Source: Microthrixaceae bacterium
GTDB lineage: Bacteria; Actinomycetota; Acidimicrobiia; Acidimicrobiales; Microtrichaceae
NCBI GenBank assembly: GCA_020439285.1
Contig: JAGQSZ010000005.1
Coordinates: 1-38,511 of the forward strand
Direction of reading: 5' to 3'
Length of the DNA stretch: 38,511 nt
Part shown: positions 1 through 38,511 of the stretch, piece after piece
Position numbering within the stretch: the first letter of the stretch is position 1
Layout: each line of letters opens with the position of its first letter
The notes under the pieces: model-generated
What the model was told of the DNA's origin: nothing
What the model saw: only the letters and a program-made list of their open reading frames with translations
Databases searched by the model: none
Position numbers and translations under genes: made by a program

Positions 1-2
1 CG

Positions 3-692
3 TTCAGTTCGGTGGTACTCGACACGAACGCGTTGTTGCGTCACTACAAGATCGAGGCCCAAGCACACGGATCGGTACACCTGTCGAGCATTTCCGCACG
101 CCAGGCGACAGGTTCGGCGCTCAAGGCCGGAGCTTTCATGTTCGGCGGGGCAATTGCACGCAACTCGATCGATGTACTCGTTGCAGGTGACCATGCGGCA
201 ACTGATCTCTATGGCCTTTACCTTCCCAAAGGCTCCCAACACATCGACAATGTCGTGACCGTTGAACACGCAGGTCGTCACGGCACCAGCCATCAGACCT
301 ACAAGGGAGTCATCGACGACCGGGCCCGGGGATCATTCAGCGGACACATCGTGGTCGATCACGGCACCGTAGGAACTGATGCGCATCAGTCCAACAAGAC
401 GTTGTTGCTGGACCCGGCAGCGCAGTCCGACTCTCGTCCCTGGCTCGAGATCTTTGCCGACGATGTGGCCTGCACCCACGGGTCAGCTATCGGACAACTC
501 GATGAAAAGGCCCTGTTCTACATGCGCAGCAGGGGAATTCCGATCGAGGATGCCCGGGCGATTCTCGTCGGTGGATTCATCAACGAGATCGTCGAGCGGT
601 TGACTACTGACTCTGTGCGCAAGGTGGTCATGGATCTCGTCAAGACGCAGGTCAGGTCGGGATTCACTGCCGAACTCGGAGGAGACCAATGA
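3..692 (+). CDS. sufD: Fe-S cluster assembly protein SufD (5'-truncated by window edge)
   Basis: This is the C-terminal 229 residues of a SufB/SufD-family scaffold subunit. The frame is open to the window edge, so the true start lies upstream. The beta-helical core ends in the family signature: NKTLLLDPAAQ, then LEIFADDVACTHGSAIGQLD, then ALFYMRSRGI and AILVGGFINEIVERL. The CTHG motif (Cys-x-His) matches SufD rather than SufB, which carries a CEHEA-type segment here; in E. coli SufD this Cys/His pair lies at the SufBC2D cluster-assembly site (family knowledge). SufD works in the cytoplasm with SufB and the ATPase SufC to build Fe-S clusters. The stop codon overlaps the sufT start (ATGA), so the two are translationally coupled. 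sufB and sufC are presumably upstream, outside the window. Confidence 0.95.
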   Translation, partial: FSSVVLDTNALLRHYKIEAQAHGSVHLSSISARQATGSALKAGAFMFGGAIARNSIDVLVAGDHAATDLYGLYLPKGSQHIDNVVTVEHAGRHGTSHQTYKGVIDDRARGSFSGHIVVDHGTVGTDAHQSNKTLLLDPAAQSDSRPWLEIFADDVACTHGSAIGQLDEKALFYMRSRGIPIEDARAILVGGFINEIVERLTTDSVRKVVMDLVKTQVRSGFTAELGGDQ

Positions 693-1249
693 GCATGAAC
701 GGCACCCGCGAAGTTGTCGAGGTGAGCCGCGATATTCCGGCGACAACCGTTCCGTACGGCGAGTCGACCACTCTGCCCGCTGGCGAGACCGTGACGATCG
801 TGCAGAACCTGGGTGGCAGCGTGACGGTCAGAACACCATTCGGTGTCCTACTGCGCGTGGATGGAGACAACTCCGACGCGTTGGGAATGGAACGTGACCT
901 CACCGAGCGTGCAGTGACACTCCACGGCAAAGGTCCGTTCTCTCTCGATCAGGTTCGTGCAGCGCTCCAGACGGTCTATGACCCCGAGATCCCGATCAGC
1001 ATCGTGGAACTGGGTCTCATCTACCGGCTCGATGAAGTCATGCAAGACGATGGGACGCGCCTGATAGAACTCGACATGACCATGACGGCTCCGGGATGCG
1101 GAATGGGTGACGTCATCTCCGGTGACGCCCAGCGAGCAATCCTGTCGGTCCCCGGTGTCGATGAAGTCGAGGTCAATGTGGTCTTCGATCCTCCTTGGAA
1201 CATGTCAATGATGTCCGAGGAGACGCGCTTGGAACTGGGCCTGCTGTGA
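689..1249 (+). CDS. sufT: Fe-S cluster assembly protein SufT (DUF59/MIP18 domain)
   Basis: The protein has 186 residues. The N-terminal ~75 residues (PYGESTTLPAGETVTIVQNL, GGSVTV) are the extension typical of long SufT proteins. Residues ~88-180 form a DUF59/MIP18 domain with YDPEIPISIVELGLIY, the TAPGCGMGD motif carrying the conserved Cys, and the final VVFDPPW. SufT-type proteins help transfer or mature Fe-S clusters alongside the SUF machinery; the exact biochemical step is less settled than for SufBCD. The ATG overlaps the sufD stop by four bases and the GTGA at its own end overlaps the next start, so all three genes are probably one transcript. The size is normal for the family. Confidence 0.93.
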   Translation: MSMNGTREVVEVSRDIPATTVPYGESTTLPAGETVTIVQNLGGSVTVRTPFGVLLRVDGDNSDALGMERDLTERAVTLHGKGPFSLDQVRAALQTVYDPEIPISIVELGLIYRLDEVMQDDGTRLIELDMTMTAPGCGMGDVISGDAQRAILSVPGVDEVEVNVVFDPPWNMSMMSEETRLELGLL

Positions 1250-1611
1250 AACGATCCCGTCAAGTGGCAGTCAAGCGGACCTACGATCCGGTTGACGCTG
1301 CGGACGGGACAAGGGTGCTTGTAGATCGGGTATGGCCCAGGGGCATATCCAAAGACAAGGCCCACCTCGATGAGTGGTGCAAGGACGTTGCACCGAGCAC
1401 CGAGTTGCGAAAGTGGTACGACCACGATCCAGCAAAGTACGAGTCGTTTCGGGAGCGGTACTCCACTGAGTTGGCAGAGGACCCGGCAGCAGCGGCCTTC
1501 TCTCACCTCGACGAGCTCGCGTCGGGTGGACAGCTAACCCTCCTGACCGCCTCGAAGGCCGTCGAGATCAGCCAAGCAGCTGTCCTAGCGTCGTTGCTCA
1601 ACGACGCCTGA
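1246..1611 (+). CDS. DUF488 family protein (YeaO/COG3189-like)
   Basis: This 121-residue protein belongs to the short DUF488 group. Visible family segments are VKRTYDP near the N-terminus, the conserved RVLVDRVWPRGISK, then LDEWCKDVAPSTELRKWYDHDP, F-x-x-RY, and a closing LTLLTASK strand. The biochemical function of the group is not established; some annotations suggest a Rossmann-like or nucleotide-binding fold. I place the start at GTG 1246, which overlaps the sufT stop (GTGA) and puts the conserved VKRTYDP near the N-terminus. An ATG at 1195 would add 17 residues that overlap sufT and look unrelated. Co-transcription with sufT is likely, but a role in Fe-S metabolism is not shown. Confidence 0.85.
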   Translation: MKRSRQVAVKRTYDPVDAADGTRVLVDRVWPRGISKDKAHLDEWCKDVAPSTELRKWYDHDPAKYESFRERYSTELAEDPAAAAFSHLDELASGGQLTLLTASKAVEISQAAVLASLLNDA

Positions 1612-1626
1612 CTATCAGCGGACGGC

Positions 1627-2040
1627 TCAGCCCAACTCGTCGAGGAGATCCGCCATCTCGGTTCTGAACCGTTGGAGCTCATCGCGGTGAGCCAGCGACA
1701 GCGAAGCGAGGATCTCTTCGCCCTGAGTGGTCAACTTGATCAGTTGTCGTCGGGCGTCGTGTTCATCTGGCTCGGCCTCTACCAATCCTGACGAACTGGC
1801 TCTTTGGACGAGTTCGACTGCTGAGTGGTGACGCAGTTGGAGTACCTCGGCCAGATCTCCGACTGCTGGCAGGTCAGTGCCGTCCCAGCCCTTTATTGCC
1901 AACATCAGTTGGTGCTGGGCAGGGGTCACACCAGCTGCACGGGCTGCTTCTTCGGAGAACCGCTGGAACACTCGGAGTGCGTATCTGAACTTGGCGAGGG
2001 TTCGGTAGTCGCGAGCGGACAGTGATCTTGAGTTCATCAC
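1627..2040 (-). CDS. MarR-family transcriptional regulator
   Basis: This 137-residue winged-helix regulator has a helical N-terminus (residues ~8-40), then a helix-turn-helix and wing around residues 58-110. PAVGDLAEVLQLRHHSAVELVQRASSSGLVEAE is the recognition region and the DEHDARRQLIKLT motif is the MarR wing (consensus D.RD.R...L.LT). It is the second gene of a two-gene operon with the ClC-type channel: the start GTG overlaps the ClC stop by four bases, with ATG 2037 as an alternative start. MarR proteins bind short palindromes as dimers and usually autoregulate. A 19-bp perfect palindrome lies just upstream of the ClC gene, so feedback control of this operon is a reasonable inference. The ligand is unknown. 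Confidence 0.88.
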   Translation of the reverse strand: MMNSRSLSARDYRTLAKFRYALRVFQRFSEEAARAAGVTPAQHQLMLAIKGWDGTDLPAVGDLAEVLQLRHHSAVELVQRASSSGLVEAEPDEHDARRQLIKLTTQGEEILASLSLAHRDELQRFRTEMADLLDELG

Positions 2041-3290
2041 GTCTCCTGTCCCGCTCCACGGGGCCGTTGAGTGTCGATCACATTGACCGAATTCGTCGCC
2101 ACGAGCGCTACGACCGCGGCGATGATAGTCACCGGCAGCAACGTCAATCCGGTCATCTCGGTGATGACGAGCGTGGTGCCGAGAGGTGTCTTAGTGACTC
2201 CCACGTTGAGAGCGATCATCAGGCATGCCATCAGGATCGAGACATGCACTCCGGGGAACCAGATATGTGCAAGCTGGCCAAGGGTTGCGCCCATGAAGAA
2301 GAGAGGAATGATGAAACCGCCCTTCCATCCACTTGCCATGGTGACCGTCGTTCCGAGCAGCTTTGCCAGAGTCGCCACGGCAAGAACCCCGGCAGTTAGT
2401 CGCAGATCGGGGAATGCCTCGATCTGAATCTTGCCGTTGGTGAGGGCATATGGAGACCACAGGCCGAGCAGCCCGAGGGCCAGTCCACCCAGGACGTATC
2501 TGGGGGAGGTCGGAACCTTCTTGAAGAACCACGACATGATTGCTGCGACCTTTGCGAAGACAACAGCGCCGAGTGCTCCAGCAAGGCCGAGCACTACAGC
2601 AATTAGTAGATCCCGTGCGTGCAGGGTGGGCACGGGAGGGAAGCTCCATATCGGCTTGATGCCCAGGTCGCCCACGGCGGTGTAGACCCCCAGCCCGCAC
2701 AGGGAGCCGATGATCGCAGGAAGAAGTGCCTCGTAGTACTGAAGTCCGCGGCGATGCAGGATCTCCAACGCGAACAGAGCCGAGCCGAGAGGGGCGCCAA
2801 AGAGAATTGTGAGCCCCGCTGCCATTCCTGTGATGGTGAGTGTCCGAACGTCGGTCATCGGCCTGTTCAACCTCGTTCCGACAACGGTCCCCAACGTTCC
2901 CGCTGTTTGGGTCATTGGGGCCTCTGGGCCCATGCCGGCTCCTGCCGCGATGCAGAGCAATGAGGCAGGGATGAGCGAGCGGAGGGAGCGCACATCCTCA
3001 GCTCCGCCTAGAACATGGATGTTGCCGACTAGGAGTTCGACGTCACCGGTCTCACCCCCGATCTTGGTGATCATCGCCACGACAGCGCCGACGGCAACGA
3101 AGATGAAGATCTGCGTCAGGCCCGAATTGTGTCCGGGGCCGAGCACCTCAGTCAGCAAGTGGAGGACCGCAATGTAGGCAGCACCGAGTAGGCCGCCGAT
3201 GATGCCAACCACAATGACGATGGGGGTGAGGCCAGAACGAACATGGATGACCGCATCAGAGAGAACCGAACGCATGAATGGGGGACGCAC
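2037..3290 (-). CDS. ClC-family chloride channel/transporter
   Basis: This is a 417-residue polytopic membrane protein. Family landmarks are the GPEAP segment (residues ~122-126), which keeps the Glu that acts as the gate in ClC proteins (GREGP in E. coli), and GGFIIPLFFMGATLG near residue 325, corresponding to the GxFxP anion-binding motif. The first selectivity motif (GSGIP) is not preserved; the equivalent stretch reads GGETGDVE, so ion selectivity could differ from classical chloride carriers. There is no C-terminal CBS domain. GTG 3290 is preferred over ATG 3275 because a TACGAT hexamer lies exactly six bases before it, as in leaderless mRNAs. It is followed by an overlapping marR gene, suggesting ligand-controlled expression. 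Confidence 0.88.
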   Translation of the reverse strand: MRPPFMRSVLSDAVIHVRSGLTPIVIVVGIIGGLLGAAYIAVLHLLTEVLGPGHNSGLTQIFIFVAVGAVVAMITKIGGETGDVELLVGNIHVLGGAEDVRSLRSLIPASLLCIAAGAGMGPEAPMTQTAGTLGTVVGTRLNRPMTDVRTLTITGMAAGLTILFGAPLGSALFALEILHRRGLQYYEALLPAIIGSLCGLGVYTAVGDLGIKPIWSFPPVPTLHARDLLIAVVLGLAGALGAVVFAKVAAIMSWFFKKVPTSPRYVLGGLALGLLGLWSPYALTNGKIQIEAFPDLRLTAGVLAVATLAKLLGTTVTMASGWKGGFIIPLFFMGATLGQLAHIWFPGVHVSILMACLMIALNVGVTKTPLGTTLVITEMTGLTLLPVTIIAAVVALVATNSVNVIDTQRPRGAGQET

Positions 3291-3293
3291 ATA

Positions 3294-3312
3294 TATATCG
3301 TATCCCGATATA
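3294..3312. promoter_or_regulatory. 19-bp palindrome, candidate MarR operator
   Basis: A perfect inverted repeat, TATATCG-5 nt-CGATATA, overlaps the putative -10 element of the ClC-marR operon (3297-3302). The size and symmetry suit a MarR dimer and the position would block RNA polymerase. Assigning it to the marR gene of the same operon is inference. Confidence 0.6.
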
Positions 3313-3327
3313 AAATGATTCAGTCAA
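3297..3327 (-). promoter_or_regulatory. Promoter of ClC-marR operon, leaderless type
   Basis: On the minus strand there is TTGACT (3327-3322), a 19-nt spacer, then TACGAT (3302-3297), followed by six bases and GTG 3290. The start codon would be the transcription start. No Shine-Dalgarno sequence is visible. Confidence 0.55.
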
Positions 3328-3360
3328 TTCAGCCGAGGACAAGCGGCTGGGGAGTTGACT

Positions 3361-3801
3361 TCAGGATCGCTCCTCATTACTGAGGCGGATCACTGCGGCG
3401 ATCCCCAAGGGGCGCAGAGCACGGTCTGAACGAAGTGCCGAGAGGCTGATCTCTAGTGGGATGCAACTGCCATCACGGTGTAATCCGGAGGTGTGAACGA
3501 TCGATCGACCGATCGATTGGTCCTCGCCTCTTATCTCTGCGAAGAACTGGTCCCGGTGCCTATTGCGCAGCTGTTCTGGAATGATGATGTCTACCGAGTC
3601 ACCCATCACGCGGTTTGCTTCCCATCCGAACAAGCGCTCTGCTGCACTGTTCCAAAACGTGATCCTGCGGTCGGCGTCACAGATGACGACGGCGTCGCTG
3701 AGGTCGATCAGAAGCCGTGCCAGTGCTTGTTGTGACGGCACCTCGATCGGCTCATCGTTCAGATGCGCCCAGCAGGCTGGGTCCCCACCCTCGTCCATCA
3801 C
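3361..3801 (-). CDS. Small PAS-domain protein
   Basis: This 146-residue protein consists almost entirely of one PAS domain (residues ~25-140). Visible motifs are LLIDLSDAVVICDADRRITFWNSAAERLFGW, then the segment around IIPEQLRNRHRDQFF, and HRDGSCIPLEISLSAL, which corresponds to the G..hPvEhs beta strands. No kinase, GGDEF, HTH or other output domain is attached, so it is a stand-alone sensor module or a partner of a separate output protein. Start GTG 3801 (or ATG 3798) follows GGAG at a suitable distance. It is divergent from the oxidoreductase gene (62-bp gap) and upstream of the ClC gene on the same strand. The ligand and role are unknown. Confidence 0.8.
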   Translation of the reverse strand: MMDEGGDPACWAHLNDEPIEVPSQQALARLLIDLSDAVVICDADRRITFWNSAAERLFGWEANRVMGDSVDIIIPEQLRNRHRDQFFAEIRGEDQSIGRSIVHTSGLHRDGSCIPLEISLSALRSDRALRPLGIAAVIRLSNEERS

Positions 3802-3863
3802 TTGATCTCCAACATCTGTTGCTTGGTCTCAATAATGGGTCAACGTTGCTGTGCTCGGCGGCA

Positions 3864-5180
3864 ATGGCAACACCATCTGTTTGTGAGTGCAAGACTCAGC
3901 AGGTGGCTGAAGACCCTGAGTCGTTGACAAATCCTGATTCCCCCAAGCTCTTTGAGTCTGCAGATCTCGGGCCGGTGACTCTTCGTAACCGCTTTATCAA
4001 AGCAGCGACTTTCGAGGGTGTCAGCCGGAACGGTCACGTTACCGATGAGCTCATCGAGTTCCATCGGGAGATGGCTAGCGGTGGAGTCGGAATGACCACG
4101 GTGGCATACATGGCGGTCCTCCCAGAGGGTCGCACGCACCGCGATTGTCTAGTCGCCTACACCTCATCGGTGCCCGAACTCCGTCGATTGACTGACGCTG
4201 TTCACTCCGAGGGTGCGCTTGTGTCCGCGCAGGTCGGCCATGCCGGGCCGGTTGCCAACGCCTCCTCGAATGGGGGCAAGGCTCTGGCGCCCAGCAGATG
4301 GTTCAACCCGCTCGGATTTAGATTCGCGAAAATTGCGGATAGCACCGACATCGCAGAAGTCATAGCGGCTTATGTCCGTACTGCTCAGCTGTGCAGAGAG
4401 TCTGGCTTCGACGCAATCGAGGTCCATGTTGGACACAACTATCTGTTCAGCTCGTTCCTGAGCCCGCAGTTGAACAGGCGACAGGATTCCTACGGGGGGT
4501 CGATCGAGAATCGGGCGCGGATAACCCTGGATACCTTGCGCGCGGTAAGGGCTGCTGTCGGCAACGACTTGGCCATCACAGCTAAGTTGAACATGGTCGA
4601 TGGTTACCGCGGAGGTCTGAAGATCGAGGACTCGATCCAGGTGGCCAAGTGGATGCAAGATGAACAACTCGTCGACGCGATCGAGTTGACTGCCGGTAGT
4701 TCCCTGATGAATCCGATGTTCTATTTCAAGGGTGATCCGCCGGTGAAGCAGTTCATCAAGACTCTCCCTTGGTATCTGCGACCTGGCTTCGCCCTGGTGG
4801 GCAAGAAGTTCCTGAAGGCCTATCCGTATAACGAGGCCTACTTCTATGAGATGGCAAAACAGTTCAGATCGGCGTTGGACCTGCCATTGATTCTGATGGG
4901 GGGAGTCTCGAATCTGGATACGGCTCAGCAGGCACTCGTTGACGGATTCGAGTTCGTCGCAATGGGTCGGGCGCTTCTGTATGACCCCTTCATCATCGAG
5001 TCATATCGTCAGGGCTCGGCGACCGAGTCCGGCTGCATCCATTGCAATCTTTGCATGACAACTATCTACAGTGGGACCCATTGTCCGATCAGCGATCCGT
5101 GGCCAGGTGACCAGGTCCCGCAGAAGTATCACGCGTCGATGTCGAACCGGCGAGATAAATCAAGAAACCTCTTGCATTAG
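3864..5180 (+). CDS. NADH:flavin oxidoreductase, Old Yellow Enzyme-like
   Basis: This 438-residue TIM-barrel FMN oxidoreductase of the OYE/2,4-dienoyl-CoA reductase superfamily begins its domain at residue ~29 (LFESADLGPVTLRNRFIKAATFEG). HVGHNYLFSSFLSP-x-x-NRR-x-D-x-YGGS-x-ENR at ~190-215 is the catalytic and substrate-binding signature. MGGVSN and FVAMGRALLYDP near 345-375 bind the FMN phosphate. The tail holds Cys391, Cys394, Cys397 and Cys407, recalling the [4Fe-4S] site of dienoyl-CoA reductases but with shorter spacing (CX2CX2CX9C). There is no C-terminal FAD/NAD domain. I chose ATG 3864 because the barrel begins soon after it; the 49 residues upstream in frame overlap the divergent PAS gene and look like chance coding. 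The substrate is unknown. Confidence 0.85.
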   Translation: MATPSVCECKTQQVAEDPESLTNPDSPKLFESADLGPVTLRNRFIKAATFEGVSRNGHVTDELIEFHREMASGGVGMTTVAYMAVLPEGRTHRDCLVAYTSSVPELRRLTDAVHSEGALVSAQVGHAGPVANASSNGGKALAPSRWFNPLGFRFAKIADSTDIAEVIAAYVRTAQLCRESGFDAIEVHVGHNYLFSSFLSPQLNRRQDSYGGSIENRARITLDTLRAVRAAVGNDLAITAKLNMVDGYRGGLKIEDSIQVAKWMQDEQLVDAIELTAGSSLMNPMFYFKGDPPVKQFIKTLPWYLRPGFALVGKKFLKAYPYNEAYFYEMAKQFRSALDLPLILMGGVSNLDTAQQALVDGFEFVAMGRALLYDPFIIESYRQGSATESGCIHCNLCMTTIYSGTHCPISDPWPGDQVPQKYHASMSNRRDKSRNLLH

Positions 5181-5202
5181 CAGGCTTTGGGTATCAACAT
5201 AG

Positions 5203-5226
5203 GTAATTACGTTGATGTAATTACAT
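5203..5226. promoter_or_regulatory. Doubled AT-rich palindrome upstream of whiB2-like gene
   Basis: The self-palindromic octamer GTAATTAC occurs twice, at 5203-5210 and 5217-5224, with a 6-nt spacer. The second copy sits inside the perfect 12-bp palindrome ATGTAATTACAT (5215-5226). This suggests a two-site operator in the 23-bp to 137-bp gap between the oxidoreductase stop and the whiB start. The cognate regulator is unknown. Confidence 0.5.
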
Positions 5227-5316
5227 CGTCTCCTGTTTGAAGTGGGTCGAGAGTTCAAGTTTGGGGGGACTCGATCTACCGAGAATGGGAGCGGGGGTGA
5301 CTCGGGAGACGCAACT

Positions 5317-5604
5317 GTGACTGGTGAAACGATCGAGCCGGAGGGATGGCAACTGCTTGCCAACTGCCTCGGAGTCGACCCTGACTTGTTCTTCCCCGAA
5401 CGAGGGGCATCCACGAAGGAGGCCAAGTCGGTCTGTCAAGGATGCGTGGTTCGCGAGGAGTGCTTGGAATACGCGCTCGCAAACGGCGAGAAGTTCGGCA
5501 TCTGGGGTGGGCTCAGCGAGCGTGAGCGCAGGCGTATCCGCCGGCAGCGAGCATTGGCGCGTGCTGCAGCCCAACTGGGCGACCCCAAGCCTCAGTCAGC
5601 CTGA
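5317..5604 (+). CDS. whiB2: WhiB-family regulator, WhiB2/WhmD-like
   Basis: This 95-residue protein carries the four-Cys [4Fe-4S] signature at Cys17, Cys40, Cys43 and Cys49 (C-x22-C-x2-C-x5-C), then the GIWGGLSERERRR turn and basic tail that bind sigma factor and DNA in Wbl proteins. The stretch PDLFFPERGASTKEAKSVC and CLEYAL-x(5)-KFGIWGG resembles mycobacterial WhiB2/WhmD and Streptomyces WhiB, which act in septation and sporulation (family knowledge, recalled rather than searched). I chose GTG 5317, preceded by GGGAG at 8 nt; an in-frame GTG at 5242 would add 25 low-complexity residues without a ribosome site. The stop codon is two bases from the stop of the convergent gene. The doubled palindrome upstream probably governs its expression. 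Confidence 0.88.
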   Translation: MTGETIEPEGWQLLANCLGVDPDLFFPERGASTKEAKSVCQGCVVREECLEYALANGEKFGIWGGLSERERRRIRRQRALARAAAQLGDPKPQSA

Positions 5605-5612
5605 TCTCAGGC
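5599..5612. terminator. Short hairpin spanning two convergent stop codons
   Basis: GCCTGA-TC-TCAGGC forms a six-base-pair symmetric repeat made of the last codons and stops of the whiB2-like gene and the cyclo-ligase gene. There is no T-tract, so termination is only a possibility. Confidence 0.25.
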
Positions 5613-6272
5613 GCCACCCGCACGAGTGGTGCGCGTGATCTTATCCGTGATGATCAATTGCATTGGGATGTCCCACGCTGCTGATTCGATTCGCGGGACG
5701 AGTTGGAACTCGAACGCGAAGCCGATCAAGAGTGGCTCGGACTGGGACGCGTCTTCGTTGGCCAGCGCTCGGTCGTAGTAGCCGGCGCCCATCCCAACCC
5801 TGGTCCCGTATGGATCGACTGCGACGCATGGAACAACGACGGCTGTCAGCGAGCTCGCGTCAAGTTCTGGTTGTTGCGGCAACGGTTCGCCTATGCCGAA
5901 CTCGTTCTTAGACAGGTCGTCGCCCTCGGACCAGAGTCTGAAACACATCGATTCGCTGTTGCCGATGACCGGAAGCCAGGTGGACCAGCCTGCACCGGCC
6001 AGATCGCCAATCGCAGGTAGCGGAGAGATCTCGCCATCGACGGGGAGATAAATTCCCAGACGACGCTCGCCAGTGCTGCGGTGCATTGATTCAAGAGTGT
6101 CGACCAGATGCGAACAAGCTGAAGCCTCTGCTTCGGAGCGAGTTGTGGAATCGATGCCCCTGCGTAGGCCCCGCATCTGTGTACGGATGGCGGTTCGTTC
6201 ACCTCGGGGGTCGCCTGCTGGGTCAGTTCGGGTCATCTGCAACGGTTGGGTCTGAGGGTTGCCCGCTGCCAC
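5607..6272 (-). CDS. 5-formyltetrahydrofolate cyclo-ligase
   Basis: The enzyme converts 5-formyl-THF and ATP to 5,10-methenyl-THF in one-carbon metabolism. The 221-residue product shows the family order: an N-terminal helical basic region (RTQMRGLRRGID), YLPVDGEISP near residue 75, an FGIGEP segment, VVVPCVAVDPYGTRVGMGAGYYDR (the G-x-G-x-GYYDR nucleotide/folate loop, ~145-170), and LLIGFAFEFQLVP. The length is slightly above the usual 180-200 residues because the N-terminus is uncertain: GTG 6272 gives 221 residues and ATG 6236 gives 209. Neither start has a convincing ribosome site or -10, so the start is unresolved. The gene is divergent from tatA with an ~85-bp gap. Confidence 0.9.
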   Translation of the reverse strand: MAAGNPQTQPLQMTRTDPAGDPRGERTAIRTQMRGLRRGIDSTTRSEAEASACSHLVDTLESMHRSTGERRLGIYLPVDGEISPLPAIGDLAGAGWSTWLPVIGNSESMCFRLWSEGDDLSKNEFGIGEPLPQQPELDASSLTAVVVPCVAVDPYGTRVGMGAGYYDRALANEDASQSEPLLIGFAFEFQLVPRIESAAWDIPMQLIITDKITRTTRAGGA

Positions 6273-6345
6273 GGTGGCTCAGGCAGCAACTATTGGTTCT
6301 CTTCGAATATCGGGCGAGCGATCGGCGCTCCAGCGTTGGCGAATG

Positions 6346-6351
6346 TAACCT
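6346..6351 (+). promoter_or_regulatory. Leaderless-type -10 (TAACCT) of tatA
   Basis: TAACCT is followed by six bases and the tatA ATG. No Shine-Dalgarno sequence is present, and the position matches leaderless transcription. Confidence 0.5.
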
Positions 6352-6357
6352 GACGCT

Positions 6358-6552
6358 ATGAACCTTGGTGGCAACGAAGTGCTAATAGTCGTCATACTTG
6401 CCCTCGTCATATTCGGTGGCTCCCAGCTCCCCAAGATCGCTCGAAACCTTGGTAGCGCTCAGAAGGAATTCAAGAAGGGACTCGCCGAGTCCAAGGCGGA
6501 GGGTAAGGACGAAGAAGAATCAAAGTCAGAGGCCGCGTCCAGCGACAGCTGA
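6358..6552 (+). CDS. tatA: Sec-independent translocase subunit TatA/E
   Basis: This 64-residue protein has the classic TatA layout: a short periplasmic N-terminus, one membrane helix (VLIVVILALVIFGGSQLPK, residues ~9-27) ending in the FGG-x-x-LP hinge, an amphipathic helix (IARNLGSAQKEFKKGL) with the conserved F-K-K, and an acidic charged tail. It oligomerises to form the twin-arginine pathway pore for folded proteins. No tatB or tatC lies in the window, so it works with subunits encoded elsewhere. It is monocistronic: divergent from the cyclo-ligase and closed by a 12-bp stem hairpin immediately downstream. Confidence 0.93.
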   Translation: MNLGGNEVLIVVILALVIFGGSQLPKIARNLGSAQKEFKKGLAESKAEGKDEEESKSEAASSDS

Positions 6553-6564
6553 GTAGATCGGTCC

Positions 6565-6599
6565 TGACCGGGTAGCTGTCGAGTGCGGCTACCCGGTCA
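6565..6599. terminator. Bidirectional hairpin terminator between tatA and whiB
   Basis: A perfect 12-bp stem (6565-6576 with 6588-6599, beginning TGACCGGGTAGC) encloses an 11-nt loop. It fills the gap between convergent genes and lies directly after the whiB stop. Neither side has a strong T-tract, but placement and stability support termination in both directions. Confidence 0.7.
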
Positions 6600-6600
6600 A

Positions 6601-6876
6601 TCAGACTGATTGAGGTGCTTGAGCAGCTGCGCGTCGTTCAGCAGCGCGGCGCTTGAGAATCCGGCGACGCTCGCGTTCTGACGTGCCTCCCCAAACGCCG
6701 TGGTCAATTCTGTTCTCTAGGGCGTATTCCAAGCATTGGGTCTTGACGGGGCACGTTGCGCACACGTGGCGCGCCAACTCCACGCCAACCCCGTCGGATG
6801 GGAAGAAGAAGTCGGGTGCCTTGTTGGCGCAATTGCCATTTGCCATCCAACTGGTATTTGCAGGTGTTGGCTTCAT
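6601..6876 (-). CDS. WhiB-family transcriptional regulator
   Basis: This second Wbl protein has 91 residues, with Cys16, Cys39, Cys42 and Cys48 in the same C-x22-C-x2-C-x5-C spacing as the other copy. GVWGGTSERERRRILKRR and an Ala/Arg-rich basic tail follow. Such proteins hold a [4Fe-4S] cluster and bind the main sigma factor. I start at ATG 6876. The frame continues open to GTG 6999, but that would put 41 unrelated residues ahead of the conserved core and would include a CRP-like palindrome in coding sequence. The subgroup is unclear: the CRP-like site recalls mycobacterial whiB1, but the sequence is not diagnostic. It is separated from tatA by a terminator. Confidence 0.85.
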   Translation of the reverse strand: MKPTPANTSWMANGNCANKAPDFFFPSDGVGVELARHVCATCPVKTQCLEYALENRIDHGVWGGTSERERRRILKRRAAERRAAAQAPQSV

Positions 6877-6958
6877 ACAAAGATTCTGACGCTCTAGGCC
6901 GTCATTTTGTTCCAAATAGTTTTCGGGCCTGAGAGTCACCTTACGGCCGGGAGTAGAA

Positions 6959-6972
6959 GTGACGTTCGTCAC
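6959..6972. promoter_or_regulatory. CRP-like site upstream of whiB
   Basis: GTGA-N6-TCAC is a perfect half-site pair in the CRP/FNR consensus arrangement (GTGACGTTCGTCAC). It lies 83-96 bases upstream of the proposed ATG 6876. In M. tuberculosis the whiB1 promoter is bound by the cAMP receptor protein (established); the same link here is inference. Confidence 0.5.
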
Positions 6973-7079
6973 ATCGACTAAGTGTGCTGCTGAACGCACC
7001 CTTCGCTCGGGCTGAGAGCACCTTCACGAAAAAGGCATAAGTGCTTTCGAGGCGCTCCGGACTGGCGCATATTTGTTGC

Positions 7080-8462
7080 ATGCCGAACGAGAACCCAGAA
7101 CAGCCACCCGTCTACTCGGGTGCCTCGTCGCAATGGAGAGTGCCCGGGCCACAGGCCGTTTCAGGGCCGCCGGCTCCGGGTCCGGTGGCAGGCCCTCCGA
7201 CCTCACCCCCCACTACACCTCACTGGACCGCTGGCCCACCCCGGTCGACAACTCTGCCGCCGACCCAAACCGGTTCGTATCCGCCGGTGCCGCCGTCTGG
7301 TCCGCCGCCATTTGCCCAGACACTCAATGGGGGACCGATTCCTCAGCCGACACCAGTGCCTGATGCCACGTATGCCGTTACGTCCAAGTCAGGGAGCATT
7401 CGGTCGGCTCTGATCGGAGCGCTGGTTGGAGCGGTGGTTGCGGGACTGCTGGTCGCTGCAGGACTGTGGGATCGACCCGTCGCTACTACAACGGGCGCCA
7501 TTACGAACGTAACGACACAGTCACGTCCGACGGCCACCATCCCCGGCAAGTCGCTGGATCTGCGGAGCATTCTCGACAAAGTCGGACCGTCAGTCGTTTC
7601 GATCCACACTGGTTCGAGCCGTGGCGAAGCCGCAGGGTCGGGAGTCATCATCAACAAGGACGGATTGATTCTCACCAACGCTCACGTGATCGAGGGCGCC
7701 AGTGCCATCAACGTCGAGTTCATCGATGGACGGTCGGCCCAGGCAACCTTGGTCGGAGCGGTAGAGGCCAGGGATGTAGCACTGATCAAGGTCGAAGGCG
7801 TCAGCGGCCTGAAAGCCGCTGACCTCGGATCGTCCTCGGACCTGCAAGTCGGCGACGACGTGGTTGCCATCGGTAACGCGTTGAACCTTGGTGACACGCC
7901 CAGCGTCACCACAGGCATCGTGTCAGCCCTTGGAAGGTCTCTGCAGTCGCCGACCGGTTACCTGCTGACTGCCTTGATTCAGACTGACGCGGCCATCAAC
8001 CCCGGCAACTCGGGTGGGCCACTCGTGAATAGTGCAGGGCAGGTAGTGGGGATCAACACGGCGATACTCGCTGACGCGCAGAACATCGGATTCTCCCTAT
8101 CGATTGATTCCATCAAGTCGATCATCGAGGACGTAGCCGCCGGCCGTGAGGTGAACCTTGAGCGACCGCTGCTCGGGGTCGAGTCACTAGACGTTGCCTA
8201 TCTCGACAGCCAGGTGATCAGCCGGTTCGAGATCGATGTCACCTCAGGAGCGTTCATCCAACGGGTGACCGCCGACAGCGGAGCGGAGAAGGCAGGTCTT
8301 CAGGCAGGAGACGTGGTTACCGAAGTCGATGGTCGATCGATTCGCAGCGCCTCCGATCTGACCAAGCGCATCGGGGAGAAGAAGCCCGGTGACAAGGTGG
8401 AGATTTCATTCGAACGATCCGGCAAGTCCAAGACTGCCACCGCCACGCTCGGCGGACAGTGA
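7080..8462 (+). CDS. HtrA/DegP-type membrane serine protease with PDZ domain
   Basis: This is a 460-residue protein. Residues 1-105 are a Pro-rich, probably disordered cytoplasmic region. A single membrane helix follows at ~108-130 (SALIGALVGAVVAGLLVAAGLW). The trypsin-like domain has His202 in LTNAHVIEG, Asp232 in RDVALIKV and Ser311 in PGNSGGPLV, a complete catalytic triad. A C-terminal PDZ domain covers ~370-455 (ITADSGAEKAGLQAGDVVTEV-type loop). It should act outside the membrane on misfolded or envelope proteins, like actinobacterial HtrA/PepD. ATG 7080 is chosen; GTG 7041 would add 13 residues. CATATT lies exactly six bases before the ATG, a weak leaderless -10. A small hypothetical gene and ppk1 follow closely. 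Confidence 0.93.
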   Translation: MPNENPEQPPVYSGASSQWRVPGPQAVSGPPAPGPVAGPPTSPPTTPHWTAGPPRSTTLPPTQTGSYPPVPPSGPPPFAQTLNGGPIPQPTPVPDATYAVTSKSGSIRSALIGALVGAVVAGLLVAAGLWDRPVATTTGAITNVTTQSRPTATIPGKSLDLRSILDKVGPSVVSIHTGSSRGEAAGSGVIINKDGLILTNAHVIEGASAINVEFIDGRSAQATLVGAVEARDVALIKVEGVSGLKAADLGSSSDLQVGDDVVAIGNALNLGDTPSVTTGIVSALGRSLQSPTGYLLTALIQTDAAINPGNSGGPLVNSAGQVVGINTAILADAQNIGFSLSIDSIKSIIEDVAAGREVNLERPLLGVESLDVAYLDSQVISRFEIDVTSGAFIQRVTADSGAEKAGLQAGDVVTEVDGRSIRSASDLTKRIGEKKPGDKVEISFERSGKSKTATATLGGQ

Positions 8463-8488
8463 ACTCGCCAAGCAGTAGGATTGCGCCA

Positions 8489-8794
8489 ATGTCCGATCAA
8501 CCCGTCGAAGAAGTGATTGCCGATCCCGAAGCCGAAGAGGAACTGGAGCCGGCCCTCGCCGGGGTCACGATCACGTATCTGGGGCCAGTGGCTCCGCACT
8601 GGGACCTGCGAGCCGAGTTCGGTGACACCGATCTGATCAACGCGTTTCGTTCGCGTGTCAACGCTCGGCTGATGCTTCTGCCGCCTCATGATCCCCAATT
8701 CAGGCGGAACCGGGAGCGTGTCGAACGTGACGCCGCATCGGAGAATATCGAGGTGTATTGGGACCTCGGCGAGGCCGACCAGCAGGGTCGCTGA
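8489..8794 (+). CDS. Conserved-looking small hypothetical protein
   Basis: I do not recognise this 101-residue soluble protein. It has an acidic N-terminus rich in Glu/Pro (residues 1-26), then a compact stretch with TITYLGPVAPHWDLRAEFGD, an Arg-rich helix (NAFRSRVNARLMLLPPHDPQFRRNRERVERD) and a short closing strand EVYWDLGE. There is no signal peptide or membrane helix. It lies 26 bases after the htrA-like gene and 40 bases before ppk1. A GTG at 8459 overlapping the htrA stop (GTGA) is an alternative start adding 10 residues; ATG 8489 has an AGGA upstream. Codon use resembles the neighbours and the reading frame is otherwise unexplained, so it is probably real. Confidence 0.65.
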   Translation: MSDQPVEEVIADPEAEEELEPALAGVTITYLGPVAPHWDLRAEFGDTDLINAFRSRVNARLMLLPPHDPQFRRNRERVERDAASENIEVYWDLGEADQQGR

Positions 8795-8822
8795 TCCAGG
8801 CTCAGATCGGTGTTCGTTTCGG

Positions 8823-8828
8823 TAGGCT
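8823..8828 (+). promoter_or_regulatory. Leaderless-type -10 (TAGGCT) of ppk1
   Basis: TAGGCT lies exactly six bases upstream of the ppk1 ATG and no ribosome site is visible. This gives ppk1 its own transcript independent of htrA. Confidence 0.5.
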
Positions 8829-8834
8829 TGTCAG

Positions 8835-10916
8835 ATGGCCCCGCCGGAGCAAGAGATCAACGAACAGAGTCGATATCTCAACCGTGAGCTTTCGTGGCTT
8901 GATTTCAATGAGAGGGTTCTTGCACTCGCTCAGGATCCAGCCACGCCGTTGCTCGAGAGGGTCAAGTTCCTAGCGATCTTCAGTCAGAACCTGGATGAGT
9001 TCTTCCAGGTCAGAGTCGCGACGATCAAGAACCGCATTGCCGCAGGCGTTCGAACGAGAACTGCTGATGGCCTCTCGCAGTTGGAGCAGCTGCGACTGGT
9101 CCAAAGCAGAGCGTCTGAATTGTCAAAGCTGGCTGACGAGACTTTCATGGGTCCGATTCGTGGTGCGTTGGATGGCTGTGGGATCCACCTTTCGTCGTGG
9201 GACGAACTCGATGAGGATGATCGCGCCTGGATGGGCGAGGAGTATCAAAGCCGAATCTTCCCGGTGCTGACACCTCTGGCAGTGGACCCTGGCCATCCGT
9301 TTCCGTACATATCGTCGTTGTCGCTCAACCTGGGGGTGGTTGTTCGTGACCCCAGCACGGGGAACACAAGATTCGCCCGGGTGAAGGTGCCGTCTCTGCT
9401 GCCCCGGTTCGTTGTCATGCCAGACGGCGAACGCTTCGTAGCGCTTGAGAACGTGATCGGTGCACATATCGATTCGCTCTTCCCCGGGATGGAGGTCCTT
9501 ACCAGTACCGCGTTCCGGGTCACCAGGAATGCAGACCTGAGCCTGGATGACGACGACACCGATGACCTGATGGCATCAATCGAGTCTGAGCTCAGACGAC
9601 GCAGATTCGGTAAGGCAGTGCGGCTCGAAGTCGAGGATGGCCTCAGCGATGAAATGCTCGAGTTGTTGGTGGAAGAACTCGACATCAACGAAACAGACGT
9701 GGTTCGTAGAGAAGCGCCCTTGGACCTAGGTGGCCTTTGGGCAGTTCACGCAATCGACCGCGACGAACTCAAGTACTCGCCGTACATTCCAGTCACGCCA
9801 CCACGCATGCGAAGGGACGATGACGATGAGGCGCTCGACATGTTCCGGGTGCTGAGAAACGGCGACATGCTCGTCCATCATCCCTACGAAGGATTCGTCT
9901 CCTCAGTGGAGGAGTTCATCCATCAAGCGGCCGTGGATCCGAAGGTGTTGGCGATCAAGTTGACGCTGTATCGCACGTCTGGCGACAGTCCGATCGTGGC
10001 CTCCTTGGTCAGGGCTGCTGAAGCGGGCAAACAGGTCGCTGTCCTCGTGGAACTCAAAGCCCGCTTCGATGAAGAACGAAACATCGAATGGGCCCGGCGT
10101 TTGGAGAACGCAGGGGTCCACGTCGTCTACGGACTAGTTGGGCTGAAGATCCACACGAAGATCTGTCTGGTCGTCCGCAATGAACCCGAAGGTGCGCGTA
10201 CCTACTGTCACATAGGCACTGGCAACTACAACTCGATCACGGCACGGATATATGAGGACCTGGGCTTGTTCACCGCGGACGCGATGGTCGGCCAGGACCT
10301 CATGCAACTCTTCAACTATCTGACGGGGTACGCCCGCGACGTCCGCTACGAGCGACTGTTAGTGGCTCCACACACGTTGCGCAGCGGTCTCAAGGCCCTG
10401 ATCCGCAATGAACGTTCGGCGCCGGCAGGCACCGGTCACATCACCATGAAGATGAACAGTCTCGTCGATCCCGACATGATTGATGAGTTGTACGCCGCGT
10501 CGAGCGACGGAGTCAGGATCGATCTCATTATCCGAGGGATCTGCTGCCTTCGCCCGGGTGTTCCGGGTCTTTCCGAGAACATCACTGTCAGGAGCATTGT
10601 TGGCAGATATCTGGAGCACTCCAGGGTCTATGCGTTCGCGAATGGGTCTGGTGGCGGTGAACCGGTCTATCTGATCGGCTCGGCAGATCTGATGCCACGC
10701 AATCTGGACCACCGTGTCGAAGCCGTAACCCCTGTCGTTGATCCCGACCTGAAAGCACGGTTGTCCGAGATACTCGATGCGAATCTGGCTGATGACTCAC
10801 TGGCATGGGCATTGGTTGATTCCAAGTGGAGCGAGGTTCCACGGCGCGACACTCTCGAACTTCATGAGGAACTGGAACACCGGGCACAGGACCGTTCTGC
10901 TGCCGCTGTCCGATAA
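8835..10916 (+). CDS. ppk1: Polyphosphate kinase 1
   Basis: This 693-residue enzyme reversibly polymerises the gamma-phosphate of ATP into inorganic polyphosphate. All PPK1 segments are present: the N-domain (RYLNRELSWLDFNERVL, FLAIFSQNLDEFFQVRV), the middle H-domain with YSPYIPVTPP near 320, and two PLD-like C-domains. His440 in GLKIHTK and His595 in LEHSRVY match in position the E. coli active-site histidines 435 and 592. YCHIGTGNYN and LIGSADLMPRNLDHRVE are also conserved. The length is normal. The gene stops 90 bases before pstS, so polyphosphate synthesis and phosphate uptake are neighbours. No Pho box is visible directly before ppk1 itself, so phosphate control of ppk1 is not demonstrated. 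Confidence 0.96.
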   Translation: MAPPEQEINEQSRYLNRELSWLDFNERVLALAQDPATPLLERVKFLAIFSQNLDEFFQVRVATIKNRIAAGVRTRTADGLSQLEQLRLVQSRASELSKLADETFMGPIRGALDGCGIHLSSWDELDEDDRAWMGEEYQSRIFPVLTPLAVDPGHPFPYISSLSLNLGVVVRDPSTGNTRFARVKVPSLLPRFVVMPDGERFVALENVIGAHIDSLFPGMEVLTSTAFRVTRNADLSLDDDDTDDLMASIESELRRRRFGKAVRLEVEDGLSDEMLELLVEELDINETDVVRREAPLDLGGLWAVHAIDRDELKYSPYIPVTPPRMRRDDDDEALDMFRVLRNGDMLVHHPYEGFVSSVEEFIHQAAVDPKVLAIKLTLYRTSGDSPIVASLVRAAEAGKQVAVLVELKARFDEERNIEWARRLENAGVHVVYGLVGLKIHTKICLVVRNEPEGARTYCHIGTGNYNSITARIYEDLGLFTADAMVGQDLMQLFNYLTGYARDVRYERLLVAPHTLRSGLKALIRNERSAPAGTGHITMKMNSLVDPDMIDELYAASSDGVRIDLIIRGICCLRPGVPGLSENITVRSIVGRYLEHSRVYAFANGSGGGEPVYLIGSADLMPRNLDHRVEAVTPVVDPDLKARLSEILDANLADDSLAWALVDSKWSEVPRRDTLELHEELEHRAQDRSAAAVR

Positions 10917-10943
10917 CGAGGCATAACCGGGGTCCGCCGCAGA

Positions 10944-10987
10944 GTTAACCCTCCGTTAACTTTCTGATAGCCACCCGGTAATCCTCG
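10944..10987 (+). promoter_or_regulatory. Pho-box array: four tandem 11-bp repeats
   Basis: Units start at 10944 (GTTAACCCTCC), 10955 (GTTAACTTTCT), 10966 (GATAGCCACCC) and 10977 (GGTAATCCTCG). The first two are strong and the last two degenerate. Actinobacterial PhoP/RegX3-type regulators bind direct repeats with 11-bp period upstream of pstS (established in Streptomyces). The array overlaps the expected -35 region, fitting activation under phosphate limitation by the response regulator encoded at the end of this operon. Confidence 0.8.
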
Positions 10988-10992
10988 ACCTT

Positions 10993-10998
10993 TATCGT
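10993..10998 (+). promoter_or_regulatory. -10 element (TATCGT) of the pst operon
   Basis: TATCGT lies eight bases before the pstS ATG and six bases after the Pho-box array. Any transcript would have a leader of about two bases. Confidence 0.5.
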
Positions 10999-11006
10999 CG
11001 CGGCCA

Positions 11007-12074
11007 ATGAGAGCATCCCTGGGGGCCGCAGCGGTCATCATTTCCTTGGTGCTCGGTTCGACCGGATGTGTGGGCGAACCCGCATCCAAGGTGGTCATCA
11101 AGGTCGACGATGAGCTTCGACAGCAGATGGTTGCGATCACCACATCGATTTCGGGTGGCGGGGCGAGCTTCCCTGATGCCTACTACCAAGCGGTCAACGT
11201 GGACTTCAACGCGATCGTTGGGAGCGAAGTTGTGACCTATGCGAAGAGCGGCTCATCAGATGGTCGTGCCCAGCTAGGTGCTCGAACTCTTGATTTCGCA
11301 GGTTCGGACTCCTTACCAAAGGACGACGAGAAACTACCCGCTGATCTCTTGTTCTTCCCGACAGTCGCTGCTCCAATCACCATCTCCTACAACCTTCCCG
11401 AAGTGCCTGAACTCAAACTCGGCCCAGAGACTCTTGCGCTCATCTTCCAGGCCGAGCTGACCACATGGGACGCCCCTGAGATCCGGGCAGATAACCCCGG
11501 AGTCAAGCTTCCCGATAGACCGATTTTCGTGGTTCACCGATCTGATGGTTCAGGGACCACGAAAAACTTCACCACCTACCTGTCGAGTGCGGCGCCCGCT
11601 ACCTGGCGCCTGGGCGCCGGCGATGAGGTTTCATGGCCGCGCTCGACTCAAGGTGCAGAGAAGAACTCAGGTGTGGCCGAGGTTATAAAGACGACGACAG
11701 GGGCGATCGGCTACGCCGACCTAGGTGACGCGGCCAAAGCCGAACTCCAGATCGCACGAGTTCGTAACTCCTCAGGCAACTACATGCTGCCGAGCGCTGA
11801 TGCGGTTGCCGAGGCTCTAACAGGATCAGCCATCTCGCCGAATCTGACTTTCGATCCGCTGAACGCAAGAACACCGGGCGCATATCCAATCACCGCACCT
11901 ACCTGGATTCTGGTTTCAGCTTCACAGCCTGCCTCAGCCGCCGAATCTCTCAGGGTCTATTTGCGATTCCTGTTAGGGCCAGCGCAGGACCAGGCCCTCG
12001 CTCTGGGATATGTCCCGCTGCCATCCGACCTCGCAGAAAAGGCAAACGCGCAGATCGATCGGATCTCGTCATGA
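11007..12074 (+). CDS. pstS: Phosphate ABC transporter substrate-binding lipoprotein PstS
   Basis: This 355-residue protein has a lipoprotein signal (residues 1-21, lipobox LGSTGC, Cys21 as lipidation site). The PstS phosphate-binding loops follow: GGGASFPDAYYQA near residue 50, GSSDGRAQL, FAGSDSLP near 95, and VVHRSDGSGTTKNFTTYLS near 175. GAIGYADLGDA and a closing aromatic-rich segment complete the two-lobe fold. It captures orthophosphate outside the membrane and delivers it to PstCAB. It is the first gene of an eight-gene operon, preceded by Pho-box repeats, and its stop overlaps pstC (ATGA). Confidence 0.96.
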   Translation: MRASLGAAAVIISLVLGSTGCVGEPASKVVIKVDDELRQQMVAITTSISGGGASFPDAYYQAVNVDFNAIVGSEVVTYAKSGSSDGRAQLGARTLDFAGSDSLPKDDEKLPADLLFFPTVAAPITISYNLPEVPELKLGPETLALIFQAELTTWDAPEIRADNPGVKLPDRPIFVVHRSDGSGTTKNFTTYLSSAAPATWRLGAGDEVSWPRSTQGAEKNSGVAEVIKTTTGAIGYADLGDAAKAELQIARVRNSSGNYMLPSADAVAEALTGSAISPNLTFDPLNARTPGAYPITAPTWILVSASQPASAAESLRVYLRFLLGPAQDQALALGYVPLPSDLAEKANAQIDRISS

Positions 12075-13036
12075 CTGATATCGCATCGACAAGTGACTCA
12101 TTGCTCTCCGCCGGGGGATCGCACGCTCGAGCCGATCGGATATTCAGACTTGGCGCGCTGGCCTCCGGCCTCGTCGTTCTCATCATCTTGGGTTTGATTG
12201 TCGTGAGCACTTCGATTGACGCTTGGCCAGCGTTCTCGGAGTTGGGAACGGATTACTTCTTCGGAACTACTTGGAGTCCTTCCGAAGGATTGTTTGGAAT
12301 TCTTCCGCTCGTATTCGGCACGATCGTTGTTTCAGCGATCGCCACCGTCTTGGCAGTGCCGGTGAGTGTCGGGATTGCGTTGTTCGTTACCGAGGTGTCG
12401 ACCAAGAGAGTTGGATCTGCGGTCAACCTGACCGTCGACCTGTTGGCTGCCGTTCCGTCAGTCGTTTTTGGATTGTGGGGCTTTTATCAACTCGTGCCGG
12501 TGTTCCAACCGGTACTCAATTCGATAGCTGGCCTCGTCTCTGGAATCCCGGTACTCAGGTCCATCTTCGGGCAGAGCTCAGGTGTTGGGTTCATGACCGC
12601 CGGCACCGTTCTTGCCCTGATGATCACGCCCATCGTCACTTCTGTGTCGAGAGAAGTGTTCATGACAGTTCCACACAACGACCGACTCGGGGCACTTGCA
12701 CTCGGAGCGACGCGGTGGGAGATGATCACCGGTGTGGTTCTGCCTCATTCGAGTGCCGGGCTGACGGGAGCGGTCTTGCTTGGACTGGGTAGAGCCATGG
12801 GGGAGACCGTGGCCGTGGCTCTGCTCATCGGAGCCTCCCCCCACATATCGGCCAACCTGTTCGGCCGAGGTGAAGCCATGCCTTCACAGATCTTCAGGTC
12901 GTTGTCTGAGGCCAGTGGGACCTTCCGCGCATCGTTGTTCGGACTCGGTGTGTGCCTGTTCTTCATCACCGTGTTGATCAACATGGTGGCGCGTCGAGTC
13001 GTTGCAGTTGCCGACCGCCGATTGAAGGGGGCATGA
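12071..13036 (+). CDS. pstC: Phosphate ABC transporter permease PstC
   Basis: This 321-residue inner-membrane permease has about six transmembrane helices. A hydrophobic helix at ~35-55 is followed by the extracytoplasmic segment with YFFGTTWSPSEGLFGILPLVFGT, characteristic of PstC. The cytoplasmic EAA-like loop (VFMTVPHNDRLGALALGATRWEMITGVVLPHSSAGLTGAVLLGLGRAMGETVAV) contacts PstB, and GRAMGETVA is diagnostic. It overlaps pstS and pstA by four bases each, so translation is coupled and subunit ratios are controlled. The length is typical. Confidence 0.95.
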   Translation: MTDIASTSDSLLSAGGSHARADRIFRLGALASGLVVLIILGLIVVSTSIDAWPAFSELGTDYFFGTTWSPSEGLFGILPLVFGTIVVSAIATVLAVPVSVGIALFVTEVSTKRVGSAVNLTVDLLAAVPSVVFGLWGFYQLVPVFQPVLNSIAGLVSGIPVLRSIFGQSSGVGFMTAGTVLALMITPIVTSVSREVFMTVPHNDRLGALALGATRWEMITGVVLPHSSAGLTGAVLLGLGRAMGETVAVALLIGASPHISANLFGRGEAMPSQIFRSLSEASGTFRASLFGLGVCLFFITVLINMVARRVVAVADRRLKGA

Positions 13037-14022
13037 CAGCGATGTCTGAGACGTCAAAGGTCGCACCCCACTCGCTCGAAGGTGCAGAGATCGCCACGAG
13101 GCGCAGGATCAAGAACTCGATGGCGACCTTGGCGATGGCGTGCGCATTCCTCATGGCCGCAACGCCACTACTTCTGATGTCTCTCACTGTCGTAGTGAAG
13201 GGCATTGGGGTGGTTGTTTCGGCCGATTGGTGGTCACAGCCAATCCCAGGTGATGTCGGACGAGTAGACCTAGCCGGCAACACCACCATGTGTGACCTGG
13301 GTTTCGGGGACCCTGCGACTTGTGCAGGACAAGGTGGGATCACGACCACCGTCAAGGGTATGCAACCAGCGATTGTTGGAACTTTGCTCACAGTCGTCGG
13401 CGCATCCATGCTCGCAGTGCCGCTCGGGGTGATGGGTGCGGTCTATCTCAACGAGTACGGCAAATCTGGCCGAATTGCTCGGACGGTCAGGTTTATGACC
13501 GAGGTCATGGTGGGAGTCCCCTCAGTGGTGATGGGTGTGTTCATCTATTCCATTTGGGTCGTGAAGTTCGGTACTGCTGGCAAGTCTGCCTTCGCTGCAT
13601 CGCTGGCCCTCGCATGTCTCATGTTGCCGATCATCGTCAGGTCGACCGAGGAGATGCTCCGCCTGGTGCCCGACTCGCTACGCGAAGCCTCAGCAGCGTT
13701 GGGCACACGCACGTGGTTGACCACGATCAAAGTTGTAGTTCCGGCAGCGATCGCAGGAATCGTTTCGGGGTGTCTTCTGGCTGTTGCAAGAGCTGCCGGA
13801 GAAACCGCGCCGGTGGTGTTCACGATTGGATTCGTCACCACTACGAACTGGTCGTTCAGCGGACAGAACACCACGTTGTCCGCGCAGATCTATTCACAAC
13901 TGCAAAACGGCGGAAATGTCGCCACTCAACTCGCCTGGGGATCAGCGGTAACACTGGTTCTGATCGTGTTGGTACTCACTCTTTCCGCCAGATTCGTAAC
14001 CCGACGCTTCGCACTCGGGTGA
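13033..14022 (+). CDS. pstA: Phosphate ABC transporter permease PstA
   Basis: This 329-residue membrane subunit pairs with PstC. After a charged N-terminus it has helices at ~30-55 and ~110-140. The PstA signatures are [24 protein letters not shown], and the coupling loop [56 protein letters not shown]. The ATG at 13033 overlaps the pstC stop; ATG 13042 is possible. An open extension back to 12952 lies inside pstC and is not credible. An extracytoplasmic loop around residues 75-100 carries two Cys residues ([17 protein letters not shown]), which could form a disulfide; this is an inference. Confidence 0.95.
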
Positions 14023-14074
14023 TCGACAGGACCCAGATGACATGGATGAACAAAGCGAAGAGGAGACCCGAGTA

Positions 14075-15055
14075 ATGGCTCAGAACTTGGTTGGAGCTAG
14101 CGAAACTAACCAGACCGGCGCGACAAACGCGGGTGCCGAAACCCCAGATCAACCCTTCGGAGGGCTTCAGCCGTCCAGGCTTATCCCCGGGTTCGGCGAA
14201 ACTCCCGACACTGCGGTTTCACCCTTGGCGGATATTCCAGGTTTGCTGGTGGACGAGCCCGCTCCGGACAATCCCACGGTGTTCGAAGTCGGAGCCCTCA
14301 ATGTGTTCTACGGCGAGTTCCGAGCTGTCAGAGACGTCACGATGTCGGTGCGTGAACGGGAGATCACCTCGTTCATCGGCCCATCGGGTTGTGGGAAGAG
14401 CACTGTGCTCAGGTGCTTCAACAGGATGAACGATCTAGTCGCCGGGGCGAGGGTGGAGGGCAAGCTCGAGTACTTCGGAGTGGACCTGTACTCCGAACGA
14501 GTCAATCCGGTCGAGGTTCGCAGACGGATTGGAATGGTGTTCCAGAAACCCAATCCGTTCCCCAAGTCGATCTTCGACAACGTTGCCTATGGACCCAAGA
14601 TTGCCGGCACCAAGAAGAAGTCGGATCTCGAAGACATAGTTGAACGTTCGCTTCGCCAAGCGGCGTTGTGGGATGAGGTCAAGGATCGGCTGAACTCGTC
14701 CGCACTTGGCATGTCAGGTGGTCAACAACAGCGGCTCTGTATCGCTCGTGCAATGGCAGTTGATCCCGAAGTGATTCTGATGGACGAACCGTGTTCGGCT
14801 CTCGACCCGATCGCCACGGCGAGGATCGAGGATCTGATGAGGCAACTCAAGGACGACTACACGATCCTGATCGTCACCCACAACATGCAACAAGCGGCAC
14901 GTGTCAGTGATGCAACTGCATTCTTCTCGACCGAGGAGTCTGCCGCGGGAGATCGCCGCTCAGGTGTCCTCGTAGAGTTCGACCGAACTGACAAGATCTT
15001 CTCTGTGCCCTCTGATGAGCGGACGGAGAACTACATCACAGGTCGGTTTGGCTGA
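14075..15055 (+). CDS. pstB: Phosphate ABC transporter ATP-binding protein PstB, N-terminally extended
   Basis: This is the ATPase of the Pst importer. It has Walker A ([10 protein letters not shown]), the PstB-specific Q-loop region ([23 protein letters not shown]), the ABC signature ([17 protein letters not shown]), Walker B ([13 protein letters not shown]) and the switch His in [13 protein letters not shown]. The ABC domain starts near residue 68, whereas typical PstB proteins of ~250-260 residues begin almost at once. The first ~67 residues are Pro/Gly/Thr-rich and probably disordered. ATG 14075 follows GAGGAG and gives 326 residues; ATG 14042 gives 337. Either start leaves the extension in place, so it is not a start-site artefact. 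Confidence 0.94.
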
Positions 15056-15056
15056 A

Positions 15057-15848
15057 ATGAACGAAACCAGAGTCGGTTACCACTCAGAGCTGGAAGACCT
15101 TCGCGCCGACCTCGTGACCCTGGGCGTCCTGGTCGCCGAGACGATCGGGCGCGGTACGGCGGCGCTACTCGATCGTGATCTGCATGCGGCGCAAGTGATA
15201 ATCGACGGTGACGATGTGATCGACGACTATTCGCTGGGTCTAGAGGAACGTTGCTACCTCATCATGGCGCTGCAATCACCGATAGCGTCGGATCTGCGTT
15301 TCGTTCTCACCACGCTTCGGTTGATCAGCGAATTGGAACGATCGGCGGATCTAGTGGTGAACATAAGCAAGGCTTCACGCCGCGTGTACGACGTTGAGTT
15401 CGATCCTCAGATCCGAGGTCTGATCGAACAGATGGGAGTGGAGGCGACGACGCTCACCCGAAAGGCGATCGACTCCTATGTAGATTCCGACGTCGCTCTG
15501 GCAACCGCCCTCGATGACATCGACGATCGCCTAGACGCGCTCCAATCCGACTACATGGCCGCAATTCTGCGGTCACATTCGGAAGGCCAACTCAACCTCC
15601 AAGGCGCAGTTCAGTTGGCGATGATCGGTCGGTACTACGAACGCATCGGCGATCATGCAGTAAACATCGGCGAACGAGTCAACTACATGGTCACAGGGTG
15701 GTTGCCCGAAAAGGCAGGAGCAGCGCGCCAGCGGATGCGTGAATCAGAGGCGAAGGTCCAAGCCGATAATGGCGAGCTCGACGGTGTTCTCGGAACTGAA
15801 ACCGACTACCAGCGCTCCCCGTCTCAATCCACAGAGACGGATTCCTGA
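15057..15848 (+). CDS. phoU: Phosphate signalling regulator PhoU
   Basis: This 263-residue all-helical protein has two PhoU repeats. The first, around residues 8-115, contains ERCYLIMALQSPIASDLRFVLTTLRLISELERSADLVVNISK. The second, around 120-215, ends with the paired metal-binding motif RYYERIGDHAVNIGERVNYM. PhoU links the Pst transporter to the sensor kinase, holding the system off when phosphate is plentiful. It starts one base after the pstB stop and is followed by a 35-codon ORF and the kinase, so the transporter, its brake and its two-component system are encoded together. The C-terminal ~45 residues are polar and poorly conserved in appearance. Confidence 0.95.
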   Translation: MNETRVGYHSELEDLRADLVTLGVLVAETIGRGTAALLDRDLHAAQVIIDGDDVIDDYSLGLEERCYLIMALQSPIASDLRFVLTTLRLISELERSADLVVNISKASRRVYDVEFDPQIRGLIEQMGVEATTLTRKAIDSYVDSDVALATALDDIDDRLDALQSDYMAAILRSHSEGQLNLQGAVQLAMIGRYYERIGDHAVNIGERVNYMVTGWLPEKAGAARQRMRESEAKVQADNGELDGVLGTETDYQRSPSQSTETDS

Positions 15849-15852
15849 GATC

Positions 15853-15960
15853 ATGAACTTAGGAATGTACGAAGTGCTTCCCGTGATTGCCGTGGTCCTG
15901 ACCATGGTGTTCATCGGGGCCCTAGGACTACGCCTCGGCAGAGGGAGACGGAAGCGATGA
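15853..15960 (+). CDS. 35-residue single-helix membrane peptide
   Basis: This unrecognised small protein sits between phoU and the sensor kinase gene. One hydrophobic helix (residues ~8-26, LPVIAVVLTMVFIGALGLRL) is followed by an Arg/Lys-rich end (GRGRRKR), predicting the C-terminus in the cytoplasm. The ATG lies four bases after the phoU stop and its own stop overlaps the kinase start (ATGA), so it is translationally coupled to both. The frame is open further upstream inside phoU, but ATG 15853 gives a compact product. A role beside the kinase, for instance as a second membrane helix, is inference from position only. Confidence 0.55.
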   Translation: MNLGMYEVLPVIAVVLTMVFIGALGLRLGRGRRKR

Positions 15961-17141
15961 CCACCCTGGAAGTGATCGTGTTCCTCGCCGTTGTGCTCGT
16001 GGTGATCATACCCATCGCTGTTGCGTATCTCGTGGGCCGGTCAAGTGCGGCTGGCTCGTCTCGCGATGCTGATGTGCCGACCGGATCAGTGACTGGATCT
16101 GTACCTGCGGCCAAGAACAACACTCAACTGCTTGGTCGTCTGCGTGACGCTTTCAACCACATCGATCACGCGGTCGTTGTGGCGGATCAGGACGGAAACG
16201 AAGTCTTCGTGAATTCCGCAGCGGAGAAACTGCGTGAATCACGTGATGGCCGCGTCCTAGTGGACAGTGCGGCTAACGAACTCCTTCGTGAGGCGCTCAG
16301 TGGAAAGGTCCAATCCAAGGAAGTGGACCTGTTCGGTCCGCCCGCAAGGACTTTTTCGATCAGTGCCAGGCCATTGAGCGGATCAGCTGGTAACGGCGCG
16401 CTGGTCATCGTCGAGGACATCACCATGCGCCGTGTGACTGAGACTGTGAGACGGGATTTCGTGGCGAACATCTCCCATGAGTTGAAGTCGCCCATCGGGG
16501 CCATGGGGCTGCTTGCAGACATGATCCGCCAGGACAACGACCCTGAAGTAGTGACACGGCTCTCCAACCGAATGGTTCACGAGGCCGAGCGGGCAAGTCG
16601 CACTATCGATGATCTTTTGGAACTAGCAAGCATCGAATTCGCTGGAGAAGCAGACTTCGCTGAGGTTGACGCGGGTTCGATTGTCGCTGAAGCAGTCGAC
16701 CGGATTTCCTCATCGGCTGATCAGGCACAGGTTGACATCGTCACCGTGGACGACTTCGACGGGAACATTGTTTGCGATCGGTTGCAGATCATCTCAGCGA
16801 TTTACAACTTGATTGATAATGCAATCAAGTACTCGCCACCGGGTTCGATGGTCGAAGTCAGCCTCCGGCCATCGAAGTATGCGGGGATGATCGAGTTCTC
16901 CGTGACCGACAAGGGTGTCGGTATACCGCGACGAGATCTCGACAGGATCTTCGAGCGGTTCTACCGAGTCGATCGCGCTCGGTCCCGGGGTACAGGTGGA
17001 ACCGGCCTCGGTTTGGCTATCGTGCGACATGTGGCGAACAACCATGCCGGAGAAGTTGCAGTCGAATCGATCGAGGGTGTCGGCACCACCTTCACGTTGA
17101 CCATCGCAACGGCCCCAGCGGACAGCAGAATCACCTCGTGA
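15957..17141 (+). CDS. senX3: Sensor histidine kinase, SenX3/PhoR-like
   Basis: This 394-residue kinase has one clear membrane helix (residues 4-27), a PAS-like domain (~55-140, FNHIDHAVVVADQDGNEVFVNSAAEKL), and a HisKA dimerisation domain with phospho-accepting His174 in NISHELKSP. The HATPase domain contains the N-box (YNLIDNAIKYSPPG), G1 (DKGVGIP), F-box (IFERFYRVDRARS) and G2 (GGTGLGLAIV). By family and context it senses phosphate status through PhoU/Pst and phosphorylates the adjacent response regulator. The start overlaps the 35-codon ORF and its stop overlaps the regulator start. Having one helix instead of the two usual in SenX3/PhoR kinases is notable. Confidence 0.93.
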   Translation: MTTLEVIVFLAVVLVVIIPIAVAYLVGRSSAAGSSRDADVPTGSVTGSVPAAKNNTQLLGRLRDAFNHIDHAVVVADQDGNEVFVNSAAEKLRESRDGRVLVDSAANELLREALSGKVQSKEVDLFGPPARTFSISARPLSGSAGNGALVIVEDITMRRVTETVRRDFVANISHELKSPIGAMGLLADMIRQDNDPEVVTRLSNRMVHEAERASRTIDDLLELASIEFAGEADFAEVDAGSIVAEAVDRISSSADQAQVDIVTVDDFDGNIVCDRLQIISAIYNLIDNAIKYSPPGSMVEVSLRPSKYAGMIEFSVTDKGVGIPRRDLDRIFERFYRVDRARSRGTGGTGLGLAIVRHVANNHAGEVAVESIEGVGTTFTLTIATAPADSRITS

Positions 17142-17851
17142 GCAGAATCCTTGTCGTAGAAGACGAGGAGTCGTTCGTCGACGCTCTGACAGTCGGGTTG
17201 GAGCGTGAGGGTTTCAGCGTTGACATTGCGCGCAATGGCGCGGAGGCACTCGACAAGTTCAAGGCCAATACGCCCGATCTGGTACTACTCGACATGATGC
17301 TTCCGGTCATCTCCGGGTTGGACGTATGCGCAGAGATCCGTCGTTCTTCTGACGTTCCCATCATCATCGTGTCGGCAAAGTCATCCGAACTAGACACTGT
17401 GGTCGGGTTGGAAGTCGGTGCCGATGACTATGTGACCAAGCCTTATCGGATGCGTGAGCTGGTTGCCCGCATCCGAGCGGCGCTTCGGCGTAGGAACCTT
17501 GATACGTCTGGTCTTGGACCACCAGTCCCCGGTTACGTCGAGCGGGACGTGTTGACCGTCGGCGGACTGAAGATCGACTTCGACAGTCGCGAGGTCTTCG
17601 TGGATGGCGTGCTGGTCGAACTGCCCCGCAAGGAGTTCGATCTGTTGGGATATCTGATGGAGAACGCCGGCAGAGTCTTGGAACGCTCATCGATCATCAA
17701 CACCGTGTGGGGATTGGACTATGTGGGCGACACCAAGACATTGGACGTCCACATCAAACGACTCCGTGCAAAGATCGAGATCGATCCATCTGAACCTTCG
17801 CGACTCGTGACGGTGCGGGGAGTGGGCTACAAACTGTACGATCCCGCTTAG
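17138..17851 (+). CDS. regX3: OmpR/PhoB-family response regulator, RegX3-like
   Basis: This 237-residue regulator has a receiver domain at 1-120, with the acidic pocket VEDEES, phospho-acceptor Asp52 in LVLLDMMLP, Ser/Ala switch residues in IIVSAKSSELD, and Lys in YVTKPYRMRELVARI. A winged-helix DNA-binding domain at ~140-235 holds LPRKEFDLLGYLMENAGRVLERSSIIN, TKTLDVHIKRLRAKIE and VRGVGYKL. The receiver resembles M. tuberculosis RegX3 (from memory). It is the last gene of the pst operon and starts with GTG overlapping the kinase stop. The Pho-box array before pstS is its likely target, giving positive feedback under phosphate starvation. Confidence 0.94.
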   Translation: MSRILVVEDEESFVDALTVGLEREGFSVDIARNGAEALDKFKANTPDLVLLDMMLPVISGLDVCAEIRRSSDVPIIIVSAKSSELDTVVGLEVGADDYVTKPYRMRELVARIRAALRRRNLDTSGLGPPVPGYVERDVLTVGGLKIDFDSREVFVDGVLVELPRKEFDLLGYLMENAGRVLERSSIINTVWGLDYVGDTKTLDVHIKRLRAKIEIDPSEPSRLVTVRGVGYKLYDPA

Positions 17852-17875
17852 TGAGCAGGAATCGATGAGTCCATC

Positions 17876-19291
17876 GTGAATGAACCCCCGACCGGACGCA
17901 CAACGGGAACCTTGCCCAGAGTTGACCTTGGCGCTCCCTTTGGCCGCCTGGCACTCGCACACGTCCTGAGCCTTGGAGGCGATGCCCTGGTGGCCTTGGT
18001 CTTGGCGGGGTCGTTGTTCTTCTCCATCGACCCTGCCGGGGCGCGCTGGCGAATCGCTTTGTACCTGGCTTTCACCATGGCACCATTCGCTCTCGTAGGT
18101 CCCTTGATCGGGCCTGTAATGGACCGTGTCAAGGGCGGTCGCCAGTTGATGCTGACCTTGACGACGGCACTGCGTTCACTCGTTGCATTCACGATGGTCG
18201 CGAGCGTTGCTTCTGAGAGTCTGCTGTTGTTCCCCGAGGCGTTCCTGATGCTGGTGCTGTCGAAGTCCTATGCGGTGGCAAAAGCATCGGTTGTGCCATC
18301 GACTGTCAGCAATGACAGCGAATTGGTGGAGGCCAATTCGAAACTCCAGATTCTGGGTGGTCTGGCAGCCTTCGCCGCTGGAGTGCCCGGTGGTTTGTTG
18401 CTATTGATCAGCGGGCCACCGGCGGTCGCCGCACTTTGTGCCCTGGTGTTCATGGCAGCCACTGTCGCCGCTCTGAGGGTGCCCCGCACCGTGGTGTCGC
18501 TCGAGGATGAGTCTCACTCCGCGCATGAGACAGAACAGGCCGCGGTGACCATACGATCTGCCGCCACAGCAATGGGGACGCTGCGATGGCTGATCGGGTT
18601 CGTGACGTTCCTTATTGCGTTCGCGCTAAGGGGCAGCGACACCAAACCCGGTGCTGGAATGGTGATTGGGCACATGCTGCATGAACCCAGGGGCGTCGAT
18701 CTTTCGTCCGTCACTCCGCCGGGAGCGCCACCTGTTTGGCATTTTGGGGTGGTCGTTGCGTTCTCGGCTGTCGGCGGGTTGATCGGCGCATGGCTTGCAC
18801 CTCCGGTACGTCGAGTCGTTCGAGAGGAGTACCTCTTGAGCGGTTCGTTGGTGGTTGCTGCTGCGAGTGGAATCTTGGGTGCGATGGTCGGGGGCCTGAT
18901 CGGAATGTCGATACTTGCTCTCGGTGCTGCGATATCGGCAGCAGCTGGCAAGCAGGCATTCGACGCTGTGGTGCAACGTGACGCGCACGAATCCGAGAGG
19001 GGCCGACTCTTTGGACGGTTCGAGTCGAGCTTCCAGATCATCTGGGTTCTAGGTGCTGCGGTACCCGTCGTTATTGCTGTGCCAGTTGGACTGGGATCGC
19101 TGGTGGCATTCGTGGTCGCTGCTGCCGGAGCGTTGTTCTACGCGTACTCGGTCAGGGTCATTACCCGCGGTGAGGTTCCGCCGACAATTCCCCGAGGCTC
19201 AGACGTTGTTGCCCGATTCAGGAGTCCAAGTCCGGAAAGTCGGGAATCTCAATCTCGCCAAGGTCCCCAAGGTCCATCTCGTCAGCCGTGA
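17876..19291 (+). CDS. Major facilitator superfamily-like transporter
   Basis: This 471-residue polytopic membrane protein has about ten to twelve hydrophobic helices in two bundles separated by a charged cytoplasmic loop (~200-225). The N-half contains GPLIGPVMDRVKGGRQLM, a variant of the MFS loop 2-3 motif (G-x-x-x-D-R-x-G-R-R). The C-terminal ~35 residues are a Ser/Arg/Gln-rich soluble tail. No substrate can be assigned; an exporter of the MFS drug-efflux or DUF-type group is possible. Start GTG 17876 lies 24 bases after the response regulator stop. The last 74 bases overlap the 3' end of the convergent DUF2342 gene. Confidence 0.75.
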   Translation: MNEPPTGRTTGTLPRVDLGAPFGRLALAHVLSLGGDALVALVLAGSLFFSIDPAGARWRIALYLAFTMAPFALVGPLIGPVMDRVKGGRQLMLTLTTALRSLVAFTMVASVASESLLLFPEAFLMLVLSKSYAVAKASVVPSTVSNDSELVEANSKLQILGGLAAFAAGVPGGLLLLISGPPAVAALCALVFMAATVAALRVPRTVVSLEDESHSAHETEQAAVTIRSAATAMGTLRWLIGFVTFLIAFALRGSDTKPGAGMVIGHMLHEPRGVDLSSVTPPGAPPVWHFGVVVAFSAVGGLIGAWLAPPVRRVVREEYLLSGSLVVAAASGILGAMVGGLIGMSILALGAAISAAAGKQAFDAVVQRDAHESERGRLFGRFESSFQIIWVLGAAVPVVIAVPVGLGSLVAFVVAAAGALFYAYSVRVITRGEVPPTIPRGSDVVARFRSPSPESRESQSRQGPQGPSRQP

Positions 19292-20543
19292 TTCCCAATC
19301 GAGCTAACCACAGCCCCGGTGCCCTTAACTCGGCATAGGTCGGCAGGCTCTCCTCGGACTTCCACAGTTCTGTCAGCGCAGTCGCTCCAGCGCGGACTTC
19401 GACCCCTGTGATGAAATCCGAACCAAGATCGAAGGTCGACTGTGATAGCTCCAGACCGAACAGTCTCTCCAAGTACCTGTTAGCAGCGGTGGCCTCCACT
19501 CTCCGCCGACGGAGAGCCTCAGTTATGCGGGGAAACTCGGGGATCAAACGGGTGCCGATGGAGTCCACGACCCAGTCCACATAGCCCTCGATCACTGCCA
19601 CCAGGGTGCTGATGCGATCCATGAGATATCGCTGGGTATCCGATTGGATTGCACCAAGCAATTGATCCGGGTTGGAGGTCAGGTTCTGCAAGAGTTCGAG
19701 TTCTGGTTCACTGCCGAACTCTGCATCTCCCAAGTCGATCTCGCGCAGTTTCTCCTCGACCTGGGCTGGATCAGTGGTAAACGACGAAACGTACTCCGCC
19801 AAGAGGGCCTCGAGGTGCGTCCGAACGTGGGAAAGGCTGAGCACTTGGTGGTGAGCCACGTCAGAGACGCAGACCCAAAGCCGGATGCCGTCAACTGGAA
19901 GGCTCCAGGCTCCAGCAAAGTCATCGATGTTCGTGAGCACGATCGGGATGGATCTGCCCTGTGGGCGAGGGAGCGGAAACTCATAACACCCAAACGCCCT
20001 GAGCGCGAGCTGGCCAGCGGTTCCTCCGGCCATGACACCCAGCATCATGGGTCCCAGCATCGAGATCAGCTGATGCATCATCTGCTCTGCAGGTATTCCC
20101 GGCATTCCCGGAATCGAGAACATCGATTCCCCGGAATCGTCGTCGGCCTCGAATTGCTGGAGTTGTGCCCGGACCGCGGCACCGATCGAGTCGGAGAGCC
20201 CCTCGAGTAGGGGGCGTTCATCGTCGAGGAAGCGGCGGGCCCATTGTGAGCGGTTCATCGCCTCGATGGACAGTGGTGAGTCAACAGCAAGTCCTGTCAC
20301 TTCGCTGACGTGCAGTTCCGCGACCCTGGTCAGTTGCTCGATGGAGAGACGGCCTGCCGGATCGACATTCGACTCGGGCTGACCTTCGGTCGCGACCGAC
20401 GCCGCAATCTGATACGCGTTGTCCCAGGGCCCCGATGATCCACCAGCGAACATTCTGATCAGGTCTTGCACAAAGAAGTTGATCTCACCGAAGGGGGAGT
20501 CGCCGTCCTGGTCACTTGGGCCAAAGGGATCTGAATCGCTCAC
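19218..20543 (-). CDS. DUF2342 protein (F420-associated zinc-metalloprotease family), catalytic motif lost
   Basis: This 441-residue protein matches the actinobacterial family annotated as zinc-dependent metalloprotease or coenzyme-F420-biosynthesis-associated protein. It has an acidic N-terminus, a GPWDNAYQIAASVA segment (~40-52), a long helical middle, a Gly-rich hydrophobic stretch (LGPMMLGVMAGGTAGQLALRAFG, ~165-190) and a C-terminal ERLFGLELS segment near 355. In active members an HExxH motif occurs in a segment like WVALHEVTHH. Here it reads VSDVAHH (residues 226-232), so the first His and the catalytic Glu are Ser and Asp. I predict an inactive or repurposed protein. GTG 20543 is preceded by TACCAT at exactly six bases. 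Confidence 0.75.
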   Translation of the reverse strand: MSDSDPFGPSDQDGDSPFGEINFFVQDLIRMFAGGSSGPWDNAYQIAASVATEGQPESNVDPAGRLSIEQLTRVAELHVSEVTGLAVDSPLSIEAMNRSQWARRFLDDERPLLEGLSDSIGAAVRAQLQQFEADDDSGESMFSIPGMPGIPAEQMMHQLISMLGPMMLGVMAGGTAGQLALRAFGCYEFPLPRPQGRSIPIVLTNIDDFAGAWSLPVDGIRLWVCVSDVAHHQVLSLSHVRTHLEALLAEYVSSFTTDPAQVEEKLREIDLGDAEFGSEPELELLQNLTSNPDQLLGAIQSDTQRYLMDRISTLVAVIEGYVDWVVDSIGTRLIPEFPRITEALRRRRVEATAANRYLERLFGLELSQSTFDLGSDFITGVEVRAGATALTELWKSEESLPTYAELRAPGLWLARLGITADEMDLGDLGEIEIPDFPDLDS

Positions 20544-20549
20544 GTCTCA

Positions 20550-20555
20550 ATGGTA
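20550..20555 (-). promoter_or_regulatory. Leaderless-type -10 (TACCAT) of DUF2342 gene
   Basis: On the minus strand TACCAT is followed by six bases and GTG 20543. No ribosome site is present. Confidence 0.5.
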
Positions 20556-20657
20556 GGAGCCGCGTCAACCCTCGCCACCGCGTGGTCTGATGTCACTTTG
20601 AGCATGATCAGATTCAGGTTCTGAGGGTTGCGTGTGAAGCGTGACCCCGAAGTTCCC

Positions 20658-20663
20658 TACGAT
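20658..20663 (+). promoter_or_regulatory. -10 (TACGAT) of the leader ORF-mreB operon
   Basis: TACGAT is followed by six bases and GTG 20670, the first codon of a 15-codon ORF. If transcription starts at that G, the small membrane protein gene has a 44-base leader. Confidence 0.5.
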
Positions 20664-20669
20664 AGGGAC

Positions 20670-20717
20670 GTGATCACTCCCACCGGTACCGAGACTCCTG
20701 AAAGGGTCGGGCCATGA
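20670..20717 (+). CDS. 15-codon leaderless leader ORF
   Basis: GTG opens a 15-residue frame (MITPTGTETPERVGP) whose TGA overlaps the ATG of the next gene (ATGA at 20714-20717). It lies exactly where a leaderless start is expected after TACGAT. Such coupling could deliver ribosomes to the small membrane protein gene. Chance is possible because the ORF is so short, and an AAAGG ribosome site also precedes ATG 20714. Confidence 0.4.
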   Translation: MITPTGTETPERVGP

Positions 20718-20953
20718 ACAACGTCTGGTACCTGGCCATAGTGGTTGCTTTCAGCGTTGTCGGAGTTCTCGCTATCTGGTTGCGTAACAGGCCAGGCTCG
20801 CCGAGTCGGTCCTCGATAGACCAGTTCAACGACAAGATGAAAGCCCTTTCTCCAGAGATGGCGATCAGACACGACCGGGGAGATGATTCGGTAGGCGCTC
20901 AAGCAGTCGCAAGGCGCGAATCGACCAGCGGCGAGTCGACCGAATCGAGCTGA
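20714..20953 (+). CDS. Small single-helix membrane protein upstream of mreB
   Basis: This unrecognised 79-residue protein has an N-terminal membrane helix (residues ~4-22, VWYLAIVVAFSVVGVLAIWL) followed by a basic patch (RNRPGSPSR), predicting the N-terminus outside and a cytoplasmic tail. The tail has a helical segment (SSIDQFNDKMKALSPEM, ~33-50) and a Ser/Glu-rich disordered end. The stop codon is one base before the apparent CTG start of mreB, so the two are almost certainly translated together. A membrane partner of MreB is a plausible but unproven idea. Its helix plus short tail differs from RodZ, which has an N-terminal HTH domain. Confidence 0.65.
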   Translation: MNNVWYLAIVVAFSVVGVLAIWLRNRPGSPSRSSIDQFNDKMKALSPEMAIRHDRGDDSVGAQAVARRESTSGESTESS

Positions 20954-20954
20954 C

Positions 20955-21959
20955 CTGGGACGCGACCTAGCAATAGACCTCGGCACGGCAAACACGCTCG
21001 TGTACGAGAGGGGACAGGGGATCGTTCTGAACGAGCCCTCCGTTATCGCGCTCAATACGCGTGAACACCGCGTTCTGGCCATGGGTCGTGACGCTTGGAA
21101 GATGATCGGACGAACCCCGAGTTACATCGTCGCGGTGCGTCCGCTTCGCAAGGGGGCGATCACAGACTTCGAGATCACTCAAGAGATGATCCACATTCTC
21201 CTCAAGAGAGTTGGTGTTTCTCGGTTCAATCGCCCACGGGTGGTGATCTGTGTTCCGTCAGCCATCACCGCCGTGGAGAAGCGGGCAGTTACCGAAGCGG
21301 CCCGAAAGGCTGGGGCGATCGATGCCGAGTTGATCGAACAACCCATGGCGGCGGCTATCGGAGCTGGGCTGCCGATCAATCAGGCGATGGCGAATATGGT
21401 CGTTGATATCGGAGGTGGAACCTCCGAGACCGCTCTGATTTCCCTCGGCGGGATCGTCTCGCTGCGCGCGGTACGGGTTGGGTCCTTCGATATCGATGCA
21501 GCAGTGGTCACCTACATCCGTCGAGAGTACGGCATAGCCATAGGTGAACAGACCGCTGAGGAGATCAAGATCCTCATCGGATCTGCCTACCCAACTCCAG
21601 ATGAGGTCAGAGCAGAGATCAGAGGCCGCGAAATAATGACGGGTCTACCGAAGACCGTCATTTTGTCCGCTGGTGAAGTCAGGGGAGCGATAGCTGAGCC
21701 AGTCAATGCGATGGTGGACTCAGTGATCTCTTGTGTCTCCGAAGCCCCACCCGAACTAGCTCAAGACCTCATTGAATACGGGATCCACCTGGTTGGCGGT
21801 GGCTCGCTGCTCAAGGGGCTCGACCTTCGACTCTCCAAGGAGTGCGAGGTTCCGGTGACGACTGTTCGCCAGCCGCTCGAGTCGGTGGTGCTCGGGGCTG
21901 GTCGGGTCGTTGAGAACTATGAGGAACTCAAGGACCTCTTCATGAGCGCCAGGCGCTGA
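20955..21959 (+). CDS. mreB: Actin-like rod-shape protein MreB with apparent CTG start
   Basis: MreB is a bacterial actin that guides lateral cell-wall synthesis along the inner membrane. The 334-residue product has phosphate-1 motif DLAIDLGTANTLVY (~4-17), GIVLNEPSVIAL, connecting residues EQPMAAAIGAGLP, phosphate-2 motif VVDIGGGTSE (~152-161) and the adenosine loop HLVGGGSLLKGL near 277. The phosphate-1 motif begins well upstream of the first in-frame GTG (21000). Between the in-frame stop at 20892 and that GTG there is no ATG, GTG or TTG; CTG 20955, one base after the previous stop, gives an N-terminus of the expected MGRDLAIDLGTANT form. No mreC, mreD or rodA follows, and a HAAT transporter begins 156 bases later. 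Confidence 0.9.
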   Translation: MGRDLAIDLGTANTLVYERGQGIVLNEPSVIALNTREHRVLAMGRDAWKMIGRTPSYIVAVRPLRKGAITDFEITQEMIHILLKRVGVSRFNRPRVVICVPSAITAVEKRAVTEAARKAGAIDAELIEQPMAAAIGAGLPINQAMANMVVDIGGGTSETALISLGGIVSLRAVRVGSFDIDAAVVTYIRREYGIAIGEQTAEEIKILIGSAYPTPDEVRAEIRGREIMTGLPKTVILSAGEVRGAIAEPVNAMVDSVISCVSEAPPELAQDLIEYGIHLVGGGSLLKGLDLRLSKECEVPVTTVRQPLESVVLGAGRVVENYEELKDLFMSARR

Positions 21960-22046
21960 GAGTCACACCGTCTTCGGCCGAGGGCCGACTGTCGCTGCGA
22001 GGTTGGCCATTAAACCGTGGCGAACCCGACAACGCGATTTTCCATA

Positions 22047-22088
22047 GGTGCCGCACGGACGGGTCCACAGACAGTATTGTGCGGCACC
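22047..22088. promoter_or_regulatory. 10-bp inverted repeat upstream of livG
   Basis: GGTGCCGCAC (22047-22056) and GTGCGGCACC (22079-22088) form perfect 10-bp arms around a 22-nt spacer. TATTGT at 22075-22080, a possible -10, overlaps the right arm. It could be an operator for the liv operon or a hairpin ending mreB transcription; without a T-tract I favour an operator. Confidence 0.4.
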
Positions 22089-22115
22089 GCTTCAATTTCA
22101 TGACTCGGAGCAGCC

Positions 22116-22883
22116 ATGTCTCAACTTGAGGTCGACAACGTAGGCGTTCATTTCGGCGGAGTGGTTGCACTCGACGGGTTGTCGTTTTCGATTGAAAAAG
22201 GCCAAATCTGTGCGCTCATAGGCCCGAACGGTGCCGGGAAGACCACGTTGTTCAACGTGATTTCCCGAATCTACGATGCGACGACAGGGTCAGTGACCTT
22301 TGAAGGCACCGACCTGTTGAAGGCAGCGCCTCACCAGATCGCTCACCTAGGGTTGGGCCGCACCTTCCAAAACTTGGCACTCGTGCCGGGTCTGTCAGTT
22401 CTCGACAATGTGAAGATCGGTGCGCATTCGCGGAGTAAGGCTGGGTTTTGGACCTCGACTCTGCGTATGCCCCAAGTCATCAAAGAGGAACGCCAACTGA
22501 CTCAGCAGGCACTCGACATTCTCGGTCGATTGAGCCTTGCAGATCTTGCAGAGCGGCCGTGCGCGGGGCTGCCCTTCGGGACCCTCAAGCGGATCGAATT
22601 CGCTCGGGCATTGGCGTCTGATCCGAAACTCCTGATGTTGGATGAGCCAGCGAGTGGTCTGACACACGGCGAGGTTGATGAACTCGGGGAATTGATCCAA
22701 CAGATTCGAGATGAGTTCCAACTCACAGTGCTATTAGTCGAGCACCACATGGCGATGGTCATGTCCATCTCGGAGAAGGTCGTGGTTATGGACCTTGGCC
22801 GCAAGATCGCTGAAGGCGTTCCCGATCAAGTTCGGAACGACCCGTTGGTCATCGCCGCGTACCTGGGGGCACCAGCAAAATGA
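22116..22883 (+). CDS. livG: HAAT-family ABC transporter ATPase LivG-like
   Basis: This 255-residue ATPase belongs to the hydrophobic amino-acid uptake family. It has Walker A (IGPNGAGKTTLFNVISR), the LivG-typical LGLGRTFQN and Q-loop segment, a non-classical signature LPFGTLKRIEFARAL usual for LivG proteins, Walker B (LLMLDEPASGL) and the H-loop VEHHMAMVM. The long insert between Walker A and the signature (~residues 95-140) is also LivG-like. The gene is the first of a five-gene cluster and follows GGAG; it overlaps livF by four bases. Imported substrates of this family include branched-chain amino acids, amides and urea, so the substrate is undecided. Confidence 0.92.
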   Translation: MSQLEVDNVGVHFGGVVALDGLSFSIEKGQICALIGPNGAGKTTLFNVISRIYDATTGSVTFEGTDLLKAAPHQIAHLGLGRTFQNLALVPGLSVLDNVKIGAHSRSKAGFWTSTLRMPQVIKEERQLTQQALDILGRLSLADLAERPCAGLPFGTLKRIEFARALASDPKLLMLDEPASGLTHGEVDELGELIQQIRDEFQLTVLLVEHHMAMVMSISEKVVVMDLGRKIAEGVPDQVRNDPLVIAAYLGAPAK

Positions 22884-23614
22884 GTGATGAAGTGACAGCA
22901 CAGCGGAAGCCCTTATTGGAAGTGACGGGTCTCAAGGCCGGATATGGGATCGTCGAGGTGCTCTTCGGGATCGATATCCGTGTAGACACCCATGAGACGG
23001 TCGTGGTTCTTGGTGCTAACGGTGCTGGGAAGACAACCACCTTGCGCGCCATCTCGGGAATGATTCCTTCTTCCGGCAGCATTGTCTTCGATGGCGTGAG
23101 CATTTCGGGGAAACGTCCGGATCAGCTACTTCGCCTCGGTATCGCCCACGTTCCCCAGGGGCGCGGGACGATCGGTGCCTTGACCGTGGAAGAGAACCTT
23201 CGCGTTGGTGCCTTCAGTCGTAAGGACAATGAAGTTACGAGCGACATAGAACGCTGGTATGAACAGTTCCCCAGGTTGGGGGAACGTAGGGGGCAACTCG
23301 CTGGGTCGATGTCGGGCGGCGAACAGCAGATGCTTGCTATTGCTCGGGCACTCATGTCGCGACCGACGTTGCTGTTATTGGATGAGCCATCAATGGGTCT
23401 TGCCCCACTAGTCACCGAAGAGGTCTTCAACCAACTGCGGATTATCAGTTCCACCACTTCTACATCGGTCCTGCTAGTCGAGCAGAACGCCAACATCGCG
23501 CTTGAGTTCGCATCGAGGGCTTATGCGCTTGAAGCGGGTGAGATCCTGATCTCCGGTCCCTCCGAACAACTGCAGGGCGACCCTGCCATCCAGAAGGCTT
23601 ACCTGGGGGTCTGA
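22880..23614 (+). CDS. livF: HAAT-family ABC transporter ATPase LivF-like
   Basis: This is the second ATPase of the transporter, 244 residues. It has Walker A (LGANGAGKTTTLRAISG), a LivF-type VPQGRGTIGALTVEENL segment, signature SGSMSGGEQQMLAIARAL, Walker B (LLLLDEPSMGLAPLV) and VEQNANIAL in the switch region. It forms a heterodimer with LivG under the LivHM membrane pair. The ATG overlaps the livG stop (ATGA). The livH gene follows after 34 bases with its own AAAGGGA ribosome site. Confidence 0.93.
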   Translation: MSDEVTAQRKPLLEVTGLKAGYGIVEVLFGIDIRVDTHETVVVLGANGAGKTTTLRAISGMIPSSGSIVFDGVSISGKRPDQLLRLGIAHVPQGRGTIGALTVEENLRVGAFSRKDNEVTSDIERWYEQFPRLGERRGQLAGSMSGGEQQMLAIARALMSRPTLLLLDEPSMGLAPLVTEEVFNQLRIISSTTSTSVLLVEQNANIALEFASRAYALEAGEILISGPSEQLQGDPAIQKAYLGV

Positions 23615-23648
23615 TGCAGATCATCGAATCATCGAGAAAGGGACTCTG

Positions 23649-24533
23649 ATGCGGGACTTCCTCCAAGTGCTTCTCGTTGGCATAGGCGATGGTGCTATCT
23701 ACGCGATGTTGGGTCTCGGTCTAGTGGTGATCTACAGATCAACTGGCGTACTCAACTTTGCCCAAGGCGAGCTCGCCATGTTCTCGACATTCTTGGTCTG
23801 GACGATCTGGGACGTTGGGGCTCCGATGTGGCTTGCAGTGCTGCTTGGAATGGTCGGCGGGTTCATCGTGGGCGCATTGGTCCATGAAGCGTTCGTTCGT
23901 CCGGTGGGTGATCCCCACCAGAAGCCTCTTGCGGTGGTGATCGTCACCATCGGACTCTTCTTGGGCATCAACGGTTTGGCCCAGGTGATCTGGGGCGCCA
24001 CTGACAAGGTGCTCGAACCGCTCTTCGGGTCTTCCCAGATCACAATCGCGGGCGTCGCGATCCAGTGGCAGAAGATCGGTGCTGTGGCTTCATTGGCGGC
24101 GGTGGCCTTTGTGTTCTACATCTTGTTCCAGAAGACCAAACTCGGGCTTGCGATGCGTGCTGTGGCCTCCAACTCGGAGTCGGCAGGGTTGGTCGGAATC
24201 CCGGTCTTGCGACTGCTGATGCTGGGATGGGGATTCGCCGCTGCGGTCGGCACGCTTGCCGGTGTGCTCACCGCCCCCAGCCTGGGGCTAAGTCCGAGGC
24301 TGATGCAGCTCACCCTGATATTCGCCTTTGCTGCAATCACCCTCGGTGGGTTTGATTCGTTGATCGGTGCGATCGTCGGCGGTCTCACCGTGGGGATCTT
24401 GTCATCGACGTTGCCCAGGTATGTGAGCGCGTTCGAAAAGATGCCACTGGCTCCCGCGTTCATTCTGATCTTGTTGGTGCTGCTCATCCGGCCCCAAGGT
24501 CTGTTCGGGTCCAAGGACGTGTCGCGAGTATGA
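23649..24533 (+). CDS. livH: HAAT-family ABC transporter permease LivH-like
   Basis: This 294-residue membrane subunit has about eight helices. Family features are the N-terminal GIGDGAIYAMLGLGLVVIYRSTGVLNFAQGELAMFS and the cytoplasmic coupling loop KLGLAMRAVASNSESAGLVGIPV. The end has the GGFDSLIGAIVGGLTVGI segment and a final LIRPQGLFG motif. The N-FAQGE motif is nearly universal in LivH proteins. AAAGGGA precedes the ATG and the stop overlaps the livM start (ATGA). Confidence 0.94.
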   Translation: MRDFLQVLLVGIGDGAIYAMLGLGLVVIYRSTGVLNFAQGELAMFSTFLVWTIWDVGAPMWLAVLLGMVGGFIVGALVHEAFVRPVGDPHQKPLAVVIVTIGLFLGINGLAQVIWGATDKVLEPLFGSSQITIAGVAIQWQKIGAVASLAAVAFVFYILFQKTKLGLAMRAVASNSESAGLVGIPVLRLLMLGWGFAAAVGTLAGVLTAPSLGLSPRLMQLTLIFAFAAITLGGFDSLIGAIVGGLTVGILSSTLPRYVSAFEKMPLAPAFILILLVLLIRPQGLFGSKDVSRV

Positions 24534-25642
24534 CGGCGAACGAGGGGGAAGAGACGATCGTGAGCGACGGGAATACGAACGACACGGGCGTGACACCTGC
24601 GCCGAACAAGAAGCTCCCTGCGCCCACTATCGCACTGTGGGTGGTCGTGGCAGTGGTCGCTGTCGGACTGCCATTTCAATTGGCGCCGTTCCGAGTGGAC
24701 CAGATGAGTTCATGGTTGACGCTCGCAATTGCGGCGATGGGGCTAAATCTGTTGACCGGGTACAACGGCCAAATTTCGGTCGGTCATGGCGCCTTGTACG
24801 GGTTGGGTGCGTATACCGCCGGGCTTCTCGTCGCCAAGGCCAATGTGCCCTTGCTTGTCGCAGTGCTCGCAGCTGGGGCGGTCTGTTTCGTGGCCGGTGT
24901 GGTTATCGGCCTGCCAGCACTACGTATCAAAGGCCTCTACTTGGCCCTGGTAACGCTTGCGGTCGCAACATTGTTTCCTCTAGCAGTCGAACAGTTCAGT
25001 TCACTAACTGGGGGCAACCAAGGTCTAGAGATCCGCACCGAGCAGATGTACCGCGGCTCGATGCGACCACGTCCGGTCAAGTTCGCCTCGCCATTTGAAG
25101 GTCTGGCCAATGACCAGTGGAAGTACCTGGTTTTCCTGGCGGTGACCGCAGTGTGCTTCTTGTTGACTCGTAACTTGATCAAGAGCCGGATCGGGCGTGC
25201 GATGGTGGCAATAAGGGACAACGAGACGGCCGCTGCTGTTTCGGGGATTCCAGTTGCGCGGACCAAGATCTATACCTTCGGTGTGGGTTCGGCTCTGGCA
25301 GGGATCGCCGGTGGGTTGATGGCGCTGAACCTTGGGACCATCTATCCGAGTTCGTTCACGATTTCGGTTTCGATCTACTTCTTGGTTGCAGTCGTTATCG
25401 GCGGTTCGGCCACGATCGCCGGTCCGATTATCGGCGCGCTCATCTACGGGGCGTTCAATGACGTTCTGATTCCGGAGTTGCCAAACCAATTGCAGCCAGC
25501 GAGCGCAGTGATACTTGGCGGCCTGTTGATCGTGCAGGTATTGATCGCGCCTGGTGGTGTCGTCGGGTCGTTCAAGCTAGCTGGATCAAAACTGGCGCTC
25601 AGGAAGGCGCGCGCAGCGGTCGATAACAGCGCTGCTGTGTGA
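24530..25642 (+). CDS. livM: HAAT-family ABC transporter permease LivM-like
   Basis: This 370-residue second permease has a ~30-residue polar N-terminus (rich in Asn/Thr/Glu) before the first helix, then about nine to ten helices. LivM signatures are LAIAAMGLNLLTGYNGQISVGHGALYGLGAYTAG, LRIKGLYLALVTLAVATLFPL and SRIGRAMVAIRDNETAAAVSGIPVARTKIYTFGV. The final section has VVIGGSATIAGPIIGALIYG. The start at ATG 24530 overlaps livH; an internal start could shorten the polar N-terminus. The periplasmic loop around 165-185 is family-typical. Confidence 0.93.
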   Translation: MTANEGEETIVSDGNTNDTGVTPAPNKKLPAPTIALWVVVAVVAVGLPFQLAPFRVDQMSSWLTLAIAAMGLNLLTGYNGQISVGHGALYGLGAYTAGLLVAKANVPLLVAVLAAGAVCFVAGVVIGLPALRIKGLYLALVTLAVATLFPLAVEQFSSLTGGNQGLEIRTEQMYRGSMRPRPVKFASPFEGLANDQWKYLVFLAVTAVCFLLTRNLIKSRIGRAMVAIRDNETAAAVSGIPVARTKIYTFGVGSALAGIAGGLMALNLGTIYPSSFTISVSIYFLVAVVIGGSATIAGPIIGALIYGAFNDVLIPELPNQLQPASAVILGGLLIVQVLIAPGGVVGSFKLAGSKLALRKARAAVDNSAAV

Positions 25643-25719
25643 TGCCAAGCAGTGGAATTCCCTCCGCAGGGAGTTTCTACAGCCTAAGGTTCCGACAAAT
25701 CCCCAACAGGAGGAATGTG

Positions 25720-27078
25720 ATGAAACACAAGTGGAAGGTTGCGGCGGCGAGTTTGCTTGCTGTCTCAATGGCCATGACGGGTTGCAGTAGTCGTGACGAC
25801 GGGTCCTCCGACGGTGACAAGAACCAGGGCAGTGATACCACTGCTGGTGAAGCATCGGGCGCGTTCATCAATCCTGATGAGGACTGTGACGACTATCAGG
25901 GCACCCAAGGTGTCGAGGGTGACACGATCAAGATCGGTACGATCAGGCCCGCTCCGGGCACCCCGAACTACGGCATATATGACAACGTGACCCGTGGTGC
26001 CGAGGCCTACTTCAACGCTGCGAACGCAGCGGGTGGTGTCGAGGCTGGTGACGGCAAGAAATACAAGATCGAACTCATCAAGAAAGATGATGCATACGAT
26101 CCGGCCAAGACCCCGGCTGTCGCTCGTGAACTCGTCGAGCAAGACGGTGTGTTCGCGATTGTCGGACAGGTCGGTACTGAGCCTGCCAAGGCAATCCGTG
26201 ACTACATGAACGAAAAGTGCGTTCCCAACATCGGATTGGCTACGGGGTCGAGCGAGTGGGGTAAGGCGAACGAGTACCCGTGGTACATCGCAGCTCTTCC
26301 TGCGTACGCGACAGAGGCCCACGCTTGGGTTAACTATCTGAAGACTGCAGCCCCGAACGCGAAGGTCGCATTGCTCTATCAGAACGATGACTTCGGCGAG
26401 GCCTACAAAGGATCCTTCGAGCGTGAGATCGAGGGAACTGATATCAAGATCGTCGCCACTGAGAGCTTCAACGCCATCGGTAACCTTTCACCGGAGGCTC
26501 AGGTTGTCGCCCTGTCCCAGAAGAGCGCAGATGTCTTCATCGTCGGAATCGGCGGAAGTGCATGCCCCAAGGCGTTGTCATTCATACCGGACACCTGGAA
26601 GCCGATGACCTTCATTTCAGTAACCTGCGGGGCGAAGATCGCCATGCTGTTGTCTGGTGGACACGACCAAGGCGTGTACCTCGCTCAGGCCACCTACGAT
26701 CCAGCAGACCCCGCTGACGCCGATCAGCCGTCCATCGTGGAATTCAGGGAGCAGGGCAAGATCGGTGGACTCAGCGATGATGACATCTCGAATGGTCTTG
26801 CAGCGCCAGGCTGGGGTTTTGCATCTCTGTTTGCCCTCGGCCTCAAGGAAGCCAAGACAGTTGATCGGGCATCGGTCATGAACGCTCTGTTCTCGCTGAA
26901 GGACGCACAGTTCGGAATGCTGCGCGAGGGAATCACCATCAACACCGATGGAGCCAAGGACCCGTGGGTCGTTGAAGGTTTCCGGATCTCACAACGTGAG
27001 GGCGAAGGATGGGTCGAAAAGGCACCGGTCGAGAACTGGGAAGGGCAGTCGAACAAGTTTGCCGACCTGAAAGACTGA
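25720..27078 (+). CDS. HAAT-family substrate-binding lipoprotein (Peripla_BP_6)
   Basis: This 452-residue lipoprotein has a signal peptide with lipobox MTGC (Cys22), then a ~40-residue Asp/Ser/Gly-rich linker. The type-I periplasmic binding fold follows with TIKIGTIRPAPGTPNYGIYDNVTRGAEAYFNAANAAGGV, the central KDDAYDPAKTPAVARELVEQDGVFAIVGQVGTEPA, and VALLYQNDDFGEAYKGSFE. It captures the solute for LivFGHM. The start is fixed by AGGAGG (25708-25713) seven bases before ATG 25720; an upstream frame from 25639 overlaps livM and lacks a signal peptide. The 77-base gap after livM and strong ribosome site suggest higher expression than the upstream genes. Substrate unknown. Confidence 0.92.
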   Translation: MKHKWKVAAASLLAVSMAMTGCSSRDDGSSDGDKNQGSDTTAGEASGAFINPDEDCDDYQGTQGVEGDTIKIGTIRPAPGTPNYGIYDNVTRGAEAYFNAANAAGGVEAGDGKKYKIELIKKDDAYDPAKTPAVARELVEQDGVFAIVGQVGTEPAKAIRDYMNEKCVPNIGLATGSSEWGKANEYPWYIAALPAYATEAHAWVNYLKTAAPNAKVALLYQNDDFGEAYKGSFEREIEGTDIKIVATESFNAIGNLSPEAQVVALSQKSADVFIVGIGGSACPKALSFIPDTWKPMTFISVTCGAKIAMLLSGGHDQGVYLAQATYDPADPADADQPSIVEFREQGKIGGLSDDDISNGLAAPGWGFASLFALGLKEAKTVDRASVMNALFSLKDAQFGMLREGITINTDGAKDPWVVEGFRISQREGEGWVEKAPVENWEGQSNKFADLKD

Positions 27079-27099
27079 GCGACCAGCTTACGAATGGTT

Positions 27100-27136
27100 G
27101 AAGAAGGGAGGATCCGAATCGGATCCTCCCTTCTTC
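27100..27136. terminator. Strong bidirectional terminator
   Basis: A perfect 18-bp inverted repeat begins GAAGAAGGGAGGATCCGA (27100-27117), with its complement at 27119-27136 and one central base; in practice the hairpin has a small loop. It is the longest perfect hairpin I found in the window. It separates the liv operon from the convergent HEAT-repeat gene, whose stop is 24 bases away. Confidence 0.85.
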
Positions 27137-27159
27137 GCGTCTGGCGTCGAAGGAGAGCC

Positions 27160-27780
27160 TTAGAGGTTCTCGCCGGTCTCGATGTCGAGAAGTTCCTGGG
27201 CTGATTGTCTGACCTGAAGGTCTCTGTCTGAGGTCATCGATCGCAGCATGTCCGTTACTTCGGATCCATCGAATGCTGCGAGGGCGAGCACGGCCCGTCT
27301 GCGCACTGCCGCCTTGTCTCCACAAGCATGCACGACTGCGGGGAGTCCTGTCGGGTGGCCGATTGATCCCAGAGCGGCCGTTGCAGATTCTCTGCATAGC
27401 GAGTCGTTGTGCTCGGTCGCAACTACGCACAGAGCTTCGACCGCTTCGAGCGGAGCATCTACGCATTCGCCAAGGGCGAAAGCTGCGACTTCTACGACGG
27501 TGTCCTCGGGATCAGTCAACAGCGATAGGAGCGCAGGGAAGTACTCGGTTCGGGTCGCGGCAACCTTCAGTGCTCTTATGCGGACACTGGCAGCCTCATC
27601 AGAGAAAGCTCGTTCAAGAATCTCTTGGTTCAGATAGCCCGTGCGTTCGAGTGCCCCGAGCGCAACGCAGCGGATCTCGGGCTCGGAATGAGCCATCGCA
27701 TCAAGCACAGTTGTGTAGTCACCGCGGTGTCCCGCTGTCACTACAGCTCTGCGCAGATTGGCGATTGAAACCTGATTCAA
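27160..27780 (-). CDS. HEAT-repeat protein with TTG start
   Basis: This 206-residue helical-repeat protein has repeated ~31-residue units, each with a pattern like V-x-x-x-A-x-x-ALG: EIRCVALGALERTG, ASVRIRALKVAAT, TVVEVAAFALGEC, LCRESATAALGSIG, AVRRRAVLALAAF and LQVRQSAQELLDI. About six repeats form a curved scaffold likely used for protein contacts. There is no signal peptide or catalytic motif. No ATG or GTG suits the N-terminus; TTG 27780 follows AGAGGA at 8 nt and gives a complete repeat array. Its partner is unknown and it appears monocistronic. Confidence 0.78.
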   Translation of the reverse strand: MNQVSIANLRRAVVTAGHRGDYTTVLDAMAHSEPEIRCVALGALERTGYLNQEILERAFSDEAASVRIRALKVAATRTEYFPALLSLLTDPEDTVVEVAAFALGECVDAPLEAVEALCVVATEHNDSLCRESATAALGSIGHPTGLPAVVHACGDKAAVRRRAVLALAAFDGSEVTDMLRSMTSDRDLQVRQSAQELLDIETGENL

Positions 27781-27860
27781 AGAAATCTTCCTCTATCTAA
27801 GCTTTTCGATCCACGCGCGTTCTACACTGCCTTGCGCGCAAGTACAAGAAGGGGGCGCCA

Positions 27861-28322
27861 GTGTCGCATCACATGGTTATCTTCGAGAATCGAGACGGTC
27901 ATCCTGGTTACAACCAGTTCGATTCGGTCGAGTCCGCAGTCAGCTTCGTTGAAGACCTGCGAAACAATCAGGGGATTGACAAGTTCCAGATCTTCGAACT
28001 CAAAGAAGTGAAGTTCGAACTCAAGACCTATTACAGGGTTCAACTGCAAGCACTGAACCCCGGCGCACCGTCCAAGCCGGCAGCAGGTCAGCAAGCCCCG
28101 GCAGCACAGCCAGCCGCCGCTGCTCAACCTGCCCCAAAGCCTGCGGCTGAGACGGCTGCTCCCGCTCCTGCAGCGCCTCCTCAGGCCGCTCCACCCAAAG
28201 CTGAACCGACCCCGGCCGCCGCTGCGCCGACGCCACAGAGTGGCGCTGCAGCCCCGGTTCCCCCAGCCGACCAGCCAAGCGAAGATGATCAGCCGGCTAG
28301 GCGAGGTCTGTTCGGCCGCTGA
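27861..28322 (+). CDS. Hypothetical protein with Ala/Pro-rich tail
   Basis: I do not recognise this 153-residue protein. The first ~70 residues look like a small folded domain (HHMVIFENRDGHPGYNQFDSVESAVSFVEDLRNNQG then DKFQIFELKEVKFELKTYYRVQL), possibly alternating strands and helices. Residues ~72-135 are low-complexity Ala/Pro/Gln. The end DDQPARRGLFGR is a short basic-aromatic tag, a form often seen at the end of disordered tails. GTG 27861 follows a purine-rich AAGAAGGGGG sequence; ATG 27873 is possible. It is a single gene closed by a clear terminator. A role in protein contacts through the tail is inference. Confidence 0.72.
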   Translation: MSHHMVIFENRDGHPGYNQFDSVESAVSFVEDLRNNQGIDKFQIFELKEVKFELKTYYRVQLQALNPGAPSKPAAGQQAPAAQPAAAAQPAPKPAAETAAPAPAAPPQAAPPKAEPTPAAAAPTPQSGAAAPVPPADQPSEDDQPARRGLFGR

Positions 28323-28343
28323 GGCTTGACTCCAAATCCAGAG

Positions 28344-28386
28344 GCTGTGGCCCGCTCGATTCGTCGGTCGGGCCACAGCGCTTTTT
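28344..28386 (+). terminator. Rho-independent terminator
   Basis: An 11-bp stem (28344-28354 with 28369-28379, starting GCTGTGGCCCG) and 14-nt loop are followed by TTTTT (28382-28386). It lies 22 bases after the stop of the Ala/Pro-rich protein gene. Confidence 0.85.
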
Positions 28387-28427
28387 GATCTTGCGATCGA
28401 CAATCCGAGGGACGTCGTAGGCGGTGT

Positions 28428-28727
28428 TCAGGCGAATAGAGCGACCGCTAGCACCAACACTGCACTGATAACGGCGCCGATGCATGCAGCGACGCTCAAC
28501 ACGATGGCCAACAGGATCACGGTGGAGCGAATCCTTCGGCCAAGCCCTACGCGTACATCGGACGACGCCTCGAAACGTGACGGGACCGGCGATGATTCCT
28601 GAGCCCGTTGGAGGGGGCGACTGTCAACAGCAACGCTTTGTCGGGCAGGATCTAACCGGAACAGGGTCAGCCAAGTGCCAGCGGCGCCAGCTGTTACAAC
28701 GAGTAGTCCGATTAATAGAGCAGTCAT
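28428..28727 (-). CDS. Small two-helix membrane protein
   Basis: This unrecognised 99-residue protein has a first membrane helix at residues ~2-24 (ALLIGLLVVTAGAAGTWLTLF), a polar loop (~25-68, Arg/Ser-rich), and a second helix near the C-terminus (STVILLAIVLSVAACIGAVISAVLVLAVALF). The loop carries PLQRAQESSPVPSRFEASSDVRVGLGRR. The ATG 28727 and the ATG of the divergent Lon-like gene share the palindrome CATG. The frame continues to 28793, which would overlap that gene more. It is convergent with the terminator-closed gene to its left. No function can be assigned. Confidence 0.55.
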   Translation of the reverse strand: MTALLIGLLVVTAGAAGTWLTLFRLDPARQSVAVDSRPLQRAQESSPVPSRFEASSDVRVGLGRRIRSTVILLAIVLSVAACIGAVISAVLVLAVALFA

Positions 28728-29895
28728 GACCGAGCACAGCGTACCCATCAATGAGCCTGATCTGGAGACAGAGGTTGATTCCCCTGTGGACACCGATCAA
28801 CCAGAACCTCAGCCACAGAGTCGAGCCCGTCGACGCAGGTTGTGGTGGTCGGCCGCCGGTGGGCTCGTGGTTGGCGCGGCGATCATTGCTGCGCTGTTCC
28901 TGATTCAGCTTCCCTACTTTGTCATTCAACCTGGGTCGGTAACGCCCGCGGAGCAACGGGTCGAGATCGAGGGGGCCAGGAGTTTCGACACAGATGGCAG
29001 GGTCTTGTTCGTCACGGTGTTCATAAACCGTGCGACACCCGCGTTGATGATCAGGTCCTGGCTCGATGACTCTGTCGAGGTTCGGAGCAAAGAGGAGATG
29101 TATCCCGAGGGCGACGAAGACGAGTCCCGACGCGAGAACGTGGTTCTCATGGACACCTCCAAGATCGTTGCTGAGAAGGTGGCCCTCACGTATCTCGGAT
29201 TGCCCGCAGAGTTTTCCGGTGAGGGCGCGCTGGTCGCGGGATTGGTCAAATCGAGTCCATCAAAAGGAGTGCTCGAAGCCGGCGACGTGCTCGTCGAGGT
29301 AGATGACGATCCAGTCAAGATGCCAGATGATATTGGACCTGCTCTTGAGGACCGCAGACCGGGCGACACGGTTGGTCTGGTTGTGGAACGAAGGTCTGAA
29401 AACGCCGCTGCATCAGGATCGTCAGCTCAAGCGAAGCCAAAGCGTCGGCGCCTGGAGTTGGCATTGGGAGCAGACCCCAAGGATCCCGATCGTCCAGTTC
29501 TGGGTATATACGTCGAGCCCTATGCACTGTCAGTGAATTCCGACATCAAAGTGGCTGTTGACTCTGGTGACGTGACTGGTCCTTCCGCAGGTTTGGCGTG
29601 GACCCTAGCGATTATTGATCGTCTGACCCCTGAGTCCCTCACTGATGGCAAGCGGGTGGCCGTTACGGGCGAGATTCATGCCGATGGCAGCGTTGGAGCC
29701 GTCGGCGGCACGCCTCAGAAGGTCGCAGCGGTCAAGCGGGCGGGAATCAAAGTGTTTCTGTATCCCAAAGCGACACCCGACGCCGACAAGCGCGCGATCG
29801 AGCGAATCGCAGGCGACGACATGAAGACCTATGCGGTCGGAACCGTCGATGAGGCTGTGAAGGTGCTCGCTCCTGATGGAGTACACAGGCCCTGA
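28726..29895 (+). CDS. Membrane-anchored PDZ/Lon-like (S16) protease, YlbL type
   Basis: This 389-residue protein has an acidic cytoplasmic N-terminus (1-33), one membrane helix (~41-63), and an extracytoplasmic region beginning YFVIQPGSVTPAEQRVEI. A PDZ domain lies at ~150-220 (LVAGLVKSSPSKGVLEAGDVLVEVDDDPV). The C-terminal Lon-type catalytic domain has Ser287 in TGPSAGLAWTLAIID and Lys332 in GGTPQKVAAVK. The Ser-Lys dyad is complete, with 44 residues between as in Lon. YlbL-like proteins are widespread in Firmicutes and Actinobacteria and act at the membrane. ATG 28726 is chosen; ATG-like starts further upstream overlap the divergent gene. The DivIVA-like gene follows after 65 bases. Confidence 0.92.
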   Translation: MTEHSVPINEPDLETEVDSPVDTDQPEPQPQSRARRRRLWWSAAGGLVVGAAIIAALFLIQLPYFVIQPGSVTPAEQRVEIEGARSFDTDGRVLFVTVFINRATPALMIRSWLDDSVEVRSKEEMYPEGDEDESRRENVVLMDTSKIVAEKVALTYLGLPAEFSGEGALVAGLVKSSPSKGVLEAGDVLVEVDDDPVKMPDDIGPALEDRRPGDTVGLVVERRSENAAASGSSAQAKPKRRRLELALGADPKDPDRPVLGIYVEPYALSVNSDIKVAVDSGDVTGPSAGLAWTLAIIDRLTPESLTDGKRVAVTGEIHADGSVGAVGGTPQKVAAVKRAGIKVFLYPKATPDADKRAIERIAGDDMKTYAVGTVDEAVKVLAPDGVHRP

Positions 29896-29948
29896 CCGCC
29901 GGCTGTAATTGCTGTCCGACCTTCCGCCACCTGGACGTTGCGGGACCG

Positions 29949-29954
29949 TAGCAT
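29949..29954 (+). promoter_or_regulatory. Leaderless-type -10 (TAGCAT) of the DivIVA/MuF-like gene
   Basis: TAGCAT is followed by exactly six bases and ATG 29961, with no ribosome site between. Confidence 0.5.
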
Positions 29955-29960
29955 CTGGAC

Positions 29961-32105
29961 ATGGTCGACTCGCTTCCTGAACCGCCAGATCTCGATCCAG
30001 CTTCTTTGGCCAGCGGGAACTTCACCCGGTCGCGCAGGGGATTTGAACCGATTGAGGTCAATCAATCTTTGGGCAAGGCTGCTGATGCATTGCGGACATG
30101 GAGTTTGCGCGACAAGGCGTTGGTGCATCGCATAGAAGAACTCGAAGCAGAACTGATCGAAGCCAGAAAGCTCGACGAGGGCAGAATCGCATCAGTCCTT
30201 GGTGAGGAGACCGCTCGAGTCATAAGCGCGGCAAGGGAGGCAGCAGCCGAGATCCGCTCCAAGGCCGAGGAGCATGCAGCGCGGGTGATAAGGGAGTCGG
30301 AAGACACCGCCACGGCGAGTGCGAACGCTCTCAAAGCTGAGGCTGAGACGCTGCGTGCCGAGGCGGAATCGCTCCACGAGCAAGCGACTCGCGAATACGC
30401 AACGAAGCTCGACGAAGCCCAGCAGCTCCATGACGACCTGGTGAACGACGCCCAGCAACGTCATGATGAACTAGTTGAGGCTGGGGCGCGTGTCCTGAGC
30501 GAACGCACGACCGAAGCCGAAGAACATGCCCAGAAGGTCACAGAGCAGGCCAGGGTCGAGGGCCGTGACATGGTCGCTGAGGCCAAGGCCGTCCGCGATC
30601 GCATCTTGGCCGATCTGGCTGAACGTAGACGTGCTGCCAGGCGTCAGATAGAGGGAGCCATTGTCGGACGTGATCGTGTCATAGAGGTCATGCGACAAGC
30701 TGGCGCGAATTTGGAATCGGTCATAGCTGACCTCGGTGAGGCCGAGGATGCTGCAAGGGATTCTGTGAGTGACGCCGTATTGTCGCTGACTGATGACTCC
30801 GAGGAGTTCCTCTCTGGTTTGGATCTGACCGAACCCAGTATTGAAACCGGCGACCTTCTGGCTGTTCCGGTTGCTTCCAAGTCGACCGACGAGCCTGACT
30901 CTGACTCCGATGCTGGCCACAGCGGCAACGTCGACGATGAGGCGGTATCAACTGAGCTTGAATCGATCGATGTTCAGGTGGCGAATGCCGACGAGGCTGA
31001 TGAGAGCGCAGATGATGGAGATGCCGTTGACGTTGCTGTGGCTGCAGTAGCAGAGGAAGCGGCCCCAGACGCGGTCACCAAAGACGAGCCCGAGGCGATT
31101 GAAGCTCAAGTTGCTGACAGCGAACCAGCCGAGGCGGAGCCTGCAGCAGCTGACGAAGCGAGTGCCCCCGATGTGTCCGCTACGAGTGGCGATGATGGAT
31201 CTGGAGCCACAGTCCATGATCTGTTCGCGAAGATCCGGGCGCAGGGATTAGATGACACTGGGGAGTCTGATGAAATCGATGACGATGAGCTCGACGATAC
31301 GGATCAGGAACTCGCTGGTAGTGAGGCCCAGGTCATTGATCTGAGCGAAAACGTCGATGATGTCGATGGTGAGGAGGAAGATCCCGAGATCGCTGCTGAA
31401 CTCGACGAGATGTCTCAGGTTGCCCTGTTGCTCGACTCCCGGGATGACCTGTTGGTTCCGGTTGAACGACAGATGCTGCGTTCACTGCGACGGCTGGCTT
31501 CAGATGAACAAAACGAGGTGCTCGACCAGCTTCGACGCCATAAGCGGGGCCGCCCAGAGATAGACGTGGTGGTGCCTTCGAGCGAGACGATGCTAGAGAA
31601 CTTCAGCTCCGGAGTACTCGATGATTTCTCGGCTGCGATCGAAGCTGGCTACACCTTCTGGGGCAAGGTGGGAGGTGCCTCTGCATCTCCGCTCTTCGAG
31701 TCCCCATCAGACGCCAAGAGTCGACTCGACGGTATCCTCAGCGAGTTCATCGCCGTGCACCGCGCTCATCTGGAGAGAGCGATGGACCAAGCAGATGAGT
31801 CCGGGGTCGATATCGAGGATCTCACTCAGAGCATCAAGGCCGTTTACCGCGACTGGCGTCAAAGCGCTCTGTCAGCGATCGCGAGTGATTTGACGATCGC
31901 CGGGTTCTCCCACGGGGAGCGAACCGCTGCAGGGCCTGGAGCTCCATGGCGATGGGTGGTCGACAACGGCGGCCTTCCGTGCGCAGATGGTGAGGACAAC
32001 GCCCTTGCAGGAGCGGTTCTCAGCGATGAGGCTTTCCCGACCGGGGACTTCGCACCACCGGCACATTCAGGTTGCCGATGCATTCTTGTTCCCGCATATA
32101 ACTAG
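29961..32105 (+). CDS. DivIVA-like coiled-coil protein fused to a MuF/gp7-like C-terminal domain
   Basis: This 714-residue protein is built of distinct parts. Residues ~20-50 (GNFTRSRRGFEPIEVNQSLGKA) look like a DivIVA-type N-terminal motif. Residues ~50-260 are a long Glu/Ala/Arg-rich coiled coil. Residues ~275-490 are very acidic low-complexity sequence. Residues ~490-660 are helical and less biased. The end (660-714) carries W-x-W-x-x-D, Cys674, a G-x-V-x-x-D segment and PPAHSGCRC with His702, Cys705 and Cys707, ending ILVP. This closely follows the terminal W..D..C....G......P.H..CRC pattern of phage Mu gpF/SPP1 gp7 minor head proteins. No other phage gene is present. The function is unknown; polar scaffold and cell-envelope roles are inferences from the coiled-coil part. 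Confidence 0.8.
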   Translation: MVDSLPEPPDLDPASLASGNFTRSRRGFEPIEVNQSLGKAADALRTWSLRDKALVHRIEELEAELIEARKLDEGRIASVLGEETARVISAAREAAAEIRSKAEEHAARVIRESEDTATASANALKAEAETLRAEAESLHEQATREYATKLDEAQQLHDDLVNDAQQRHDELVEAGARVLSERTTEAEEHAQKVTEQARVEGRDMVAEAKAVRDRILADLAERRRAARRQIEGAIVGRDRVIEVMRQAGANLESVIADLGEAEDAARDSVSDAVLSLTDDSEEFLSGLDLTEPSIETGDLLAVPVASKSTDEPDSDSDAGHSGNVDDEAVSTELESIDVQVANADEADESADDGDAVDVAVAAVAEEAAPDAVTKDEPEAIEAQVADSEPAEAEPAAADEASAPDVSATSGDDGSGATVHDLFAKIRAQGLDDTGESDEIDDDELDDTDQELAGSEAQVIDLSENVDDVDGEEEDPEIAAELDEMSQVALLLDSRDDLLVPVERQMLRSLRRLASDEQNEVLDQLRRHKRGRPEIDVVVPSSETMLENFSSGVLDDFSAAIEAGYTFWGKVGGASASPLFESPSDAKSRLDGILSEFIAVHRAHLERAMDQADESGVDIEDLTQSIKAVYRDWRQSALSAIASDLTIAGFSHGERTAAGPGAPWRWVVDNGGLPCADGEDNALAGAVLSDEAFPTGDFAPPAHSGCRCILVPAYN

Positions 32106-32108
32106 ATT
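32103..32108 (+). promoter_or_regulatory. Leaderless-type -10 (TAGATT) of UPF0182 gene
   Basis: TAGATT lies six bases before GTG 32115. Its first three bases are the stop codon of the preceding gene. Confidence 0.5.
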
Positions 32109-32114
32109 TGCCCG

Positions 32115-35100
32115 GTGCGAGTACCTCAGGACATGCCGAGCGCGCCCCGACGCAGATTCCTACGAGGTAGGCCATCGCTTGGAACAGGTAATACCAGAAG
32201 GATCATCCTTGCTCTAGGAGCGCTGGTTCTCATTGGGCTGGCACTGTCTATGCGGTCCATTGCCACCTTCTGGACCGACTATCTCTGGTTCGAGAACCTT
32301 GAACTCGGGTCTGTCTGGCGCGGCCTGTTGATGTCCAAGGTCGCGATCGTGTTGTTGACCGGAGCGACCCTTTTCATTCTCGTGTTCGTCAACTTGTTGA
32401 TCGCTGACAAGATCGCTCCACGATTCCCAGCAGGGTTCGCCTATGACGACGAGGTGCTGACTAGATATCGCGAGTTGATTAGCGGTCGTCGCAGACTCGT
32501 ATGGCTGGTGTTGTCAGCGGTCATCGCATCTGTACCGGCGATGAGCGCGGTGGCTCAGTGGCAGAACTGGGTTCTGTTCTGGAACAGCGGCGACTTCGGC
32601 GTCAAGGACCAGCATTTTGGCAGGGACATCGGGTTCTTCATTTTCCGGTTGCCGATGTTGAGCGCCGCGGTCGACTGGCTCATCGGGTTCTTGTTGCTGA
32701 CGATCCTCATCGTCACGATCGTTCACTACCTGAACGGAGCGATCAGGCTCGGGGTGCCCAGCCAGCGAGTTTCGGTCAACGCGAAGGCACATATTTCTGT
32801 TCTCCTTGCCCTAGCCGCATTCGCCAAGGGAGCGGACTATTACTTGGAACGGTCACGGCTCGTGTTGTCCAAGGGCGGCGGGATTGATGGAGCCGGCTAC
32901 ACCGACATTCACGCGTCACTCCCAGCGATTCAGTTGATGATTCTCATTTCTGTTTTTGCGGGTCTGGTGCTCCTGGTCAACATTCGTCGTCAAGGCTGGT
33001 CGATCCCCGCGATCACGGTTGGTCTCTGGGCGCTGCTAGCGGTCGTAACAGGTGGCATCTATCCGGCGTTCGTGCAGCAGTTCAGCGTTTCACCAGCAGA
33101 ACTGTCCAAGGAACGTCCATTCGTTCAGCGCAACATCACAGCGACCCGTCAAGCGCTCGGCCTGTCTGACGTGAAGAGCGTGCCCTTTGCCTACAAACCA
33201 GGCCTGTCCGACGAGAACCTGACCAAGGGGCAAGAGAACCTCGACAATGCCAGACTCTTGGACCCCACTGTGGTCAAACCCACGATTCAGGATCTCCAAG
33301 TCGCCCGTGAGTACTACAGGTTCACGGACGTGGATGTAGACAGATACCAAGTCGATGGTGAACGTACCCCCGTCGTTGTATCGGCCAGAGAGTTGAATCT
33401 CACCGGTATAAGCCGACCGACTTGGGAGAAGACCCATTTGGTGTTTACCCACGGCTACGCGGCGGCAGTTGCACCGGCCAACAGCGTCAACAGCCGAGGG
33501 GAGCCGCGCTTCTTGGTTTCTGGCATTCCTTCCCAAGTGAACGAACTACCCAAACTCGACCGGCCAGAGATCTACGTCGGTGAATCGATGACCGGATACT
33601 CGATCGTTGGAACGAAGATGAAGGAACTCAGTTCCGATGATCTGACGACCACCTACGAGGGCACCGGCGGCGTCCGGTTGGGTTCGATGATCAAACGGGC
33701 AGCGTTCTCGTTGCGCTTTGGTGATATCGAACCCCTCATCTCGGGCAACATCACCGACGACTCACAAGTCATCTACGTTCGAGACGTAATTGAACGAGTG
33801 CAGAAGATCGCCCCGTTCCTGAAGCCTGACCCGGATCCGTATCCTGTTCTCATTGACGGCCGCGTCAAGTACATCGTCGACCTGTACACGACCTCGGATT
33901 CATATCCATATGCCCAGTCAATGGATGCAGCAGATGTAGCCCCTGGAGTTTCGGGGTCTTTCAACTACATCCGCAACTCGGCCAAAGCCGTGGTGGATGC
34001 ATATGACGGAACTGTTGATCTGTATCTTGCCGACACCCTCGGCGGAGCTGAAGACCCGATCATTCGGGCCTATGCGAGAGCCTTCCCAGGTCTGTTCAAA
34101 GACCAGATTCCAAGTGAGTTGATTGCCCATTTCCGCTATCCGGAATTCCTGTTCAAGGTTCAGACCAAAGCATGGGGCAACTACCACCAGTCGGATCCAT
34201 CCACGTTCTTCAACAACAGTGACCGTTGGGTAGTGGCCCCACAACCCTCGAGCACGGGTGCAGGAACGGCCCAGACCGAGGATTCAGCGAACGCCGGTGG
34301 CGCATCATCGAGTTCAGCTGCTGATGCGATCGAGCCCTACTACCAAGAGCTCAAGATCGGCTCAGCGGGCGAATCGCAGTTCGTCCTGACGCGCCCGTTT
34401 GTTCTCAGTTCCGGTGATGGTGTGGGAAGAAACCTGACCTCGGTGATGATCGCAAGGATGGACCCTGAGCATTACGGCGAGCTCGAACAGATAACCATGG
34501 TCACTAAGCGCTCTGGCAGCACGGTTCGCAACAACTCTGTTGACGGCCCGGTCCAAGCCAACAGGAAGATGGCTACTTACGTTCCTGTCACGCAGTTCCA
34601 GACCCTTACGGGCCAGCAGGGATCCAGAATCCAGTACGGCAACATTCTCATCCTGCCTATGGGAGACGCTCTCATGTACATGCGCCCGATCTATGTGGCG
34701 CAGGAGGGTAGTTCTCGGTTCACGCTGCGCAAGATCGTCATGCTCTCGGGTGACTCCGTCGGATTCGGCGACACCATCGAATCGGCGCTCGCCGACCTTC
34801 GAGATGCCAATCCTGACGGAGCGGTCAACCCCGACGAGCAGCCCGAAGCTGAGGAAGAACCCGGGTCGGGTGAGACGGACACCGAGTCTCCCTCGGCGAC
34901 CGTTCCTGAGGACCAAACAGGTCCGTCAACGGGGAGCGTCGAGGACCTGCTTACCCGAGCGGATGCGAAGTTCAGCGCAGCGGATCGAGCTCTCGCAGCA
35001 TCTGACCTCACAGGGTATGCAAAGCTCATAGATGAGGCCCGTGAGTTGATGGATTCGGCTCGTGCAGCGCTCTCTTCGAACACTGGATCGACAACGACCA

Positions 35101-35156
35101 CGACTTCTCCGTCAGCGGGTGGCTCGACTTCGACGACCGCCAAACCCGGTGGATGA
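32115..35156 (+). CDS. UPF0182 family large membrane protein
   Basis: This 1013-residue protein belongs to UPF0182 (COG1615), widespread in Actinobacteria and cyanobacteria, with unknown function. After a basic N-terminus (1-28) it has about seven helices within residues ~29-340. Characteristic segments are ATFWTDYLWFENLELGSVW, WQNWVLFWNSGDFGVKDQHFGRDIGFFIFRLP and SVNAKAHISVLLALAAFAKGADYYLER. The large extracytoplasmic part follows, with VSPAELSKERPFVQRNITATRQALGL and FRYPEFLFKVQTKAWGNYH-x(8)-FFNNSDRW. The last ~130 residues are acidic, then a helical hairpin (~945-985), then a Ser/Thr/Gly-rich tail. GTG 32115 is supported by TAGATT at six bases. It lies next to the DivIVA/MuF-like gene; any functional link is inference. 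Confidence 0.92.
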   Translation: MRVPQDMPSAPRRRFLRGRPSLGTGNTRRIILALGALVLIGLALSMRSIATFWTDYLWFENLELGSVWRGLLMSKVAIVLLTGATLFILVFVNLLIADKIAPRFPAGFAYDDEVLTRYRELISGRRRLVWLVLSAVIASVPAMSAVAQWQNWVLFWNSGDFGVKDQHFGRDIGFFIFRLPMLSAAVDWLIGFLLLTILIVTIVHYLNGAIRLGVPSQRVSVNAKAHISVLLALAAFAKGADYYLERSRLVLSKGGGIDGAGYTDIHASLPAIQLMILISVFAGLVLLVNIRRQGWSIPAITVGLWALLAVVTGGIYPAFVQQFSVSPAELSKERPFVQRNITATRQALGLSDVKSVPFAYKPGLSDENLTKGQENLDNARLLDPTVVKPTIQDLQVAREYYRFTDVDVDRYQVDGERTPVVVSARELNLTGISRPTWEKTHLVFTHGYAAAVAPANSVNSRGEPRFLVSGIPSQVNELPKLDRPEIYVGESMTGYSIVGTKMKELSSDDLTTTYEGTGGVRLGSMIKRAAFSLRFGDIEPLISGNITDDSQVIYVRDVIERVQKIAPFLKPDPDPYPVLIDGRVKYIVDLYTTSDSYPYAQSMDAADVAPGVSGSFNYIRNSAKAVVDAYDGTVDLYLADTLGGAEDPIIRAYARAFPGLFKDQIPSELIAHFRYPEFLFKVQTKAWGNYHQSDPSTFFNNSDRWVVAPQPSSTGAGTAQTEDSANAGGASSSSAADAIEPYYQELKIGSAGESQFVLTRPFVLSSGDGVGRNLTSVMIARMDPEHYGELEQITMVTKRSGSTVRNNSVDGPVQANRKMATYVPVTQFQTLTGQQGSRIQYGNILILPMGDALMYMRPIYVAQEGSSRFTLRKIVMLSGDSVGFGDTIESALADLRDANPDGAVNPDEQPEAEEEPGSGETDTESPSATVPEDQTGPSTGSVEDLLTRADAKFSAADRALAASDLTGYAKLIDEARELMDSARAALSSNTGSTTTTTSPSAGGSTSTTAKPGG

Positions 35157-35228
35157 TCAGTCTGTCTCGCTCTGAAGTCCTTTGTCTGCTGCTCGATTGT
35201 CCAGTCGCCGCACTTTGAGCTCGAGTAC

Positions 35229-35258
35229 TTGTGATTCTGTGAAGGCCTCGGATCACAA
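35229..35258. repeat. 7-bp inverted repeat between UPF0182 and dedA
   Basis: TTGTGAT (35229-35235) and ATCACAA (35252-35258) are perfect complements 16 nt apart, in the 139-bp gap. It might be a weak hairpin or an operator. Nothing else notable is seen in this gap apart from the -10 element at its end. Confidence 0.3.
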
Positions 35259-35283
35259 AGCTGTTGGTCACGGAGCCGTGCGC

Positions 35284-35289
35284 TAGGTT
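35284..35289 (+). promoter_or_regulatory. Leaderless-type -10 (TAGGTT) of dedA-like gene
   Basis: TAGGTT is followed by six bases and GTG 35296. Confidence 0.5.
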
Positions 35290-35295
35290 CGACCC

Positions 35296-35946
35296 GTGCG
35301 AACCTCAATGTTGGCGCTGCTCGACTTCATCGATCCTGAGAAGCTGATCACTCGCGGCGGTTACCTATTCATCTTTGCCATCATCTTCGCCGAGTCGGGC
35401 CTGTTGATCGGATTCTTCCTACCTGGTGACTCGCTTCTGTTCACTGCGGGCATGTTTGCTGCTGGCGCATTTGGCGATGGGGTACAGCTCAACATCTGGG
35501 TGCTGCTGGTGGGAGTGTTCATCGCAGCGGTGGCCGGTGATCAGGTTGGGTACATATTCGGTCGAAAGGTAGGTCCGTCCCTGTTCAAGCGCGAAGATTC
35601 TCGGATCTTCAAACAGGCTCACGTCGACAAGGCCCAGGAGTTCTTCGACAAGCACGGCCCTAAGGCACTGATCCTGGCTCGGTTCGTGCCGATCGTCCGT
35701 ACCTTTTGTCCGATTGTCGCCGGCGTTGCACACATGGACTATCCGACCTTCGTCAGATACAACGTCGTTGGCGGCCTGTTGTGGGGCGTCGGGGTGACGA
35801 GCCTCGGTTATTTCCTCGGTAGCGTGCCTTTCGTCAAGGAGAACTTCGAGATCGCAATCTTCGCGGTGATAGCTGTGTCGCTGATCCCGATCGTGATCGA
35901 GGTAGTCCGCGCTCGACGCGAGAGCACTGAAAGCGTCGACGTCTGA
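35296..35946 (+). CDS. DedA-family membrane protein
   Basis: This 216-residue DedA/SNARE-associated (VTT-domain) protein has family motifs FAESGLLIGFFLPGDSLLFTAG (~33-54), GDQVGYIFGRKVG (~83-95), the amphipathic re-entrant region, and RFVPIVRTFCPIVAG (~134-148), which keeps the conserved Arg pair and Pro. DedA proteins are membrane lipid transporters or scramblases needed for envelope homeostasis; undecaprenyl phosphate recycling is shown for some members, but which lipid this one handles cannot be read from sequence. The start GTG 35296 is supported by TAGGTT at six bases. It is probably monocistronic, 148 bases before hppA. Confidence 0.92.
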   Translation: MRTSMLALLDFIDPEKLITRGGYLFIFAIIFAESGLLIGFFLPGDSLLFTAGMFAAGAFGDGVQLNIWVLLVGVFIAAVAGDQVGYIFGRKVGPSLFKREDSRIFKQAHVDKAQEFFDKHGPKALILARFVPIVRTFCPIVAGVAHMDYPTFVRYNVVGGLLWGVGVTSLGYFLGSVPFVKENFEIAIFAVIAVSLIPIVIEVVRARRESTESVDV

Positions 35947-36083
35947 TCCACCAAATACGCCTCAAATACGGGGTTGTATTGCTGTCAGATTGACGCGGGG
36001 TGCCGCTATCAAGTCAACTTTCGGGGAACTTCTGCCCGCTGCAAGTGAGGCGGAACGGCTCGCTGCCGTGATCTGCGACTCCT

Positions 36084-36088
36084 GGAGG
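36084..36088 (+). promoter_or_regulatory. Ribosome binding site of hppA
   Basis: GGAGG lies six bases before ATG 36095 and fixes the start. It contrasts with the leader-free starts of many genes here. Confidence 0.7.
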
Positions 36089-36094
36089 TAGTCA

Positions 36095-38446
36095 ATGTCG
36101 AATCTGCCCGCGTTCACGAACGTGCTTGCGGTCAAAGCTGAGGGCTCGTATCAAGCCTTCGAGTTCAGCTCGCAGGAGTGGGCGCTCCTGGGATTCTCGG
36201 CCGTAGTTGCCGTGGTTGCACTCGTGATCGGCTGGATCATGATGAAGAGCGTCCTGTCCAAGGACACCGGCACCGAGAAGATGGGGGAGATCGCCGAAGC
36301 GGTCCAAGAGGGTGCCATGGCCTACATCAAGCGCCAGTTCCGCACCATCGCCATCATCGTCGTTCCTCTGGCGGTAGTGGTGTTCGCAACTTCGACCGAA
36401 GTTCTTAGCTCTGACGGTTCAGCTGGCCTTGACCGGATTCAGTCGGGTCTGTTCCGTACCTTGGCCTTCTTGACCGGAGCTCTGGCTTCAGGATTCATCG
36501 GCTTCCTGGGAATGTGGCTTGCGACCAGGGCAAACATCCGTACCGCTGCGGCTGCACGCACCGGGAGTATGGATGCTGCTCTCCAGGTCGCGTTCCGTTC
36601 CGGCGGAACCATTGGCTTGTTCACTGCCGGGCTTGGCCTGTTGGGTGCCACTGGAATCGTCATGATCTTCCAGAACACAGCGTCATCGATCTTGGTTGGA
36701 TTCGGATTCGGTGGTTCGTTGCTCGCTCTGTTCCTTCGTGTTGGCGGCGGCATCTTCACCAAGGCTGCTGACGTGGGAGCCGACCTTGTAGGAAAGGTCG
36801 AGGCCGGCATTCCCGAGGACGACCCTCGTAACCCTGCCACCATCGCTGACAACGTGGGTGACAACGTGGGCGACTGCGCAGGCATGGCATCTGACCTCTT
36901 CGAATCGTTCGGCGTCGTGCTTGTTGCCAACATCATCCTGGGCGTGACCGCATTTGGTGCCATCGGCCTCGAAGGATCAGCAGCTGCCAAGGGACTCATC
37001 TTCCCGTTGGCCATGATGGCTGTCGGCCTGGTCGCATCGATCATCGCGATCTTCCTGGTCAAGGCAAAGCCCGGCGAGACTGATGCTCTCAAGCCGATCA
37101 ACAGGGGTCTCAACATCGCTTCGGTGATCGCTCTGGTTGGTGCGGCAGCGCTCGCATTTGGATATGTCGGCAATCCCGAAGGGGCTCAGATCGACAACAT
37201 GAGTCTGCGGCTCTTCGCAGCGATAGTCGCAGGTGTTGTCCTCGGACAGGTTGCTAGCCGAGTCACCCAGTACTTCACCTCGAGCTCGTTCAAGCCTGTC
37301 AAGGACATTGCAGAAGCCGGCAAGACGGGCCCTGCGACAGTGGTTCTCTCTGGTATCTCCAGCGGCATGGAATCAGCGGTATGGGCTGTTGTGGCCATAG
37401 CGGTCGCGATCATGGTCGCCCTGGCACTTGGCGGCGGCGTCTCACTGTTCAGCTTCTACCTCGTGGCACTGACCGGTATCGGAATGCTTTCCACCACAGC
37501 GATCGTCGTGGCGGAGGACACCTTCGGTCCGATCGCTGACAACGCCCAGGGCATCGCCGAGATGGCTGGTGAGTTCCAGGGCGAAACCGAGACGATCCTC
37601 GATGGTCTCGACACCGTTGGCAACACCACCAAGGCCGTCACCAAGGGATTCGCCATCGGTTCGGCGGTCATCGCCGCCGTTGCCCTGTTCGCGTCATTCC
37701 GTGAGACCATCGCACAGTCGGTAGGGGACGCGAGTCATGGAATCGAAGAGGCTTTCAACCTGATCGCGATCAACATCGCTGATCCCAAGACCTTCGCCGG
37801 GGCGATTCTCGGTGGAGCAGTCGTGTTCCTGTTCTCATCACTCGCGATTCTCGCTGTGGGCCGCACCGCCGGAATCGTCGTGCAAGAGGTTCGTGATCAG
37901 TTCCGCCGCAAGCCGGGCATCATGGACTACACCGAAAAGCCCGACTACGGCCCAGTCATCGACATCTGCACCTCAGCAGCCTTGCGGGAGCTCACAACTC
38001 CAGCGCTTCTCGCAGTACTCATGCCAGTCGTTGTTGGCTTCGGTCTCGGTGCTTATGCCTTGGGTGGCTATCTCGCAGCAACCATCGTCGTCGGCGCTCT
38101 CATGGCCAACTTCTTGTCAAACTCTGGCGGCGCCTGGGACAACGGCAAGAAGTACATCGAAGAGGGCAACCTCGGTGGCAAGGGATCTGAGGTCCACAAG
38201 GCGGTCGTCATTGGCGACACAGTTGGTGACCCCTTCAAGGACACCGCCGGCCCGGCGATCAACCCGCTGATCAAGGTGATGAACCTGGTTGCTCTGTTGA
38301 TCCTCCCTGCCATCATCTCGATGGAAGGACTCACCGAGGACGGGTCGGGCAACGCTGTGCGTTATGTGATCGCAGGAGTCGCACTGCTCATCGTCATCGG
38401 AAGCGTGATCTTCTCCAAGCAGCAGGCGACCTCATTCGGCGACTGA
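36095..38446 (+). CDS. hppA: Membrane proton-pumping pyrophosphatase, predicted K+-independent
   Basis: This 783-residue enzyme couples pyrophosphate hydrolysis to ion transport across the membrane, with about sixteen helices. Substrate motifs include [55 protein letters not shown] (the D-x7-K-x-E motif at ~228-238 is diagnostic) and the C-terminal [17 protein letters not shown] with [21 protein letters not shown]. The GNTTKA segment has Lys513 at the site that is Ala in K+-requiring enzymes, so I predict K+-independence and H+ pumping. An N-terminal helix near 30-50 is usual. A clear GGAGG ribosome site lies upstream, and the 65 bases after the stop hold only a weak hairpin. Confidence 0.96.
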
Positions 38447-38511
38447 TCCGGGGCGAACACCCTGAAAACTGATTGCTCTGAATATCAGAGGGCCCGGTCA
38501 ACCAAAAGGTG

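Follow-up and report, generated by a model that had tools for sequence, protein, structure and literature searches.

What is a phage head domain doing at the end of a DivIVA-type protein, in a stretch of DNA that otherwise looks bacterial? The question is raised by a 714-residue protein encoded on contig JAGQSZ010000005.1 of a Microthrixaceae bacterium, of which 38,511 nucleotides were analysed (the window). From the letters alone, an initial annotation had proposed a DivIVA-type N-terminus, a coiled coil, an acidic low-complexity region and a C-terminus resembling the minor head proteins Mu gpF and SPP1 gp7, and had suggested that a phage domain was domesticated here. The open frame of the fusion gene comprises 717 codons, so there is no appreciably longer reading of it. 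The parts of the gene and its two close neighbours are collected in Table 1.

Table 1. Positions of the fusion gene, its parts and the flanking genes in the window.
Feature	Position	Strand	Basis
Lon-like membrane protease; one hydrophobic segment, PDZ and Lon_C, GPSAG with Ser304	28675..29895	+	Pfam; conserved upstream
DivIVA-MuF fusion gene; 714 aa, ATG start	29961..32105	+	ORF; Pfam and PHROG matches
DivIVA domain and start of coiled coil; residues 16-141	30006..30383	+	Pfam PF05103; solved DivIVA/Wag31 structures
Helical/coiled-coil stretch; residues 61-290	30141..30830	+	Homology and DivIVA match; weak heptad count
Acidic low-complexity linker; residues 291-485	30831..31415	+	Composition
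C-terminal portal/MuF-type domain; residues 486-714	31416..32102	+	Profiles, sequence, fold
Near-invariant DEQNEVLD motif; residues 515-522, first long helix of the MuF domain	31503..31526	+	Alignment of homologues
Knob W..D..C...PTG..PPAH..CRC; putative metal site Cys674/His702/Cys705/Cys707	31947..32081	+	Alignment
UPF0182 membrane protein; seven hydrophobic segments in first 315 residues, starts 9 nt past the fusion gene	32115..35156	+	Pfam; conserved downstream

The DivIVA-type N-terminus proved genuine. It scored 32.1 bits against Pfam PF05103, above the cut-off of 28 bits, and the N-terminal profile matched the solved N-domains of DivIVA (2wuj, E = 1.1e-9) and Wag31 (6lfa, E = 6.7e-7); Pfam DivIVA was likewise matched by all 32 homologous N-termini scanned. 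Domains of this kind bind the inner face of the membrane and oligomerise. The canonical DivIVA of the same genome lies on a separate contig (517, locus L106) in an open frame of 511 codons, surrounded by frames that we identified by eye as the FtsZ C-terminus, SepF, a DksA/TraR-like protein and LspA. The fusion protein is a second DivIVA-domain protein besides this one, and it differs from the canonical paralogue in lying outside the ftsZ-sepF cluster, in its phage-type C-terminus and in its UPF0182 neighbour. A helical stretch is common to both proteins, and the L106 protein, next to SepF and the FtsZ C-terminus, likewise carries a long acidic tail. In the fusion protein the acidic region of ~200 residues is present as annotated, with 34% D/E, 2% K/R and a net charge of -62. 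The proposed coiled coil of ~200 residues stood in part: the DivIVA match and homology argue for it, whereas our own heptad count gave a weak signal (0.45 versus a background of 0.41).

At the other end of the protein, the expected terminal pattern is present as W665..D668.....C674...FPTGDFAPPAH702SGC705RC707, and the domain matched C-terminal positions 585-709 of the 717 in PHROG 2662, 'portal protein', with an E-value of 3.3e-9. The same profile was matched by 48 of the 52 homologues (best E = 8e-16) and by all 11 homologues from elsewhere in the phylum (best E = 1.1e-17); in one of these alignments, that of homologue L090, the match covers residues 33-232 and includes the conserved QN helix equivalent to DEQNEVLD. 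Against Pfam Phage_Mu_F (PF04233) the window domain scored 13.9 bits, under the cut-off of 29.6, and against NCBIfam TIGR01641 (SPP1 gp7) 12.5 bits, under the cut-off of 39.65, so that standard annotation overlooks the domain; the curated cut-off is also why a PF04233 search of its own genome came back empty. TIGR01641 was nevertheless seen in 36 and Phage_Mu_F in 20 of the 52 homologues. Among 50,697 phage records, the C-terminus of the portal of Brevundimonas phage Strzyga aligned with the domain (34% over 104 residues, E = 2e-3). The family profile scored this portal at 1.9e-13, and hhalign, applied to the Strzyga portal alone, returned a probability of 97.4%. Viral contigs contained clear relatives ending in PPAHPGCRC, and Mu gpF lay beyond the reach of the family profile.

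The predicted fold agrees with the profiles. An AlphaFold model of residues 486-714, with the 52 homologues as input, had a mean pLDDT of 92, with long helices that lead into a small strand/loop knob. Searched with Foldseek against a viral structure library, it gave 110 matches at E ≤ 1e-3, of which those with names were almost all portal, minor capsid or head morphogenesis proteins, and the TM-score reached 0.79 of the query among the matches listed. A second model, built separately from distant homologues, gave viral structure matches of the same kind. In the PDB, phmmer found nothing for the domain, the alignment profile gave weak unrelated matches only, and structure searches (Foldseek, VIA-align) returned generic helical bundles only among the matches listed; this absence says nothing against a MuF fold. 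At the level of sequence and predicted structure, the C-terminal ~230 residues are homologous to the portal-fused MuF domain of tailed phages, with which they share the fold class and the same terminal knob, W..D..C..(C)..P.H..CRC. The host version differs from the phage portal-MuF and gp7 proteins in being fused to DivIVA instead of a portal, in having no portal or terminase neighbours, in being a core host gene, and in falling under the Pfam and NCBIfam cut-offs. The sub-threshold Pfam and NCBIfam scores, together with the unreached Mu gpF, are what one could cite for a coiled-coil protein whose resemblance to MuF at one end is due to chance; with PHROG 2662 recurring across both sets of homologues and viral folds retrieved from two separate models, we give this hardly any credence. 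The initial annotation would have fallen had the C-terminus lacked any profile or structural match to MuF, or had all homologues proved to be coiled coils with unrelated ends. Neither was the case.

The surroundings of the gene are those of a bacterial chromosome. As annotated, the protein encoded upstream carries Lon_C and PDZ domains and the one downstream is UPF0182, and no portal, terminase, capsid or integrase was found among 16 other window proteins scanned against Pfam. This lack of phage neighbours among the proteins scanned, and a context kept across the class, speak against a prophage or prophage remnant. In 96 of 97 testable loci the next gene downstream is UPF0182, mostly after a short gap and in many cases after ~10 nt; in the single exception, an aldolase-like gene lies between the two. 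On the other side, Acidimicrobiia usually have Lon-PDZ as the adjacent gene, which in other classes lies a few kb off. In the phylum sample, all 58 genomes with the fusion gene also have UPF0182, 202 have UPF0182 alone and 136 have neither (Fisher p = 2e-12, treating genomes as independent despite their relatedness). The fusion gene and UPF0182 form a tight cluster of genes that run in the same direction, to which the Lon-PDZ membrane protease usually belongs as well. Further upstream of Lon-PDZ, a HEAT-repeat gene (27160-27780, minus strand) and a small gene without a Pfam match (27861-28322, plus strand) recur in many Acidimicrobiia loci. Promoter, terminator and Rfam scans gave nothing usable. 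Other actinobacteria have Lon-PDZ next to UPF0182 as a pair, as in Rv3194c-Rv3193c; both genes of that pair are present here, and Acidimicrobiia place the DivIVA-MuF gene between them. In two loci without the fusion gene (L172, L175), the Lon-PDZ gene directly precedes UPF0182.

This context bears on the suggestion that the protein delivers a toxin, or more broadly that it is an anti-phage decoy or prophage-derived toxin carrier whose MuF end would disturb phage portals or carry an effector. Polymorphic toxins do occur among the MuF proteins of temperate phages; in them MuF is likewise part of a multidomain protein and the toxin comes after MuF (PMC5576092). The fusion protein, in contrast, has neither a recognisable toxin family nor a prophage around it, its MuF domain reaches the C-terminus, and no phage genes, portal and terminase included, lie among the scanned neighbours. 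The delivery idea was thus not borne out, and a fixed housekeeping context under purifying selection (see below), rather than the turnover of conflict genes, makes a decoy or carrier highly improbable.

The fusion gene is widespread in its class. It occurs once per genome in 50 of 61 relatives and is found in 197 of 249 Acidimicrobiia genomes sampled at 95% completeness, two of them with two matches. Outside the class it is sparse. The Actinomycetota sample contained it in 58 of 396 genomes, not counting G407, in which a glycosyltransferase-like frame had matched by chance. Diverged copies stand in place in two class members that gave no profile match (L144, L163), so these counts are lower bounds. 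When 84,980 species were scanned for the pattern, close relatives turned up in Actinomycetota only, except for one contig labelled 'Acidobacteria' that groups with Acidimicrobiales. Four cluster-carrying contigs labelled Bifidobacterium breve or Acidobacteria (L029, L033, L036, L045) are Acidimicrobiia-like and look mislabelled or misbinned. No plasmid among those searched carried the domain. The dN/dS of the MuF domain was 0.02-0.20 in 13 close pairs, with one more pair saturated, values that place the fusion gene under purifying selection.

A tree built from 52 cellular and 11 viral rows placed the cellular set apart from the viral one at 98/100. The tree is unrooted and its viral rows are few and picked by similarity; the split is compatible with a single capture. 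As the cellular and viral rows each occupy one side of a branch, the same tree would also fit a domain of cellular origin that was taken up by phages. However, MuF occurs in 35% of the tailed phages surveyed, from many hosts (PMC5576092), whereas close relatives of the host form are confined to Actinomycetota apart from the one contig named above, and we consider the reverse direction very unlikely. Profile and fold homology, a fixed non-phage context, near class-wide spread and purifying selection together lend good support to the earlier proposal that a phage portal/MuF module was domesticated on a DivIVA-type scaffold. As judged from these comparisons, the gene is an old host gene of Actinomycetota that joins such a scaffold to a phage portal/MuF-type domain.

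Its losses are modular, affecting the knob, the whole MuF domain, the DivIVA N-terminus or the entire gene. Two homologues (L086, L093) have no DivIVA motif; two loci upstream of UPF0182 (L170, L173) keep the DivIVA part with an undetectable MuF domain, and nine other loci inspected alongside them showed no trace of either the DivIVA part or MuF by profile. Three genomes (G041, G060, G570) have neither the fusion gene nor UPF0182, for which missing contigs could account.

The only cysteines of the fusion protein, Cys674, Cys705 and Cys707, all lie in the knob. Among recognisable tails, CxC is invariant, the histidine nearly so, and at least one of two upstream cysteines is always kept: the window's own family has the first only, and four homologues (L010, L011, L085, L117) have the second only. 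Such an either-or arrangement would be expected if the two cysteines were alternative ligands of a single metal, and the sequences are consistent with metal binding by Cys674, His702, Cys705 and Cys707, as had been suggested. Such conservation could also be taken to mean that the knob is a sensor of zinc or oxidation which controls whether the scaffold assembles. But phage MuF proteins have the same knob, for which a structural role is the simpler reading, and several lineages have lost it while keeping the rest, so that we regard a sensor as quite unlikely. The knob is deleted in four homologues (L047, L048, L108, L119) and decayed in family f70. The four are natural knob-only deletions that keep the helical part and UPF0182, and offer ready-made tests of what the knob does.

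The function of the whole can be approached from its two ends. DivIVA proteins of other actinobacteria recruit chromosome-segregation factors, and Mu gp30 is annotated as 'minor head protein and DNA pilot'; the MuF head might then bind DNA, with the DivIVA part tying the chromosome to the membrane or the poles. The title of Stiege et al. 2003, cited in PMC6316719, likewise describes SPP1 gp7 as DNA-binding. However, the domain is acidic, with a mean net charge of -5 over the last 130 residues and -12 over 235 residues, following the -62 linker, and the fixed partner gene encodes a membrane protein rather than a DNA-binding one, so that a DNA tether seems unlikely. We favor a docking role, and put the probability of the whole explanation, an old host DivIVA-MuF scaffold whose MuF head docks to UPF0182 at growth or division zones, at about one half. 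The DivIVA N-terminus would anchor and oligomerise the protein on the inner membrane face, with the acidic linker as its flexible tether. A putative Cys/His-bound metal would stabilise the MuF head, which would have lost its capsid role and become a docking module, the likeliest partner being the cytoplasmic side of UPF0182. In this way the scaffold may gather UPF0182, and possibly the Lon-PDZ protease as well, where the envelope grows or the cell divides. In SPP1, the MuF protein gp7 interacts strongly with the multimeric portal; assembly does not need it, and it helps infection to begin (PMC6316719). We infer a physical complex with UPF0182, of which a conserved neighbourhood alone is no proof, and the 202 genomes with UPF0182 alone count against the explanation, as UPF0182 can evidently do without the fusion gene. 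So do the lineages described above that have dropped the knob, the MuF domain, the DivIVA N-terminus or the gene as a whole.

An envelope role is hinted at by relatives of the neighbours as well as by the DivIVA part. We take Rv3193c to be the UPF0182 protein of M. tuberculosis, and the Lon-PDZ neighbour has the architecture of B. subtilis DdcP/YlbL. Rv3193c, with seven transmembrane segments comparable to the seven hydrophobic segments of the window's UPF0182, was underrepresented in the TnSeq of the divisome mutant rv0954 (PMC8093794), and the DdcP/YlbL protease degrades the division inhibitor YneA (PMC11790237). By analogy, these are no more than hints of a role in envelope growth or division. 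Tentatively, at odds somewhat short of even, the MuF module was captured once, early in Actinomycetota, to become the head of a scaffold organising UPF0182, and Lon-PDZ, DivIVA-MuF and UPF0182 would form an undescribed envelope growth or division module.

Both ends of the protein belong to known families; the literature searched contained no mention of their combination, of its core status in the host or of its link to UPF0182. Subscription papers and preprints lay outside that search, which yielded nothing on DivIVA with a minor head protein, on DivIVA in Acidimicrobiia or on COG1615, nothing on the function of UPF0182 by title or abstract, and nothing relevant by title on phage domestication with DivIVA. 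In a survey of bacterial muf genes, 96% lay in prophages or their remnants (PMC5576092). In contrast to such prophage-bound genes, the MuF domain described here is attached to a cytoskeletal scaffold and encoded by a core host gene of a large class of Actinomycetota. This suggests the reuse, in a membrane machine of bacteria, of a viral docking part acquired long ago from the capsid entrance of a tailed phage. For UPF0182, a membrane family that is widespread and of no known function, the fusion protein is a candidate partner, and the MuF domain, whose biochemical role is still obscure, becomes open to study outside any capsid.
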